A DNA stretch of 64,000 nt from Cognatilysobacter terrigena (lineage in GTDB: Bacteria; Pseudomonadota; Gammaproteobacteria; Xanthomonadales; Xanthomonadaceae), in the NCBI RefSeq assembly GCF_004361065.1, contig NZ_SELT01000001.1, positions 248,001 through 312,000 of the forward strand. Reading direction: 5' to 3'. Below the pieces are notes generated by a model that saw only the letters and a program-made list of their open reading frames with translations, ran no database searches and was not told the DNA's origin. The translations under genes and the position numbers were made by a program. Of the stretch, positions 1 through 64,000 are shown one piece after another (the stretch's first letter is position 1; every line of letters begins with the position of its first letter).

Positions 1-402
1 CTCTACTGGCAGGCGGTCACCGGTCGCACGCTGTATCGCATCGCGACGCGCGTGCTGCAGGATGAGTCATTGTCGGAGGATGAGGTGGCCGACGCGGTGC
101 AGCGAGTCGGCGAGAACGGCGTCGCCGACGGCCTGTGGATCGATCCGCAGGGCCGCATGTACATCTCGGCTCTGGAGGACGATGCGATCAGGGTGCGCGA
201 CGGTGAACGCGTCGAGATGTTCCTTCAGGACGAGCGCCTGCGGTGGCCGGACACGTTCTCGCAGGGTCCGGACGGCACGATGTACGTCACCGCGTCGCGC
301 ATCATGGACAGTATCTGGCACGACCCCGACGCACCGCCGCGCCTGTCGACCACGCTGTTCCGCTTCACGCCGGACGACGCCTCGGCAGCGCGGCCGCACT
401 GA
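1..402 (+). CDS. MRJP/SMP-30-like beta-propeller protein, C-terminal part
   Basis: The reading frame is already open at base 1 and stops at 400-402, so this is the 3' end of a longer gene. The visible 133 residues begin LYWQAVTGRTLYRIATR, which resembles the strand pattern of bacterial major-royal-jelly/Yellow proteins. Further on are a G-x-ADGLWIDPQGRMYIS blade and a WPDTFSQGPDGTMYVTASR blade, typical of SMP-30/gluconolactonase-type propellers. Such proteins are usually secreted or bind small ligands, but the substrate cannot be inferred. The signal peptide and N-terminal blades lie outside the window. Confidence 0.7.
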   Translation, partial: LYWQAVTGRTLYRIATRVLQDESLSEDEVADAVQRVGENGVADGLWIDPQGRMYISALEDDAIRVRDGERVEMFLQDERLRWPDTFSQGPDGTMYVTASRIMDSIWHDPDAPPRLSTTLFRFTPDDASAARPH

Positions 403-418
403 AGCTAAGGCAGGTCGA

Positions 419-1447
419 TCACGGCGGGTCGAGTGGCGTCACCGGCATCGTCAGGGGTGCGCCATCGGCGCCGAGATGGCGGCACAGGGACTCGATGGGG
501 CCCGCGCACCGCGCGCGGGCCCGACGGAAATCGTCGCCGTTCGCATCCGCGCGCAGCCGATAGCCCGCGCCGCGAAGGCGTTCCAGCAGGTCGGCGATCT
601 CCTGGTCGCTGGCATCGATGTCGGTCGTATCGAGCTTCAGCAGTTTGCTGAGTTCCGTCGCGAGCGATGACGCCTGTCGACGCGTCAGCGACCCGAGGCC
701 GCTCAGCGCGTCATCGTCGATCAGCAGCTCGTAGATGAGCGCCACGTCCATCACGACGCCGAGCGATGTCGGCCACGCCGTGCCCACCGACGGCGTGCGG
801 AAGTAGATCAGCCAGGGATGCGAGGAATGCGTCTGCAGCACGGCAGCGCACCAGTCGCGACCGTTGCGAAGCACGTTGTCCAGCTCGCCGCGGCAGCCGA
901 GCGACGCGTAGTGCTCGAGCAGCACCAGCGCGGACGGCGGACGGCCCGCCGACGTGGAAATCTTGAGGACGCCCCGATCGCGCTCGTGGATCGACGACTG
1001 CACTTCAAGCACGTACGTCACGGCCATCGTCATGCTGGCCAACCCGGTCAGACCGCCGCCGACGACGACGAAGGCCGCCAACGCCGTGGGCTGCGCGCGG
1101 CCCGTGCCGATCGTGGTGAACGCGCCACCCGCCGCGAAGAGGGCCTCCCCGAAACCGGTGAGAGCCGGATCGAACTGGCCCGCCAGCGCGTGCGCCATGA
1201 GCGCCAATCCAAGGATCAATAGCAGCACCCAGATGGCGAACGACGTGATCAGGATCGTGGGCGCGAAACTAACCGCGATCTCCCGACGCTGCCCGCGCGT
1301 CCACAGCGGCAATGCCAGGTCGACCAGATGTTTCGAGACATGCAGCGAGTTGCGCGCACCACCGGGCACCACGACGGTCTGCACCAGGTCACGAAAGGTG
1401 ATCGCGACGATCACCAGTCCGGCAAGGAATTCGAGGATGGCGCGCAT
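419..1447 (-). CDS. two-pass ion-channel-like membrane protein with atypical TIGTG pore motif
   Basis: A 342-residue protein. It has a hydrophobic helix at about 4-26, a second at about 58-86, a re-entrant-looking segment with TTIGTG at 111-116, and a third helix at about 120-148. A soluble C-terminal half of about 190 residues follows. Helix, pore loop with T-x-G-x-G, helix is the arrangement of small potassium channels (Ion_trans_2 fold), but the usual TVGYG/TIGYG tyrosine is replaced by Thr. I start at MRAILEF because the open frame upstream to 1621 is Arg/Pro-rich and reads like non-coding sequence. Divergent from the serine hydrolase gene. Ion selectivity is unknown; it may not conduct at all. 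Confidence 0.6.
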   Translation of the reverse strand: MRAILEFLAGLVIVAITFRDLVQTVVVPGGARNSLHVSKHLVDLALPLWTRGQRREIAVSFAPTILITSFAIWVLLLILGLALMAHALAGQFDPALTGFGEALFAAGGAFTTIGTGRAQPTALAAFVVVGGGLTGLASMTMAVTYVLEVQSSIHERDRGVLKISTSAGRPPSALVLLEHYASLGCRGELDNVLRNGRDWCAAVLQTHSSHPWLIYFRTPSVGTAWPTSLGVVMDVALIYELLIDDDALSGLGSLTRRQASSLATELSKLLKLDTTDIDASDQEIADLLERLRGAGYRLRADANGDDFRRARARCAGPIESLCRHLGADGAPLTMPVTPLDPP

Positions 1448-1644
1448 GCGGGATTGGTGACTCGGGCGCCAACGGGCGATCGGCGGATCTTCCGTGGAGA
1501 GCTGACGACACGGAGTCAACGACGGCGTAGCGCGTCGACGCACGCCCCTTATGGCCGGCCGCAGACGCCGCGTTGGTGTCGCCCCGTGGCGTCCATTCCG
1601 CCCGCTTAGACTGCTCGGCATCGCTCTCCATTCGCCGGGTCATC

Positions 1645-2799
1645 GTGAAGCTTCGCAACCGCCGAGTCGTCGTGCTCGCCGTCCTGTTACTGCCGGCGTC
1701 GACGTGGCTGACGTGGATCACCAGACTCCGGCCCGTCGACGATCGAATTGGCCCGATACCGACTGCGCTGGGCGACGGCTGGCCGCTTTCGACGCCCGAT
1801 GCCGAAGGATTCGACCGGCAGGCGCTCGTCGCGGCGACCAGGCGCCTGATGGACAGGCCGTTGAACGTGCATTCGGTCGTGATCGAACGTCACGGCCGAC
1901 TCGTACTCGAGATGTACCAGGGCGGTCGCGATCGTTCGGTCTATTCGCTACTTTCAACGCGTCGGTCGTTCGGCCCGACGACGTTGCACGATGTCCGGTC
2001 CGTCGGAAAGACGGTCACGTCGCTCCTGTATGGCGTTGCGTTGGCGCAGGGCAGGGTGCCGGCCCCGGATGCGACCCTTGACCGAAGCCTTCCGCACCTA
2101 GGTGGCGTTGCGTCCGAGAATGCACGCCGCATCCGCGTCCGCGATCTTCTGGACATGAGCAGCGGACTGGAATGGACGGAAGGCGAGCCCGGCCTCAACG
2201 ACGAGTTGCGCCTGTTCTGGCGACGGGACGTCCCTGCCTACGTTCTTGACCGCCGCATGAGCGCGGCGCCCGGCACGACGTTCAACTACAACGGCGGCGG
2301 CACGGCGCTGCTCGCGCAGCTCATTACGGATGGAACCGGTCAATCTCTCGACCGGTTCGCCAACGACCGCCTGTTCGCACCGATCGGAATTACGCAGTGG
2401 AGCTGGGTGCAGGACGTGCACGGGCGTCCGATGGCCTTCAACGGATTGCGTCTGCGCCCACGCGACCTGCTGAAGTTCGGGCGACTGACGCTCGCGGACG
2501 GTCGCTGGAATGGTCGCCAACTGGTGCCGGCCGAGTGGATTCGCGATTCATGGGCACCGGGACTGCCGACCGGCGTTGCCGACTTCGGCTATCACGCGCA
2601 GTGGTGGTCCGGGACCGTGCATCGACACGGGCATCCGATCACGTGGCACGCCGCGTTCGGAAATGGCGGGCAACGACTCTTCGTCGTACCGGAGCTTGAT
2701 CTCGCTGTTGCAACGACGGCGGGTGCCTACGATGAGCTGCCCACTGCGACCGCGGTCAACCAGTTCATTGGCGAAGTCGTGGACACGGTCCGGCACTGA
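1645..2799 (+). CDS. serine hydrolase of the beta-lactamase/class C esterase family
   Basis: A 384-residue protein, N-terminally anchored by a hydrophobic segment at about 8-24 and probably exported. The catalytic S-x-x-K tetrad is SVGK at 119-122, in the context HDVRSVGKTVTS. The second motif is Y215-N216-G217 within FNYNGGG. The downstream 'FGNGGQRLFVVPELDLAV' segment sits where the family has its KTG/HTG-type third motif, here degenerate. The family includes esterases, D-aminopeptidases and 6-aminohexanoate hydrolases, so the substrate cannot be called. The GTG at 1645 precedes a good signal anchor. An ATG at 1573 would add 24 residues without signal character. Confidence 0.75.
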   Translation: MKLRNRRVVVLAVLLLPASTWLTWITRLRPVDDRIGPIPTALGDGWPLSTPDAEGFDRQALVAATRRLMDRPLNVHSVVIERHGRLVLEMYQGGRDRSVYSLLSTRRSFGPTTLHDVRSVGKTVTSLLYGVALAQGRVPAPDATLDRSLPHLGGVASENARRIRVRDLLDMSSGLEWTEGEPGLNDELRLFWRRDVPAYVLDRRMSAAPGTTFNYNGGGTALLAQLITDGTGQSLDRFANDRLFAPIGITQWSWVQDVHGRPMAFNGLRLRPRDLLKFGRLTLADGRWNGRQLVPAEWIRDSWAPGLPTGVADFGYHAQWWSGTVHRHGHPITWHAAFGNGGQRLFVVPELDLAVATTAGAYDELPTATAVNQFIGEVVDTVRH

Positions 2800-3021
2800 G
2801 CGAGAGCGACGCGAGCTTTCGATCAAGACGCCGACTCGATCAGCACAGTCAATGTGGCCACCGGCCGAAGTGCGTGACTGCAGCGGCAGCTGGCGGGCTG
2901 CGGGTCACGACATTGCAAGAGCGACCGTGCGTAGCGAGCGCCAGCTCAAGCGCATAAGCGTCCGTCAACTTCACAGACGAAGGGCGTATGGTGAGTCGCT
3001 CGTAACCCGAGGAGACGCACC

Positions 3022-3327
3022 ATGGTCAAAGTCGCCCTGTTCGTCCGCTTGGAAGCGAAGCCCGGAAAAGAGAAGGACGTCGAGCAGTTCCTTCTTGGCG
3101 GGCTTCCATTGGTGCAAGAGGAACCCGCGACGACCGCATGGTTCGGTATTCGTCTCGGGCCATCGACATTCGGCATCTTCGACGCGTTTCCCGATGAGGC
3201 GGGCCGCCAGGCTCATCTGACGGGCAAGGTCGCCGCAGCGCTCATGGCCCAGGCGAGCGATCTATTTTCCTCGCCGCCGGCGATCGAGAAGGTCGACGTG
3301 CTCGCCGCGAAACTGCCGGGCTCGTGA
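3022..3327 (+). CDS. small ABM-type monooxygenase-fold protein
   Basis: A 101-residue ferredoxin-like alpha-beta protein. MVKVALFVRLEAKPGKEKDVE opens the first strand and helix of the antibiotic biosynthesis monooxygenase (ABM) fold, and the central 'FGIFDAFPDEAGRQAHLTGK' block is the family's typical strand-helix unit. ABM proteins are dimers that act as cofactor-free monooxygenases, but many are uncharacterised stress or detoxification proteins. The start is supported by GAGGAG at 3009-3014, eight bases before the ATG. It stands alone between intergenic gaps and is followed by a strong hairpin. Confidence 0.8.
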   Translation: MVKVALFVRLEAKPGKEKDVEQFLLGGLPLVQEEPATTAWFGIRLGPSTFGIFDAFPDEAGRQAHLTGKVAAALMAQASDLFSSPPAIEKVDVLAAKLPGS

Positions 3328-3341
3328 AGCTGACCGTGCAT

Positions 3342-3370
3342 GCGAAGCGGACGTGGTGGGTCCGCTTCGC
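3342..3370 (+). other. perfect 11-bp inverted repeat after the ABM gene
   Basis: Arms GCGAAGCGGAC (3342-3352) and GTCCGCTTCGC (3360-3370) are perfect complements around a 7-base loop. TGCAT/ATGCA outside them could extend the stem with a small bulge. It lies 14 bases after the ABM stop codon. No T-run follows, so it is either a 3'-end stabilising hairpin, a Rho-assisted terminator, or something else. The rest of 3371-3550 shows nothing I recognise. Confidence 0.5.
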
Positions 3371-3550
3371 CAATGCAGGTGCGACTGAGTCGGCTTTGAA
3401 TCGCGCGGATGCGGCGTCGGTGGCGACGACGCGTGCGCGTCTGTCGTTCTCGTCTCACGACTGCACGCGTCCGACACGATCGATCGACGTCGGCACTTTC
3501 GCGATCGCTGCGCCGCGACACATCGCGTGTGTATCGGAGATGCGATTCCA

Positions 3551-4255
3551 ATGATGGTGCGCACGCAAGGTCGTCAGCCTGCAGACACGCAAACGCACGG
3601 TGCGGAGCGTGGCCTCGGCCGCTTCGAAGGCTTCAGCGACGCGGTGTTCGCCATCGCGCTCACCTTGCTGATCGTCGAGATCAAGGTGCCGGGATCTCCC
3701 GAGGGCGCGCATGGCTACAGTGACCTGCTGCGCGCCATGGCCGAGCAATGGCGCGAATTTCTTGCACTGGGCCTGTGCTATGTCGTGATCGGCGCGTACT
3801 GGGTGCAACACCATTATTCCGGCCGGATCTACGCGAAGAGTGATCATTGGTTCGGTGTGATCAACCTCGTCTTCCTGCTCGCGATCGTCGTCATTCCGTA
3901 TCCCGTTCGTGTCTGGTGCTTTCACCTTGGCACGCGCTTCGAAGAGGTGGCGTCGGTGACTCTCGTTGCCGCTCTTGCCGTGACGGCGTGCGCGTGGATG
4001 GCGAAGTGGTTCTACGGAATGCCCGGCCGCCGGGTGATGGACAAGCGGCTCGCGCCCGATTTTCTCCGGCAGATGACGCGACGCTACGGCATTGCGACCC
4101 TCATCCAGATCGCCGCGGTACCGGTCGCGATCGTCGCGCCACGTGTTGGAGTCGCCGTCACACTGCTGTGCATCGCGTTCTTCCTGCTCCCACAGCCCAG
4201 GCCACGCTACAAGCCCGGCGAGGAGCCGAACGAGGACGAAAAGTTGAAGGAGTAG
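3551..4255 (+). CDS. TMEM175-family (DUF1211) potassium channel-like membrane protein
   Basis: A 234-residue integral membrane protein. Residues 24-40 (R-F-E-G-FSDAVFAIALTLL) carry the family signature R-x3-FSD-x6-TLL in the first helix, where conserved hydrophobics form the filter of bacterial TMEM175 channels. About five more hydrophobic segments follow (around 68-85, 98-116, 130-150, 177-205). Bacterial members are reported as tetrameric, weakly selective K+ leak channels. The charged C-terminal tail (GEEPNEDEKLKE) is cytosolic in character. I use the ATG at 3551, with GGAG 13 bases upstream; a GTG at 3527 would add eight residues. Confidence 0.85.
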   Translation: MMVRTQGRQPADTQTHGAERGLGRFEGFSDAVFAIALTLLIVEIKVPGSPEGAHGYSDLLRAMAEQWREFLALGLCYVVIGAYWVQHHYSGRIYAKSDHWFGVINLVFLLAIVVIPYPVRVWCFHLGTRFEEVASVTLVAALAVTACAWMAKWFYGMPGRRVMDKRLAPDFLRQMTRRYGIATLIQIAAVPVAIVAPRVGVAVTLLCIAFFLLPQPRPRYKPGEEPNEDEKLKE

Positions 4256-4328
4256 CTGGCGCGCAAGGTCGCTCTGGATGCACTCGATGACACGACCGCA
4301 GTTGCCGGTCGACTGCATTTAGGACCCA

Positions 4329-5375
4329 TCAGTCGGGTTCAGCGAGCCTTATCGTTCGACCCAGCGTCGCCGAATCGATGGCCGCTTCGAGCACGCGCAT
4401 GACACGAATCGCTTGATCCGGCGGCACCGGATTCGCCGCTTTTCCCGCGATTGCATCGCAGAGTTCGACATAGAACTGCGTCTGGTCGCCGCGCGTCGCG
4501 GGCACGGTCTCTGTCGACCCGTCCGCGTTGTGCCAGAGCAACGGGTCGGGATCCATGCCCCAGTCGCTGTCGCCTGGACGTCGCCCCGCGATCAGCTGCA
4601 TTTCCTGACGGTCGGGATGTTGCTTGATCAAAGTACCGGCGCTTCCGTGCATGACGAATCGCGCGCCCGGTGCAGCAGCCGTCATGCTGGTGTGCAGCAC
4701 CGCGCGGCGCTCGCCGAAACCGAGAACCACGTGCGCCCAATCGTCCGTCGACGCACCGGCGCGCTGCATCGCAAGACTCGCTTGCACGGTATCGGGCCAT
4801 CCGAGAAGCAGCAGCGCTTGGTCCACGAGATGCGGTCCCAAGTCCCACCAGAGGCCACCTGCGGGGCCCGGACGCTCGCGCCAACGGTCGCGCACCTCCG
4901 GGCGGAACCGTTCGATGCGCGACTCAAGATGCCACACGTCGCCGACGGCGCCCTCGCGTATCGCGTCCCGTACGGACAGGAAGTCGCTGTCCCACCGACG
5001 GTTATGAAAAACCGCGAGCACGCGCTCGTTGGCTTCCGCCAAGCGCGCCAGCTCGATCGCTTCTTCGAGCCGAGGCGTCATCGGCTTGTCGACCACGACA
5101 TGCTTGCCTGCCTGCAACGCCGCGCGTGCCAACGGGTAATGCGCCTCGTTGGGTGCCGCGATGACCACGAGGTCCACCTCAGGCGAGGCGACTGCGCGCA
5201 TCGGGTCGGGCTCGATCGCCACATCGGGCAATGCCTGTCGAACGCTTTCCTGCGACCGCGACGCGACGAGAACGAGCGACAGCTGCGGCACGGCGGCGAT
5301 CAGCGGCGCGTGGAACGTGCGGCCGGCGAAACCGTAGCCGATGAGCGCGACGCGGATCTTCTCGGGGGGGTTCAT
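4329..5375 (-). CDS. Gfo/Idh/MocA-family NAD(P)-dependent oxidoreductase
   Basis: A 348-residue protein of normal family length. The N-terminal Rossmann domain opens IRVALIGYGFAGRTFHAPLI (G-x-G-x2-G/A dinucleotide fold). The family motif is VVDKPMTP (E/D-K-P, whose Lys helps orient substrate), near residue 94. The C-terminal half has the open beta-sheet substrate domain, with GGLWWDLGPHLVDQALLLLG resembling the conserved G-G-x3-D-x-G-x-H-x3-D active-site helix. Members oxidise or epimerise sugars, inositols or related polyols, and the specific substrate is not evident. A ribosome site (GAGGA) lies seven to eight bases before the ATG. Transcribed alone, convergent with the TMEM175 gene. Confidence 0.88.
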   Translation of the reverse strand: MNPPEKIRVALIGYGFAGRTFHAPLIAAVPQLSLVLVASRSQESVRQALPDVAIEPDPMRAVASPEVDLVVIAAPNEAHYPLARAALQAGKHVVVDKPMTPRLEEAIELARLAEANERVLAVFHNRRWDSDFLSVRDAIREGAVGDVWHLESRIERFRPEVRDRWRERPGPAGGLWWDLGPHLVDQALLLLGWPDTVQASLAMQRAGASTDDWAHVVLGFGERRAVLHTSMTAAAPGARFVMHGSAGTLIKQHPDRQEMQLIAGRRPGDSDWGMDPDPLLWHNADGSTETVPATRGDQTQFYVELCDAIAGKAANPVPPDQAIRVMRVLEAAIDSATLGRTIRLAEPD

Positions 5376-5644
5376 CGAAGGTCCTCATTCGCTGTCGGCT
5401 CTGCAGACCCAATGTAGCTGCTTTCACTCGACAGCCGTCGCGCCCGACGTGGGCCAAGGATGAGGAGGAACGTCGTCGCGTAGCGGCGCTCCACAGTTTT
5501 CATTACTTGTTGGTGAGCAGTCGCGAAAGCGATGGACCTCGCAGGTCACCACAAGCAGCACTCGCTCCAACGATGCCTACTCCGACGGAGGGCGTCGAAC
5601 CGCGCCGCGATAGGCGATGCCAGTCCCCGAACGGACTGCGATTG

Positions 5645-5671
5645 ATGCTGTTACCGAATCGGTAACAGCAT
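5645..5671. promoter_or_regulatory. 27-bp perfect palindrome in a 401-bp divergent intergenic region, candidate operator
   Basis: The half-site ATGCTGTTACCGA (5645-5657) is exactly mirrored by TCGGTAACAGCAT (5659-5671) around a single central A. It lies between the minus-strand oxidoreductase start (5375) and the plus-strand lipoprotein start (5777), so no gene ends into it and a terminator role is unlikely. The TGTTACCG/CGGTAACA core resembles operators of dimeric repressors such as the LacI/GntR class (inference). In the rest of 5376-5776 I see only the strong ribosome site at about 5761-5770. Confidence 0.55.
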
Positions 5672-5776
5672 TTTCACAGCTCATCGACGTAGTCCAACGC
5701 CAGCTGTATGCGCATCATGAATGCGGCCGCAAGGTCGCTATATTTCGAAGACCCCCCAGAGGAAGGAGGTTTGAAA

Positions 5777-6043
5777 ATGATTCTGACCAAGCAACATCAA
5801 ACGATGGCCCGCACGCTCGCTCTGGCAATCGCCACGCTGAGCCTTGGCGCCTGCGCCACCTACGATGACGACTTCGCGCGGATCAACTCACGCCTCGATC
5901 AACTCGACACGAGGGTCCAGAGCGCGGCGCAGAGCGCCGACGCGGCGAACCAGTCCGCACAGCGGGCGAATCAGCGCCTCGATCAGATCGAAGGCCGTGT
6001 CCAGCAGCTCGAGACGGCGCCTCGTCGCAAGCCGCGCGGCTGA
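5777..6043 (+). CDS. Lpp/OprI-like alanine-zipper outer-membrane lipoprotein
   Basis: An 88-residue lipoprotein. A basic N-terminus and hydrophobic stretch end in the lipobox LGAC, giving lipidated Cys26. The mature part is one long amphipathic helix (about 30-80) with Asp/Leu/Ala heptads such as INSRLDQLDTRV and AANQSAQRANQRLDQIEGRV, as in Braun-type and OprI lipoproteins. The tail is basic (RRKPRG) but does not end in the lone Lys used for peptidoglycan attachment in E. coli Lpp. A very strong ribosome site (AGGAAGGAGG) before this ATG rejects the upstream GTG/ATG options and suggests high expression. An L,D-transpeptidase gene follows. Confidence 0.8.
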   Translation: MILTKQHQTMARTLALAIATLSLGACATYDDDFARINSRLDQLDTRVQSAAQSADAANQSAQRANQRLDQIEGRVQQLETAPRRKPRG

Positions 6044-6079
6044 TCGCTTGCGCTGTTCGCGACACACGGCGTGAGCCGG

Positions 6080-6115
6080 GACACCGGTGGCCATCGCTGG
6101 TCATCGGTGTCTTTG
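6080..6115 (+). terminator. Rho-independent terminator of the alanine-zipper lipoprotein gene
   Basis: A 14-bp RNA stem (6080-6093 with 6098-6111, two G-U pairs) closes a TCGC tetraloop and is followed by TTT. It begins 37 bases after the lipoprotein stop. The T-run is short, but the stem is long and GC-rich, matching an abundant short mRNA that ends here before the L,D-transpeptidase gene. Confidence 0.6.
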
Positions 6116-6186
6116 ATGCCATCCAGTATTCCGTTTCAAGGACCTATCCCATCCGCACGTCCACGCACTCCGCCCTACGGGCCGCC

Positions 6187-6870
6187 ATGTTGTCGCTCGC
6201 CTTCGCGAGCTTAACGGTTGCGTTCGCCGCGAACGCGGACGAGCAGAGCGCCTCCGCGGTCGATCAGCTTCCGGAAGGCCAGGAGGTCTCCGACACGGTG
6301 GTCGAGCTTGCGGGTTGGGTTGTCGCCAGCAAAGACAGCCAGGGCTATCCGTTCGCGGTCATCGACAAGGCGGCTGCACAGATCCTCGTGTTCGGTGGCG
6401 ACGGCCGGCTTCGCGGCGCCGCACCTGCGCTTCTCGGTTCCGCGAAAGGCGATCACATTGCGCCGGGCGTCGCCGGCCTCGCCCTTCGCGAGATTCCGGG
6501 CCGCGACCGCACGACGCCTGCCGGCCGCTTCGTGGGCGGTTTCGGCCCGTCGATCGACGCCGGACGCGTGCTGTGGGTGGACTACGACTCCGCCGTCTCG
6601 ATCCACCCGACCGCGACGGGCGTGCCGTCCGAAAAGCGTCCCGAGCGTCTCGCATCGCCGTCGCCGGACGACAATCGCGTCACGCATGGCTGCATCAATG
6701 TTTCGCCCGAGTTCTACGATCAGGTCATCCGTCCGACGTTCGAGCGGGGCGGGGTGTTCTACGTGCTGCCGGATGTGATGCCGATAGCGGAGGCGTTCCC
6801 GGACTTCGCGCAGAGTCGCACCAGTGCGCAGCGCAAGGACGGACGGCGCGCGCGGTCGTCTGGCCGCTGA
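6187..6870 (+). CDS. YkuD-type L,D-transpeptidase-like secreted protein
   Basis: A 227-residue protein with an N-terminal export signal (hydrophobic 1-15, AANA cleavage-like site). The YkuD elements are recognisable: TPAGRF at 110-115, His140 in VSIHPT, and the active-site block THGCIN at 166-171 with Cys169. The family usually reads S-x-G-C-[IV]-R; here Asn replaces the Arg and His precedes Gly. These enzymes make 3-3 peptidoglycan cross-links or attach lipoproteins to meso-diaminopimelate, in the periplasm. Its position next to an Lpp-like gene is suggestive. The basic C-terminal tail is probably disordered. Confidence 0.75.
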   Translation: MLSLAFASLTVAFAANADEQSASAVDQLPEGQEVSDTVVELAGWVVASKDSQGYPFAVIDKAAAQILVFGGDGRLRGAAPALLGSAKGDHIAPGVAGLALREIPGRDRTTPAGRFVGGFGPSIDAGRVLWVDYDSAVSIHPTATGVPSEKRPERLASPSPDDNRVTHGCINVSPEFYDQVIRPTFERGGVFYVLPDVMPIAEAFPDFAQSRTSAQRKDGRRARSSGR

Positions 6871-7027
6871 CGAGCGCATCCGTGCGTTGCGTGCGGTGCG
6901 CGCTTCGGTGGCGACGTTACGGGTGGTGTGGTCCTGACACTCCGACGTAAGGCGATCCGGGCGGCGGAAGGTCGATCCCCTGGCCGGCGCAATCGCCCTC
7001 CAAGCGTCGCTGCGGCATGCTGTCGAC

Positions 7028-7621
7028 ATGGACACCAAGCCTTTCGCACCTGCGTGCGAGCGCAATCGCGAACCCATCCTCGAGGTTCTGCGCACGCGGT
7101 TCGCCGACCGTCGCAGCGTGCTCGAAGTCGGGAGCGGCACCGGGCAGCACGCCGTGCACTTCGCTGCCGCGCTTCCGTGGCTGTGGTGGCAGTGCAGCGA
7201 TCTTCCTGAGCAGTTGTCCGGTATTCGACAGTGGCTGGACGAAGCGGGCCTCGCCAACACGCCGCCGCCGCTCCCGCTCGACGTTTCCGGGCAATGGCCG
7301 ACCGGGCCGTACGACGCGGTGTTCAGCGCCAACGTCCTGCACATCGTCGACATGCCCACGGTGGAGGCGTTTTTTGCGGGTGTCGGACGCGTGCTGAGCC
7401 GCGAAGGCGTGCTCGTCGTGTACGGCCCGTTCAATGAAGGCGGCAATTACACCAGTGCAAGCAACCGGGCCTTCGATGCGTGGCTGAAGGCGCGCGATCC
7501 GCGCTCGGGGATTCGCGATATCGAGGTGATCCACGCCCTCGCCGAGCAGGCGGGCCTGCGTGCGATCGACGACATCCCAATGCCTGCGAATAACCGCTGT
7601 CTCGTGTGGTCGAAAGTCTGA
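7028..7621 (+). CDS. DUF938 SAM-dependent methyltransferase-like protein
   Basis: A 197-residue class I methyltransferase fold of the DUF938 family. SAM-binding motif I is VLEVGSGTGQHAVHFA at about 31-46, and the acidic SDLPEQL follows strand 2. FSANVLHIVDMP is the motif IV region, and VVYGPFNEGGNYTSASN is a hallmark of the family. The start M-D-T-K-PFAPACERNREPIL matches the conserved N-terminus of DUF938 proteins. No substrate is established as far as I know. It stands alone with about 150-200 bases on each side. Confidence 0.85.
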   Translation: MDTKPFAPACERNREPILEVLRTRFADRRSVLEVGSGTGQHAVHFAAALPWLWWQCSDLPEQLSGIRQWLDEAGLANTPPPLPLDVSGQWPTGPYDAVFSANVLHIVDMPTVEAFFAGVGRVLSREGVLVVYGPFNEGGNYTSASNRAFDAWLKARDPRSGIRDIEVIHALAEQAGLRAIDDIPMPANNRCLVWSKV

Positions 7622-7819
7622 CGCCGGCGGCGAGGTGCGGTGCAGTCTGCTTCAGCGCACCTCACGTCTCGACGTGCACTCAGGTCGGCTGCCACGTCGA
7701 CCAGCCGGCAGCAATGTGTGTTCCACCTCGAGCGAATCCGGCGAAACGCATCGACGCCCGATCGGCACTAGCATTGCCGAACCGGCATCGTTGCCGGTCG
7801 GAAACCCTCGGAGCCCGCC

Positions 7820-8269
7820 GTGCCCCGCATCGATCTCGACGCCATTCCTGCCGTGAACACCACCGGCTATCCCGCGCCGTTCGCCGCCGACGTCGCGGGC
7901 CGCTGGTATCGTCGTCTCGCGCCGACGGCCGGCCTCACCGATTTCGGCGCCAGCCATGTCGTGTTGAAGCCCGGCGCGTGGTCGGCGCAACGCCACTGGC
8001 ACGAGGACGAGGACGAACTCGTCGTGATGATTTCCGGCGAAGCCGTGCTCGTCGACGACAGCGGCGAGACGCCGCTGCGCCCCGGCGACGTCGCTGCGTT
8101 CCCGAAGAACGACGGCAACGGCCACTGCATCCGCAACGACAGCGATGCCGACTGCATGTTCGTCGCGATCGGCCAGGCCACGACGCGGATGTGCCATTAC
8201 CCCGATATCGACATGGTCTGGTCCGGCGATGCCGGCCGCTACCTGCACCGCGACGGCACGCCGTACTGA
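7820..8269 (+). CDS. cupin-domain protein
   Basis: A 149-residue single-domain cupin starting at GTG with CGGAG eight bases upstream. The metal-binding motif 1 reads W-SAQRHWHEDEDELVVMISGEA, with His-x-His replaced by H-W-H-x4-E. Motif 2 is PLRPGDVAAFPKNDGNGHCI. The N- and C-terminal extensions (RWYRRLAPTAGLTDFG and DIDMVWSGDAGRYLHRDGTPY) match a cupin subfamily often annotated as regulatory or transcription-factor-like without proof. It ends one base before the convergent lipoprotein gene. Confidence 0.8.
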   Translation: MPRIDLDAIPAVNTTGYPAPFAADVAGRWYRRLAPTAGLTDFGASHVVLKPGAWSAQRHWHEDEDELVVMISGEAVLVDDSGETPLRPGDVAAFPKNDGNGHCIRNDSDADCMFVAIGQATTRMCHYPDIDMVWSGDAGRYLHRDGTPY

Positions 8270-8270
8270 G

Positions 8271-8975
8271 TCAGTGCGCGGGCGCGACGTCGAGCGTCGC
8301 GAGCCGCAGTTCGAAGAAGGGCGTGCCGTTCTGGTCGATGCGCAGCACGCGCGGCCAGCGCACGCCGTCGTCCTCGATGACGCCATCGAAGGTGAAGCGT
8401 TGCGCGATAGCCACGCCGGGTTCCGCGTCGGGCACGCGGTCTTCGAGGGCGACCAGCCGACCGGTCGCGTCGAAGAACAGATCGGCGGGCGCTGCCTTCG
8501 GATGTTCGACGTGCAGCACCTGCAGGCCATTGCGATCAGGACGTCGCTCGACGCGCGTACCGGGGTCGCGCAGCGTCACGAGTCGCATCAGGCCGTAGGT
8601 CGCGTACTGCGGGCGTTCGTTCGCGAGCATGTCCGCCGCCATCGGCTCACGGCGACCGTCGCGTTCGATCCAGCCGCTGTCACCGTCGATCACCATGCGA
8701 CGCTGCGTCGTGTCGCGCTTGTCGCGCAGCCACGTCGTCGACGATGCGCGTTCGAACGGGACGACGGTGCTGTCGACACCCAACTCGATGCGCCGATCGC
8801 CCGCGAACGCCGTCGCGTCACCCGTCCAGTGCAAGGACTGCGCGCGTTGCAGCGCGGCTTGCCCACCCGCCGCATCGATCGCCTTGGCGATCAACGCATC
8901 CTCGCGCACGCGCACCTGCGTGCAGGCGACGCAGGCGAGCAGGGCGATAACGAGCAGCGAGCGATGGGTGCGCAT
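8271..8975 (-). CDS. LolA-like hypothetical lipoprotein
   Basis: A 234-residue protein with a lipoprotein signal whose lipobox is VAC (Cys at about 18). The mature part begins with an Ala-rich helix (IAKAIDAAGGQAALQRAQSLHW), common in proteins distantly related to outer-membrane lipoprotein-sorting factors. It continues as alternating strands (TTWLRDKRDTTQRRMVIDG, RMVTL, LQVLHVEHPK), consistent with a half-barrel lipid- or ligand-binding fold. The fold is inferred and the partner is unknown. It may be co-transcribed with the outer-membrane protein gene 47 bases upstream. Confidence 0.55.
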   Translation of the reverse strand: MRTHRSLLVIALLACVACTQVRVREDALIAKAIDAAGGQAALQRAQSLHWTGDATAFAGDRRIELGVDSTVVPFERASSTTWLRDKRDTTQRRMVIDGDSGWIERDGRREPMAADMLANERPQYATYGLMRLVTLRDPGTRVERRPDRNGLQVLHVEHPKAAPADLFFDATGRLVALEDRVPDAEPGVAIAQRFTFDGVIEDDGVRWPRVLRIDQNGTPFFELRLATLDVAPAH

Positions 8976-9022
8976 GCGCGCAGACTAGCCGCACGACGCG
9001 GCGGCATCGCGCCGCCCGTCGA

Positions 9023-9769
9023 TCACCAGCGCTGGGACAGGCCAACCGTCCAGGCGCGGTCGACGGCGGCGTCACTCAGGCCGTAGCTGAAGGCCATGTC
9101 GACCTGCGTGCTGTCGCCGAAACGCCAGCTGGCGCCGGCGTCAAACGTGGTTTCCGGGCCGCCGTTGCCGTGCATCGGGATGCGCTGCGCCGCGACTTCG
9201 CCGAACACGCGCGCACGGCCGTCGGCGAACGACTTGCCGACGACCACGGCGAACAGGCCGGCCAGACCGTCGTCGCCATCCCCGCGTTCGTACGCAATGC
9301 CCGGCATGACACCGACGCCGATGTCGTGCGCGAACTCCCATTCGGCGACGAACTCCAGCGACGGTCGCACGCCGCGATGGTCGGCGCCGACGCCGGTCGG
9401 CAGCTCCGCGCCAGCGATCCACGCCATCGACGGCATGCCGTCGCGATCCTGCAGGTGATGCTTCACGCCGATGCCGAGATCGCTCCAGTCGGACTGACCA
9501 ACGGCGGTGACGCGGCCTTCGGTCTCGAAGCGCAGCTCCCAGGCATCGCCCAGTCCGACGCGAAGCAGCGTGGGCGTCGAACGCTCCAGCGGCGAGCCGG
9601 CGTCCGCACTCGCGGCGACGCTCGTTTCCAGCTGCACGTGGCGGCCAACGGTGGCGCTGGATTCGACGAAGTCGGGACGATCCGTCGAGATCGGGTCTTC
9701 CGCGAAGGCGGGCAGTGCGGCAGCAAGGCCGGCGACGAGCAGGAGGCGGCAGGCGGTCGAGCGGATCAT
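9023..9769 (-). CDS. MetA-pathway/transporter-like outer-membrane beta-barrel protein
   Basis: A 248-residue protein with a cleavable signal peptide (cut near PAFA-ED). The mature N-terminus, STDRPDFVESSATV, is the standard opening of proteins annotated as putative MetA-pathway or transporter outer-membrane proteins. Alternating amphipathic strands follow (LRFETEGRVTAV, DLGIGVKHHLQD, MPGIAYERG), ending in an aromatic residue (SQRW), as needed for BAM-dependent barrel insertion. Function is unproven; most such proteins are outer-membrane channels of unknown specificity. Confidence 0.72.
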   Translation of the reverse strand: MIRSTACRLLLVAGLAAALPAFAEDPISTDRPDFVESSATVGRHVQLETSVAASADAGSPLERSTPTLLRVGLGDAWELRFETEGRVTAVGQSDWSDLGIGVKHHLQDRDGMPSMAWIAGAELPTGVGADHRGVRPSLEFVAEWEFAHDIGVGVMPGIAYERGDGDDGLAGLFAVVVGKSFADGRARVFGEVAAQRIPMHGNGGPETTFDAGASWRFGDSTQVDMAFSYGLSDAAVDRAWTVGLSQRW

Positions 9770-9858
9770 CGAGACGAACGTTCCAGGGTGGTCCCGTACG
9801 TGAACGACCCGGCCGCGCCGACCTTTAGCGGCGCGGTAGGAACGGCGGTACGCCGCGG

Positions 9859-11655
9859 CTACAGCGCCCCGCCAGCGGAGGCCGAGAGCCGGCGCAGGCG
9901 GCGTCCGAGCCGGTCGACGTTGTCGCGGGTGAGGGCGAGTCCGTCGGCCTGCGGGCGGTCGAGCATGGACTCCGCGAGCGCACGCAGTGCCGCCTCGTGC
10001 TCGGCCGCGGAGGCCGCGTCGACAGCGATGCGCGATGCGATCGCCGGGCGTTCGTCGGCGGTCGGTATGCCATAACCCGACGGCGCGAACGACGCCGGGC
10101 GTGCGAGGCGCGCGGCGATCGCGATTGCATCGCGTGTGTCGGACCGCAGTGCGGAAGCATCGCGATCGTTGTCGTCCAGGAGCCGACGCTTAAGCGCATC
10201 GGTGGCGCGCAGCTCGGCACGTCGAAGTGCGGCCGTCTCGATTACGAGCAGGGCGGCGGTCTGCTTGAGGTCGCCCCGGTCGAGCCATTCGGTACGACGG
10301 GATGCGGGAAGGTCGAGCCACGAGACCACGTCGCGCGCCGGCAAGGGGAGCGTCGACGTGGCGACGGCAAACAGCTCGGCGTAGTGCTGGCCTTGCGAGT
10401 CGAAGCGATAGCCGAGGCGACGTGCCTCGTCGATGTCCGCAAGCACGGACATGTCCGCGACACCCGCGCGAACGAGCCTCGACTGCAGGCCGGTCGGCGT
10501 CAGGCTCGAGAGATCCAGCGACGCCAGCCGCGGTACGCCGTCGTGCAGCAGTGTCCACGTTTCGACCGCGCAGTTGCGGGTGACGAAGCGATAGCGGCCG
10601 TCGTACGACCAGTGCACCTGCGCGGCGCGTTCCATCAGCGACGCGATCTCCTGGCGCGACAGCTTCAACGGGATCGACGTCAGGTCGCGCAGTTCGACCT
10701 TCGTGTATTCGTCGATGACCTGTGGCATCGGCAGCGCGAACAGGCGCGAGGGATAGCCGCCGGCCAGCCCGCGCCAGCTCGACAGCTGAACGTCGTCGAC
10801 GAACGCGCGGAACGACAGAACGACGTGCCACGCGATGTCGAGGCGACAATCGGGGCCGACGGCGCGACCCGGCGCGCAGACGACCAGCCGCAGCATCGAA
10901 TGGCCCCAGCGGCTCATTGGCTGTCGATCGGCGCCCGCGATCAGGTAGTCGATCGCGTAGACGCGCGACGGATCGAGCGCGAGCAGCGACGAGGGATCGG
11001 CTGCGCCGTCGCTACGGGCCTGCACGAAGGTCGGCGTTGCGCAGTCGTTCGCGTGGACCGTGGCGCCCGTGCGCGCAGCGAACCATCGTGCGAGCGCGGG
11101 ACGGCGGCAGGCGTAGTCGGCGTCGAGAACGAAGTGTTCGAGGTTGACGGCGACGAACTCGCGCGGATCGGTGAGTTCGTACGCATCCGGGCTGCGGTCG
11201 TGGAAATCGTTGCGCCGAACGCGCGCGTGCAGCGGCGCCACGGACCAGCCGGCGAGGTCGAGCAATCGAGCTTCGCGCGACAGCCCGCCGCGCGGCGAGC
11301 GATCCCATGCATGCGCTAGTTCGTGCAGCACCGCGGCGAGCGCGTTGCGCGATGGCGCGTCGACGGTGGATGCATCGAGCAGCCCGCGCCGAAGCTGCAG
11401 CGTGTTTGCGACGTAATGGCCGTCGACGTGTGCGGGCAGGTCGTCGCGCCACTGCACGCGCAGCGGCGCATCGAGCGCGCCCGCCCATGCGGGCGGAAGG
11501 AGCGATGTCGCGCGGGCGAGCACCGCGTCGCTCGCCGCGCGCTGCGCATCGGTCAGGTTCTGCGTGTCGTTCGCGAGCTCGACCGCGCAGGCCGGTGTCG
11601 CGAGCAGCGCCGCGGCGAAGGCCGCGACGAGCGCGAGGGTCCGCGCTGCGGTCAT
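9859..11655 (-). CDS. DUF4105 (Lnb N-terminal-like) periplasmic protein with HExxH motif
   Basis: A 598-residue exported protein (signal peptide ending near Ala24). Two catalytic-looking modules are visible. An N-terminal module has HELAH at 111-115 within AAVLHELAHAWDRS, a zincin-type motif. A DUF4105 module has WGHSMLRL (His252) and FVTRNCAVETW (Cys362), the His/Cys pattern of papain-like NlpC/P60-related enzymes. A helical C-terminal region of about 190 residues follows. Families with this layout are thought to act on cell-wall or lipid substrates, but I know of no firm activity. The next gene downstream of its start encodes a DUF2388-like protein. Confidence 0.7.
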   Translation of the reverse strand: MTAARTLALVAAFAAALLATPACAVELANDTQNLTDAQRAASDAVLARATSLLPPAWAGALDAPLRVQWRDDLPAHVDGHYVANTLQLRRGLLDASTVDAPSRNALAAVLHELAHAWDRSPRGGLSREARLLDLAGWSVAPLHARVRRNDFHDRSPDAYELTDPREFVAVNLEHFVLDADYACRRPALARWFAARTGATVHANDCATPTFVQARSDGAADPSSLLALDPSRVYAIDYLIAGADRQPMSRWGHSMLRLVVCAPGRAVGPDCRLDIAWHVVLSFRAFVDDVQLSSWRGLAGGYPSRLFALPMPQVIDEYTKVELRDLTSIPLKLSRQEIASLMERAAQVHWSYDGRYRFVTRNCAVETWTLLHDGVPRLASLDLSSLTPTGLQSRLVRAGVADMSVLADIDEARRLGYRFDSQGQHYAELFAVATSTLPLPARDVVSWLDLPASRRTEWLDRGDLKQTAALLVIETAALRRAELRATDALKRRLLDDNDRDASALRSDTRDAIAIAARLARPASFAPSGYGIPTADERPAIASRIAVDAASAAEHEAALRALAESMLDRPQADGLALTRDNVDRLGRRLRRLSASAGGAL

Positions 11656-11671
11656 GCGAAGGGTGAAGCGA

Positions 11672-11980
11672 TCAGCGGGCGAGGATCGCCATCGCGAGCT
11701 GCAAGTCGCTCGCGGACTGCGCGTCCGCGCGGTGTTCGCGCATCAGTCGCAGCGCCGCCTCGAGCTGCGCGCCGCGCACGCGACCGTCCGTGGCAACGAA
11801 GAGCGCCGCATCGTCGCGCGCCTGCATCACCACCTTGTCGTCGCCCGATGAGCTGCCGCTGGAGTTGGACGACGCGCCGGCCGACGAGCCCGCGGACGAA
11901 CCGGCGAAGCTGCTGGCCGCGGCGGACAGCGGGAGGGCGAGGGCGATCGCCGTCGCGAGCAGGGTGCGGGTCGTGGTCAT
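11672..11980 (-). CDS. DUF2388-like small secreted protein with Ser/Gly repeat
   Basis: A 102-residue protein. A signal peptide at 1-22 is followed by a low-complexity stretch of Ser, Ala and Gly (residues 23-46, SSAG/SSNSSG units). A compact C-terminal domain follows: DDKVVMQARDDAALFVATDG, then RGAQLEAALRLMR, then SDLQLAMAILA. This resembles the DUF2388/TIGR02448 family, small periplasmic proteins known mostly from Pseudomonas and often encoded beside DUF4105 proteins, as here (16 bases apart, same strand). It is likely translated first in the pair. The role is unknown. Confidence 0.65.
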   Translation of the reverse strand: MTTTRTLLATAIALALPLSAAASSFAGSSAGSSAGASSNSSGSSSGDDKVVMQARDDAALFVATDGRVRGAQLEAALRLMREHRADAQSASDLQLAMAILAR

Positions 11981-12047
11981 GCGGTCGGCATCCGGTCGAG
12001 GGATGCCGAGCATAGTGCGGCCCGCGCGCAGCCGGCTGAACCGAGCG

Positions 12048-12347
12048 TCAGTGTAGGCGGCCGATGTCGTCCGGGGTGCCGTCCTTGGGATCGACCACGA
12101 CGTACTCGGGCGATTCGGCGTCGTGCACATGGCGCAGCGCTTCGACCACCTCGGGCGCCAGACGGCTGACGTCCAGCACCACCTTGCCGGAGTGCACGTC
12201 GCGCACCGCGCTGTTGGGCAGCACGAAGTCACCGGCGTTCTGGATGTTGACGACGAACTCGGAGCGTCGCGTCTCGCGCACCGCGCCGATTCCGACGCCG
12301 CCATCCGCGACGAACACCATCTGCCCGACTTCGATCCGTTCCTGCAT
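12048..12347 (-). CDS. DUF2171-like small beta-barrel protein
   Basis: A 99-residue protein. I IEVGQMVFVADGG-x-GIGAV, followed by SEFVVNIQNAGDFVLPNSAVRDV, resembles DUF2171/PRC-barrel-like proteins, where a short beta-barrel is thought to bind other proteins or serve in stress responses. The C-terminal half (VVEALRHVHDAESPEYVVV) is specific to this lineage. I choose the ATG at 12347 because GAGGT sits eight bases upstream; the GTG at 12356 would overlap that ribosome site. It lacks a signal peptide. Confidence 0.55.
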   Translation of the reverse strand: MQERIEVGQMVFVADGGVGIGAVRETRRSEFVVNIQNAGDFVLPNSAVRDVHSGKVVLDVSRLAPEVVEALRHVHDAESPEYVVVDPKDGTPDDIGRLH

Positions 12348-12472
12348 GGCCAGCACCTCGCGACGTCGCGGCCCACGGCCGCATGGGCCGATATTGCCGG
12401 CCGCAGTCGTTTTCGAAGGGTGAACGTGGTCATCGTCGCGGCGCGCTCACCGCGCGTATCGACCATCGCGGC

Positions 12473-12745
12473 ATGCCTTCCGCGCTCCGACGCTTCTTCT
12501 CCGACGCGAACGGCCGCCTGGTCATCGCGCAACGGCCGAATCTGCCGCTTGTGCTGTGGGCGGCGTTTGCCATTGCGGCCCGGCTGATGCCGCCGTCGCA
12601 TACGCGCGACGTGGTCGGCTTCGTGGGCTCGGCCCTCGCATTCACCTGGGCGTGGCTGGAACTCACTGACGGCGACAGTCCGTTCCGTCGCGTGCTGGGC
12701 GCGCTCGTGCTCGTCGGTATCGTCGTGCTACGGGCGATGGGCTGA
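12473..12745 (+). CDS. hypothetical membrane protein of 90 residues
   Basis: Three hydrophobic segments are visible: about 25-43 (LPLVLWAAFAIAARLM), 49-65 (VVGFVGSALAFTWAWL) and 74-90 (VLGALVLVGIVVLRAMG). The N-terminus is basic (SALRRFFSDANGRLV), which suggests an inside orientation. No domain is recognised. Its last 18 bases overlap the convergent M23 peptidase gene, unusual but plausible in this dense genome. Coding is supported by the transmembrane pattern rather than by a clear ribosome site. Confidence 0.5.
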   Translation: MPSALRRFFSDANGRLVIAQRPNLPLVLWAAFAIAARLMPPSHTRDVVGFVGSALAFTWAWLELTDGDSPFRRVLGALVLVGIVVLRAMG

Positions 12746-13306
12746 TGCGACTGGTTGCAGCCGTGGCCAGGGATTGACCGCGCCGTTCGCGGTGTAGATG
12801 CCGTAATGCAGATGCGGCGGCGTGCCGCGCGCGTTGCCGGTATCGCCGACGATGCCGAGCTGTGTGCCTGCGCGGATCAGGTCGCCCACGTGCAGGTCGC
12901 GATCCCACGCATCGAGGTGCGCGTAGTAATGGCGCTCACCGCCCGGGCCGAGCACCCACACCTGCCGGCCGCCGAGCCCCTGGTCACGAATCGCGATGAC
13001 GAGACCGCGCGTCGCGCTCGTCACCGGCGTGCCGCGGCGCGCGAAGATGTCGACGCCCTGATGGTGGCGATTCGGTGGACGCGCCGCGTTCCACGTATCC
13101 GCGATGCTACGCGGCGCTACGCCGAGGACCGGCACCGGCACATGCATCGGCGCCGGTTCGCGCTGCAGCGCCGCGATCGCACGCGGCACGGCCATGAACG
13201 GTTGGCGCCAGGCCCAGACGCCGATGAGCGCCGCGACGCAGCCCGCCGCAACGAGGATCAGCACCCGGCGCGCGAGGGGCGCGTAGTGGCGGGTTTCAGG
13301 GGTCAC
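12728..13306 (-). CDS. M23-family (LytM) metallopeptidase, membrane anchored
   Basis: A 192-residue protein with one N-terminal transmembrane anchor (about 14-32). The LytM domain is complete. The first zinc motif is HHQGVDIFARRGTPV (H-x3-D), the central RHYYAHLD supplies a third ligand region, and HLHYGIY gives H-x-H. The domain is short, as in the minimal peptidoglycan endopeptidases and in non-catalytic amidase activators. Because the ligand residues are intact, real endopeptidase activity in the periplasm is likely. The spacer between anchor and domain is only about 45 residues. Confidence 0.85.
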   Translation of the reverse strand: MTPETRHYAPLARRVLILVAAGCVAALIGVWAWRQPFMAVPRAIAALQREPAPMHVPVPVLGVAPRSIADTWNAARPPNRHHQGVDIFARRGTPVTSATRGLVIAIRDQGLGGRQVWVLGPGGERHYYAHLDAWDRDLHVGDLIRAGTQLGIVGDTGNARGTPPHLHYGIYTANGAVNPWPRLQPVASAHRP

Positions 13307-13383
13307 GCGTCACTCCGCCGACGGGCTTGGCCGCTCGTCGCGCCGACGTATTACGCTTGCGTTCTTCCCCACGTGAGGCGGTC

Positions 13384-13902
13384 ATGACGATCTCCCTGTC
13401 CCAGGCGTCCATCCCGGTGTTCGTTCGTGCGCTGCGCAATCTACGGCACATCCTCGAGAAGGGCGCAGCGCATGCGCGCGAGCGCGGCGTCGATGCCGAT
13501 TCGCTGCTGCAGCTGCGCATCGTCGACGACATGCTTCCGCTGTCGCGCCAGGTCCAGATCGCCTGCGACATGGCCAAGAACGGCGCTGCGCGTCTCGCCG
13601 GGCAGGACCCGGTGCCGCTCGCCGACGAGGAGACCACGCTCGAGCAGCTCTACGCGCGCATCGAGAAGACGGTCGAGCTGATCGAAGGCGTGGATGCGTC
13701 GAAGATCGACGGCAGTGAAGGCCGCGAGATCGTGCTGAAGATGCGTTCGGGCGAGCTGCGCTTCAACGGGCAGGACTACCTGCTGCAGTTCGTGCTGCCG
13801 AACCTCTACTTCCACGTCACGACGACGTATGCGCTGCTGCGTCGCGAAGGCGCGCCGCTGGGCAAGACCGACTTCATCGCCGGTCCGAACGCGCCGGCCT
13901 GA
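13384..13902 (+). CDS. DUF1993 family protein
   Basis: A 172-residue helical protein. It opens TISLSQASIPVFVRALRNLRHILEKG and contains LRIVDDMLPLSRQVQIACD and YFHVTTTYALLRREGAPLGK, the conserved blocks of DUF1993. The family is related to the DinB four-helix bundle, where three His-like positions can bind a metal. Here the C-terminal FHVTTTYALLR keeps one of them. Function is unknown and it is expected to be cytosolic. It stands alone upstream of an SDR gene. Confidence 0.8.
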   Translation: MTISLSQASIPVFVRALRNLRHILEKGAAHARERGVDADSLLQLRIVDDMLPLSRQVQIACDMAKNGAARLAGQDPVPLADEETTLEQLYARIEKTVELIEGVDASKIDGSEGREIVLKMRSGELRFNGQDYLLQFVLPNLYFHVTTTYALLRREGAPLGKTDFIAGPNAPA

Positions 13903-14004
13903 TGACACGGTCGTCCTCACGGTTTCGTGAGCCGCCGCTCACCGGCGCTTTGCGCGGCGCCGGGCAGGGTGGCGTCTTCCGCACAACCCGCACAGGACGA
14001 CCGC

Positions 14005-15000
14005 ATGGCCAGCCAGCACCCCAAGGGCGACGGCGCGCGTACCGCCGACGCCCAGCGCCGCATCCAGTCGAAGATCGACGGTAAAGAAGCCGCCAAGGGC
14101 GGCACGTCGTCGGGCGACGACAAGAAGGCCGTGCAGGCGGGCCTCGACGACAAGCCCGAGAACCCGCTGCCCAAGCAGCACCTGAAGAAGCCCGGCAACG
14201 AGCACGACCTCGAGCTCGAGCCGCGTTTCCTCGCGCCGGGATACATCGGCAGCGGCAAGCTCGATGACATGGTCGCCATCGTCACCGGCGGCGATTCGGG
14301 CATCGGTCGCGCCGTCGCGGTGCTGTTCGCGCGCGAAGGCGCGGACGTCGCCGTGATGTATCTCGACGAGCACGAGGACGCCGAGACCACCAAAGAGTTC
14401 GTCGAAGCTGAAGGCCGTCGCTGCATCACGATCGCCGGTGACGTGCGCGACGCGGGCTTCTGCGATCGCGCCGTGCAGCAGGTCGTCGACGAGTTCGGCC
14501 GCCTCGACATCCTCGTCAACAACGCCGCATTTCAGCAGCACGCGAAGAAGCTCGAGGACATCACCGACGAGCAGCTGATGATGACGCTGGAGACGAACGT
14601 CGGTGGCTACTTCCACATGGCGCGCGCCGCGCTGCCGCACATGAAGCAGGGCGCGTGCATCATCAACACGACGTCGGAGACCGCGATCTTCGGCAGCAAG
14701 GAACTGCTCGATTACTCGGCGACGAAGGGCGCGATCAGCGCATTTACCATGTCGCTCGCGAGCAACCTGCTGGAGCGCGGCATCCGGGTGAACGCGGTGG
14801 CGCCGGGGCCGGTGTGGACGCCGCTGAATCCCGCCGACAAGGACGCCGAATCCGTCGCCTCGTTCGGCCAGGACAGCGACATGAAGCGTCCCGCGCAGCC
14901 GGAGGAGCTGTCGCCGGCGTACGTCTTCCTCGCGTCGCCGGTGACCGGCTCCTACGTCAACGGCGCGATCCTGCCGGTGATGGGCGGTCCGCGCGGTTGA
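14005..15000 (+). CDS. SDR oxidoreductase, YhdG/YghA-like with N-terminal hydrophilic extension
   Basis: A 331-residue protein. The first 80 residues are charged and low in complexity (ASQHPKGDGARTADAQRR, SGDDKKAVQAGLDDKPENPL), ending in the lineage-typical PKQHLKKPGNEHDLELEPRF. The short-chain dehydrogenase domain then starts with IVTGGDSGIGRAVAVLF (T-G-x3-G-I-G), followed by NNAAFQ, a catalytic Ser region and YSATKGA (Y-x3-K). Such long SDRs are often stress-induced and reduce unidentified carbonyls. I start at ATG 14005, with AGGAC upstream. A paralogue of the same subfamily lies at 49435-50280. Confidence 0.85.
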   Translation: MASQHPKGDGARTADAQRRIQSKIDGKEAAKGGTSSGDDKKAVQAGLDDKPENPLPKQHLKKPGNEHDLELEPRFLAPGYIGSGKLDDMVAIVTGGDSGIGRAVAVLFAREGADVAVMYLDEHEDAETTKEFVEAEGRRCITIAGDVRDAGFCDRAVQQVVDEFGRLDILVNNAAFQQHAKKLEDITDEQLMMTLETNVGGYFHMARAALPHMKQGACIINTTSETAIFGSKELLDYSATKGAISAFTMSLASNLLERGIRVNAVAPGPVWTPLNPADKDAESVASFGQDSDMKRPAQPEELSPAYVFLASPVTGSYVNGAILPVMGGPRG

Positions 15001-15021
15001 TGTGTTGGTCGCGGGCGGAGG

Positions 15022-16137
15022 TCAGCCCTTCGCCCGCGCCATGCAGCGCCGATAGCGCTGGTCGACGCGCTGCGCGAACCACGCGGTCGTCAGGCGGCGC
15101 GTGATCTTCGGGCTTTCGAGGCTGATCTCGGGAAGCCGCGCGCGCGGCAACGCGTGGCCCGCCGCGCGCTCGGCGAGTTGCGCGATGTCGCGATAGAGAT
15201 CGGTCTTCTCGAAGTCGAGCGAACGCGATTTGAGCAGGGCGCGATGGATGGTCGCGCTATCCGTTCCGAGTTCGGGCGCGAGGGTGTCGATCGCGTTCTC
15301 GGTCTTGCTCGGCCCGCCGTCGCCGCTGATGAGGTCCCCGTCGAGTTCCAGCGGAATGCCGGTCGCCACCGACACCATGTTCTGGAACGCGGCATTGCGG
15401 CTCGCGTACCAACCGGCGTTGTAGTCGGCGAAGCGGTAGATCGGCTGCTTGTACGACGCGCGATAACCGAGCAGGTGCGCGGTACCGAAGTAGACGCCGC
15501 CGCGACGGGTGAACACCTCGTGCCGGATCGAACCCTGCACCGGATACGGATAGTCTTTGTCGCGTGCGAGTTCCTGCGCGAAATTGATGCTCACCTGCAT
15601 TGGTCCGCCGGTGTGCACGGGATTGGAACTCGCGAGCAGGCGCGTCCCCATCGGCACGCGATCGATCATCGCCTCGTAGATGTCGCTGAGTTCGCGTTCC
15701 GTGGTCGCCGCGGCGATGCGTTGCTCCCATGTGCGGCCGTCCGGCGACTCGATCTGCAGCGCGGCGCGTGCGACCAGCGGCGGGATGTGGTGCGACGACA
15801 TCCGCCGATCGATTTCCTCGAGCGCGATGCGACCCAGCCCCGGCACGCTGGGATCGGACGCGAATCCGGATTCCTGTTCCGTCACCGCAACGACCGCGCA
15901 GAGATTCGCCGTCGCCGGATCGATCTTCAGCGACTGGAACGCGGCCTGGATGTCGGCGGCCCAACCGGTGCGATCCCGCACGCCACGTGGAATGAGCCGC
16001 GCCAGTTCAGCCCGGACCTCGGCGGGCGTCTTCGGCCGCGGTTTGGGCTTCTCATGGCAGCCGACCAACAACGTGGTGATCACCAGCGCGACGGCTAGCC
16101 ACGTGGAGCGGGAAATCACGGATGAACGCATCGGCAT
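15022..16137 (-). CDS. DUF1615 family lipoprotein
   Basis: About 371 residues. The signal sequence ends in the lipobox LLVGC, so the protein should be lipidated. The mature domain is the DUF1615 type: AVVAVTEQESGFASDPSVPGLG, then SSNPVHTGGPMQVSINFAQ, then the YRFADYNAGWYASRNAAFQNMV segment. The EQESGF and ADYNAGWYASRN blocks recall soluble lytic transglycosylase folds, so peptidoglycan-related activity is a reasonable inference. Two in-frame Met codons six bases apart (16137 and 16131) are both possible starts. Confidence 0.8.
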   Translation of the reverse strand: MPMRSSVISRSTWLAVALVITTLLVGCHEKPKPRPKTPAEVRAELARLIPRGVRDRTGWAADIQAAFQSLKIDPATANLCAVVAVTEQESGFASDPSVPGLGRIALEEIDRRMSSHHIPPLVARAALQIESPDGRTWEQRIAAATTERELSDIYEAMIDRVPMGTRLLASSNPVHTGGPMQVSINFAQELARDKDYPYPVQGSIRHEVFTRRGGVYFGTAHLLGYRASYKQPIYRFADYNAGWYASRNAAFQNMVSVATGIPLELDGDLISGDGGPSKTENAIDTLAPELGTDSATIHRALLKSRSLDFEKTDLYRDIAQLAERAAGHALPRARLPEISLESPKITRRLTTAWFAQRVDQRYRRCMARAKG

Positions 16138-16402
16138 CAGCCTAGAGGTGTCGCGGTGTGGACGGCGCATCGTCGGCTAGCGCGAGTTCGGGCGCGGCGA
16201 CGAACCTGCTGCGCCTGCGTGTGCGCTGCCAGGGCGAACGAAAGAATCAGTCCGGCGAACGGGGCGTCGGGGCACGGGAGCGGCGGGCGACGGGGGATGC
16301 GGAAGGGTAGCCGAGCGCCGCCCGCGACGCAGCGCAGGATCCGGATAGCACGCCGCGCGCGCGGCGCCGATGCTGCACGCATCGTCCCGCAGGAGTTTCG
16401 CT

Positions 16403-16876
16403 ATGACCTTCCGCATTTACGGTCTCGACCCGTCGCCTTTCGTATCGCTGTACGGGCTGTCGGACGAGGAACTCGCGTCGCGCGGCGCACGTCGCGTCGT
16501 CGTTGGGCCCGATGGCGGCGTGCCCGATCGCGTCGAACTTCGCGACCTCCGCGAAGGCGAGATCGCCTTGCTCGTCAACCACACGCACCAGCCCGCCAAC
16601 ACGCCGTATCGCGCGAGCCATGCCGTTTACGTGCTGGAAGGCGCGACATCCGCGCGCACCGTCGACGGCGCGGTGCCAGAGGTAATGCGTCGACGCCTGC
16701 TGTCGCTGCGCGCGTTCGATGCGGAGCACATGATGATCGAGGCGGACGTGGTCGACGGCGCCGATGCCGACGCACGCCTCGCCGGGATGTTCGCCGACGC
16801 CCGCGTCGCCTACATCCACGTGCACTACGCGCGGCCCGGCTGTTTCGCCGCGCGGGTCGAGCGCATCGCCGCCTAG
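16403..16876 (+). CDS. DUF1203 family protein
   Basis: A 157-residue cytosolic protein. It opens FRIYGLDPSPFVSLYGLSDEEL, carries LLVNHTHQPANTPYRASHAVYV in the middle, and ends AYIHVHYARPGCFAARVERI; these are the family's conserved blocks. The H-x-H (HVH) and Cys near the C-terminus are conserved in DUF1203 and hint at a metal site, unproven. AGGAG lies nine bases before the ATG. Its last four bases overlap the convergent GGDEF gene. Confidence 0.85.
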   Translation: MTFRIYGLDPSPFVSLYGLSDEELASRGARRVVVGPDGGVPDRVELRDLREGEIALLVNHTHQPANTPYRASHAVYVLEGATSARTVDGAVPEVMRRRLLSLRAFDAEHMMIEADVVDGADADARLAGMFADARVAYIHVHYARPGCFAARVERIAA

Positions 16877-17883
16877 GCGCGCAGCCCGCGGCGTTCGCGC
16901 GTGGTCTTGTACATCGCGTCGTCGGCGCGACTGATCACCGCGTTGGCATCGATCTCGCCGGTGCGCGCGAGCACCACGCCGACGCTCGCGCCGCGGTAGT
17001 CGATATGGCGGCCTTCGCCGAGATCGAATCGTCCCGCGGTCGCGTCGGCCAGCCGGTTGCACAGCACTTCGGCCGAGGCCGCCGCGTTCTCACGCGGGAT
17101 CGTGCCGGCGACGACGAATTCATCGCCGCCAATGCGCGCGATCAAGTCACCGCCGCGCAGCGCGCCTTCGAGCACGCGCGCCATCGCGATCAGGAAGCGA
17201 TCGCCGGCGTCGTGGCCGTAGCGGTCGTTGATCGCCTTGAAGCCGTCGAGGTCGATGAAGGCGACGACGAGGGATCGGTCGTCGCGCTGCACGCGCGCGA
17301 GCATGCGATTGAGTTCGAGCTCCAGCGAGCGACGATTTGGCAGGCCGGTGAGCGGGTCGGACAGCGCCGACGTCGCCAGTTCGGAGTTCGCGCGCCGCAG
17401 CTGGTCGATCAGGCGCTCGCGTTCGACGTGGTACGCGATGAGTCGCGAGAACAGCCGCAGCACGTTCTCGGAGTCGGTATCGAGCACGTGGCGTTCGGCG
17501 CTGGCGGCGCACAGCGTGCCGAACAGCGCGCCGTCACCAGTGCGCACGGGCACGCTCACGTAGGTCTGCAGGCCGAGCGCGGCCGCGGCCTCGGAATCGC
17601 CCCAGCGGTCCGGCACGTCATCGCACTGGGTCCGGCCTTCTTCGAGCGCGCGCTTGCAGAGCGTGTCGTTCCACGGAACGGTCAGCCCTTCGGGCATCTG
17701 CAGCGCGCCGCGGTTGTGCGAATACAGGATGTGCTGTTCGCCCGCCACCTCGTCGATCTCGGTAAGGTAGGCGGACTCCAGGCCGGTGACGGTCTGGAGC
17801 ATGTCGAGCAGGGGCCGCACGAGCTGGTCGAGCGAGCGGGCGCCTTCGAGCGATTGCGAGAGCTGGGCGAGCAGCCGATCCAT
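16873..17883 (-). CDS. diguanylate cyclase with GAF sensor domain
   Basis: A 336-residue cytosolic protein. A GAF domain (about 13-155) carries the pattern TGLESAYLTEIDE, then WNDTLCKRAL and YVSVPVRTGDGALFGTLCAAS. A linking helix follows, then a GGDEF domain (about 170-330). SDPLTGLPNRRS starts the GGDEF domain, the active-site loop is GGDEF at 252-256, and an inhibitory RxxD site (RGGD, 243-246) sits five residues before it. It should make cyclic di-GMP from two GTP under product feedback, triggered by an unknown GAF ligand or redox state. A second GAF-GGDEF lies at 24813. Confidence 0.92.
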   Translation of the reverse strand: MDRLLAQLSQSLEGARSLDQLVRPLLDMLQTVTGLESAYLTEIDEVAGEQHILYSHNRGALQMPEGLTVPWNDTLCKRALEEGRTQCDDVPDRWGDSEAAAALGLQTYVSVPVRTGDGALFGTLCAASAERHVLDTDSENVLRLFSRLIAYHVERERLIDQLRRANSELATSALSDPLTGLPNRRSLELELNRMLARVQRDDRSLVVAFIDLDGFKAINDRYGHDAGDRFLIAMARVLEGALRGGDLIARIGGDEFVVAGTIPRENAAASAEVLCNRLADATAGRFDLGEGRHIDYRGASVGVVLARTGEIDANAVISRADDAMYKTTRERRGLRA

Positions 17884-18019
17884 CCGTCTTCCCCAAGTCG
17901 GTGAAGCGATTTTGCACGACTGCGGCCCGCGTGGCTCAACACGGCGTGATACCGGCCGGGCTCTGTCGTCGAAGGATTCATCGCGTCGGCCCTATGCTTC
18001 CACCCAGGAGGACGTGGCG

Positions 18020-18286
18020 ATGGCGACGGGTTGGGCAGGCGACGGTGCGGTGCAGGAGCAGATCGACGCGACGGTCGGCGATGCGATCCGCCGTGCGAGA
18101 AGCCGCCTTCCGAGCGGACCGGGCCGCAGCCACTGCGAGGAGTGCGAGGCGCCGATTCCCGAGGCGCGCCGCAATGCACTGCCGGGTGTCCGCCTCTGCG
18201 TGGCCTGCCAGGAAGCGCTCGACGAAGAGGAGCGCACCTTCACCGGCTACAACCGCCGCGGCAGCAAGGACAGCCAGCTGCGCTGA
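18020..18286 (+). CDS. DksA/TraR-type C4 zinc-finger protein (YbiI-like)
   Basis: An 88-residue protein with a single zinc finger, Cys39-x2-Cys42 and Cys60-x2-Cys63, in the context HCEECEAPIPEARRNALPG and LCVACQEALD. It lacks the long coiled coil of DksA, so it belongs to the short YbiI/TraR-like branch. Members may bind the RNA polymerase secondary channel, but for the YbiI branch this is not established. The start has AGGAGG nearby (18007-18012). It ends directly against the convergent NUDIX gene with no gap. Confidence 0.85.
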   Translation: MATGWAGDGAVQEQIDATVGDAIRRARSRLPSGPGRSHCEECEAPIPEARRNALPGVRLCVACQEALDEEERTFTGYNRRGSKDSQLR

Positions 18287-18760
18287 TCAGATCAGCGGGC
18301 CGCCGTTGACCAGCGTGTCGAGCCGGTCGAGCAGGGGGCGCTGGCTTTCGAGCATCTTCGTATGCGCGCGCTGGAGCGGGAACCATTGCGCGCGGTCGAC
18401 TTCCGGGAACTCCGTGAAGCGCCCGCTGCGTGGCGGCCACTCCATGCGGAACATGATGCTGTTGAGCTGGGCGGGATCGAAGTCGCCTTCCATCGCGAAC
18501 GCCTCGACCCACTTGCCGCCCTTCTGACGCAGCCGGCCCAGCGGTGCGAGATCGCCCGTCGCCGGCATGCCGAGCTCGTCCTCGAACTCGCGCCGCGCGG
18601 TTTCCTCCGGTGTTTCGCCGGGATTCGGGCCGCCTTTCGGGATGCTCCACGCGCCGTCGTCGCGCGAGTGCCAGAACGGGCCGCCGGGATGCGCGAGGAG
18701 CACATGCAACCCGTCGCGTTCCTTGCGGTAGAGCAGGATGCCGGCGCTTTCCTGGGGCAT
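18287..18760 (-). CDS. NUDIX hydrolase
   Basis: A 157-residue protein. The Nudix box is complete: GGPNPGETPEETARREFEDE followed by LGM, giving G-x5-E-x7-R-E-x2-E-E-like spacing for Mg2+-dependent pyrophosphohydrolysis. The N-terminus SAGILLYRKERDGLHVLLAHPGG with WSIPKGG just before the box is typical of diadenosine polyphosphate or NUDIX-like repair hydrolases. The C-terminus PEVDRAQWFPLQRAHTKML matches that group. The nucleotide substrate is not resolvable by reading. Cytosolic and transcribed alone. Confidence 0.88.
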   Translation of the reverse strand: MPQESAGILLYRKERDGLHVLLAHPGGPFWHSRDDGAWSIPKGGPNPGETPEETARREFEDELGMPATGDLAPLGRLRQKGGKWVEAFAMEGDFDPAQLNSIMFRMEWPPRSGRFTEFPEVDRAQWFPLQRAHTKMLESQRPLLDRLDTLVNGGPLI

Positions 18761-18821
18761 GCGACGTCGCTTATGAACCGCGGCGAAGTCTTGCCGCGTC
18801 GACGCGTCGACAGCGTGAACG

Positions 18822-19214
18822 TTACTGCGGGCGAGATGCGGCGTCGCGATCGTCCGAGCGCTCGACGCGTTCGGCTTCGAGTACTGCGAGATAGGCCTCG
18901 AGGGTCAGGCCAGCGGCCTCGGCTTCCAGGGTCGCGGGTGTTTCGAGTGCCGGCGCGACGCGGATGCTGAGCGGCGTGTCGTCGTTCGACAGCGTGGCTC
19001 GCGCGTGCCGCAGCATCGCGATCGCCATGCCCGCGCTGTCGGTGGATGCGATGACGCGACCGCCGAGCACGAGCGCGTATTCGTCATCGCGCTTCGCGAC
19101 CCCGCCGACGATGCGATCGTCGGCGGCGAGCAGATGCGCGACCGCCGGCATGCTGCGGCCGCTGTCGCCGTCGGAGCGGCGGCGTGGATGGCGAGGGCGC
19201 GAGGAAACGGGCAT
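18822..19214 (-). CDS. hypothetical protein, lineage-specific
   Basis: An open frame of up to 130 residues. The credible part is the C-terminal stretch of about 95 residues: LLAADDRIVGGVAKRDDEYALVLGGRV, then VIASTDSAGMAIAMLRHARA, then TLEAEAAGLTLEAYLAVLEAERVERSDD. It looks like a small alpha-beta protein. The N-terminal 36 residues are basic and may be spurious; an ATG at 19151 is an alternative start. I recognise no family. Balanced acidic composition and helix periodicity favour real coding. Confidence 0.4.
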   Translation of the reverse strand: MPVSSRPRHPRRRSDGDSGRSMPAVAHLLAADDRIVGGVAKRDDEYALVLGGRVIASTDSAGMAIAMLRHARATLSNDDTPLSIRVAPALETPATLEAEAAGLTLEAYLAVLEAERVERSDDRDAASRPQ

Positions 19215-19288
19215 GGCGTGGCGCGGGCGATGGGGCGCGCAGTCTGCACCCTCGCGCATCGCGGCGCGAGGGGCGTAGCGCGCGGGCG

Positions 19289-19627
19289 TCAGTGCTCCAA
19301 CCCGTCCTGCCCGCCGCGGCCGGACAGATCGGTCCGCTCGCCGAGGGATGCACCCGTGCCGATGCCTGCGCTCGAATCCGCGCCCTCCATGCGGCGGCCC
19401 GTATCGCGATCGGCGAGACGCCCGAGGCTGTCGTCCTGCGATGGCGCCTGCTGCGATGACGTACGCGACGTCGCGGTCTGGCCGGTTCCCTCGCGTTCCG
19501 CACGTTCGCGGGCGGCGTCTTGGGCGCGGCGGCCTTCGATGGCGGAGTCGAGCCCGCTGTGGTTGCTCCCGACCAGGTTGCTGTTGCCGTAGCCGCCGTC
19601 GTCGTGGACGCGTTTGTCGTTGCTCAT
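19289..19627 (-). CDS. small hydrophilic, probably disordered protein
   Basis: A 112-residue protein with almost no hydrophobic core. It is rich in Gly, Asp, Ser, Arg and Gln, with segments such as KRVHDDGGYGNSNLVGSNH, ARERAEREGTGQTATSRTSS and GIGTGASLGERTDLSGRGGQ. The composition resembles stress-induced hydrophilin-like proteins (inference only). A GGGAGC ribosome site lies about nine bases before the ATG. It lies upstream of the next SDR gene in the plus-direction map but is transcribed separately on the minus strand. No known family. Confidence 0.5.
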   Translation of the reverse strand: MSNDKRVHDDGGYGNSNLVGSNHSGLDSAIEGRRAQDAARERAEREGTGQTATSRTSSQQAPSQDDSLGRLADRDTGRRMEGADSSAGIGTGASLGERTDLSGRGGQDGLEH

Positions 19628-19688
19628 CGTCGTGCTCCCGATGTGTTGGCGTCAGCGTGCCGTGCGCAGCGTGACCCGTGCGTCGCGA

Positions 19689-20588
19689 TCAATGACGCGG
19701 CTGGTTCCGCTCGACGTCGAGCCGCTGCAGGATGCTGCCGTGCACGCCGGTGCCGATAGCGAGCGGGCGATGCAGGTTGCCGCTTTCGATCGGCGCTTCC
19801 GGCGCTTCGTCCTGCAGCAGCTGCTGCATCGCGCCGGTCATGCCGTGCGTGATCGTTTGCGACATGCGCTCGGCGATGACGGCGGCGGTCGCGGACAGCC
19901 CGACGGTGACCTCGTCCTGGGGCGCGTTCACCACGCCGACGATCGCGTCGACGATCTCCTCGGCATCGGTGATCGGGAACGGATGCAGCGTGTGCCCCGT
20001 GTAGTTCGCCGCGTGGTCGAAGAACGGCGTATCCGCCGCCATCGGCAGCACCGCGCAGATGCGGATGTTGTTCGCGCCCACTGCGGCGACCTCCTGACGC
20101 AACGCATCGCAGAGGCCGATAATTCCGTACTTCGTCGCGCAGTAGCTCGCGTAGTACGGCGCCGGCGTGCGGCCCAGCATCGACGCGACGTTGATCAACG
20201 TGCCGTCGCCGAGCTGGCGGAAGTGGCGGAGCGCAACGTAGCTGCCTGCGATCGCGCCGCCGAGGTTGGTCTGCACGACGCGCATGTGATCCTCGAGCGG
20301 AATGCGCTCGAACGCACCCAGCGCGGCGACGCCCGCGTTGTTGATCCACACGTCGAACCGGTTGAACTTCGCGATCGCCGCGGCAGCGAGCTTCTCGACG
20401 GCATGGGGATCGCCGACGTCGCAGGTCACCGCGATCGCGTTGGGGCCGCATTCGTCCGCGAGTTGCTGCAGCAGGTGCGAGCGGCGCGCGGCGAGCACCA
20501 GGTTGAAGCCTTCCTGGGCCAGGCGCAGCGCCACGCCGCGGCCGAAACCGCTGGAGGCGCCGGTGATGACGACGGTGCGTGCAGGCAT
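19689..20588 (-). CDS. SDR-family oxidoreductase
   Basis: A 299-residue classical short-chain dehydrogenase. The cofactor motif TGASSGFGRGVALRLA (T-G-x3-G-x-G) is near the N-terminus. NNAGVAALGA (N-N-A-G) follows the fourth strand, with active-site Tyr/Lys in SYCATKYGIIG (Y-x3-K). The C-terminal extension of about 60 residues (QTITHGMTGAMQQLLQDEAP) is longer than usual and helical. The Arg in AARRSHL after strand 2 suggests NADP preference. The substrate is unknown. I start at ATG 20588, where the conserved strand follows at once; the frame opens nine residues earlier. Confidence 0.85.
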   Translation of the reverse strand: MPARTVVITGASSGFGRGVALRLAQEGFNLVLAARRSHLLQQLADECGPNAIAVTCDVGDPHAVEKLAAAAIAKFNRFDVWINNAGVAALGAFERIPLEDHMRVVQTNLGGAIAGSYVALRHFRQLGDGTLINVASMLGRTPAPYYASYCATKYGIIGLCDALRQEVAAVGANNIRICAVLPMAADTPFFDHAANYTGHTLHPFPITDAEEIVDAIVGVVNAPQDEVTVGLSATAAVIAERMSQTITHGMTGAMQQLLQDEAPEAPIESGNLHRPLAIGTGVHGSILQRLDVERNQPRH

Positions 20589-20654
20589 GGTCGATTCCCG
20601 TTGGACGATCGGCACAGCCTGCGGGACCGGCCGTGGTGGCCGGGTGTGCGTCGG

Positions 20655-21632
20655 TCAGTGCGGGCGACTGCGCGAGTCGTCGAAGGAGTCGTCACCGGGC
20701 CGCCGATGCACCGGCGGCACGTCGGGCGACCAACGCGGATCGACCGTGGCGCGGCTTCGCGGCGTGTCTGCGCGCATGCGGTCGGCCGGAATGCGCGCCG
20801 AGCGGCCGGCGAGGCGCTCGAACTCGAGCACGTCGTGCGAGCAGAAGATGTCGATGTCCGAGCCGTGCGTGCGTCGCAGCTCGCGCAGGCGCTTCTGGTT
20901 GTCGAGGCGCGCGCGGCGATCCTTCTCGAGCATCCACTGGTAGAAGCGCAGGCCCGGCGTGCAGTGCGGACGGACCGCGTCCATTTCCGCGTGATAGAAG
21001 TAGGCGTCGCCCGCGTTGAGTTTCCAGCGCCCTTCGCTGCGTACCGCGACGCCGACGTGCCCGTGGGTATGCCCGTGCAGCGGAACGAGCAGCACGTCGG
21101 ACGGCAGGCTTTCGAGTTCGCGCACGCAGTCGAAACCCATCCATTTTTCGCCCGACGAGCCGGCGTACGTATGCCACTGGCCGCGCGTCGACCACTGCTG
21201 TGGACGGAAGCGCTGCCGGTCCATCCACGTCTTCTGCTGTTCGGCGTATTCGCGCTCGCGCGTCGTCAGGTGCACTCGCGCATGCGGGAAGTCGTCGAGA
21301 CCGCCGGCGTGGTCGAAATCGAGATGCGTCAGCACGATGTCGCGGACGTCGCGCGGATCGAAACCCATGCGTTCGACCTGGCGGATCGCGGTCATCTCCT
21401 CGCGGAAATCCGGCGCGACGAGGCCGAGGAAGAATCCGGAAATACGACTGCGCGGGTCATGGACATCGCGCAGCCCCATGCCGGTGTCGACGAGGATCAG
21501 GCGATCGTCGGCTTCGAGCAGAAGGCAGTGGGAGGTGAGATGGCCGCGCTCGACCATGGAACGCGTGAAGCCGTCCATCAACCGGCCGCCGAGAGGGCAG
21601 GTCGAAATGCAGTTGAGATGATGGATCTTCAT
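20655..21632 (-). CDS. MBL-fold metallo-hydrolase (lactonase-like)
   Basis: A 325-residue protein with the metallo-beta-lactamase signature THLDFDHAGG (H-x-D-x-D-H), a later HGHTHGHVG block and AGDAYFYH supplying further metal ligands, and FCSHD near the C-terminus. The DFDHAGG version is typical of the N-acyl-homoserine-lactonase/arylsulfatase branch, so a quorum-quenching lactonase is possible. Other MBL hydrolases share it, and I cannot decide by reading. It begins KIHHLNCISTCPLGGRLMDG with no signal peptide. The upstream 13 residues of open frame lack support. Confidence 0.82.
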   Translation of the reverse strand: MKIHHLNCISTCPLGGRLMDGFTRSMVERGHLTSHCLLLEADDRLILVDTGMGLRDVHDPRSRISGFFLGLVAPDFREEMTAIRQVERMGFDPRDVRDIVLTHLDFDHAGGLDDFPHARVHLTTREREYAEQQKTWMDRQRFRPQQWSTRGQWHTYAGSSGEKWMGFDCVRELESLPSDVLLVPLHGHTHGHVGVAVRSEGRWKLNAGDAYFYHAEMDAVRPHCTPGLRFYQWMLEKDRRARLDNQKRLRELRRTHGSDIDIFCSHDVLEFERLAGRSARIPADRMRADTPRSRATVDPRWSPDVPPVHRRPGDDSFDDSRSRPH

Positions 21633-21704
21633 GGTCACGCCCGCCCGCCACGACGTGACCGAGGCTGGCAAGGCCGGGGTCGGCGCGCCGTGACAGCGGC
21701 CCGT

Positions 21705-22544
21705 TCAGCCGAGTGCGTCGGGCAGCACCACCGTGCAATCGGCGCGCAGGGCGAGGCTCGCGAGCTCGTCCGCACGTGTCGACCCGCGCGTGAGCAGCGC
21801 GATCGGTGTGCCCGCTTCGTGCGCCATGCGCGCGAAACGGAAGCCGGAATACACCATCAGTGACGAGCCGACGACGAGCAGCGCATCGCTCGCCGCGAGC
21901 GCGTCACGTGCATGTTCGAACCGCGCACGCGGCACGTTCTCGCCGAAGAACACGACGTCCGGCTTCAGCATGCCGCCGCAGCACGTGCAGGCGGGAATGA
22001 CGAAGTCGCGGAAGTCGGTGCGTTCGAGATCGGCGTCGCCATCGGGCGCGAATGCGGCGATCGTATCGATCCAGCCCGCGTTCGCATCGGCGAGTCGCTG
22101 CTGCATCGCCTCGCGAGGCGTGAGGTCGCCGCAGTCGAGGCAACGGATCGTGTCGAGGCGGCCATGCAGGTCGATCACATGGCGACTGCCCGCACGCTGG
22201 TGCAGCGTGTCGACGTTCTGGGTGAGCAGCATCGACATGCGGCCCGTCGCCTCCCACTCCGCGAGTGCGCGATGCGCGCGGTTCGGCTGCGCTGTCGAGA
22301 ACACCGGCCAGCCGGCGAACGAGCGCGCCCAGTAGCGACGTCGCGTTTCGTCGTCCTGCGTAAAGGCCTGGTACGTGACGGGCGGCTTGCGCTTCCAGCC
22401 GCCGGCTTCATCGCGGTAGTCCGGGATGCCGGACGCGGTGCTGCAGCCCGCCCCGGTCAGCACGAAGACTCGGTCGAACGCGGAGAGCCAGTCGCGCAGC
22501 AGGCGGGCCTCGGAGGCGGCGTCGACGTCGGCGATCACGTGCAT
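21705..22544 (-). CDS. NAD-dependent deacylase, SIR2 (sirtuin) family
   Basis: A 279-residue single-domain sirtuin. The NAD-binding GAGCSTASGIPDYRD, the ribose/adenine TQNVDTLHQRAGS and catalytic His in IDLHGRLD are intact. A zinc finger is formed by RCLDC and ACTCCGG, followed by LKPDVVFFGENVP. SLMVYSGFRFA replaces the more usual V-x-P-A loop. The class II-like GCSTASGIPDYR motif suggests activity on protein lysine acyl groups or lipoamide, as in mitochondrial SIRT4-type enzymes. Cytosolic. The large insert between the finger cysteines (about 70 residues) is notable. Confidence 0.9.
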   Translation of the reverse strand: MHVIADVDAASEARLLRDWLSAFDRVFVLTGAGCSTASGIPDYRDEAGGWKRKPPVTYQAFTQDDETRRRYWARSFAGWPVFSTAQPNRAHRALAEWEATGRMSMLLTQNVDTLHQRAGSRHVIDLHGRLDTIRCLDCGDLTPREAMQQRLADANAGWIDTIAAFAPDGDADLERTDFRDFVIPACTCCGGMLKPDVVFFGENVPRARFEHARDALAASDALLVVGSSLMVYSGFRFARMAHEAGTPIALLTRGSTRADELASLALRADCTVVLPDALG

Positions 22545-22585
22545 GCGTGCATCCTAGCGGCCGAGCCTGTCATGGAGATGACGCG

Positions 22586-22774
22586 ATGCCGACCGATCGC
22601 CGACCGCCGTGGAAGAAGCCCGCGCCCAAGGGGACGGGCGGGGCGGGCGGGCACCTCACGCCAGCGCAGAAGGAGGCGGCGAAGGCCCGCGCGGAGGCGG
22701 CGGGTCGCCGCTACCCGAACCTCGTGGACAACATGTGGGCAATGCGCCAGCCGAAGGGCGGCGATCAGGCGTAG
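22586..22774 (+). CDS. small basic hypothetical protein of 62 residues
   Basis: Reads PTDRRPPWKKPAPKGTGG, then HLTPAQKEAAKARAEAAGRR, then YPNLVDNMWAMRQPKGG. The N-terminus is Pro/Lys-rich and the middle is an Ala/Lys helix. GGAG lies eight bases before the ATG, and the sequence is of a type I associate with conserved short xanthomonad proteins, often RNA- or DNA-adjacent without known role. Its last ten bases overlap the convergent SDR gene. Function unknown. Confidence 0.55.
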   Translation: MPTDRRPPWKKPAPKGTGGAGGHLTPAQKEAAKARAEAAGRRYPNLVDNMWAMRQPKGGDQA

Positions 22775-23565
22775 ATCATCTTGCGGCTCATGCCGCCATC
22801 GGCGACGAAGTTCTGGCCGGTGATGAAGCCCGCGGCGTCGGACAGCAGATACACGGCCAACATGCCGATGTCTTCGGGCGTGCCGACGCGCCCCACAGGA
22901 TGCTGCTGTTGATCCTTGCGACCCAGCTTGGGGCGGCGTCGCGACGCCGGCTTCTGCCACGCTTCCGTCGGCACCCAGCCGGGGCTGATGCAGTTCACGC
23001 GTATGTCGGGCCCGGCGCTAATGGCGAGGGCGTGAGTGAATGCCACGAGGCCACCTTTGCTCGTCGCGTAGCACTCGGTATCGGGTTCGGACTGCATCGC
23101 GCGGGTCGAGGCGATGTTGACGATCGCGCCCTTGGATTCGCGCAGTGCCGGTAGTGCGTCGCGACTGCACAGGAATGCACTGCTGAGGTTGGTCGCGAGA
23201 TAGCGGTTCCAATCGGCGAGCGACAGCGCTTCGAGTTTTCCGCTGTGCGGATCGGCGTTCGCGGCGTTGTTGACGAGGCCGTCGATGCGCCCGTATTCGC
23301 GCCGTGCCGCGTCGACGAAGCGCCGCACCGAGCGCTCCTTCGACACGTCGAGATGAACGAACATCGCGGCGGCGCCGGCGTCCCACTCCTCGATGCAGGC
23401 GGCGCCCGCATCGTCGTCGCTGTCGCCGATCACCACCGCGCCTCCGGCCGCGAGCACGCAGTGCGCAATGCCGCGGCCGATGCCCTGCGCGCCGCCGGTG
23501 ACGAGCACGACGCGCCCGCGCAGCGGTTGCGCGTCGAACGTCGGGATCGGCGGCGTCAGGCCCAT
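22765..23565 (-). CDS. SDR-family oxidoreductase
   Basis: A 266-residue short-chain dehydrogenase with all core motifs: VTGGAQGIGRGIAH for the cofactor, VNNAAN after strand 4, Ser in NIASTRAMQ, and CYATSKGG (Y-x3-K). The C-terminus YLLSDAAGFITGQNFVADGG is the classical tetramer-forming end. Asp in GDSDDD after strand 2 suggests NAD(H). A basic insert (ASRRRPKLGRKDQQQH) in the substrate loop is unusual. I start at ATG 23565; the open frame further upstream to 23754 is antisense to the hibernation factor gene and is not coding. Confidence 0.88.
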   Translation of the reverse strand: MGLTPPIPTFDAQPLRGRVVLVTGGAQGIGRGIAHCVLAAGGAVVIGDSDDDAGAACIEEWDAGAAAMFVHLDVSKERSVRRFVDAARREYGRIDGLVNNAANADPHSGKLEALSLADWNRYLATNLSSAFLCSRDALPALRESKGAIVNIASTRAMQSEPDTECYATSKGGLVAFTHALAISAGPDIRVNCISPGWVPTEAWQKPASRRRPKLGRKDQQQHPVGRVGTPEDIGMLAVYLLSDAAGFITGQNFVADGGMSRKMIYA

Positions 23566-23584
23566 GTTGGAAGGCGCATGCCCG

Positions 23585-23893
23585 TCAGTGCAGGCGACCG
23601 AGGTCGCTGTCGAGGCGGCGCTGCAGCTTCTTCGCTGCGCCCGTGATCGCCGCCGCGATCGTGTCCGCATCTTCTGATGCCGCGAGCGGCGGGCGGCCTT
23701 CGACCTTGGCTTCGAGCAGGCAATGACGATCCCCGTTGCCACGCCGTTCGGCATTCTTGTCGTGCAGGTGCACTTCGATGCGCGTCACCTGGTCCGCGAA
23801 CCGCGACAGCGTGCTGTCCAGCGTCTGCCGAACATGGCGCTCGACGGACTCGTCGTACTGGATGTGGTTGTCGTGATTGATTTCGATGTGCAT
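23585..23893 (-). CDS. HPF/RaiA-like ribosome-associated protein
   Basis: A 102-residue protein of the HPF/YfiA fold. HIEINHDNHIQYDESVERHV and RIEVHLHDKNAERRGNGDRH provide the two strands of the beta-alpha-beta-beta-beta-alpha domain. EDADTIAAAITGAAKKLQRRLD is the second helix, with the basic face that contacts 16S rRNA. Members bind the 30S decoding region and promote 100S or inactive 70S ribosomes in stationary phase. The sequence diverges from typical HPF, so a looser stress-related version is possible. No C-terminal dimerisation domain. Confidence 0.78.
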   Translation of the reverse strand: MHIEINHDNHIQYDESVERHVRQTLDSTLSRFADQVTRIEVHLHDKNAERRGNGDRHCLLEAKVEGRPPLAASEDADTIAAAITGAAKKLQRRLDSDLGRLH

Positions 23894-23953
23894 GGCGACA
23901 TCCCGCTCTGTGGGTCGGTCTCCACCGTAGACGACCGGCCGTGGACAAAAGGT

Positions 23954-24724
23954 TCAGCGCGTCTGCGCGGTGTGTGAATGCTCGGCGTCGATGGCGTGGA
24001 AGATCTCTTCGACCATCGGCGTCCACGTGCTCCAGGCGTGCTTGCCGGGGCGCACGAGGACGTGGTTCGACGGCAGCGCCTCGGCGACGAGGGGCATGCC
24101 TTCGCGCAGGTAGTCGTTGTCGCCGTAGGCGAGCCAGACGTTGCGCGTGCGTTCCGGCGCGGCGCGCCAGGTCTTCATCTGCGCCCAGAGGTCGCGCTGC
24201 CAGAGCACCTTCTGGTCGAGCGACGACGTGCGGGGGTTCCACGCGCCGAGCCCGCCCGCCGCGCGGATCTCGTCGTGGATCTCGCGCTCGCCGGTGTACG
24301 GCGCGAGCATGACGATGCCGTCGACCTGCTCGGGGTACATGCCGTCGTAAAGGATGCTGCCCATGCCGCCGAGCGACGCGCCCACGAGCCAGATCTCGGT
24401 GTAGGCGCGGCGACGCGCCGGGAGCAGCACTTCGTCATGCAGGCGCTGCGGCGCGCTGCGGTCGACGGAGTAGGGCATCGACAGCTCGGCGAAGAGGACG
24501 TCGGCGTCCGGCCAGACGCGTTGGATGGCTTCGCCCACGCCGCTGCGACGCAGCGATTCCAGCCGATCGCGGCGCCCTGGCAACACCACTACCAGCCGCT
24601 TGGAGCCTTCCTTCGAGGGCAGCAACGCGGTAGGCACGGGTCGCGACAGGTCGACGCGCGTCGGAACGCAGGCGAGCAATGCGCTCGCGGCAAGCAGGAC
24701 CACCGACCACCGCAACAGACGCAT
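23954..24724 (-). CDS. alpha/beta-hydrolase lipoprotein
   Basis: A 256-residue protein with a lipoprotein signal (lipobox LLAC). The hydrolase fold shows LVVVLPGRRD for the first strand region and the nucleophile elbow GASLGG (G-x-S-x-G) at about 116-121. Asp in AYGDNDYL and a late His (PGKHAWSTW) complete a plausible Ser-Asp-His triad. It is therefore likely an active esterase or lipase-type enzyme attached to a membrane. GGGAGGGT upstream of ATG 24724 gives a strong ribosome site; the frame opens five residues earlier. Substrate unknown. Confidence 0.8.
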   Translation of the reverse strand: MRLLRWSVVLLAASALLACVPTRVDLSRPVPTALLPSKEGSKRLVVVLPGRRDRLESLRRSGVGEAIQRVWPDADVLFAELSMPYSVDRSAPQRLHDEVLLPARRRAYTEIWLVGASLGGMGSILYDGMYPEQVDGIVMLAPYTGEREIHDEIRAAGGLGAWNPRTSSLDQKVLWQRDLWAQMKTWRAAPERTRNVWLAYGDNDYLREGMPLVAEALPSNHVLVRPGKHAWSTWTPMVEEIFHAIDAEHSHTAQTR

Positions 24725-24812
24725 GTGAGACCCTCCCATTCAGCAAACACGAGTCTCGCAGGCGGGCGTTACGACAGGGTCGACGCAACGCGTGACGTCG
24801 TAAGCGTGACCG

Positions 24813-26003
24813 ATGCACAGACGCGGATCACATGCACTTTATGGTCGCTCGACGAGGATCGGTCGCTCTCGTCGTACAGCGGAATTCCAGAACGTGCTGA
24901 CCCCCGGTCGACCCCGGACGGAGCGGGGCCTACCCTGGATCGCTTCCTCCTCGAAGGACAGCGAAATCCTTCGCTTGCGCGGCCTCGTGGCTGCGTTGGC
25001 GTCGATCGCCGAGCATCCGGGCACGACCGAATCCTTCATCGAATACGCGCTCGACAAGGTCGTGGAGATCACGCGCGCCACGGGCGGCGTGGTGCTGCTC
25101 GACAGCGGCGAAGCGGGGCTGACGGTGGCGTGCGCGCGCGGGCAGATGGCGCGCCTGGACATCGACGCGTTCAACGGCGGCGAGACGCTCGCCTGTGCCT
25201 GCCTGAAGGAGGCGACCTCGCTGCGCAGCGACGCGACGGGGGCCGATAGCCGCATCCAGGGCGATGCACGCCGTCGCCATCAGTTGCATGCACTGATCGC
25301 GGCACCGTTGCGCTACGGCGACACGGCGCAGGGCGTGCTGGAGATCTGTTCGTCCGTCACCCATGCGTTCGACGACATCGACGCGCAGGCGATCGCGCTG
25401 ATCGGCAACGCGATGGGCGCCGCGCTCGGCCGTCAGCTCGCACTCGAAGAGAACGCCCGCCTTCTGCGCCGCCTGCACGATGCGCTGCTCGATACGCAAG
25501 CGACTGCGCAGATGTACCAGGACGCGGCGTCCCTCGATGCACTGACGGGCCTGCCGAATCGCGCGACGTTCGAAGCCCAGCTTGAGGCCGTCTGCGCCGC
25601 GCACGACGGCCAGCCGCATCGCTTCGGCCTGCTGTTCATCGACCTCGACGACTTCAAGGAAATCAACGACACGCACGGCCACGCGACGGGCGACGCCGTG
25701 CTGCGCGCCGCCGCCGGCGTGCTGCGCGAAACGTTGCGCGATACCGATGTCGTCGCGCGCCTCGGCGGCGATGAATTCGTAGTGCTGCTGTCGTCGCTGC
25801 GCGATGCGGATCGCGACGTTCGGTCCGTTGCAGCCGCCGTGGAAGACGAGCTCGCCCGCCCGCGCGTGGTCAACGGTGTGCGGCTGCGCATCAAGTGCAG
25901 CGTCGGCTGGGTGATCCACGACGGCGAAGCGCATGCATCGCAGGTGCTGCATACCGCCGACGAGCGCATGTACGAGCAGAAGCGCGCGCGCCGACAGCGC
26001 TGA
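24813..26003 (+). CDS. diguanylate cyclase with GAF sensor domain (second copy)
   Basis: Up to 396 residues. The first 45 are Arg/Ser-rich and may be an artefact of an early start; a GTG at 24894 is an alternative. A GAF domain follows (about 60-210: ITRATGGVVLLDS, LIAAPLRYGDTAQGVLEICS), then a helix and the GGDEF domain. DALTGLPNRATF opens the catalytic part, the active-site loop is GGDEF at 318-322, and an inhibitory RxxD (RDTD, 309-312) lies five residues ahead. It should make cyclic di-GMP under feedback. Architecture matches the 16873-17883 protein, but the linker lengths differ. Confidence 0.9.
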   Translation: MHRRGSHALYGRSTRIGRSRRTAEFQNVLTPGRPRTERGLPWIASSSKDSEILRLRGLVAALASIAEHPGTTESFIEYALDKVVEITRATGGVVLLDSGEAGLTVACARGQMARLDIDAFNGGETLACACLKEATSLRSDATGADSRIQGDARRRHQLHALIAAPLRYGDTAQGVLEICSSVTHAFDDIDAQAIALIGNAMGAALGRQLALEENARLLRRLHDALLDTQATAQMYQDAASLDALTGLPNRATFEAQLEAVCAAHDGQPHRFGLLFIDLDDFKEINDTHGHATGDAVLRAAAGVLRETLRDTDVVARLGGDEFVVLLSSLRDADRDVRSVAAAVEDELARPRVVNGVRLRIKCSVGWVIHDGEAHASQVLHTADERMYEQKRARRQR

Positions 26004-26081
26004 ACCACCTTGCGCTCACGCGCGCGGGGCTATTCATCCGTGCATGCGGCGCTGATGCCGCGCATCGTCACGGAGGTTCCG

Positions 26082-26747
26082 ATGTCCCGTCATCTTTCCG
26101 CCCGCACGCTGGGGCTCGCCGTCGTCGCCGCGCTTGCGCTCGCGGCCTGCAAGGGCAAGGGCAGCAACGACACGCTCGCCGACGGCACCACCGACGCGCC
26201 CACCGCGAACAACGGGTCGACGTCGACGGGCCCGGGCGCACCGCCGGTGGATTCCGCGAGCCCGGCGATGGGCAACAGCGCGTCGCAGCCCGCGGCATCC
26301 GCACCGCCGGGCGGCGCGGCCGGCCCGACGCTCGTGCTGGTGCCGGACGGCCCGCACGGCCCCTACCTGACGAACGCCGCGGGCAACGCGCTGTACTGGG
26401 TCGAGGGCGATCGCGACGGCAGCACGTGCACCGGCCCGTGCACGCAGGCGTGGCCGCCGGTCACGATCGACGCACAGCAGCCGACCGGTGCGGCCGGGCT
26501 GCAGGGCGCGTCGATCGCGACGGTCAGCCGGGCGGACGGCTCGCGCCAGGTCACCTTCGAAGGCCACCCGCTGTACCGCTACGCCGCCGATGCGGGCGTG
26601 GGCCAGGCGAACGGGGATGGCGTGAAGGACAAGTTCGGCAGCTGGCACGTCGCCATGCCGAGCGGAGGCACTGCCGGCGCCGCCACGGCCCCCAATACGA
26701 CGACGCCCGCAGGCGCGGCGCCTGCGGGCGGTTCGAAGAACGGTTGA
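26082..26747 (+). CDS. lipoprotein with secreted repeats (COG4315/lipoprotein_15 type)
   Basis: A 221-residue lipoprotein with lipobox ALAAC. A disordered linker rich in Ser, Pro, Ala and Gly spans about 24-80. Two copies of the family's repeat follow: GPYLTNAAGNALYWVEGDRD with TCTGPCTQAWPPV, and VTFEGHPLYRYAADAGVGQ with GDGVKDKFGSWHV. These PF03640-like domains are common in extracellular proteins near electron-transfer or redox genes, but their role is unknown. GGAGG lies six bases before the ATG at 26082, rejecting the earlier in-frame start. Confidence 0.82.
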   Translation: MSRHLSARTLGLAVVAALALAACKGKGSNDTLADGTTDAPTANNGSTSTGPGAPPVDSASPAMGNSASQPAASAPPGGAAGPTLVLVPDGPHGPYLTNAAGNALYWVEGDRDGSTCTGPCTQAWPPVTIDAQQPTGAAGLQGASIATVSRADGSRQVTFEGHPLYRYAADAGVGQANGDGVKDKFGSWHVAMPSGGTAGAATAPNTTTPAGAAPAGGSKNG

Positions 26748-26749
26748 TG

Positions 26750-26784
26750 CTGACGGGCGGCCGGCTCGGCCGGTCGCCCGTCAG
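26750..26784. other. 15-bp hairpin between convergent genes
   Basis: Arms at 26750-26764 and 26770-26784 pair over 15 bp with a single G-U and a 5-base loop (CTCGG). It follows the lipoprotein stop by two bases and its second arm covers the stop codon of the opposing 78-residue gene. There is no T-run on either side, so it is at best a weak or Rho-dependent terminator or an mRNA 3'-end stabiliser for both transcripts. Confidence 0.5.
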
Positions 26785-27017
26785 CCGTGTGCGCGACGCG
26801 GCGCGAAGGACGGGCTGTGCGCGAACGCGGGGCTGGGATCGATGGCGTCGCGACCGGCCGGCGAAAGGCAGCGGTCCCACGAGACCTGCAGCAAGCCCTT
26901 GGCGTAGAACTCGTCCTCCAGCTGCTTGTCGATCTTGGCGCGGCCGTCGACCGCGAGCAGGCGAAGGGCGGCGAGTTCGCGCGGGCTGATGATCGTCGCG
27001 TGCGGTTGGATGTTCAT
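26781..27017 (-). CDS. small hypothetical protein of 78 residues
   Basis: The N-terminal 58 residues form a compact helical unit: IISPRELAALRLLAVDGRAK, IDKQLEDEFYAKGLLQ, and WDRCLSPAGRDAI. It resembles a winged-helix or ParE/HTH-like minidomain ('elements of a small regulatory helix bundle'), but I cannot assign a family. The C-terminal 20 residues (PAFAHSPSFAPRRAHG) are probably disordered. The start codon context is weak (GGAG about 12 bases upstream). Cytosolic; neighbours give no clue. Confidence 0.55.
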   Translation of the reverse strand: MNIQPHATIISPRELAALRLLAVDGRAKIDKQLEDEFYAKGLLQVSWDRCLSPAGRDAIDPSPAFAHSPSFAPRRAHG

Positions 27018-27163
27018 GGCGCGGGCTCCCCGGGTGGTACGGGAGCCAGTCTGCGGGGCGCCGAGTTCAAGGCCACGTGAAGCCTGCGGCCGCTCGCTGA
27101 CGCCTTCAGGCTGGGCGGTCGACGCCGGGGTGCAGGCGGCGTCGAACCGGCCGTAGGGCGACG

Positions 27164-28006
27164 TCAGTCGCCCAGCACCAGCAGGAACGGGCCGAGCTGC
27201 GACGTCATCGAAACCAGCACGTGCATGCCGTCATCGAGCGCCGAAACCGGGGTTTCGAAGTCCGGCGGCGAGGCGCGATAGGTCGCGTCCTCCGGCAGGC
27301 TGTCCTTGACGACGTAGCCCATCAGCACGTTGACGAGTTCGCCCAGCGCGTCCAGCGCGAGTTCTTCGTCGCAGGCCTCGGGCGGAATCGACAGGAAGGC
27401 CTGCGCCATCGCATGCATGGTCGCGCGGTCGCAGGCAATGCCGATCGCGAGCGGGCGTTCGGCGGCTACGCGGACGAGTGCCATCGCATCCGTCGGCGGC
27501 GGGTTCTTGGCGTCGACCACCGCGGAGAACTGGCACTGCGTGCGCATCAGGCGCGGGAAGAGCTTGTTGCAGGTCGCGATCGAATTGCCGACGCGGCGGC
27601 CGATCTTGTGCGACGCGACCATCGTGTCGAGCGAACGCATCGCATCGTCGCGTTCGCCGGCGTGCGAACGCAGCTCGGCGTCGAGCTGGTCGCGCGTCAG
27701 GAAGCCTTCGTCGACGAGAATCTCGCCGAACATCTTGCGACGCGACTTCTGCTCGTCGAGCAGGATGTTCACTTCGTCGCCGGTGAGCAACCCCATTGAC
27801 TGCGCGAGGTCGCCGAAGCGCTTGTCTTCGCGACGCTGGCGTTCGTTGATCGCCATCGCCTGGTCGGCGGTGAGCATGCCCTTCTCGCAGGCGAGCTCGC
27901 CGAGGGCGGGATTGGAAATGCGCTGGATCTCGAGCGCGCGCAGGAGCTGCTGCGCGTCGATGACGCCCTTTTCCAGCAGGAACTGGCCGAAGAACTTGGC
28001 TGCCAT
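27164..28006 (-). CDS. CheX-type phosphatase-like protein with four MshEN-like repeats
   Basis: A 280-residue protein with two parts. Residues 5-114 hold four repeats with an exact 29-residue period. Each has [FL]G near its start (positions 6, 35, 64, 93), a G ten residues later and, in three of four, a terminal Gln (28, 57, 86). This resembles the MshEN repeats that bind cyclic di-GMP in GspE-like ATPases. Residues about 128-280 are a CheX domain (RRVGNSIATCNKLFPRLMRT, LALDALGELVNVLMGYV), a fold that can dephosphorylate CheY-like proteins. A single-domain receiver is encoded just upstream on the same strand, 10 bases away. Confidence 0.75.
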   Translation of the reverse strand: MAAKFFGQFLLEKGVIDAQQLLRALEIQRISNPALGELACEKGMLTADQAMAINERQRREDKRFGDLAQSMGLLTGDEVNILLDEQKSRRKMFGEILVDEGFLTRDQLDAELRSHAGERDDAMRSLDTMVASHKIGRRVGNSIATCNKLFPRLMRTQCQFSAVVDAKNPPPTDAMALVRVAAERPLAIGIACDRATMHAMAQAFLSIPPEACDEELALDALGELVNVLMGYVVKDSLPEDATYRASPPDFETPVSALDDGMHVLVSMTSQLGPFLLVLGD

Positions 28007-28016
28007 CGTCGAGTCC

Positions 28017-28397
28017 TCAGGCGGTCGCGGTGGCGGTGACTTCGGCCAGCACGCGCGCGAGCGTGTCGCGGTCGATCGGCTTCTGCAGGTAGCTCTTCGC
28101 GCCCATCTTCAGGCACTGCTCGATGTCGTTCTGCGCGCCCAGCGAACTGAGCACGATGACCTTCGCCATAGGATCGAGCTCGAGGATGCGCTTGAGCGCG
28201 GCCTTGCCGTCGACCTTCGGCATCACGAGGTCGAGCAGCACGACATCCGGCTTAAGCGCGAGGTACTGCTCGACGGCCTTGACGCCGTTGTCGGCCTCAC
28301 CGGCGAGCTCGTAGCCACAGGCGTCGATCTGCTGCGCGGTCAGCATGCGCAGCGCGCGGGAATCGTCGCAGAGAAGAACCTTCGGGCGGGCGGTCAT
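28017..28397 (-). CDS. single-domain response regulator (CheY-like)
   Basis: A 126-residue receiver domain with nothing attached. KVLLCDDSRALRM supplies the acidic pair, DVVLLDLVMPKVDG carries the phosphoacceptor Asp (about residue 55), VLSSLGAQND has the conserved switch Ser, and SYLQKPID has the invariant Lys. Output must be by protein contact. It probably forms a unit with the CheX protein encoded ten bases downstream, which is a candidate phosphatase. The cognate kinase is not in the window. Start at 28397; upstream open frame is Pro/Arg-rich. Confidence 0.9.
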   Translation of the reverse strand: MTARPKVLLCDDSRALRMLTAQQIDACGYELAGEADNGVKAVEQYLALKPDVVLLDLVMPKVDGKAALKRILELDPMAKVIVLSSLGAQNDIEQCLKMGAKSYLQKPIDRDTLARVLAEVTATATA

Positions 28398-28497
28398 CGT
28401 GGTGTCCTGGCACGCATCCGGCGCGCGCGTTCCGTGGGCGATCGGCATCGACCCTCGGAACTCCGTAACGGCGCGTATGGAGGAAGCTTGAGGGCGA

Positions 28498-29739
28498 TCA
28501 ACGCGCCACGTGACGGGCGGCGGCGCGCCCGGCACGCAGCCCGCTCGCGAAGCAGGCGGTGAGCAGGTAACCGCCGGTGGGCGCCTCCCAGTCGAGCATC
28601 TCGCCGGCGACGAAGACGCCCGGGCGATCGCGTAGCTGCAGGTCGTCGTCGAGGTCTTCGAGGCGCACTCCGCCTGCCGAGCTGATGGCCTCGGCGATCG
28701 GGCGGGGCGAGAGCAGCCGCAGCGGCAGCCGCTTCAGCGTGGCGGCGAGGCGGGCGGGATCGTCGGGCAGCGGGTGGCCCAGCACCTCGTGCAGCAGCCC
28801 TGCGCGCACGCCGTGGACGCCGGCCTGCCGGCGCAGGTGGTCACTCAGGCTCCGGCCCTTGCGTGGGCGGGCGAGGGCGTCGCGCAGGGCGGCCTCGTCG
28901 CGGCCCGGGACCAGGTCGAGTTCCAGCACGGCGGAGCCACTGCGCGCGATCGAATCGCGCAGGTCGGCGGACAGCGCGTAGATCAGGCTGCCTTCGATGC
29001 CCGAGGCGCTGACCACGCATTCGCCCTGCAGCGAGCGATGCGCACCTGCGGTATCCGCCCAGTGCGCGACGACGGGCTTCAACGGCTCGCCCGCGAATCG
29101 CTGGACGAAATACGGCGTCCACGCCACGTCGAACCCGCAGTTCGACGGCACGAGCGATGCGACGTCGACGCCCGCATGGCGAAACGGTGCCACCCACGCG
29201 CCGTCCGACCCCAGTTCGGGCCAGCTGCCGCCACCCAGCGCGAACACGGTCGCACGCGCGCTCGCTTCGACGACGCCATCGGGCGTGTCGAAGCACAGCG
29301 CACCGTCCTCGCTCCATCCCCTCCAGCGATGCTGCACGTGGAACCGCACACCGGATTCGCGCAAACGCCGCACCCAGCCGCGCAGCAGCGGCGCGGCTTT
29401 CATGTCGGTCGGAAACACGCGGCCTGACGTGCCGACAAAAGTGTCGATGCCAAACCCGCGCGCCCACTCGCGCAGAGCGTCCGCATCGAAATCGTCGAGC
29501 CAGCGCCCGACCTCCGCCGCACGCTCGCGGTAGCGCGTGTCGAAGGCAGGGCGCGGCTCGGAATGCGTGAGGTTCAGCCCGCCCTTGCCGGCGATCAGAA
29601 ACTTGCGCCCGACCGATCCTTTCGCATCGAACAGATCGACCTCGACGCCCGCGGTGCGTGCGATTTCCGCCGCCATCAGGCCGGCGGGGCCGCCGCCGAT
29701 GATGGCGATGCCGGGAAGGTCGAGTCGTTCGGACGACAT
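28498..29739 (-). CDS. HI0933-like FAD-dependent oxidoreductase (TIGR03862 type)
   Basis: A 413-residue flavoprotein. The N-terminal dinucleotide fold is IAIIGGGPAGLMAAEIA, then KFLIAGKGGLNLTH, a strong signature of the BaiN/HI0933 group. GGGSWPELGSDG and SASGIEGSLIYALSADL follow, and VFVAGEMLDWEAPTGGYLL near the end is the second FAD-contact motif. These proteins probably use FAD and may reduce bile-acid-like or other enones, but the TIGR03862 branch is uncharacterised. No signal peptide. The preceding open frame to 31356 is antisense to the next gene and is not coding. Confidence 0.88.
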   Translation of the reverse strand: MSSERLDLPGIAIIGGGPAGLMAAEIARTAGVEVDLFDAKGSVGRKFLIAGKGGLNLTHSEPRPAFDTRYRERAAEVGRWLDDFDADALREWARGFGIDTFVGTSGRVFPTDMKAAPLLRGWVRRLRESGVRFHVQHRWRGWSEDGALCFDTPDGVVEASARATVFALGGGSWPELGSDGAWVAPFRHAGVDVASLVPSNCGFDVAWTPYFVQRFAGEPLKPVVAHWADTAGAHRSLQGECVVSASGIEGSLIYALSADLRDSIARSGSAVLELDLVPGRDEAALRDALARPRKGRSLSDHLRRQAGVHGVRAGLLHEVLGHPLPDDPARLAATLKRLPLRLLSPRPIAEAISSAGGVRLEDLDDDLQLRDRPGVFVAGEMLDWEAPTGGYLLTACFASGLRAGRAAARHVAR

Positions 29740-29829
29740 GCGGTGCGGAATACGACGTGGGGCGCACAGCATGCCTGCAGCGACGGCCGACACGGTATCG
29801 TCCGCCGCTCGTCCCTTCGATCCGACCCG

Positions 29830-31458
29830 ATGACGCCGCGCCTGTCCGCCTGCCTGCTCGTGCTTCCGCTCCTGCACGTCGCGCCCGTCAGTGCGCGGCA
29901 AAGCGCTTCTGCGCCCACTGCCGACGCCGCGGCCGCCATTCCCGCACAGCTCGCCGATTTCGACGCCTACGTCGACTCCGCACGCAAGCGTTTCGACGTG
30001 CCGGGCATCGCGGTCGCCATCGTGAAGGACGGCCACATCGTCCTCGAGAAGGGCTGGGGCGTGCGCAAGATGGGCACGAACGATCCGGTCACCGCACACA
30101 CGCAGTTCGCGATCGCATCGAACACCAAGGCGTTCACGTCGATGGCGATCTCGATGCTCGCCGATGAAGGCAAGCTCTCGCCCGACGATCGCGTCATCGA
30201 TCACCTGCCGTGGTTTCGCATGTCGGACCCGTACATCACGCACGAAATGCGCATTCGCGATCTGCTCGCGCATCGTTCGGGCCTGAGCCTGGGCGCCGGC
30301 GATCTTCTTTACTGGCCCGGCACGTCCTACAGCGGACGCGAAGTCGCCGCGCGTCTGAAGAACGTGCCTATCAACGGCAGCTTCCGCGGGCAGTATGCCT
30401 ACGACAACATCCTGTTCGGCGTCGCGCAGCAGGTGGTCGAGCAGGTCAGCGGGCAGAGTTTCCAGAGCTTCCTCGACGCGCGCATCCTCGGCCCGCTCGG
30501 CATGAACGAGACGCGCTACAACAGCGATTTCCTCAAGCCAGGCGACGAGGTCGCGATCGGCCACGCCGCGTTCGACTTCAAGGACGTCAAGCCGCTCGCC
30601 GCACCGATGACGTGGTCGAACGTCGCGGGCGCCGGCGGCATCTATTCGAGCGTGCACGACATGACGCGCTGGATGGAGGTACAGCTCGCGGGCGGCGTGA
30701 TCAGCGGAAGCGGTGACGATGCGAAGCGGCTCGTCAGCGAGAAGCGTCACGATGCGCAGTGGCAGCTCGTCACGCCGATTCCGGTGTCGAAGCCGTCCGT
30801 GCCGCAACTCGAGCCGCTGAAGCCGAATTACGCAGGCTACGGCGAAGGCTGGTTCCTGTCCGACTACCGCGGCCACAAGCTCGTCTGGCACACCGGCGGC
30901 TGGCCCGGCATGGTGTCGAAGGTGACGATGGTGCCGGACCTCGGCGTCGGCGTGGTCGTGCTGACGAATGCGGAGATGGGCGGCGCGTTCAACTCGATCA
31001 CCTACCGCGTGATCGACGCCTACACGGGCGCGCCGAAGACGGACTGGGTCGCGGCGTATGGCGCGGCGCTCGACAAGCAGCGCGGCGATGCCGACGAAAG
31101 CTGGAAGAAGCACCTCGCGTCGCGCGATGCATCGTCCAGGCCGTCGCTGCCGCTCGCGAAGTACGTCGGCACGTATCGCGATCCGTGGTACGGCGATGTC
31201 GTCGTCGAACGCGCGGGCAACGGGCTGCGGCTGCGTTTCACGAAGACGCCGGAGCTCGTCGGCCGCCTCGACCACTGGCAGCACGACAGCTTCATCGTCC
31301 ACTGGGACCAGCGCTGGCTCAACGCGGATGCGTTCGTCGATTTCGACCTCGACCACGACGGCGCGATCCGCGGCGTGCGCATGGAGCCCGTGTCGCCGCT
31401 CACGGATTTCAGTTTCGATTTCCAGGACCTGCGCCTCGCGCCGGTCGCCACGCCGTAA
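29830..31458 (+). CDS. exported serine hydrolase (beta-lactamase family) with C-terminal DUF3471-like domain
   Basis: A 542-residue protein with a cleavable signal peptide (cut around SARQ). The catalytic motifs are S97-N-T-K100, Y191-D-N193 and H354-T-G356, an intact penicillin-binding/class C set. After about 410 residues a second domain (LPLAKYVGTYRDPWYGDV, RLRFTKTPELVGRLDHW) is of the DUF3471/lipocalin-like type found on many periplasmic serine hydrolases. Peptidase or esterase activity in the periplasm is expected; real beta-lactam resistance is not implied. Compared with the 1645 gene it keeps a proper third motif. Confidence 0.9.
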   Translation: MTPRLSACLLVLPLLHVAPVSARQSASAPTADAAAAIPAQLADFDAYVDSARKRFDVPGIAVAIVKDGHIVLEKGWGVRKMGTNDPVTAHTQFAIASNTKAFTSMAISMLADEGKLSPDDRVIDHLPWFRMSDPYITHEMRIRDLLAHRSGLSLGAGDLLYWPGTSYSGREVAARLKNVPINGSFRGQYAYDNILFGVAQQVVEQVSGQSFQSFLDARILGPLGMNETRYNSDFLKPGDEVAIGHAAFDFKDVKPLAAPMTWSNVAGAGGIYSSVHDMTRWMEVQLAGGVISGSGDDAKRLVSEKRHDAQWQLVTPIPVSKPSVPQLEPLKPNYAGYGEGWFLSDYRGHKLVWHTGGWPGMVSKVTMVPDLGVGVVVLTNAEMGGAFNSITYRVIDAYTGAPKTDWVAAYGAALDKQRGDADESWKKHLASRDASSRPSLPLAKYVGTYRDPWYGDVVVERAGNGLRLRFTKTPELVGRLDHWQHDSFIVHWDQRWLNADAFVDFDLDHDGAIRGVRMEPVSPLTDFSFDFQDLRLAPVATP

Positions 31459-31506
31459 CGTTCAACGGTTCCGGTCTATGCTGGCCGGAACCGACAGGAC
31501 CCGCCC

Positions 31507-31659
31507 ATGAGCATCGTCGCGATCGTCATCGTCATCCTCGGCATCTGGCTCGCCTTCAAGGCGGTCGGGATGATCGTCCGCCTGCTGATCTGGGCCGTGG
31601 TCCTCGGCGCGATCTACTGGCTGGCAGCGCCGTATCTCGGCCTGCCGATGCCGGGCTGA
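31507..31659 (+). CDS. small membrane protein of 50 residues
   Basis: The frame reads SIVAIVIVILGIWLAFKAVG, then IVRLLIWAVVLGAIYWLAAPYLGLPMPG. It is two hydrophobic helices separated by one basic turn (K17 and R24). It lies 48 bases after the serine hydrolase and 28 bases before the next plus-strand gene, so co-transcription is likely. Similar two-helix miniproteins are common and conserved in xanthomonads, but no function is assigned. The strong hydrophobic pattern supports coding despite the length. Confidence 0.55.
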   Translation: MSIVAIVIVILGIWLAFKAVGMIVRLLIWAVVLGAIYWLAAPYLGLPMPG

Positions 31660-31687
31660 TCGCGAATACGCGGAAAGGGGACCGCAC

Positions 31688-32047
31688 ATGAACTGGCACG
31701 TCTATTCCATCGGCCCGATCGATTACGGCTGGCACCATCTGCGCACCGTGCGCGAAACGCTCGAAGTCGCGGCCGTGCCCTGCGAGGGCAGCGACCCGCG
31801 CGAAGGCGTCGATACCTCGGCCACGCTGGCGTTCCTGAAGAGCTGGGAGTCGGCGAAGGAAGCCGCGCTGGCCGCCGGCTGGGAAGGCGGTTTCCGCCTC
31901 GAGCCGCGCGTGGTCTGGGTGCCGGACGACCTGCAGATGGCGCACGGCTTCGTCTTCAAGCAGGACCACAACGGCGCGACCTTCGTCGCCAGCCCACAGC
32001 CGCTTCCGCACCTCGCGGCGCTCGTCGCGGCTGAACAGCCCGCCTGA
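31688..32047 (+). CDS. hypothetical protein, 119 residues
   Basis: Cytosolic alpha-beta protein: WHVYSIGPIDYGWHHLRTVR, then ATLAFLKSWESAKEAALAAG, then EPRVVWVPDDLQMAHGFVFKQDHNGATFV. The alternation of strands with one long amphipathic helix suggests a compact single domain. GAAAGGGGA upstream provides a ribosome site. I do not recognise the family; I have the impression of a protein conserved across related species because of the unusual Trp/His-rich ends. It lies in a five-gene plus-strand run. Confidence 0.6.
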   Translation: MNWHVYSIGPIDYGWHHLRTVRETLEVAAVPCEGSDPREGVDTSATLAFLKSWESAKEAALAAGWEGGFRLEPRVVWVPDDLQMAHGFVFKQDHNGATFVASPQPLPHLAALVAAEQPA

Positions 32048-32080
32048 GTCCGGGGCGGCCGGACCGGGCCGCTTCGTACA

Positions 32081-32830
32081 ATGGCGACCATGCCGCTCAA
32101 CGTCGCCGCCTACCATTTCGCCGTTCTCGACGATGCCGACGCGCTCGCCGCCACGCTGCATGCCGCGGCGGAGGCGGGCGACGTGCGCGGCACGGTTCTC
32201 GTTGCGCCCGAAGGCGTAAACCTCTTCCTTGCGGGCGACGAGGCCGCGGTTGAATCGGTGCTCGACGTGCTGCGCGCCGACGCACGCTTCGCCGGTCTCG
32301 AGGTCAAGCGCAGCTGGAGCCGCGCGCAGCCGTTTGGCCGCCTCAAGGTCAAACGCAAGCCCGAGATCATCACGTTCCGCCGCGACGGCACCACGCCGTT
32401 CGATCGCCGCGCACCCGCAGTCGATCCGCCCACGCTCGCGCGCTGGATCGCGCAGGGAGCGGACGATGACGGCCGTCGCCTCGTGTTGCTGGACACGCGC
32501 AATCGCGAGGAGTTCGACTACGGCACGTTCGACGGCGCGATGACGCTGCCCATCGACAACTTCACCGATCTGCCGGCTGCGCTCGAACCGCATCGCGAAT
32601 CGCTGAGCGACGCGACAGTCGTGAGCTTCTGCACCGGCGGCATCCGTTGCGAAAAGGCCGCGCTGTGGCTGCACGACGACGGCATGCACAACGTGCTGCA
32701 GCTCGACGGCGGCATCCTCGGCTACTTCGAACAGGTGGGCGGTTTCGGTTACGACGGTCGCTGCTTCGTGTTCGATGGCCGCGTCGCGCTGGATCCGCAG
32801 CTGCAGCCGCTGGTCGACGACGCGGCCTGA
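32081..32830 (+). CDS. rhodanese-domain sulfurtransferase/tRNA hydroxylation protein-like (TrhO-type)
   Basis: A 249-residue protein. An N-terminal ferredoxin-like domain (VAAYHFAVLDDADALAATLH, GTVLVAPEGVNLFLAG) precedes the catalytic rhodanese domain (LLDTRNREEFDYGTFDGAMTL), whose active loop is CTGGIRCEKA with Cys184 and Cys190. This exact domain pairing and loop are those of the TrhO/YceA family, which installs 5-hydroxyuridine at tRNA position 34. The protein is about 70-100 residues shorter than E. coli TrhO at the C-terminus, where the extra Cys-rich zinc part is missing. The start may instead be ATG 32090. Confidence 0.82.
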   Translation: MATMPLNVAAYHFAVLDDADALAATLHAAAEAGDVRGTVLVAPEGVNLFLAGDEAAVESVLDVLRADARFAGLEVKRSWSRAQPFGRLKVKRKPEIITFRRDGTTPFDRRAPAVDPPTLARWIAQGADDDGRRLVLLDTRNREEFDYGTFDGAMTLPIDNFTDLPAALEPHRESLSDATVVSFCTGGIRCEKAALWLHDDGMHNVLQLDGGILGYFEQVGGFGYDGRCFVFDGRVALDPQLQPLVDDAA

Positions 32831-32916
32831 AGCGTCGCCGCGTTTCACCGGCCGTGCGCGGCCGCTGAGGTCTCCTAGGCGGTGGCGGCACAGGGCCGCA
32901 TTGCCAAGGAGACGAC

Positions 32917-33441
32917 ATGGACCTGCGCGACGACGGCCGCACCGCCGCCCCCGACCGCGACGAGAACATCGAGAAGCTTCGCGACCTGGCCAAGGGCCTG
33001 CATATCGCGATGCTCACTACGCGCGGCGAGGACGGTCGCCTCTTCAGCCGCCCGCTCGGCGTCGCCGAGATCGAATTCGACGGTGATCTCTGGTTCGCGA
33101 CGGGCGCCGACAGCGAGAAAGTACGCGAGATCGAAGCGAATCCGCAGGTCAATGTCGCGTTCGCATCGAAGGACAACGGCACCTATATCTCGATCAGTGG
33201 CTTCGCCGTGGCGACGCGCGACCGCGCGGAGATCGAGCGCCGCTGGAAGCCGTACATGGCCCCGTACTTCCAGGGCGGCAAGGACGATCCGAACCTCTGC
33301 CTGATCCGCGTCGAAGCGGAGAGCGCGGAGTACTGGGACGGCCCCGGCACGATCGCGGGCAAGGCGCTGCATTTCCTGCTGACCGCGGTAACGAACGACC
33401 CCGGCAAGCTGACCGACAACCAGCGGATGAATCTGCAGTAA
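32917..33441 (+). CDS. pyridoxamine 5'-phosphate oxidase-fold protein (general stress protein 26-like)
   Basis: A 174-residue split-barrel flavin-binding fold. ENIEKLRDLAKGLHIAMLTT, then GRLFSRPLGVAEIEFDGDLWFAT, then EKVREIEANPQVNVAFAS are the blocks typical of the PNPOx-like GSP26 family. The tail FLLTAVTNDPGKLTDNQRM is a stress-protein feature. Members bind FMN or F420-like flavin and are induced in general stress, without a settled activity. AAGGAGA lies six to eight bases before the ATG. A strong terminator ends the plus-strand block downstream. Confidence 0.88.
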   Translation: MDLRDDGRTAAPDRDENIEKLRDLAKGLHIAMLTTRGEDGRLFSRPLGVAEIEFDGDLWFATGADSEKVREIEANPQVNVAFASKDNGTYISISGFAVATRDRAEIERRWKPYMAPYFQGGKDDPNLCLIRVEAESAEYWDGPGTIAGKALHFLLTAVTNDPGKLTDNQRMNLQ

Positions 33442-33581
33442 TCGCGCTGGGTTGCGGCGGCGTCGACGCCGACACTTCGACTGCGACGACTTCGCAGTCG
33501 CCGTCGCTGTCGACCGTCGTGTTGTTGCATCTCGCGCGCGTCGCGGTCGATCAGCGGTGCAACGTCGATCTCCGCAAACAA

Positions 33582-33609
33582 AAAGGCCCGCGATCGCTCG
33601 CGGGCCTTT
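33582..33609. terminator. bidirectional intrinsic terminator between convergent genes
   Basis: A perfect 12-bp stem, AAAGGCCCGCGA (33582-33593) with TCGCGGGCCTTT (33598-33609), encloses a TCGC tetraloop. The arms begin and end in A/T runs, so it works in both directions: for the PNPOx gene ending at 33441 and for the helicase gene ending at 33626. It lies 16 bases from the helicase stop. The remaining bases 33442-33581 show nothing else. Confidence 0.9.
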
Positions 33610-33625
33610 CGTATCTCACACGTGA

Positions 33626-35806
33626 TCAGCGATCGCGGCGCGGACCTCGATATCCACTGCGATCCCCGCGATCTCCACGTCCGCCGCGGTCACCGCGATC
33701 AGTCCGATCGCCATCGCGCGGCGGCGCGCCGTCGTCGCGACGCAACTTGAGCTGCTGACCCGCGACGCGAACCCGCTTGAGGTGTTCCATCGTCTCGCGC
33801 GGCATGCCCTCGGGCAGGTCGATCAGCGTGAAGTGATCGCGGATGTCGATGCGGCCGATGAAGCGGCTTTCGAGATCCGCTTCGTTCGCGATCGCGCCGA
33901 CGAGGTTGCCAGGCTTGACCCCGTGCACGTGGCCGACCTCGACGCGGAACGTCTCCATGCCGGCTTCCGGCCCGCGCTGCGGGCGCTCGCGACGCGGTGC
34001 GTCGTCGAACGCGCGCTCGGCCTCGTTGCGTGGGCGCTCGCGATCGAACCGTGGGCCGCGCGATTCGAAATCGCTGCCGGTGCGCGGCGGGCGATCCTGG
34101 TCACGGGGTTCGTGGCGCGGACGGCTGTCGTCGCGCTCGAAACGCTGCGGACGCGCGTCGTCACCCATCGGGCCGCGCTCGATGCGAGGCGCCTGATCGC
34201 TCTGCTCCGCGCGGGGTGCACGGCCGTAGGCGCGGTCGCCGGCGTCATCACGCGGCGGGCGGGCGTCACGGGCCGGGCGTTCGCCACGATCCGCGAAACG
34301 GTCGGGGTAAGGCTTGCCGTCGCGATCCTGACGCGGCTGCGGACGATCGCCTCGATCGAAGCGCGCCGGACGCCCGCCGCGATCGTCGCGCTGCGGCCGC
34401 TCCTGTCGCGGCCCGCGGTCCTGGCGCTCGCGATCCATGCGGTCACGACGCTGCGCGTCGAGCAGCGGATCATGGCCGGTCGGCATCAACAGCGGCGACT
34501 CGCCCTGCAGCAGGTGCGCAAGCGCTGCGGCGATTTCCACGGCCGGCACGTTGCGCTCGTTCTCGAAGCGCTCGATGAGATCCCGGTACATCGGAAGCTC
34601 GGCCGATTCCAGCGCATCGGAAATGCGCTCCATGAACTTGTCGACGCGACGCGCGTTCACCGACTCGATGCTCGGCGGCTCCATCGGTTCGATCGGCTGA
34701 CGCGTCGCCCGCTCGATCGCACGCAGCATGCCGCGCTCGCGGGGCGTCACGAACAGGATCGCTTCGCCGGTGCGGCCCGCGCGGCCCGTGCGACCGATGC
34801 GGTGCACGTAGCTCTCGGTGTCGTACGGAATGTCGTAGTTCAAAACGTGGGTGATGCGGTCTACGTCCAGACCGCGCGCGGCGACGTCGGTCGCCACCAG
34901 CACGTCGACGCGGCCGTCCTTCAGCTGCTGCACGATCTTCTCGCGCTGCGCCTGCTGGATGTCGCCATTCAGGGCCGCGGCGGCGATTCCGCGTGCCGCG
35001 AGCTTGTCGGCGAGCTCTTCCGTCGCGATCTTGGTGCGCGCGAACACGATCATCGCATCGAAGCTTTCCGCCTCCAGAACGCGCGTGATCGCGTCGAGCT
35101 TGTGGTGCTGGCTGACGGGGACGTACCGCTGGCGGATGTTCGCCGCGGTGGTGGTCGTCGCCTTGATGGCGATCTCGACCGGATCCTTGAGGTACGTCTG
35201 CGCGATGCGGCGGATCGGCGGGGGCATGGTCGCCGAGAACAGCGCGACCTGGCGGGTCGCCGGCGTCGCCTTCATCACCGCCTCGACGTCGTCGATGAAG
35301 CCCATGCGCAGCATTTCGTCGGCTTCGTCGAGCACGACGACCGACAGCTCGGAGAGATCGAGCGAGCCGCGGTTGAGGTGGTCGATCACGCGGCCCGGCG
35401 TACCGACGATGACCTGCACGCCGCGGCGCAGCGCCGCCAGCTGCGGGCCGTAACCCTGGCCGCCATAGATCGGCAGCACGTTGAACTGCGGCAGGTAGTG
35501 CGCGTACTTCTGGAAGGCCTCGGCGACCTGGATCGCGAGCTCGCGCGTCGGCGCCAGCACCAGCGCCTGCGGCTTGATCTTGGCGGGATCGATGCGCGCG
35601 AGCACGGGCAGCGCGAACGCGGCGGTCTTGCCGGTGCCGGTCTGCGCCTGGCCGATGACGTCGCGGCCTTCGAGCAGCGGCGGGATGGTCGCGGCCTGGA
35701 TCGGCGAGGGCGTTTCGTAGCCGACGTCGGCGAGGGCGCGCAGCAGCGGCGCGCCCAGCGCGAGGTCGTTGAAGGTCAGTGCGGACGGTTCGTTTTCGGC
35801 GCTCAT
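33626..35806 (-). CDS. deaD: ATP-dependent DEAD-box RNA helicase (DeaD/CsdA type)
   Basis: A 726-residue protein. The helicase core (about 1-380) has the Q motif (GYETPSPIQ), Walker [16 protein letters not shown] (DEAD box), SAT in FSATMPP, and [11 protein letters not shown] charged, Arg/Asp/Gly-rich region follows (about 440-610). Residues 617-690 form a DbpA/CsdA-like RNA-binding domain ([20 protein letters not shown]), and the protein ends in an RGG/RD tail. It unwinds structured RNA in cold shock, ribosome assembly and mRNA decay. Transcribed alone, divergent from selO; no cold-shock promoter is evident by eye. Confidence 0.93.
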
Positions 35807-36001
35807 GGCAGCTCAACGTCGGCGCCGGGCGGGCCGGTCGGGGGCGGCAGTCTACAGGCCCGTACGCGACCGCACCGTCGATGGCGACGTTTTCAGGGGA
35901 TTTGCGGGGCGAAAACGACGGTCGGCATCGCGCGGTGCATGACGTCCCGCCGGATACGATGCCGTCCCGACGCGCGTGCCGCGTCCGTTTCCAGATCACC
36001 G

Positions 36002-37564
36002 ATGAGCCTGTCCGACCTGCATTTCGACAACCGTTTCGTGCGCGAGCTGCCCGGCGACCCGTCGCGCGAGAACGTGGTGCGACAGGTGCATGGCGCGCTG
36101 TGGTCGCCCGTGGAACCCGACCCGGTCGCCGCGCCGCGCGTGCTGGCGGTGTCGCGCGAGATGCTGGAAACGCTCGGGCTCGACGCGAGCGACGCGGCGA
36201 CCCCCGAGTTCGCCGCCATCTTCGGCGGCAATGCGTTGCTCACCGGCATGCAGCCGTACGCGTCGAACTACGGCGGCCATCAGTTCGGTCACTGGGCGGG
36301 CCAACTGGGCGACGGCCGCGCGATCACGCTCGGTGAAACGGTCAACAAGGCCGGCGAGCGCTGGGAGCTGCAGCTCAAGGGCGCCGGTCGCACGCCGTAC
36401 TCGCGCACTGCCGACGGCCGCGCCGTGCTGCGATCGTCCATCCGCGAATTCCTGTGCAGCGAGGCGATGCATCACCTCGGCGTGCCGACCACGCGCGCGT
36501 TGAGCCTGGTCGCGACCGGCGAGGACGTCGTCCGCGACATGTTCTACGACGGCCACGCCGCGCCCGAGCCCGGCGCGGTGGTCTGTCGCGTCGCGCCGTC
36601 GTTCATCCGCTTCGGGCACTTCGAGCTGCCGGCATCGCGTGGCGATATCGACCTGCTGCGGCAGCTCGTCGAATTCTGTATTCGACGGGACTTCCCGCAC
36701 CTCGATCCGGATGCGCCCGACGTCGTCTCAAGTTGGTTCGGCGAAATCTGCGAACGCACCGCCGTGATGATCGGCCACTGGATGCGCGTGGGTTTCGTCC
36801 ACGGCGTGATGAACACCGACAACATGTCGATCCTCGGGCTCACCATCGACTACGGCCCATACGGGTGGATCGACAACTACGATCCCGACTGGACGCCCAA
36901 CACCACCGACGCGCAGCGCCGTCGATACCGCTTCGGTCAGCAACCTGCGGTGGCGTACTGGAATCTCGGCCGGCTCGCATCGGCGCTGGCGGCGATGGAT
37001 CCCGACGTCGCGCCGCTGCAGGCAGGGCTCGCGCGGTATGTCGACGCGTACGAGCGCACCGAGCGCGACAACGCCGTCGGCAAGCTTGGCCTTGGCGAGT
37101 TCCGCGAAGGCGACCTGGATCTCGTCGACTCGCTGCAGCAGTGGATGCGCGAGACCGAAGTCGACATAACGCTGTTCTTCCGCGGGTTGATCGACGTCGA
37201 TCCCGTGTCGCCCGACCTCGCGCCGCTCGACAACGCTTATTACGACGATGCCAAGCGCGAGGCAGGCCTGCCTGCGCTGCGTGAATGGCTCGCGCGTTAC
37301 GCCGCGCGGCTGGCGGACGGGCCATCGCCGGAGCAACGCCGCGAACAGATGCGGCGTGCCAACCCGCGTTACGTGCCGCGCAACTACGTCGTGCAGCAGG
37401 TCATCGACCGCGCGACGGCAGGCGATGCGTCCGGCATCGAGGAACTGCTCGACGTGATGCGCCATCCGTACGACGACCAGCCCGGTCGCGAAGCGTTCGC
37501 GCAGCGCCGCCCCGACTGGGCGCGTCACAAGGCCGGTTGCTCGATGCTGTCCTGCAGTTCGTGA
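36002..37564 (+). CDS. selO: protein adenylyltransferase SelO (YdiU/UPF0061 family)
   Basis: A 520-residue pseudokinase. The N-terminus has the nucleotide-binding region ([32 protein letters not shown]), and the family block [19 protein letters not shown] carries the D-x-M/N loop. The C-terminal CSMLSCSS has the conserved disulphide-type Cys pair found in bacterial SelO (Sec in animals). The enzyme transfers AMP from ATP to Ser, Thr or Tyr in redox-related proteins. No in-frame UGA replaces the Cys. Start ATG 36002; a long open frame upstream is antisense to the helicase gene. Confidence 0.92.
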
Positions 37565-37600
37565 ACCGGGCTGCGGCGGCGCGCCGCGTAGAATGAGCGC

Positions 37601-39475
37601 ATGCCCCTGATCACTCTCCAGTCCGTCGACTTCAGCGTCGGCGGCCCGCTGCTGCTCGACCACGTCGACCTTTCCATCGAATCCGGCGAGCGCATCGCCG
37701 TCATCGGCCGCAACGGCGCCGGCAAGTCGACGCTGCTCAAGCTCATCTCGGGCGACCTGCATGTCGACGACGGCGAGGTGCGCTACGAGGGCGGCGTGCG
37801 CGTCGCGCGCCTCGAGCAGGAAGTGCCGATCGACACAGCGGGCGACGTGTTCGACGTCGTCGCCGGTGGCCTGGGCGAGCAGGGCGCGTTGCTCGCGCAG
37901 TTCCACCACCTCAGCCATGCCGCGGACGTCGATGCGAACGCGCTGGCCGAGGTGCAGTCGCGCATCGAAGCGTTAGGTGCGTGGTCGCTCGATCAGCGCG
38001 TCACGGAGACGCTGACGCGCCTTTCGCTGGACGGCGACCTGCCGTTCGCCGGGCTGTCGGGCGGCATGCGACGTCGCGTGATGCTCGCGCGTGCGCTCGT
38101 GTCGGCGCCGGATGTGCTGCTGCTCGACGAGCCGACCAACCATCTCGACATCGAGTCGATCGACTGGCTGGAAGGGTTCCTCAAGTCGTGGCGGGGCACG
38201 CTGATCTTCATCACCCACGATCGCCGCTTCATGCGGTCGCTGGCGACGCGCATCGTCGAGATCGACCGGGGTTCGCTCACGAGCTGGCCCGGCGACTGGG
38301 ACAACTACCTGCGCCGCCGCGAAGAGCGCCTGCACTCGGAAGCGCAGGAAAACGCGCGCTTCGACAAGCTGCTCGCGCAGGAAGAGGTGTGGATCCGCCA
38401 AGGCATCAAGGCGCGGCGCACACGCGACGAAGGCCGCGTGCGACGGCTCAAGGCGATGCGCGAGGAACGCGCGCAGCGTCGCGATCTCACTGGCAAGGTG
38501 CGCATGGAAGCCGCGCAGGCGGACGCCTCGGGCCGCAAGGTGATCGAAGCCAAGGACGTCAGCGTCAAACTCGGCGGCCGGACGATCATCCGCGACTTCT
38601 CGACGACGATTTTCCGGGGCGACCGAATCGGCCTGATCGGCCCGAACGGCAGCGGCAAGACGACGCTGCTGCGCACGCTGCTCGGCGACCTCGTGCCCGA
38701 CACCGGTGAAGTGCGGCCCGGCACCGGCCTGCAGATCGCCTACTTCGACCAGTATCGCGCGACGCTGCGCGAAGACTGGAACGCGATCGAGAACGTGGCC
38801 GAGGGCCGCGAGTTCGTCGAGTTCAACGGCAAGCGCAAGCACATCATCGGCTACCTGCAGGACTTCCTGTTCACGCCGGAACGCGCGCGCGCCCCGATCA
38901 CACGGCTGTCGGGCGGTGAGCGCAATCGCCTGCTGCTCGCACGCCTGTTCGCGCAGCCGTCCAACCTGCTGGTGATGGACGAACCGACCAACGATCTCGA
39001 CGTCGAAACGCTGGAGCTTCTGGAAGAGCTGCTCGGCGACTACGCGGGCACGCTGCTGCTGGTGAGCCACGATCGCGACTTCCTCGACAACGTGGTGACG
39101 TCGACGCTCGTCATGGAAGGCGACGGGCGCGTGGGCGACTACGTCGGCGGTTACACCGACTGGCTGCGGCAGAAGCCCACCTTGGAATCGAGAGGCGTGA
39201 AGCCGGAAGCGTCCAAGGCGGCGCCGGTCGCATCGACGTCCGCCGTTGCGCCCGCCAAGCGCAAGCTCAGCTACAAGGAAACCCGCGAGCTGGAAGCACT
39301 CCCGGGCCGTATCGAGACGCTTGAAGGCGATGTCGCGCGGCTCACCGGCGCGCTGTCCGACCCCTCGTTCTACACACGCGACGCCGCCGCGATCACGGCG
39401 CACAATGCCGAGCTCGCCCGTGCGCAGGCCGAGCTGGACGCGGCCTATGCGCGGTGGTCGGAACTCGACGGCTAG
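37601..39475 (+). CDS. uup: ABC-F ATPase, Uup family
   Basis: A 624-residue tandem ABC protein without membrane segments. Domain 1: Walker A GRNGAGKST, signature LSGGMRRR, Walker B LLLDEPTNHLD. Domain 2: GPNGSGKTT, LSGGERNR and LVMDEPTNDLD. The linker of about 80 residues is charged and helical. A C-terminal coiled coil (ELEALPGRIETLEGDVARLTG, about 560-620) is the DNA-binding tail of Uup. Uup-type proteins act on ribosomes and affect transposon excision. It starts 36 bases after selO and may share its transcript. Confidence 0.93.
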   Translation: MPLITLQSVDFSVGGPLLLDHVDLSIESGERIAVIGRNGAGKSTLLKLISGDLHVDDGEVRYEGGVRVARLEQEVPIDTAGDVFDVVAGGLGEQGALLAQFHHLSHAADVDANALAEVQSRIEALGAWSLDQRVTETLTRLSLDGDLPFAGLSGGMRRRVMLARALVSAPDVLLLDEPTNHLDIESIDWLEGFLKSWRGTLIFITHDRRFMRSLATRIVEIDRGSLTSWPGDWDNYLRRREERLHSEAQENARFDKLLAQEEVWIRQGIKARRTRDEGRVRRLKAMREERAQRRDLTGKVRMEAAQADASGRKVIEAKDVSVKLGGRTIIRDFSTTIFRGDRIGLIGPNGSGKTTLLRTLLGDLVPDTGEVRPGTGLQIAYFDQYRATLREDWNAIENVAEGREFVEFNGKRKHIIGYLQDFLFTPERARAPITRLSGGERNRLLLARLFAQPSNLLVMDEPTNDLDVETLELLEELLGDYAGTLLLVSHDRDFLDNVVTSTLVMEGDGRVGDYVGGYTDWLRQKPTLESRGVKPEASKAAPVASTSAVAPAKRKLSYKETRELEALPGRIETLEGDVARLTGALSDPSFYTRDAAAITAHNAELARAQAELDAAYARWSELDG

Positions 39476-39483
39476 GAATCGCC

Positions 39484-39993
39484 ATGCGCAGGACGTGGGT
39501 CGTTGCGGTGATCGTGCTGGTGGTTGCCGGTGCCGTCGCGTGGGGCTGGCAGCTGAAGCGTCGCCACGACCACGCGGCCTACGTCGCCGCACAGCGTGCG
39601 CGTGCCATTACGGTGCGCGTCGACGTCGACATTCCGCACAGGTTGCTCGTTGCGCGAACGGGTGATGGGGTCGAGCAGCGCGTCGATCTCGGTCAACTCG
39701 AAATGCTCGCCGTGCATCAGCAGCCGGAGGGCGGCGATGCGCTGATGACGCTCGAGTCGCAGCGTCGCATCGTCAGCCTGCCGTATTACGGCCTGGACGC
39801 CTGGCGTGTGCTTCAGCAGCTGCCGCCAGTACTGACCAATCTGGACGATGGCGTGGTCGCGACGCAGCTGTCGCGCTTCGAGAACGAACGCGACCTGAGC
39901 TGCGTGCTGTGGGCGTCTCCGGCGCGCGCGGCGGCACTGGAGAAGGCGGGTCATCTGGTCGGCCATTGCTGGCCGCGCACGGCATCGCCCTGA
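39484..39993 (+). CDS. hypothetical protein with N-terminal membrane anchor
   Basis: A 169-residue protein. One hydrophobic anchor spans about 5-22 (WVVAVIVLVVAGAVAWGW), followed by a basic turn and a periplasm-facing domain. That domain has repeated strand-like blocks (TVRVDVDIPHRLLVARTG, VDLGQLEMLAVHQQPEGG, VLTNLDDGVVATQLSRFENE). Two Cys (CVLWAS and GHCW) near the end could pair. No known family. It starts nine bases after the uup stop and so is probably co-transcribed. Confidence 0.55.
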   Translation: MRRTWVVAVIVLVVAGAVAWGWQLKRRHDHAAYVAAQRARAITVRVDVDIPHRLLVARTGDGVEQRVDLGQLEMLAVHQQPEGGDALMTLESQRRIVSLPYYGLDAWRVLQQLPPVLTNLDDGVVATQLSRFENERDLSCVLWASPARAAALEKAGHLVGHCWPRTASP

Positions 39994-40263
39994 TCAGGCT
40001 TCCGGCGTGTAGCCCTGCGCGCGGTCGGCGTTGCCTTCGAAGAGGAACTTCTCCATCTGCTCCGCGAGATACGCGCGGTGCTTCGGGTTCATCGGCGACA
40101 GCCGGTTCTCGTTGATCAGGAGCGTCTGGTGCGCGAGCCATGCCGCCCATGCCTGCTTGCCGACCTGCACATAGACGCGCCGCCCGAGTTCGCCGGGCCA
40201 CGGGATGAAATCGAGGCCTTCGTCCTCGCGCTTGAGCCAGACGCAGTCGACGGTGCGGGCCAT
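39994..40263 (-). CDS. yggX: YggX-family Fe(II)-trafficking protein
   Basis: An 89-residue protein that matches YggX closely. It begins [20 protein letters not shown] with the single conserved Cys near position 7, continues [18 protein letters not shown] and ends [20 protein letters not shown]. YggX protects Fe-S proteins from oxidative damage in the cytosol. Its ATG lies one base after the mutY stop on the same strand, matching the mutY-yggX order known in enterobacteria. It ends exactly against the convergent hypothetical gene (no gap). Confidence 0.95.
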
Positions 40264-40264
40264 T

Positions 40265-41326
40265 TCAGTCCTCGAACAGGCGGTTGAGCAGGGTGCGGAC
40301 GGGTGCGGGAATGCCGAGCGATACGAGATCGTTGCGGGCCACCCACGCCGCGGCATCGTCGTCCGCAACGCGCGTCGCCGCTTGGATGCGATGCACGCGC
40401 GGCCGCAAGGTCAGATGGTAGTGCGAGAAGCCGTGCGCGACGTCGTCGAGCCACATCAGCGCATCGCCACGCAGCGGTTGCGAGGCCAGCCACGCGTCCG
40501 CAGCGGCCTCATCCTCGAACTGCGGAAGCGACCAGAGTGATGCCCAGACGCCGGTCGCGTCGCGTCGACGCAACAGCACGCGGCCGTCGGCATCGCGCAG
40601 CACGAGCACGACGGCCTGGCGCTGCGGCAGCACTTTCGCCGGGCGCGGCGTCGGCAGTTCGTCCTGGCGGCCTTCGATGCGCGCGACGCAGTCGTCCTGC
40701 AGCGGGCAGATGACGCACGCCGGACGGCGCGGCGTGCAGAGCGTCGCGCCGAAATCCATCTGCGCCTGCGTGTAGTCGGCGAGTCGATCGTCCGGGAGGC
40801 CCGCTTCGGCGACGTGCGCGTTCGCGAACTGCCACAGCACGCGTTCGACCTTCGGCGCGCCCGGCCAGCCCTCGACGCCGTGGTAGCGCGCGAGTACGCG
40901 CTTGACGTTGCCGTCGAGGATCGCGTGCCGGTCGTTCCACGCCTGCGCCGCGATCGCCGCGGCGGTGCTTCGACCGATGCCCGGCAGCGCGGCAAGCGCT
41001 TCGACGTCGCGTCGCAGTTCGCCGCCGTGCCGCTCCATGCACAGCCGCGCGGCGGCATGCAGGTTTCGGGCGCGTGTGTAGTAGCCGAGGCCGGACCACA
41101 GCGCGAGCACGCGGTCGAGCGGTGCGTCGGCGAGATCGCGCAGCGTCGGCAGTGCGTCGACGAAGCGATGGAAGTAGGGGATGACGGTCGCGACCTGCGT
41201 TTGCTGCAGCATCACTTCCGACAGCCAGACGCGATACGGCGTGCGCGGGTGCTGCCAGGGAAGGTCGTGGCGGCCGTTGACATCGAACCACGCGAGCAGG
41301 CGCGCGGCGAACCCCTCATTCGCCAT
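40265..41326 (-). CDS. mutY: A/G-specific adenine DNA glycosylase
   Basis: A 353-residue MutY with all key parts. Catalytic Glu lies in [10 protein letters not shown]; the helix-hairpin-helix is [12 protein letters not shown]; Asp is in [12 protein letters not shown]. The 4Fe-4S loop C-x6-C-x2-C-x5-C is [19 protein letters not shown]-terminal NUDIX-like domain recognises 8-oxoG. It removes A opposite 8-oxoG. It overlaps the end of the AsmA-like gene by 11 bases and is followed by yggX, so it should be in one operon with ftsY. Confidence 0.96.
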
Positions 41327-42583
41327 CGGAAAACTCGACCTCGACGCCGTCCATCGTCACGCCCGGGAACTCGAGACGCGGCGTCGACACGCGTCCTACG
41401 AGCGGCGGCAGCGGCGTGCCTTTGGACGAGGCATCGAGCCACGCCAGCACGCGCGGCGTTCTGAAACGTCCGTCGAACGTCGTTGAGCCCGACGCGAGAT
41501 GCAGGGCTGCTTCACCGGAGAAGTCGATCGGCCCCGTGTACGCAAGGCGCATCGGCAGCGGGCCACGCGGACGATGCAATGGCGCGGGAAGCTCGGGCCA
41601 CGCCGACGGCCACTTCGCGATCGTGCCCGCCATGTCGAGCGACAGCGCGTTCGTCCAGTCGAGACGTCCCGACGCGGTGAGATCGGGAATCGCGTCGCCT
41701 TGACGCAACGCCAGCCCGAACGGCGCGAGATGCACGCCTTGCGCATAGGTGGCGCGGCCGCCGATGCCGAGGCGGAACGGCAGCGTCGTCGTTGGGGAGA
41801 CATAGCGTGCGCGTGCGCCCATCGCGAGCCGGTCGACGGCGATGCCATGCGACAGGTCGGGCACGCCGCGCAGCACCAGGTCCATCGGCAGCGACCAGTC
41901 GGGGCGTTGCACTGTCACCTTGCCCGCGACCCCGAGGCCCGTGGGCATTTCCGGTTGCGACAGCGTTGCTGCCACGTCGAACGGCACGCGCGTGGAGCCG
42001 GCCACCATGCGGCCGCGAAGCGTCCCGCGAACGATGCGATGCGGCGCGAGTTTCGGAACGTAGACTTCAAGCCTGTCGATGATCCAGCCGTCGCCGGTGA
42101 CGACGCCCTTCGTCGCGACGAAACCGTCGGTGAGCGTGGGCGTGGGGCGTTGCGGCGTCGGCGGACGCGTCGCGAGCCAGCGTTGCAGCGCACCGATGTC
42201 GAGCTGCGGATGATCGAGTTCGATGCGATGCACGACGACGTCCGCGCCGCGCGACCTGATCGTCGACATCGGAACGGAGAGCGCGATGCGGTCCGCGCGC
42301 AGGACGGGCGTGGCGTCGCCGTCGCGTTGCGCGGTCACGTCACGCAGGACGAGCCGCGGCGTGTCGCCGAGTGTGTATTCGCTGACACCCTTGGCGGTGA
42401 TGCGCAGGCCGAGCGCGCGGCTCGCCTGCGAAAGCACCAGCGAGGCGACCTGCTGCGGCCGCGACGCCCATCGGGCGAGTCCGGCGAGCAGCACGATGAC
42501 GACCAGAAGCGCGATCCACCACGCGCGACGGCGCGACCGCGCGGGCGCGGCGGATGGCGTCGGCTCGGCCGGCGCGGCGTCCG

Positions 42584-42587
<4 letters not shown>
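41316..42587 (-). CDS. AsmA-like periplasmic/inner-membrane protein
   Basis: A 423-residue protein with a cytosolic Pro/Ala-rich start, one transmembrane anchor (about 22-40) and a long periplasmic repeat-beta domain. Blocks such as RALGLRITAKGVSEYTLGDT and VVVHRIELDHPQLDIGALQ are typical of the chorein-like start of AsmA proteins, which are implicated in lipid transport between membranes or in outer-membrane assembly. The C-terminal half has repeated strands (FDVAATLSQPEMPTGLGVAG). Its start overlaps the ftsY stop by four bases and its stop overlaps mutY, so it is translationally coupled. Confidence 0.75.
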
Positions 42588-43909
<1,322 letters not shown>

Positions 43910-43974
43910 CGGCAGGCGTCGGAATTGGGGGAAAATGGGCGCGACATGCTAGCACCGGCCCCCACGACGCCCCG

Positions 43975-45098
<1,124 letters not shown>

Positions 45099-45118
45099 CG
45101 TCAACCCCGAGGAAACAC

Positions 45119-46043
<925 letters not shown>

Positions 46044-46044
<1 letters not shown>

Positions 46045-47783
46045 TGCGTCCAGTTCTGCACGTCTTCGCTGCTGTTGTTCTGTCGCTCGTCGTCGCCATG
46101 CCGACGGCCGCGAAAACCCCAGCAGCGAAGACGGCGACGACGGCTGCGCACGCATCGCATCCGCCGGGTGCCGCGATCGCGAGCGCCCACGCGCTGGCCA
46201 CGGATGCCGGGCTCGAAATGCTGCGCAAGGGCGGCAATGCATTCGATGCCGCGGTCGCGGTGTCGGGGGTGCTCTCCGTCGTCGAGCCGGTGAGCTCGGG
46301 CATCGGCGGTGGCGGCTTCTTCCTGCTGCACGATGCGAAGACCGGTCGCGATGTGTTCGTCGACGCGCGCGAAACCGCGCCCGAGTCGGCGACGCCGGCC
46401 TCGTTCCTCGACGCGAAGGGCGATCTCGACCGCGACCGCGCGCAGAACGGGCCGTGGTCGGCCGGCATCCCGGGCTTGCCCGCGGCGCTCGTCCACATCG
46501 CGAAGAAGTACGGAAAGCTTCCGCTCACGACCACGCTCGCGCCCGCCATCCGCATCGCGCGCGACGGCTTCCCCGTGTATGAGCGCCTCGAGAAGGGCTA
46601 CGCCAGCCGTCGCACGGTGATGGAGCGCTACCGTGGCACGCGTGCGGTGTTCCTCGCCGACGGCGATCCGCCGAAGGTCGGCGAAACGTTCAAGCAGCCC
46701 GAACTCGCGCACACGCTCGAACTGATCGCGAGCAAGGGTTTCGACGGCTTCTATCGTGGCGAGACCGCGACGAAGCTGCTCGCGGCGGTCAAGGAAGAGG
46801 GCGGCCGCTGGACGCCGAACGAACTCGCCGGATACCGCGTGCGCGAACGCACGCCGCTAAAGTTCGACTATCGCGGCTGGCACATCACCACCGCGCCGCC
46901 GCCGTCGTCCGGTGGCGTCGCGCTCGCGGAGATCCTGCAGACCGTCTCCGGCTGGGACCTGCAGAAGCTCGACCCCGCACATCGCACGCACATCCTCACC
47001 GAGGCGATGCGCCGCGCGTACCGCGACCGCACGATCTATCTCGGCGATCCGGACTTCGTGAAGGTGCCGATGTCGCGCCTGATGTCGCCGGACTACGCGG
47101 CGGGCCTGCGCGCCACGATCCACCCGGACAAGGCGACGCCGAGCGAGCTGCTGCCGGGCCAGCCCGCGCCGCTGGAAGACGACGAGACCACGCATTACTC
47201 GATCATCGACGCGCAGGGAAACCTCGTGTCGACGACGCAGACGGTCAACCTCACCTACGGTTCGGGCATGGTCGCGACGGGCACGGGCGTGCTGCTCAAC
47301 AACGAGATGGACGACTTCGCGCTGAAGCCGGGCACGGCGAACGCATTCGGCGTGATGGGCTTCGAGGCGAACGCACCCAAGCCCGGCAAGCGCATGCTGA
47401 GTTCGATGACGCCGAGCTTCATGGAGTCGAAGGACAAGCTGGTCGTGATCGGCGCGCCGGGCGGCAGCCGCATCATCACCGAGGTGCTCATCGGCATCCT
47501 GGGTTATGACGCTGGTCTGTCGGCGCAGCAGGTCGCAGCGCTGCCGCGCATCCACCACCAATGGCTGCCGGACTTGATCTCCGCCGAGGCGGGTGCGCTC
47601 GATGCGCAGACGGTGACCGCACTGGAGGCCATGGGCCACAAGGTCAACGCCGCCGAGGCGAATTGGGGCAACCTGCAGACGGTCGCGTGGGACAAGCGCG
47701 CGAACACGCTGGAAGGCGGCACCGATCCGCGCAATCCCATGGGCAAGGCGGCCGTCGATACCGCGCCGCGCGCCGCGCACTGA
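46044..47783 (+). CDS. ggt: gamma-glutamyltransferase
   Basis: A 579-residue periplasmic enzyme with a signal peptide (1-23). It is made as one chain and cut before the catalytic Thr382, in DDETTHYSIIDA, giving a large and a small subunit. GKxGGNAFDAAVA, DARETAPESAT and the SGIGGGGFFL loop bind the gamma-glutamyl group. The small subunit ends PGGSRIITEVLIGIL. It transfers or hydrolyses gamma-glutamyl groups of glutathione outside the cytoplasm. Start codon overlaps the ferredoxin stop, so it may be translationally coupled. Confidence 0.95.
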
Positions 47784-47807
47784 CCCGAAACCCCGCAAGG
47801 ACGACGC

Positions 47808-48296
47808 ATGGCGCTCGAACGGCTTCCGAACGCACCGACCGATTTCGACTTCGTGATCGGCGACTGGCGCGTCACCCATCGCCGGCTCAAGGATCGGCTC
47901 GCGAACTGCACCGAGTGGGTGGAGTTCGACGGCGAGATGTCGACACGGCACGTGCTCGGCGGCTTCGGCAATGTCGAGGACAACCGGCTGATGTTTCCCG
48001 AGGGCGAGTTCCGCGCGGTCGCGCTGCGCTCGTACGACGCATCGGCGGGCACGTGGTCGATCTGGTGGCTTGACGGTCGTTTCCCGGGTCGCGTCGACGT
48101 GCCCGTCGTCGGGCGCTTCGAGAACGGCGTCGGTACGTTCTTCGCCAAGGACACGTTCGGCGACATGCCGATCACGATCCGCTTCATCTGGTCGACGTCG
48201 GACGTCGACACGTTGCGCTGGGAGCAGGCGTTCTCCGCCGACGACGGCCGCACGTGGGAAACCAACTGGACGATGGACTTCCGTCGCCGCGCCTGA
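47808..48296 (+). CDS. DUF1579-like hypothetical protein
   Basis: A 162-residue protein. [20 protein letters not shown] opens a family seen in many bacteria, where the W in 'IGDW' is invariant. Strands [19 protein letters not shown] and [18 protein letters not shown] suggest a lipocalin-like barrel. It is likely cytosolic, as no signal peptide is visible. Ligand unknown. It begins 24 bases after ggt and may be co-transcribed with it. Confidence 0.6.
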
Positions 48297-48378
48297 CGCG
48301 GGCGGTTCCGCGCACGCGACGGGCGGGCGTTCGCCTCCAAGCGGCCGTGGAATCATGGCGCTTTCCGGAGGACTGCAG

Positions 48379-48768
48379 ATGGACCCGTACAACAGCGTCG
48401 CCACGCCGCCGCCGCATTCGAACGGCGCGCTCACCCTCAACGACCAGATGGTCACCACCGCGTTCGAACTGCCCGGGCTGCGCGTCGTGCGCAACCTCGG
48501 CGTGGTGCGCGGCATCACCGTGCGCTCGCGCTCGGTCGTCGGCAACTTCCTCGGCGGCCTGCAGACGATCTTCGGCGGCAACATCACCATCTACACGCAG
48601 CTCTGCGAGCAGGCGCGAATGGAGACGTACCGCGACATGATGGTGCACGCGCGACAACTCGGCGCCAACGCGATCATCGCCGTGCGCTACGACGCCACCG
48701 AGCTGATGGCGGGGCTGACCGAGGTGCTGTGCTACGGCACGGCCGTCGTCGTCGAGCCCGAGCACTGA
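48379..48768 (+). CDS. YbjQ/UPF0145 family protein
   Basis: A 129-residue protein. The core [20 protein letters not shown], then [20 protein letters not shown] and [12 protein letters not shown] are typical of YbjQ, a pentameric barrel protein sometimes called heavy-metal-binding domain protein. The N-terminal 20 residues ([19 protein letters not shown]) are variable. GGAGGA seven bases before the ATG supports this start rather than 48355. Function unestablished. A new plus-strand unit starts here, running on to alkB. Confidence 0.88.
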
Positions 48769-48809
48769 CATTCACCGCCCGTGAGACGGCCGCGCGCCAA
48801 GCTCGCGGC

Positions 48810-49433
48810 ATGTCCACCGGCCAGCCCTCCCTGTTCGACACCGGCGACGTCGTCCTGTTCGACGACGCCGAAGGCGGCATCCGCTATCGGCCGCGCCTGG
48901 TCGATACCGGCACGGCCGCGCGCTGGTTCGAGGAACTCGTGCGCGATGTCGAATGGCGGTCGCTGCAGCGCGAGATGTACGAACGCACGGTGGACGTGCC
49001 GCGACTGATCGGGTCGTATCCGCTGGATTCGGCGGCGCTCCCCGCAACGCTGCACGAAGTGCTGGCAGCGGTCCGCAGCGTCGTCGACGCACCGTTCGAT
49101 ACGGTCGGCTGCAATCTCTACCGCGACGGCCGGGACAGCGTCGCGCCGCACAACGACACCCTGCATGCGCTGATGCCGCGCCAGCCGATCGCGCTGGTTT
49201 CGCTGGGCGACGTGCGCGACATGGTGATCACGCCGAAGCCCGGCACGCGCGGCCGACGCATTCGTCTACCGCTCGAGCCGGGCAGCCTGCTCGTCATGAG
49301 CCATGCGTCGCAGTCGACGCACGATCACGGCATTCCGAAAACGCGCGACAAGGTCGGCCCGCGCATCAGCCTCGCGTTCCGCGCGCGGCAACCCGGCGGC
49401 GATCTGCTAAGGGGCTATCGTCCCGCCGGCTGA
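48810..49433 (+). CDS. alkB: 2-oxoglutarate/Fe(II)-dependent dioxygenase, AlkB family
   Basis: A 207-residue AlkB-type repair enzyme. Fe ligands H114-x-D116 (APHNDTLH) and H173 (HDHGIPK), 2-oxoglutarate Arg in PRISLAFR, and the NLYRDG motif are intact. It has the shorter N-terminus (GQPSLFDTG) of the ALKBH2/3-like bacterial group, rather than the E. coli AlkB layout. It reverses N1-methyladenine and N3-methylcytosine damage. No ada gene is nearby. It ends two bases before the convergent SDR gene. Confidence 0.92.
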   Translation: MSTGQPSLFDTGDVVLFDDAEGGIRYRPRLVDTGTAARWFEELVRDVEWRSLQREMYERTVDVPRLIGSYPLDSAALPATLHEVLAAVRSVVDAPFDTVGCNLYRDGRDSVAPHNDTLHALMPRQPIALVSLGDVRDMVITPKPGTRGRRIRLPLEPGSLLVMSHASQSTHDHGIPKTRDKVGPRISLAFRARQPGGDLLRGYRPAG

Positions 49434-49434
49434 C

Positions 49435-50280
49435 TCAACCGATGAAGCTGCCGCCGTTGACGTGGATGAACTGCCCGGTGATGTAGCTGCTGTCCTCGCT
49501 CGCCAGGAAGACGTACGCCGGGCCGAGTTCGCTCGGCTGACCCGGCCGGCCCATCGGCGTGTCCTTCCCGAATTCGCGCTGTGCCTTCGCGTCATAGGTC
49601 GACGTGATCAGCGGCGTCCAGATCGGGCCGGGCGCGACGCCATTGACGCGGATGCCGCGCTTCACCAAGTTCTTCGCGAGCGAATAGGTGAACGTCTCGA
49701 TCGCGCCCTTGGTCGATGCGTAGTCGAGCAGGTGCTCGCTGCCGCGGAAGGACGTCACCGAACCGGTATTGATGATGACGTCGCCGGCTTCGAGATGCTC
49801 CAACGCGAAGCGCGTGATGAAGAAGAACGGATAGACATTGTTCTCGAACGTCGTCCTGAGCTGCTTCGCGCTGACGTCCTCCAGCCGATCCTGCGAGACG
49901 TGGTCGGCGAGGTTGTTGACCAGGATGTTGAGCCCGCCCAGTTTCGCGACCGTCTGCTCCACGGCCCAGCGGCAGCGTGATTCGCTGCGTGCGTCCCCGC
50001 GCAGCAGCAGGCAGCGGCGCCCTTCGGCCGTCACCAGGCGTTCGGTGTCCCGCGCATCCTCGTCTTCCGACAGATAGAGGATCGCGACGTCCGCGCCTTC
50101 GCGGGCGAAGTGCACCGCCACGGCGCGACCGATGCCGCTGTCGCCGCCGGTGACCAGCGCGACCTTGCCTTCGAGCTTGCCGCTGCCGCGATACGTGGCT
50201 CGGATCGTTTCCGGCTGCTTGCGCATCGCGCGCTGGTGGCCCGGTCGGTTGATCGCGTTTGCGGATTTGCGTGCGGCCAT
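49435..50280 (-). CDS. SDR oxidoreductase, YhdG/YghA-like
   Basis: A 281-residue short-chain dehydrogenase with an N-terminal extension of about 35 residues. TGGDSGIGRAVAVHFAREG is the cofactor motif, NNLADHVSQ follows strand 4, and YASTKGAIET is Y-x3-K. The ending SSYITGQFIHVNGG is standard. It is of the same subfamily as the SDR at 14005-15000 but lacks the long hydrophilic head. Such SDRs are stress-linked in several bacteria; the substrate is unknown. An alternative start within the first 20 residues cannot be excluded. Confidence 0.85.
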   Translation of the reverse strand: MAARKSANAINRPGHQRAMRKQPETIRATYRGSGKLEGKVALVTGGDSGIGRAVAVHFAREGADVAILYLSEDEDARDTERLVTAEGRRCLLLRGDARSESRCRWAVEQTVAKLGGLNILVNNLADHVSQDRLEDVSAKQLRTTFENNVYPFFFITRFALEHLEAGDVIINTGSVTSFRGSEHLLDYASTKGAIETFTYSLAKNLVKRGIRVNGVAPGPIWTPLITSTYDAKAQREFGKDTPMGRPGQPSELGPAYVFLASEDSSYITGQFIHVNGGSFIG

Positions 50281-50369
50281 GGTCGGTCTCCTTCGATGCG
50301 CGATCGTCGGCGGCCGGCCGTGGCCGCGGCATGAAGCGGTCGTCGCATCGGCCCGCCTAGACTCGCGAC

Positions 50370-50919
50370 ATGACGGATCCCATTCCTTCTACGGTCGCCG
50401 GCGGTCATCGACTGTTCTTCGCGTTGTGGCCCGATGACGAAACCCGCGCCGCGCTCGAGCGCGCCGTGGCGAGCGTCGCGATGTTCCGTGGCGCCGGGCG
50501 GCGCACGTCGCCCAGCAAGTACCACCTCACGCTGCATTTCCTCGGCGGTTGGGCGACGCGGCCGGACGACGTGGCCGATCGCGCGCGCCGCGGCCGCGAA
50601 CGTCGACGCGCGCGCGTTCCATCTCGTGCTGGACCGTGCCGGTGGATTTCCCGGCGCGCGTGTCGGGTGGCTCGCGCCTGCGGGCAACTCCGGGCTCGAC
50701 GCGCTGTGGTGCGCGTTGCGGCACGCGTTGGACGACGCGGGCATCGAGCATCGCGACCACGCAAAGTTCTCGCCGCACGTCACGGTGCTGCGTGGCGTCG
50801 CCGGTCGCTTGCCCGAGACACCGATCGAGCCGGTGTCGTGGCCGGTGACGGACTTCGTGCTGGTGTACGGCTTCGACGGACGCTACGAAATCCTCGAACG
50901 CTGGCCGCTGCGCGCCTGA
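50370..50919 (+). pseudogene. thpR: frameshifted RNA 2',3'-cyclic phosphodiesterase (ThpR, 2H family)
   Basis: Two frames together encode one ThpR. The first, from 50370, supplies the N-terminal half with HLT at 52-54 (YHLTLHFLGG) and the catalytic His. After about 50588 the homology continues one base out of frame: AAANVDARAFHLVLDRAGG, HKF-like KFSPHVTVLRG (His at 50776) and a normal end at 50919. Removing one C of the CC at 50588-50589 restores a full-length protein of about 182 residues. The enzyme opens 2',3'-cyclic phosphates. A genuine mutation or a sequencing error would both look like this. Confidence 0.82.
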
Positions 50920-50962
50920 GCGTTCACCTCGTGAACGCGCCGCGCATGCAGCCTTGGGGCGC

Positions 50963-51700
50963 ATGACGGAGCATCTGCATATCGGTTGCGCGGGCTGGAG
51001 CGTCCCCGGCGCGCACGCGGCGCATTTTCCCGAGGACGGCACGCATCTTGCGCGCTATGCGCGGCGCTTCAACATGGTCGAGATCAATTCGTCGTTCTAT
51101 CGACCGCATCAGCCGAAGACGTATGCGAAGTGGGCCGCCTGCGTGCCGGACAACTTCCGCTTCGCGGTGAAATTTCCGCGCGCGGGAACACACGACGCGC
51201 GGCTGCACGAAGCCGAGCCGATCATCGAGAGCTTCGCGTCGCAGGTGCACGAACTGGGCGACCGGCTGGGTCCGGTCCTCGTGCAGCTGCCGCCGAGCCT
51301 CGCGTTCGAGCGCGATGTGGCCGAAGTATTTTTCGATGCGATGCGCCAGCACTTCGACGGGCCGCTCGTCTGCGAGCCGCGCCATCCGACATGGTTCACG
51401 CCGGCGGGCGACGCGTTGTGGAAGCGATTCGACGTGGCGCGCGTCGCGGCCGATCCCGCGCGTGTACCCGAGGCGGCGATCGCCGGCGGTGCCGGGCCGG
51501 TGCGCTACTGGCGGCTGCACGGCGCGCCACGCGTCTACTACGACGCCTACGGCGACGAAGGCCTGCGCCCGTGGGCCGGCGATATCCGCGCCGCACGCGA
51601 AGCGGGCCTCGATTGCTGGGCGGTCATGGACAACACCGCGCTCGGCCACGCGACGCTCGACGCGATGCGGCTCGAAGCGATGCTCGCCGACGTGCGCTAG
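50963..51700 (+). CDS. DUF72 family protein
   Basis: A 245-residue TIM-barrel-like protein. LHIGCAGWSVPG near the start, MVEINSSFYRPHQPKTYAKW and FRFAVKFPR are the family's first conserved blocks. VYYDAYGDEGLRPWAGDI and DNTALGHATLDAMRLE close it. Similar proteins occur next to nucleotide-pool or DNA-repair genes and are probably hydrolases or lyases; the reaction is not known. It starts 43 bases after the frameshifted thpR and overlaps nothing. Confidence 0.88.
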   Translation: MTEHLHIGCAGWSVPGAHAAHFPEDGTHLARYARRFNMVEINSSFYRPHQPKTYAKWAACVPDNFRFAVKFPRAGTHDARLHEAEPIIESFASQVHELGDRLGPVLVQLPPSLAFERDVAEVFFDAMRQHFDGPLVCEPRHPTWFTPAGDALWKRFDVARVAADPARVPEAAIAGGAGPVRYWRLHGAPRVYYDAYGDEGLRPWAGDIRAAREAGLDCWAVMDNTALGHATLDAMRLEAMLADVR

Positions 51701-51703
51701 CGG

Positions 51704-52729
51704 TCAGTCCTGCAGCTTCGCGCCGCAGCCGCGGTACGTCGTGCCACCGACGTCGAGCGTGACGGTCGCCTCGAACGCCTGTCCGCTCATGCCATCACGG
51801 CAGCGCTCGTTCTTCACCGTCATGCGGATTGCACGGCCCGTGCTGTCGATGCCGGTGTACCCGTCCGCTGCGGGCTTGAGCGGCGCGGTCACATGCGTCT
51901 GTCCGTAGTCGAGCAGCGCATCGAGTCGTGGCGGGGTGCCCGCGATTTCGGCCGTCCAGCCCGGTTCGTTGCCGACGGCGCGGAACGTCGCGCCGCGAAG
52001 CACGGCCTGGTTCCACGGCGACACCTGCGACGCCTGCACGCAGTCGCGTGCGGGTTCGCCGGCGAGCGTCAGCGTGCCGGTCGCGCCTTTCGTCCAGAAC
52101 TCGTTGCCGCGGGCGTCCGCGTAGCGCGCGCCCGATGCCGAACGCGCGAGCGGCAGCGTGACCGATGCGCCGTTGTAGGCGAGCCGCACCTGCTTGGGCG
52201 CATCGTCGAAGCGCGACATGACGCCCAGGTCGCCGCATTCCCAGTGCGCGACGGGTCCGGTCGGCGGCGCGGCGACGGCGTCGCTTGCGGCTGCACGCCG
52301 CATGCGGACTTCGACACTGTTGCCGCCCGGCATGACGCCGACGGGCGCGGGCGTCTCGAACCAGCGCTGGCCGTCCGGACCGATCAGCGTGGCGCGCACC
52401 GCGTAGCCGGCAGGGTGCGGCGTCGACGGCACGGGCAGTTCGAACGGGTAGGGCGCGCCGGCGACATCGCGCAACGTCTTCGACCCGACCGACGCGCCGG
52501 ATTCCGCACCGAGCAGGTCGACCTGCAGCGACGCGCCGGGCGGCATCTTGATGCGCTCGAGGTACGTGGCGACGCCGCGAACCGGCGCGTTGGACGTACT
52601 CGCGACCGGTGCGGCCGGCGGCGCGGCGTCGGGCGCCGCGGCGCTCGCAGGCTGCGGAGGTTGTTTTCCGGAACAGGCCGCGACGAACGAGGCGACGGCG
52701 GCAACGAGCACGGCGGATCGGACGGTCAT
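51704..52729 (-). CDS. three-domain lipoprotein: YbaY-like, MliC-like and COG3650-like
   Basis: A 341-residue lipoprotein (Cys19 in VAACSG). A Pro/Ala-rich linker leads to three modules. Residues 50-146 resemble YbaY, a type III-secretion-chaperone-like lipoprotein domain (GVATYLERIKMPPGASLQVD). Residues 160-230 match MliC lysozyme inhibitor (WECGDLGVMSRF, YNGASVTLPLARSASGARY). Residues 245-338 match COG3650-type proteins (FRAVGNEPGWTAEI, ERCRDGMSGQAFE). The MliC part may inhibit C-type lysozyme in the periplasm. These units are usually separate proteins, and the fusion is unusual to me. Confidence 0.78.
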   Translation of the reverse strand: MTVRSAVLVAAVASFVAACSGKQPPQPASAAAPDAAPPAAPVASTSNAPVRGVATYLERIKMPPGASLQVDLLGAESGASVGSKTLRDVAGAPYPFELPVPSTPHPAGYAVRATLIGPDGQRWFETPAPVGVMPGGNSVEVRMRRAAASDAVAAPPTGPVAHWECGDLGVMSRFDDAPKQVRLAYNGASVTLPLARSASGARYADARGNEFWTKGATGTLTLAGEPARDCVQASQVSPWNQAVLRGATFRAVGNEPGWTAEIAGTPPRLDALLDYGQTHVTAPLKPAADGYTGIDSTGRAIRMTVKNERCRDGMSGQAFEATVTLDVGGTTYRGCGAKLQD

Positions 52730-52764
52730 GCCTTCAGCCTGCCAGCCGTCGCGTTCGTCCGGTG

Positions 52765-54528
52765 TCAGCGCGGCGCGGTGTCGACGCGCAGCACGGGGTA
52801 GAGGCCGTAGCGGTCGTCCCAGGCGCTGTGGCGGCGGTAGAAGAACTCGAGGCGCCTGTCGGGGCTCTTGGCGAAGTCCGGATCGTCCTTCACCCGCTTC
52901 TCGAACTCGGCGCGGAGCGCGGGATTGGCGGCCAGCATCTTCTCCGCCTCTTCCTCGGCGACGTAGTCCTCCATGTATTCCTTACGCTCGAACGCCGCGT
53001 TCGTGCGGCCCCAGGCCGCGATCGCGTCGGGCGCCGTCGGCTCGAGCAGACCCATGATGAGGCGCGCCTTGGGCTGCGCGATCGGCACGAACAGCGTGCC
53101 GGCAACCAGCGACCGCGTCTCGGGCGCCCACTTGCCCTGCGCGTCGAGGCGCTGGTGGCCTTCGAACGAGTCCGACGAGAACTTGATCGTGTCCGCGCGC
53201 CAAGCCTGCGCGGCGAGGTTCGACAGCGGCGCGTCGATGCGCTCGTAACGGATCGCATGCGCGTCGAGCGTCGGCTTCACCATGTCGACCCAGGCCGCCG
53301 GCACGACATAACCCGCGCGCGGGGCGTCGGCGCTGATGCGCGGGACCACGACGTCGTGCAGCGGGATACGCCAGACCTGCGGCCTGGTCTCGTCGTAGCG
53401 CGTCATCAGCGCGCCCGAGATCGGCGACATCGTCCGCGTGTACGCGTAACCCTTGAAGTCGATCGTGCGCGACGCGTCGGTCGCCTTGTAGTCGAGCGGC
53501 ACCGCCGTGCCGCCGAGCTTGGTCGCGCGTTCGTCCGCCTCGCGCTCCATGCGCTGCCACGCCGCGCCGTTCGCCGCGACCTGCTGCAGCACCGCGACGA
53601 TCGCGTCGTGCGTCGTATTGACGCGGTACTTGTACGGCCGCCACGAATGCGTCTCGACCAGCATCGCCATGCGGTTGCGCAGCTGCATGTAGCCGAGCGA
53701 GAACCGCGGCGTCGACACGCCGTCCTCGAAGCCGGACATCGGGTCGTCGCCCTTCACGAACGAGGGATAGAACGGCAGCGGCATGCCGCCGCGCTTGGCG
53801 ATGTAGTCCATCGTGCCCTGGCGCAGTGCGCGGCCGGCGAGGCGCAGCTTCTCGTCGCCGGAGTTCACCGGTTCCACCTGCACGGCGAGGTCGTGCTGGA
53901 ACTTCGCGCCGTCGGTGACGTGCAGGTCGACGTAGGCGACCGGGTCCCAGCGCTCGATCAGCGCCAGCATCGCGCGCATCTCCGGCGCGTCGGCCTTCAT
54001 GTAGTCGCGGTTGAGGTTGAGGTTCTGCGCGGTCGCGCGCCAGCCCATTTCCTCGGGGCCGCGCTGGTTCGGGCGGTTCCAGGCCCTGAAGCGCTCATGG
54101 CCGTCGACGTTGAACACGGGCACGAAGACGAACACCTGGCGGTCGAGCGCGCCCTTGGCCAGCTTGCCGTCCAGCAGCTCGCGCAGAGCGAGGAAGCCCG
54201 CGTCCTTGCCGTCGATTTCCCCGGCGTGGATGCCGCCTTGCATAAGCGTGACCGGCAGGTTCTTCGCACGCGCGGCCTCGGGCGTCAGCGCGCCGGACGT
54301 GGACGCGATCAGCACCTTCATCGATCGGCCTTCCGGCGTGGTGCCGAAGGTCTCGCAGCGCACGACGTTGGGGTACTTCGCCGCGAACGCGTCGCAGAGC
54401 GCGATGACCTCGTCGTAGCGGCCCGTGCGGACGAAGTCGCTGCGCTCGGCGACGGTAGTGAGCGCGTCCTGCGCGAAGGCGGGGAGTGCGACGGCGAGCA
54501 GGGCGGCAAGAAGCGGCGTGCGATTCAT
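52765..54528 (-). CDS. M14-family zinc carboxypeptidase
   Basis: A 587-residue exported protein (signal cut after AFAQ). The M14 zinc motif is GGIHAGEIDGKD with His101 and Glu104, and the RNRMAMLVETHSW segment carries the catalytic Glu near residue 293. The third metal His is probably in YVDLHVTDGAKFQHD. The protein is longer than a minimal M14 enzyme: a C-terminal region of about 280 residues includes APETRSLVAGTLFVPIAQPK. Periplasmic peptide hydrolysis is expected. It lies 35 bases from the three-domain lipoprotein gene, in the same direction. Confidence 0.88.
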   Translation of the reverse strand: MNRTPLLAALLAVALPAFAQDALTTVAERSDFVRTGRYDEVIALCDAFAAKYPNVVRCETFGTTPEGRSMKVLIASTSGALTPEAARAKNLPVTLMQGGIHAGEIDGKDAGFLALRELLDGKLAKGALDRQVFVFVPVFNVDGHERFRAWNRPNQRGPEEMGWRATAQNLNLNRDYMKADAPEMRAMLALIERWDPVAYVDLHVTDGAKFQHDLAVQVEPVNSGDEKLRLAGRALRQGTMDYIAKRGGMPLPFYPSFVKGDDPMSGFEDGVSTPRFSLGYMQLRNRMAMLVETHSWRPYKYRVNTTHDAIVAVLQQVAANGAAWQRMEREADERATKLGGTAVPLDYKATDASRTIDFKGYAYTRTMSPISGALMTRYDETRPQVWRIPLHDVVVPRISADAPRAGYVVPAAWVDMVKPTLDAHAIRYERIDAPLSNLAAQAWRADTIKFSSDSFEGHQRLDAQGKWAPETRSLVAGTLFVPIAQPKARLIMGLLEPTAPDAIAAWGRTNAAFERKEYMEDYVAEEEAEKMLAANPALRAEFEKRVKDDPDFAKSPDRRLEFFYRRHSAWDDRYGLYPVLRVDTAPR

Positions 54529-54609
54529 CGGCGGCGGGGTCGGGAGGGGACGCCGCATGGTAGCCGTCCGCCCGTGCGATCATGCCGGGCCGTTCCGCAG
54601 GAGACCCCG

Positions 54610-55242
54610 ATGCGCAGCCTGTACTACGCGCCCGGTGCCGCGAGCTTCGTCGTCCACTGGCTGCTCATCGAGCTCGGGCTCGACCACGAGCTGCGCAAGG
54701 TCGACACCGCGGCGGGCGAGCAGAAGAGCCCCGAATACCTCGCGATCAATCCGAATGGTGTCGTGCCCACCTACGTGGACGAAGGCCGGACGATGTTCGA
54801 GGCCGCGGCCATCGCGATGACGCTGGGCGACCGCCACAGCGCGGGTCGTCTCGCCCCGACGTTCGATGCCCCGGAACGCGCGAACTACAACCAGTGGATG
54901 TTCCACCTCGCGAACGCGGTGCAGCCGCTGTTCCGCATCTGGTGGTATCCGCACGAGCCGGCGGGCGAGGGCAATGCCGAGGTCGTGCGCCAGCACGTCA
55001 TCCCGCGCATCGAAGCGGCGTGGCAGCGCCTGGACGACCACCTCGCCAAGAACGGCCCGTACCTGCTCGGCGGACAGCCCAGCGTCGCCGACTTCTACCT
55101 GACGATGCTGATGCGCTGGTCGCGCGGCATGCCCAAGCCGGGCGACCGCTGGCCGCATCTCGGCGCGCTCGCCGCGAAGATGAAGGCGCGCCCCTCGTTC
55201 GCGACGCTGTACGAGCGCGAAGGCCTCACCGAATGGGCCTGA
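54610..55242 (+). CDS. glutathione S-transferase family protein
   Basis: A 210-residue GST. The thioredoxin-like N-terminal domain has LYYAPGAASFVVHWLLIELG, KSPEYLAINPNGVVPTY with the cis-Pro and EAAAIAMTLGDRH for gamma-glutamyl contact. The helical C-terminal domain includes YLLGGQPSVADFYLTMLMRW. The Ser in the A-A-S segment (APGAAS) suggests a beta/theta-type catalytic residue. Cytosolic; substrate unknown. The ATG at 54610 follows GGAGA; the upstream frame is antisense to the carboxypeptidase. Confidence 0.9.
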   Translation: MRSLYYAPGAASFVVHWLLIELGLDHELRKVDTAAGEQKSPEYLAINPNGVVPTYVDEGRTMFEAAAIAMTLGDRHSAGRLAPTFDAPERANYNQWMFHLANAVQPLFRIWWYPHEPAGEGNAEVVRQHVIPRIEAAWQRLDDHLAKNGPYLLGGQPSVADFYLTMLMRWSRGMPKPGDRWPHLGALAAKMKARPSFATLYEREGLTEWA

Positions 55243-55264
55243 CGCCCGCACCTGCGACGACCGA

Positions 55265-55861
55265 ATGCTGACTCTTCTCATCATCGCCGTGACCGCGATC
55301 GTCTCGTGGCTCGCGTTCCAGAAACCGCGCCTCGCCGAACGGCTGATCCTCTATCCCCCGGCGGTGAAGCGCGGGCAGGTCGAACGGTTGCTCACGCATG
55401 GCTTCATCCATGCCGACCTGTCGCACCTGTTCTTCAACATGCTGACGCTGTTCTTCTTCGGTCGCCTGACCGAGCGCGTCGTCGAGGGACTGGCCGGGCC
55501 GATCACGTTCATCTTCTTCTACATCTCGGCGATCATCGTCGCGATCCTGCCGAGCTACCTGCGCCACCGCGACGACAGCCGCTACCGCAGCCTCGGTGCG
55601 TCGGGCGCCGTCGCCGCCATGCTGTTCGCCGCGATCCTGATCGATCCGTGGATGATGATCTTCATCCCGAGTCCCGTGCCCGGCATCCTCTATGGGATCG
55701 GCTACGTGGCGTGGTCGTGGTGGGCCGATCGCAACAGCATGGACGGCGTCAATCACAACGCGCACCTGTCCGGCGCGATCTACGGCGTGCTCTTCATGCT
55801 GGTGATGAATCCTGCCGTCGGCCGGCACTTCCTCGCCGCGCTCGCATCCCCGCATTTCTGA
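55265..55861 (+). CDS. rhomboid-family intramembrane serine protease
   Basis: A 198-residue protein of about six transmembrane helices. Catalytic Ser113 lies in GASGAVAAML, and His167 lies in NHNAHLSGAIYGVL. The WR-like loop (RLLTHGFIHADLSHLFFNML) is present. The first helix starts immediately at the N-terminus. Rhomboids cleave substrate transmembrane segments near their top. It starts 22 bases after the GST stop and should share that transcript; the GNAT gene follows a hairpin. Confidence 0.92.
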   Translation: MLTLLIIAVTAIVSWLAFQKPRLAERLILYPPAVKRGQVERLLTHGFIHADLSHLFFNMLTLFFFGRLTERVVEGLAGPITFIFFYISAIIVAILPSYLRHRDDSRYRSLGASGAVAAMLFAAILIDPWMMIFIPSPVPGILYGIGYVAWSWWADRNSMDGVNHNAHLSGAIYGVLFMLVMNPAVGRHFLAALASPHF

Positions 55862-55865
55862 CGCT

Positions 55866-55895
55866 CACCGGCCCTGCATCGCGGCCGGTGTCTCC
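55866..55895 (+). terminator. hairpin after the rhomboid gene, weak terminator candidate
   Basis: CACCGGCC (55866-55873) and GGCCGGTG (55883-55890) pair perfectly around a 9-base loop, four bases after the stop codon. The following TCTCC holds too few T residues for a firm intrinsic terminator, so partial or Rho-assisted function is more likely. Confidence 0.35.
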
Positions 55896-55922
55896 TGATC
55901 GTTTGACGAACGGAGCGATCCC

Positions 55923-56195
55923 ATGGACGTGCAGCACGAGCCCGAGAACGAGCGATTCATCGCCAAGGTCGATGGATACATCGCAGAGATGAGCTACCGG
56001 CGCGAGGACGGCGTCCTCGCGATCACGCACACGGGCGTGCCGTCGGAAATCGGCGGCCGGGGCATCGCCGGCGACCTCGTGCGTGCGGGCTTCGACTATG
56101 CGCGCGCCCACGGCCTGCGCGTGCGTCCGCTGTGCAGCTACGCGGCCGCATGGGCGCAGCGGCATCCGGACTACGCGGACGTCCTCGCCAGCTGA
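55923..56195 (+). CDS. GNAT-like N-acetyltransferase (YjdJ type)
   Basis: A 90-residue miniature GNAT. AEMSYRREDGVLAITHTGVP leads to the pyrophosphate loop EIGGRGIAGDLVRAGFDYAR (Q/R-x2-G-x-G/A). The ending LRVRPLCSYAAAWAQRHPDY is characteristic of YjdJ. The acetyl-CoA fold is truncated to the core, which is normal for this family. The acceptor is unknown. Cytosolic. The start is preceded by GGAGC about seven bases upstream. Confidence 0.88.
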   Translation: MDVQHEPENERFIAKVDGYIAEMSYRREDGVLAITHTGVPSEIGGRGIAGDLVRAGFDYARAHGLRVRPLCSYAAAWAQRHPDYADVLAS

Positions 56196-56255
56196 CGGCT
56201 GCACGACGGGCGCGGTTGTGACAGCATCCGCGCCCCACGCCGGCCCGATCCCGCC

Positions 56256-56969
56256 ATGCGCATCAGCAAATACATCAGCGACACCGGCCTCTGCTCGCGG
56301 CGCGAAGCCGACCGCCTGATCGCGGAAGGCCGCGTCACCGTCAACGGCCTGCGTGCGCGGGTCGGCGTGGAGATGGGCGAGGGTGACGAGGTGCGCGTCG
56401 ACGGCGAGAAGCTCGCCGTGCGCAAGGCGGCGCCGAACAAGCGTCGCCACGTCTACATCGCGTTGAACAAGCCGGTCGGCGTGACGTGCACGACCGAGAG
56501 TTCGGTGCCCGGCAACATCGTGGAGTTCGTCGGGCACGAGCAGCGCATCTTCCCGATCGGGCGCCTGGACAAGGATTCCGAAGGGCTGATCCTGCTCACC
56601 AGCAACGGCGACATCGTCAATGAGATCCTGCGCGCCGAGAACAAGCTGGAGAAGGAATATCTCGTCGCGGTGAACAATCCTGTGACCGACGAATTCCTGC
56701 GCGGCATGGCGCGCGGCGTACCGGTGCACGGGCAGATGACGCTGCCGTGCCGCACCGGCAAGCTCGGTCGATTCGGTTTCCGCATCACGCTGGTGCAGGG
56801 CCTGAACCGCCAGATCCGCTTGATGGCCGCGCACTTCGGCTATCGGGTCAAGACGCTCGTTCGCGTGCGCATCGGCGGGGTCAAGCTGGGCCATCTGAAG
56901 ATCGGTCAGTGGCGCAACCTCACCGACGCGGAACTGCACGGGCTCGTCCCCGGCGGCACCGACTGGTAA
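56256..56969 (+). CDS. rluF: 23S rRNA pseudouridine(2604) synthase
   Basis: A 237-residue protein of the RsuA/RluB/E/F group. A short S4 domain opens it (RISKYISDTGLCSRREADRLI). The catalytic domain has RLDKDSEGLILLTSNGD with the active-site Asp, and QGLNRQIRLMAAHFGYRVKTL and KIGQWRNL. The RLDKDSEGLI and N-R-Q-I-R blocks favour RluF over RluB. It converts U2604 (and often 2605 is RluB's) of 23S rRNA. The E. coli enzyme has a C-terminal tail of about 50 residues that is absent here. Confidence 0.9.
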   Translation: MRISKYISDTGLCSRREADRLIAEGRVTVNGLRARVGVEMGEGDEVRVDGEKLAVRKAAPNKRRHVYIALNKPVGVTCTTESSVPGNIVEFVGHEQRIFPIGRLDKDSEGLILLTSNGDIVNEILRAENKLEKEYLVAVNNPVTDEFLRGMARGVPVHGQMTLPCRTGKLGRFGFRITLVQGLNRQIRLMAAHFGYRVKTLVRVRIGGVKLGHLKIGQWRNLTDAELHGLVPGGTDW

Positions 56970-57040
56970 CGCGTCGATACGGGCATCACACGCCGCCCAT
57001 TAATTTTGCGTCGACGCCCCGTTCAATCCGCCGACGCTGC

Positions 57041-57883
57041 ATGACCCCCCATTCGATGGTTCCCCGCCGCGTGCCCCGGCTGGCCGCGCCCGCGGTTGCC
57101 TGCCTGTTGCTCGCCGCCTGCCAGAAGCCCGACGCTGCCTCCCCCGCGGCCGCACGCACGGGTGCGTCCCGTCCGGCCGCCGCGAGCGAGCGCGCGGAGC
57201 TCAAGGACGTGCTCGACACCTCGGCGACGCACGTCATCGGCATCAGCTATCCGGCGGGGCTCGCGAAATACCCGCAGCTCGCGGCGCTCGCACAGCGTTT
57301 CGCGGCGCAGGCGCGTGACCAGCTGATCGAAGCCGAACGCCAGCGGCCGCCCGACAGCGCCGCCGGGCCGTACGAGCTGTCGATGGAATTCCAGCTTCGC
57401 CACGACTCCCCGCAGCTGGTCGTGCTGGCGGTCGACGGCAGCACGTTCACCGGCGGCGCGCATTCGATGCCGATCATCCAGCGCTGGGTGTGGCTGCCGG
57501 CGCAGAATCGCCAGCTCACGGCCGCCGAACTGTTCCCGCAGGAGCAGAGCTGGACGCGCATTTCGAGCGACGTACGCGCGCAGCTCAAGGCCGAATTGCA
57601 GCAGCGACTGGAGGCCGACGACATCGCGCCGAACGAACGCGCGCAGCTGATGAAGTCGGCGACGGCGATGATCGAAGGCGGCACCGAGCCCAAGGCCGAG
57701 GACTTCGCCGTGTTCGAACCGCTGTTCGACGACGCCGGCCACGTCAGCGCGGTCCGCTTCGTGTTCCCGCCGTACCAGGTCGGTCCGTATTCCGACGGCA
57801 CGCACACCGTCGAACTGCCGGCGGCGCAGCTCGTGCAGGACGTCGCGCCGCAATACCGCGCGCTGTTCGCGACCGCCGGCTGA
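57041..57883 (+). CDS. DUF3298-type lipoprotein
   Basis: A 280-residue lipoprotein with lipobox LLAAC. An Ala/Pro/Ser-rich linker precedes a domain with TGGAHSMPIIQRWVWLPAQ and SRAL-like QLTAAELFP, the DUF3298 hallmark. AVRFVFPPYQVGPYSDGTH and VELPAAQLVQDVAPQY close it, again conserved in the family (often paired with DUF4163). Such proteins are periplasmic and related to bacterial cell-envelope stress factors, with no activity known. Its stop overlaps the UdgX start (TGATG), so the two are coupled. Confidence 0.82.
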   Translation: MTPHSMVPRRVPRLAAPAVACLLLAACQKPDAASPAAARTGASRPAAASERAELKDVLDTSATHVIGISYPAGLAKYPQLAALAQRFAAQARDQLIEAERQRPPDSAAGPYELSMEFQLRHDSPQLVVLAVDGSTFTGGAHSMPIIQRWVWLPAQNRQLTAAELFPQEQSWTRISSDVRAQLKAELQQRLEADDIAPNERAQLMKSATAMIEGGTEPKAEDFAVFEPLFDDAGHVSAVRFVFPPYQVGPYSDGTHTVELPAAQLVQDVAPQYRALFATAG

Positions 57884-58590
57884 TGGCGACGCGCGCGTCC
57901 ACGCCGACATCGACGACGCGCACGCGCGCACCGTCGACGCGCCGACGCGAGAAGCGTTTCCCGGACGTTCCCGAAGGCACGGCGCCCGAACCCGCCGGCA
58001 CGAGCCTGCGCGCACTTCGCGAAGCCGCGGCTGCCTGCAAGCGCTGCGATCTCTGGCGACCGGCGACGCAGACGGTGTTCGGCGAGGGCTCGCCGAAGGC
58101 GCGGATCTTCGTCATCGGCGAGCAGCCGGGCGACCGCGAGGACATGGCCGGCGAGCCGTTCGTGGGGCCGGCCGGGCGGATCTTCGACCAGGCGATCGAA
58201 GATCTCGGCCTCGACCGCAAGTCCATGTACGTCACCAACGCCGTCAAGCACTTCAAGTTCGAGCCGCGCGGCAAGCGGCGCATCCACAAGCAGCCGAATC
58301 CTGCCGAGCAGAAGGCCTGCCACGTCTGGCTGGAGCGCGAGCTCAAGGCGGTGAAGGCGGAGGTGGTCGTCTGCCTCGGCGCCATTGCCGCCAAAGCCGT
58401 GTTCGGATCGAAGTTCGCCCTGATGAAGCAGCACGGCGAATGGCAGGAACTGCCGGACGGCCGCCGCGCGTTCGCGACCATGCACCCCTCATGGGTGCTG
58501 CGCCAGCGCGGCGACGCCGACCGAGAAGCCGCGTTCAGGACGTTCCGCGCCGACCTGGCCCTGCTCACCGAATTGGAGCGCCGCCACTAA
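57883..58590 (+). CDS. stand-alone UdgX-type uracil-DNA-binding protein
   Basis: A 235-residue member of the UdgX branch of family 4/5 uracil-DNA glycosylases. The 4Fe-4S cysteines (52, 55, 146, 164), motif GEQPG (79-83), KHFKF, the UdgX-specific loop KRRIH (131-135) and MHPSWVLR (201-203 for HPS) are all present. In UdgX the His of KRRIH forms a covalent bond with uracilated DNA instead of turning over. The first 40 residues are basic and disordered. It overlaps the DUF3298 stop and sits 75 bases from the radical-SAM gene. Confidence 0.9.
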   Translation: MATRASTPTSTTRTRAPSTRRREKRFPDVPEGTAPEPAGTSLRALREAAAACKRCDLWRPATQTVFGEGSPKARIFVIGEQPGDREDMAGEPFVGPAGRIFDQAIEDLGLDRKSMYVTNAVKHFKFEPRGKRRIHKQPNPAEQKACHVWLERELKAVKAEVVVCLGAIAAKAVFGSKFALMKQHGEWQELPDGRRAFATMHPSWVLRQRGDADREAAFRTFRADLALLTELERRH

Positions 58591-58665
58591 GCGGCCGTAG
58601 CCCGCGTCTCACAGGCCGAGACGGCCCGCCGACACCATGGGCCCGTCCTTCAGGAGCCGCGGCCC

Positions 58666-59898
58666 GTGAACACGATCGACAAGCTCGCGATCCTCGCCGA
58701 CGCCGCGAAGTACGACGCGTCCTGCGCGTCGAGCGGCGGCAAAGTGCGCGATTCGTCCGGCACGGGCGGGATTGGCAGCACCGGCGGCATGGGTATCTGT
58801 CACTCGTATACGCCGGACGGCCGCTGCGTATCGCTATTGAAGATCCTGCTGACGAATTTCTGCGTCTACGACTGCGCGTATTGCGTGAACCGCCGCAGCA
58901 GCAACGTGCGTCGCGCGCGGTTCTCGACCGATGAAGTCGTGCGGCTCACGCTCGACTTCTACAAGCGCAACTACATCGAAGGCCTGTTCCTCTCCAGCGG
59001 CATCATCCGTAATGCCGACTACACGATGGAGCAGCTGGTCGAAGTCGCGCGTTCGCTGCGCGAGGACCATGCGTTCGGCGGCTACATCCATCTCAAGACG
59101 ATTCCCGAGGCGTCGCCCGAACTGCTCGCAGCGGCCGGCCGCCACGCCGATCGATTGAGCATCAACATCGAACTCCCGACGGAAAGCGGGCTGTCGACAC
59201 TCGCGCCCGAGAAGACAGCGACGAGCATCCGCGGCGCGATGGGCCAGTTGCGCTGGCGCATCGAGGAGTCGAAGGAGGAACGCGCGAAGGTGACGCGCGC
59301 TCCGGTGTTCGCGCCTGCGGGGCAGAGCACGCAGATGATCGTCGGCGCCGACGGTGCGGACGATAGGAGCATCCTCGACACCAGCGCGAACCTCTACGGC
59401 AACTATCGGCTGCGGCGGGTGTACTACTCCGCGTTCAGTCCTATTCCTGATGCGTCCGTCGCGCTGCCGCTGAAGTCGCCGCCGCTCGTGCGCGAGCATC
59501 GCCTCTACCAGGCCGACTGGCTGATGCGCTTCTACGGGTTCGCTGTCGACGAGATCGCGCCACGCGATGCGGGCGCGGGGATGCTCGATCTCGACATCGA
59601 TCCCAAGCTCGCGTGGGCGTTGCGTCACCCCGATAAATTCCCCGTCGACGTGAACAGCGCGCCGAAGGATCTGCTGCTGCGCGTCCCGGGTTTTGGCACG
59701 AAGACGGTCAAGCGCGTGCTGTCGTCGCGCCGCTTTGCGCGCATGCGGCTCGACGACCTCGCGCGGCTCGGTGCCAGCCTGCGCAAGGTCATGCCGTTCG
59801 TGCAGACGCTGGATCACCACCCGCGCGGCACTCTCGATCGGCCCGAACGCCTGCGCGCGAAGCTTGCGGCCCCGCCGGTGCAGGCGTCGCTGTTCTGA
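58666..59898 (+). CDS. radical-SAM protein of the UdgX-associated putative DNA modification/repair family
   Basis: A 410-residue enzyme. The cluster motif C-x3-C-x2-C is CVYDCAYC (Cys66, 70, 73), with the radical-SAM barrel through LFLSSGIIRNADYTMEQL, LKTIPEAS and PVFAPAGQSTQMIVGAD. A helix-hairpin-helix DNA-binding unit (DLLLRVPGFGTKTVKRVLSS, 335-354) ends the protein. This is the TIGR03916-like family, almost always next to the DUF4130 protein and UdgX. Its substrate is unknown, but the partners suggest damaged or modified DNA. It overlaps the next gene by one base (TGATG). Confidence 0.92.
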   Translation: MNTIDKLAILADAAKYDASCASSGGKVRDSSGTGGIGSTGGMGICHSYTPDGRCVSLLKILLTNFCVYDCAYCVNRRSSNVRRARFSTDEVVRLTLDFYKRNYIEGLFLSSGIIRNADYTMEQLVEVARSLREDHAFGGYIHLKTIPEASPELLAAAGRHADRLSINIELPTESGLSTLAPEKTATSIRGAMGQLRWRIEESKEERAKVTRAPVFAPAGQSTQMIVGADGADDRSILDTSANLYGNYRLRRVYYSAFSPIPDASVALPLKSPPLVREHRLYQADWLMRFYGFAVDEIAPRDAGAGMLDLDIDPKLAWALRHPDKFPVDVNSAPKDLLLRVPGFGTKTVKRVLSSRRFARMRLDDLARLGASLRKVMPFVQTLDHHPRGTLDRPERLRAKLAAPPVQASLF

Positions 59899-61346
59899 TG
59901 TGGCGCGCGACCGTCGAGCCGGCGTGGGAGCTGGCTGCGTGGCGTGATCAGGCGCGGATGGCGCTGCGCGCGGAGATTGCGCCGGAGGTCATCGAATGGA
60001 ACGGTGACGTCGACGGATTGCTCGGTGCACGGGCGCTCGTGGATGCGGAGCCTGTGCGCGAAGCACCCGCCGTTCCGGGCGGGTTTCTTCGTCTCGCGCA
60101 GGCCGTCATCGCGCATCGTGATCCGCACCGGCATGCGCTGCTGTACCGCCTCCTGTGGCGGCTGACGCATGGCGAGCCGTCACTGCTCGAGCATGATGCG
60201 GATATCGATGTCCGCCGGGCGGCGCAGCTCGAGAAGGCGGTACATCGCGACGCGCACAAGATGAAGGCCTTCGTGCGCTTTCGCGAGGTTCCCGGCGAGG
60301 ACAACGCGTTCATCGCCTGGTACGAGCCCGACCACCATGTGGCCGACCTCGTCGCGCCGTTCTTCGCCAAGCGTTTCGCGGGCATGCGCTGGGCGATCCT
60401 GACGCCGTATCGCCGCGCGATCTGGGACGGCGAGCACCTCGAACTCGGCCCGGGCGGTGATCGCAATGAAGTGCCGCATGACGACGCCGGCGAAGCGCTG
60501 TGGCGTCGCTACTACGCGAGCATCTTCAACCCGGCACGGCTGAATCCGCGTGCGATGAAAGCCGAGATGCCGGTGCGCTTCTGGAAGCACTTGCCGGAGG
60601 CACGAGACCTTCCGCTGTTGATGCGCGATGCGACGCAACGCGTCGATGCGATGGTCGCGCGTGCCCCCGAACCTGCGCGTCGTCGCGTGCCGGCACCGAT
60701 GTTCGCAACACCGACGCCGGTCGACGATCTCGACGCGCTGAATCTCGCACTGCGCGATTGCCGCGCGTGTCCGCTGTGGCAACCGGCGACGCAGGCCGTG
60801 CCCGGCGAAGGCCCGCGCGATGCGCGCATCGTCTTCGTCGGTGAGCAGCCTGGCGACGAAGAGGATCTCTGCGGCCGTCCGTTTACCGGACCCGCCGGTC
60901 GGCTGTTCGATCGTGCGATGGCGGAGGCCGGGCTCGACCGCAGCGCGGTCTACGTCACCAACGCCGTCAAGCATTTCAAGTTCGAGCTCCGCGGCAAACG
61001 CCGCATCCACCAGCGCGCGAATGCGGCCGAGCAGGCGGCATGTCGCGGTTGGCTGGAGCGCGAACTCGCGCTGCTGCAGCCCGAACGCGTCGTTTGCCTG
61101 GGTGCGACGGCCGCGACGGCGATGCTCGGTCGGGGATTTCCGCTGATGCGCGAACGCGGTCGCTGGCATCGCACCGCCAGCGACGTCCCGGTGATGGCGA
61201 CGGTGCACCCGTCGTGGGTGCTTCGCCAACCGCCGCACGAGCAGGAGGCCGCTTATCGCGGTCTCGTCGACGACCTGCGCCGGATCATCGAACTCGATGC
61301 CGAGTTGCCGACGCACGCAACACCGAGCGTGGCGAACCGGCACTAG
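59898..61346 (+). CDS. DUF4130-UdgX fusion protein
   Basis: A 482-residue fusion. Residues 1-250 are DUF4130 (TIGR03915), with HGEPSLLEHDADIDVRRAA and TPYRRAIWDGEHLELGPGGD. After a linker, residues 275-465 are a second complete UdgX: cysteines 288, 291, 382 and 400, GEQPG 315-319, KRRIH 367-371 and VHPSWVLR with HPS at 437-439. It should trap uracil in DNA as UdgX does, while DUF4130 may act with the radical-SAM protein encoded immediately before. Having UdgX both alone and fused within 3.5 kb is unusual. Confidence 0.92.
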   Translation: MWRATVEPAWELAAWRDQARMALRAEIAPEVIEWNGDVDGLLGARALVDAEPVREAPAVPGGFLRLAQAVIAHRDPHRHALLYRLLWRLTHGEPSLLEHDADIDVRRAAQLEKAVHRDAHKMKAFVRFREVPGEDNAFIAWYEPDHHVADLVAPFFAKRFAGMRWAILTPYRRAIWDGEHLELGPGGDRNEVPHDDAGEALWRRYYASIFNPARLNPRAMKAEMPVRFWKHLPEARDLPLLMRDATQRVDAMVARAPEPARRRVPAPMFATPTPVDDLDALNLALRDCRACPLWQPATQAVPGEGPRDARIVFVGEQPGDEEDLCGRPFTGPAGRLFDRAMAEAGLDRSAVYVTNAVKHFKFELRGKRRIHQRANAAEQAACRGWLERELALLQPERVVCLGATAATAMLGRGFPLMRERGRWHRTASDVPVMATVHPSWVLRQPPHEQEAAYRGLVDDLRRIIELDAELPTHATPSVANRH

Positions 61347-61376
61347 CATCGACGTTCCATCCCGCCGGAGCCGGCC

Positions 61377-61748
61377 ATGTCGTTCAATCCCGTCAACTGG
61401 TTCGAGATCTACGTCGACGACATGGCGCGTGCGCGCCGCTTCTACGAGACCGTGTTGAAGCGAACGCTCTCTCAGCTGCCGTCGCCCGACATCGAGATGT
61501 GGGTGTTCGACGCCACGCCCGATCAACCCGGTGCCGGCGGCTCGCTGGTGCACTACGAAGGGCTGAAGGCCGGTGGCGCGTCGACCATCGTCTATTTCCG
61601 TTGCGAGGACTGCGCGGTCGAAGCGTCGCGCGTGGAAGCGGCCGGCGGTCGCATCCACAAACCGAAGATGTCGATCGGGCCGTACGGCTTCATCGCCCTG
61701 GCGGTGGATACCGAGGGCAACATGTTCGGCCTGCACTCGATGGCGTGA
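61377..61748 (+). CDS. VOC-family (glyoxalase/bleomycin-resistance fold) protein
   Basis: A 123-residue single VOC module. FNPVNWFEIYVDDMARARRF is the first beta-alpha-beta-beta-beta unit and ASTIVYFRCEDCAVEASRVE with SIGPYGFIALAVDTEGNMFG is the second. The 'PYGFIALAVDTEGN' block with F/G-x-H (GLHSMA) is the metal-side motif of the PhnB/DUF-VOC type. It has no recognisable substrate. GGAG lies six bases before the ATG. It stands between the UdgX cassette and the asnB leader. Confidence 0.85.
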   Translation: MSFNPVNWFEIYVDDMARARRFYETVLKRTLSQLPSPDIEMWVFDATPDQPGAGGSLVHYEGLKAGGASTIVYFRCEDCAVEASRVEAAGGRIHKPKMSIGPYGFIALAVDTEGNMFGLHSMA

Positions 61749-61818
61749 AGGCGCGCGTTCGGACGAACGGTCGCGGCGCCGGGTTGCCTGCGTGCCGCAT
61801 CGCGGGCAGGATCGATGC

Positions 61819-61926
61819 ATGGTCTCGACGCCCGCCCTCGCTTTGAACGCCGCCCGCTCCGGGCGCGTCGACGCGCGCGTCAATAACAATCGCAATAACG
61901 CCAGCCTCCCGCGGGCCGGCGATTAG
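61819..61926 (+). CDS. Asn-rich leader peptide upstream of asnB
   Basis: A 35-codon ORF with AGGA seven bases before the ATG. Codons 22-27 read Asn-Asn-Asn-Arg-Asn-Asn (V-NNNR-NN-AS, bases 61882-61899): five of six codons are AAT or AAC in a genome where Asn is rare. The ORF ends with TAG at 61924-61926, 29 bases before the terminator hairpin, and asnB starts 107 bases further. This is the layout of amino-acid operon attenuators (trpL, hisL, ilvL), but for asparagine. The peptide itself should have no function. I know no described Asn leader in proteobacteria. Confidence 0.8.
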   Translation: MVSTPALALNAARSGRVDARVNNNRNNASLPRAGD

Positions 61927-61967
61927 CGCGCGCAACATCCACGCTCATCGACCACGAAGCCCGCACT
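61870..61967 (+). promoter_or_regulatory. candidate attenuator: alternative base pairing between leader and terminator
   Basis: GCGGGC at 61911-61916 can pair with GCCCGC at 61959-61964, the left arm of the terminator, which would prevent it (6 bp, short). A GACGCGCGCGTC block at 61870-61881, just before the Asn codons, can pair with GCGCGCGC at 61926-61933. A ribosome stalled at codons 22-27 would leave 61911-61916 free, favouring the antiterminator. One that reaches the stop codon would cover it and let the terminator form. The model is inference from the sequence; the short antiterminator stem is its weak point. Confidence 0.5.
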
Positions 61968-61990
61968 GAGAAGTGCGGGCTTCTTCGTTT
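61956..61990 (+). terminator. intrinsic terminator between the leader peptide and asnB
   Basis: A perfect 12-bp stem (61956-61967 with 61972-61983) closes a GAGA tetraloop and is followed by TTCGTTTT. It sits inside the asnB 5' region, 43 bases before the asnB start codon and 29 after the leader stop, the position of an attenuator terminator rather than a 3' end of the VOC gene 200 bases away. Confidence 0.85.
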
Positions 61991-62032
61991 TCCACCCCGT
62001 GAAATCCCACCCCACGAACGAAGGCTCGCACC

Positions 62033-63739
62033 ATGTGCTCGATCCTCGCCGCATTCGATCTCCGCCCCGACGCCGACCTGCGCGTGCTCCGCCCGCTCGC
62101 GCTCGCCATGTCGGCCCGACAACGCCATCGCGGTCCCGACTGGAGCGGCGTGCATGCCGACGATGCGGCACTGCTGGTGCACGAGCGCCTCGCCATCGTC
62201 GATCCCGTCGGCGGTGCGCAGCCCATCGTGTCGAAGGACGGGCGCGTCGTGCTCGCGGTCAACGGCGAGATCTACAACCATCGCGAGCTGCGTGCATCGA
62301 TGCAGGACTACGCGTTCACCACCGGCTCGGACTGCGAGCCGATCAGTGCGCTGTACACGCACGAAGCGGATGTCGGTGCATGGCTCGATCGCCTCAACGG
62401 CATCTTCGCCTTCGCGCTGTGGGACACCGAAGCCAAGCGCTTCGTGATTGCGCGCGATCCGATCGGCGTCTGCCCGCTGTACTGGGGCCACGATGCGGAC
62501 GGCCGCATCTGGGTTGCGTCGGAGATGAAGGCGATCGCGCGCAACTGCCCGGACGTCGGCCCGTTCCCGCCGGGCCACTGGTACGACAGCGCGACCGGCC
62601 AGCTGCGCCGCTACCACGTGCGCGACTGGCGTCGGTTCGAGACCACGGAAGGCGTAGAGGTGTCGAAGGCGGAGCTGCGCGAAGCGTTCGAACGCGCGGT
62701 GCATCGCCAGATGATGAGCGACGTGCCGTACGGCGTGCTTCTCTCGGGTGGGCTGGATTCGTCGCTGGTCGCCGCCATCGCCGCGCGTTATGCGCGACGC
62801 CGCATCGAGGACGACGACCGGAGCGAAGCGTGGTGGCCGCGCCTGCATTCATTCGCGATCGGGCTGGAAGGCTCCCCCGATCTCGCGGCCGCGCAGATCG
62901 CCGCCGATGCGATCGGCACCGTCCACCACGGTTTCACCTACACGGTGGAGGAGGGCATCGACGCACTGCCCGAAGTCATCCGCCACATCGAGACGTACGA
63001 CGTCACCACGATCCGCGCATCGACGCCGATGTTCCTGCTCGCGCGCCGTATCCGTGCGATGGGTATCAAGATGGTGCTGTCGGGCGAGGGCAGCGACGAG
63101 ATCTTCGGCGGCTATCTCTACTTCCACAAAGCGCCGAACGCCCGCGAGTTCCACGAGGAAACGGTGCGCAAGCTCGAAGGGCTGCACCAGTTCGACTGCC
63201 TGCGCGCGAACAAGTCGATGATGGCGTGGGGCGTCGAAGCGCGCGTGCCGTTCCTCGACACCGAGTTCCTCGACGTCGCCATGCGCATGGACGCCACCGC
63301 GAAGATGGCGGGCAAGGGCCGCATCGAAAAGGCGGTGCTGCGCGAAGCCTTCGAAGGCGCGCTGCCCGATTCGATCCTGTGGCGGCAGAAGGAGCAGTTC
63401 AGTGACGGCGTCGGCTACGGCTGGATCGATTCGCTGAAGGCGCACGCCGAGCGCGAGGTCACCGATGCCGCGCTCGCGACCGCCGAATTCCGCTACCCGA
63501 TCAACCCGCCGCAGACCAAGGAGGCCTACCTCTACCGGACGCTGTTCGAGCGCTGGTATCCGGGCGAGGCCTGCGCGCGGACGGTGCCGGGCGGCAAGTC
63601 GATCGCCTGCTCGACGCCGGCCGCGATCGCCTGGGACGCCGCCTTCGCCGCGGCCGCCGATCCGTCCGGCCGGGCGGTCGCGGGGGTGCACGAAGCGGTG
63701 CTGGGATCGTCGAGCGAGACGCGCGTCACGGCGGCATGA
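62033..63739 (+). CDS. asnB: asparagine synthase (glutamine-hydrolysing)
   Basis: A 568-residue class II enzyme. Catalytic Cys2 follows the start Met (MCSILAAFDLRPD), and the glutamine amidotransferase domain holds RHRGPDWSGVH and VNGEIYNHRELR. The synthetase domain has the PPi loop SGGLDSSLVAAIAARYARR and the LSGEGSDEIFGGYLYFHKAP block. It makes Asn from Asp, Gln and ATP. AAGG lies eight bases before the ATG. The upstream Asn-codon leader and terminator suggest expression is raised when charged tRNA-Asn is scarce. Length matches AsnB of E. coli (554) with a short C-terminal extension. Confidence 0.96.
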   Translation: MCSILAAFDLRPDADLRVLRPLALAMSARQRHRGPDWSGVHADDAALLVHERLAIVDPVGGAQPIVSKDGRVVLAVNGEIYNHRELRASMQDYAFTTGSDCEPISALYTHEADVGAWLDRLNGIFAFALWDTEAKRFVIARDPIGVCPLYWGHDADGRIWVASEMKAIARNCPDVGPFPPGHWYDSATGQLRRYHVRDWRRFETTEGVEVSKAELREAFERAVHRQMMSDVPYGVLLSGGLDSSLVAAIAARYARRRIEDDDRSEAWWPRLHSFAIGLEGSPDLAAAQIAADAIGTVHHGFTYTVEEGIDALPEVIRHIETYDVTTIRASTPMFLLARRIRAMGIKMVLSGEGSDEIFGGYLYFHKAPNAREFHEETVRKLEGLHQFDCLRANKSMMAWGVEARVPFLDTEFLDVAMRMDATAKMAGKGRIEKAVLREAFEGALPDSILWRQKEQFSDGVGYGWIDSLKAHAEREVTDAALATAEFRYPINPPQTKEAYLYRTLFERWYPGEACARTVPGGKSIACSTPAAIAWDAAFAAAADPSGRAVAGVHEAVLGSSSETRVTAA

Positions 63740-63842
63740 CTCAAGGTCGGCCGCATCGCGCCCGTTAACGAGCGGGAGAACGCGCGTCTGCGGTCGGCTG
63801 CTCCGGTGGCCGCACGCCGCGCGATGCATCGATCGGAGCGGC

Positions 63843-64000
63843 ATGACTTCCAGCGAGGCGACCCTTAGCACATCCCGCCAGGCCGGCCGGCCGGCGCGGG
63901 AAAGGCGCAGATTGCGCCTGCTGGCCGTGGGCTGGGGGCTCGCCGCGCTGTTGCCCGTGATCGCCGTGCTGCTCGCGGCGTCGGACTATCGGGATTACCA
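63843..64000 (+). CDS. N-terminal part of a membrane-anchored protein, cut by the window end
   Basis: The frame from 63843 reads TSSEATLSTSRQAGRPARER, then a basic RRRLRLL patch, then a hydrophobic segment (LAVGWGLAALLPVIAVLLAA) and SDYRDY. A basic cytosolic head followed by a single membrane helix and a short external turn is typical of sensor kinases, GGDEF/EAL proteins and other signal-anchored proteins. The effector domain lies beyond base 64000, so no family is assigned. The 103 bases after asnB hold no terminator that I can see. Confidence 0.5.
   Translation, partial: MTSSEATLSTSRQAGRPARERRRLRLLAVGWGLAALLPVIAVLLAASDYRDY

Follow-up and report, generated by a model that had tools for sequence, protein, structure and literature searches.

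An asparagine-rich leader ahead of asnB in Lysobacterales as a probable ribosome-mediated attenuator

Does the short asparagine-rich open reading frame that precedes asnB in Cognatilysobacter terrigena form part of a transcription attenuator? Leaders of the Trp, His, Thr, Phe and branched-chain operons are ribosome-mediated attenuators of proteobacteria. The asnB locus resembles them in having a short ORF with codons for the amino acid that is produced, an antiterminator overlapping the end of this ORF, a terminator and a biosynthetic gene behind it. It differs from them in the amino acid, asparagine, in the lack of an Rfam family at the gathering score and in a probable leaderless start of translation. 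A sequence-only reading of the window, by which we mean the whole 64,000-nt stretch analysed, had proposed the attenuation layout of Trp, His and Ile operons for asparagine. According to our analysis, the locus is very likely a ribosome-mediated transcription attenuator of asnB that senses charged Asn-tRNA, and this judgement is drawn from sequence comparison.

All features considered here lie on the forward (+) strand. The leader ORF (61819–61926) begins with ATG at 61819, has 35 codons followed by TAG at 61924–61926, and encodes the peptide MVSTPALALNAARSGRVDARVNNNRNNASLPRAGD. Its candidate stall site, AAT AAC AAT CGC AAT AAC, occupies 61882–61899. The intrinsic terminator at 61956–61983 has the sequence GAAGCCCGCACT-GAGA-AGTGCGGGCTTC, with the 5′ arm at 61956–61967, the loop at 61968–61971 and the 3′ arm at 61972–61983; it folds as a perfect 12-bp stem of −23.5 kcal/mol and is followed by the U-rich tail TTCGTTTTCC at 61984–61993. 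The next gene (62033–63739, 568 codons) is asnB, glutamine-hydrolysing asparagine synthase B, identified by the NCBIfam profile NF006949 (847.7 bits versus a cut-off of 499) and by the Pfam families Asn_synthase and GATase_7. Thus the codon run stands for the amino acid that the downstream gene makes, and a terminator separates the two. The earlier description of five Asn in six consecutive codons of a 35-codon ORF, of a perfect GAGA-loop terminator with a U-rich tail and of asnB behind them was borne out in each part. In 113 leaders, the distance from stop codon to terminator ranged from 19 to 36 nt with a median of 26, in a search that allowed up to 90. At nine loci related to the window (L007–L009, L012, L013 and L018–L021), the terminator has an 11–12-bp stem and no proper U tail, with GCGCTT or CGCTTT behind it; loci of this type are U-poor in the tail. 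Farther upstream in the window, an ORF at 59898–61346 fuses a TIGR03915 putative DNA-repair domain to a UdgX-family uracil-DNA-binding domain, and it is preceded and overlapped by another ORF at 58666–59898.

Such a density of Asn codons is exceptional in this genome. Among the ORFs of up to 150 codons that a script scanned on both strands of 400 kb, at least five Asn per eight codons occurred in one, namely the asnB leader. Across the whole 3.22-Mb genome, the codon pattern NNNxNN (AAYAAYAAYNNNAAYAAY) matched once, again at this leader, and its reversed control gave no match. In 113 non-redundant Lysobacterales leaders, Asn accounted for 725 of 4394 codons (16.5%) versus 1.5% in 91 asnB genes, an enrichment that is in part due to selection because the threshold of the detector itself favours Asn. 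The choice between the two Asn codons was not selected in this way, and AAT made up 47% of Asn codons in the 113 leaders versus 14% in asnB (Fisher p 3e-46). This preference for AAT could sharpen stalling or leave the Asn run unpaired. Arg codons are often interspersed in the runs.

Conservation of the layout was followed at loci upstream of asnB in relatives, which were taken as best-scoring matches and chosen spreads rather than as a random sample. A locus was accepted by the detector if an ORF contained three or more Asn in eight codons and if a hairpin trailed by some T lay within 90 nt of the stop of this ORF. In the window's own family, f1, leader and terminator were found before asnB at all of the 30 best-matching loci (L002–L031), at nine of nine further loci (L112–L120) and at six of another seven (L122, L125, L126, L128, L130, L136 and L137); at the remaining one, L125, a terminator and a leader-like ORF are still present, with the Asn codons scattered. 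When each f1 genus was represented by one genome, 25 of 35 genera had both elements, 24 by script and one, L255, read by eye since the hairpin detector missed it. Other families of the order gave 11 of 13 (f12), three of three (f2) and one of 11 (f7), and neither f9 (0 of 10) nor f4, f5 and f10 together (0 of 3) had leader and terminator upstream of asnB. The sequence-only reading would have been undone by relatives lacking the Asn run or the terminator; in f1, f2 and f12 both are kept and the flanks drift. Outside the Asn run, the peptides diverge strongly from clade to clade.

In nine of the ten f1 genera without a leader, asnB is only 63–67% identical to that of the window, and in the tenth (L254) 75%. 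A more distant asnB (63–67% in f1) goes with the absence of a leader at L257–L260 and L265–L269 in f1 and at the f9 loci. The genomes of f1 and f9 without the leader look as if replacement of asnB had introduced an unregulated copy.

A set of 80 named loci extended these observations. A leader was found in 39 of the first 42 (L032–L073), which include Lysobacter, Xanthomonas, Stenotrophomonas, Rhodanobacter, Dyella and others, and the three without one are records of Rhodococcus (L041), Holophagales (L046) and Deltaproteobacteria (L062). The asnB genes of these three are nested in the Lysobacterales leader clade, pointing either to transfer of asnB with loss of the leader or to misassigned records. 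In the other 38 (L074–L111; Vibrio, Shewanella, Pseudoalteromonas, Rheinheimera and others), a leader occurred at L081 only; 31 of them went through the joint detector, and seven (L080, L086, L089, L095, L099, L100 and L103), in which the script did not locate the start codon, were covered by a 420-nt scan alone. Two loci in this group recorded under genera of the order, Coralloluteibacterium (L092) and Oleiagrimonas (L095), had no leader, and L096 has an Asn-rich ORF with no terminator behind it. A leader call at L088 was a false positive, with some 360 nt between its ORF and asnB, and later counts omit this locus. The folding and TTGC counts below leave out L088 together with nine rows that duplicate or nearly copy others, and the codon and arm-swap counts leave out eleven such rows. 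A class-wide search had hardly any AsnB of this type from outside the order among its listed matches, and it therefore says little about distribution. On the asnB tree, f1 and f12 rows are intermixed with named Lysobacteraceae and Rhodanobacteraceae.

The leader at L081 belongs to a record of Rubrivirga, a member of a different phylum, Rhodothermota. An asnB of this type was present in 14 of 80 genomes of Rubrivirga's order, and the upstream DNA was readable in 13. Six of these 13 (L195, which is the same genome as L081, and L197, L198, L199, L200 and L210) have an Asn-rich short ORF, a 13–15-bp terminator and a U-rich tail; the Asn density of L198, L199 and L210 is only three in eight codons, and the start codon is uncertain in several cases. 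Examples of the peptides are MLSLNVNNVNPNPAPRG and MIHLAPNANRNPLSGRR. The other seven loci (L201–L206 and L208) had no Asn leader upstream of asnB. The contig of L197 exceeds 4.4 Mb and is therefore no stray fragment. The Asn-leader layout before asnB proposed for proteobacteria is present there and is not confined to them. Five full-length Rhodothermota asnB rows form a clade of their own with a support of 100, which is distinct from the main Lysobacterales leader clade, and the asnB of L176 sits on a long branch apart from both. L176, the one f7 locus of 11 with the layout, combines a short Asn leader, MFAIYNTINTTNNRLLRSAGSF, with a terminator of 12 bp. Since the leaders of Lysobacterales, Rhodothermota and L176 occupy separate places on the tree, three origins are suggested; transfer with later divergence is a possible alternative to separate origins.

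An attenuator also needs a structure that competes with the terminator. In the window, GCGGGC (61911–61916), inside the leader ORF, can pair with GCCCGC (61959–61964) in the terminator 5′ arm, around an inner hairpin (61918–61953) that spans the stop codon. Taken alone, this antiterminator is weak in the window: it pairs no better than shuffles (6 versus 5.6) at an energy of −24.6 versus −20.7 (sd 2.7) for shuffles, and no better than swapped arms, 55% of swaps being as good. In full-length leader RNA, the terminator persists in the fold whether a ribosome is placed on the first Asn codon or on the last; hence the choice would have to fall during transcription. As equilibrium folding did not show the switch, we folded transcripts that end in the terminator loop and assumed that the ribosome leaves the RNA free from 14 nt beyond the first base of the codon in its A site. 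In 96 of 97 leaders, a ribosome placed on the first Asn left at least five bases of the terminator 5′ arm paired upstream, versus 21 of 97 when it was placed at the stop codon. Mean numbers of paired 5′-arm bases were 8.35 when stalled, 2.30 at the stop and 6.22 when stalled with shuffled leader segments, and part of the contrast between stalled and stop states is trivial because the stop state leaves less upstream sequence to pair. Thus, across the set, these folds expose the antiterminator when the ribosome is stalled and conceal it when the ribosome has reached the stop codon, and the antiterminator arm suspected ahead of the stop codon stands for the leader set and is weak for the window by itself.

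Comparison of related leaders shows compensatory change in the antiterminator. Pairing between native arms was better than the average obtained with arms taken from elsewhere in the set in 89 of 119 cases (p 2e-13), and counting each unique combination once gave 78 of 101. For 28 leaders belonging to one group, the helix is 97.6% paired, versus 31–52% when slid by 1–3 columns, and six double-change cells were counted versus 0 of 500 shuffles; pairs changed on both sides number only two, which 61 of 500 shuffles reach. Five leaders (L017, L022, L033, L115 and L117) have changed CGG to CAG, i.e. Arg to Gln, and all five carry T in the terminator 5′ arm. This matching C-to-T change gives an A–U pair in the antiterminator, and in L022, L033 and L117 the terminator 3′ arm keeps G, at the cost of a G–U wobble in the terminator. 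In L233, L237 and L246, where the peptide ends in PQAGD, the terminator 5′ arm reads CCTGC. The eight leaders with CAG or PQAGD scatter over five places on the tree.

How translation of the leader may begin is a separate matter. A candidate −35 box, TTGCCT (61784–61789), is followed after 17 nt by a candidate −10 box, CAGGAT (61807–61812), 6 nt before the ATG, and the register is kept in relatives as read by eye, with the −10-like box ending 6–8 nt before the leader ATG. Of 91 Lysobacterales leaders, 81 have TTGC at −38 to −31 from a leader ATG, versus 22 of 461 other ATGs in the same regions, a test that favours the leaderless claim somewhat since any in-frame leader ATG could count. Where TTGC is present, it lies at −36 or −35 in 73 of 81 leaders, and C precedes the ATG in 78 of 81. 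A strict consensus promoter scan found no promoter at the leader. With ordinary promoter spacing, transcription would start on the A of the ATG and the AGGA of GCAGGA would lie within the −10 box. The good ribosome site claimed earlier, GCAGGA, is thus doubtful, as it overlaps the conserved −10-like box. A simple score of Shine–Dalgarno likeness counts 4 or 5 out of 6 matches in many leaders, and so a ribosome site may be present. The geometry of the candidate promoter fits a leader that is probably translated from a 5′-terminal AUG rather than from a Shine–Dalgarno site.

In accordance with these features, the regulation may proceed as follows. Transcription would start at or beside the leader AUG, and a ribosome would trail the polymerase through the leader ORF. 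When Asn-tRNA is ample, the ribosome would get to the stop codon and mask GCGGGC at 61911–61916; the terminator arm at 61956–61967 would then pair with its own 3′ arm, and transcription would stop before asnB. When Asn-tRNA is scarce, the ribosome would stall in the Asn run (61882–61899) with its front edge at or before about position 61910, and the freed GCGGGC would capture GCCCGC (61959–61964) before the terminator 3′ arm exists. The terminator would thereby be blocked, and polymerase would continue into asnB. An AsnRS is present in the genome, and therefore Asn-tRNA should mirror free asparagine, the presumed signal. Conservation and compensatory changes together support the attenuation layout that had been read from the window.

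Other explanations of the same elements have to be weighed against this one. The hairpin might merely terminate the upstream VOC-family gene, whose ORF (61377–61748) runs in the same direction and stops about 200 nt short of it, or act as a constitutive attenuator, the Asn-rich ORF being an accident. We regard this as highly improbable: Asn runs recur before asnB throughout f1, f2 and f12 and their pattern is unique in the genome, the 5′ arm of the hairpin changes in step with the leader ORF, and a candidate promoter lies between the VOC-family gene and the leader ORF. It is likewise very unlikely that the leader senses a general slowdown of translation, e.g. by antibiotics, instead of asparagine. 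Any slow ribosome on the Asn run would expose the antiterminator, and Arg codons are frequently interspersed in the leaders; against this, it is asparagine that recurs in the leaders of asparagine synthetase genes, and it does so in two or more separate clades of the asnB tree.

We give scarcely any credence to the idea that the peptide is a trans-acting small protein with the Asn run as part of its function, even though certain attenuator leader peptides do act in trans, as the available part of one article describes for peTrpL (PMC7298713). Residues other than Asn differ greatly among clades, the tail residue (PRAGD or PQAGD) tracks RNA pairing in one group, and the peptide has no Pfam family at the cut-off. 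A role in trans on top of attenuation is possible. The attenuator sensing charged Asn-tRNA thus remains our preferred explanation.

Rfam searches assigned no family at the gathering score to the window or to 16 related loci, and the sub-threshold matches on the + strand included Thr_leader (RF00506, 21.7 of 55 bits) and Leu_leader (RF00512, 21.4 of 50 bits). No T-box matched at the gathering score in the window, nor at E up to 10 in 61700–62100. An Asn-specific T-box controls asparagine genes of Firmicutes and shares with the asnB leader RNA control of asparagine genes by the charging of tRNA-Asn, but T-box RNA binds tRNA directly and without translation.

The closest parallels in the literature concern cysteine. 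Polycysteine leaderless short ORFs of mycobacteria are reported to mediate cysteine attenuation (Canestrari et al. 2020, as cited in the available part of PMC9031893). They resemble the asnB leader in the leaderless start, in the run of codons for one residue and in the amino-acid-responsive attenuation of the genes behind, and they differ in the amino acid and in belonging to Actinobacteria, whereas the asnB leader has a clear terminator and antiterminator. The uORFC-8-2 motif before cysS of Rhodobacterales has been proposed to act by ribosome-mediated attenuation (PMC8632094, available part). As described there, it too is an upstream ORF of proteobacteria in which tandem codons for a single amino acid are conserved, but the amino acid is cysteine, the gene is that of a tRNA synthetase and the hosts are Alphaproteobacteria. 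Asparagine is not mentioned in the main text of PMC2965389 or in the available part of PMC1262725, which mentions attenuators for histidine, threonine and phenylalanine from further species, and AsnB2 appears in one sRNA-target table of PMC3771888. In agreement with the earlier statement that no described Asn leader was known in proteobacteria, we found none in the open literature searched; predictions in subscription journals may exist. Hence the kind of attenuator is known, and its specificity for asparagine appears to be new within the open literature that was searched.

Taken as a whole, the proposal is of a novel Asn-specific attenuator of asnB across much of Lysobacterales, with a 5′-terminal AUG and no ribosome site, a preference for the rarer AAT codon and at least three origins including one in Rhodothermota; with all these parts together, we lean only slightly towards it. 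The ORF, its Asn codons and its pairing-dictated tail can be traced over more than 100 sequences and appear to have arisen separately, so that repeated evolution of an attenuator becomes testable. The apparent leaderless start poses the question of coupling between ribosome and polymerase when AUG opens the leader. If the proposal is true, the amino acids sensed in Gram-negative bacteria through leader-peptide attenuation would come to include asparagine, and this would explain how the level of asnB is set in relatives of Xanthomonas, Stenotrophomonas, Lysobacter and Rhodanobacter.
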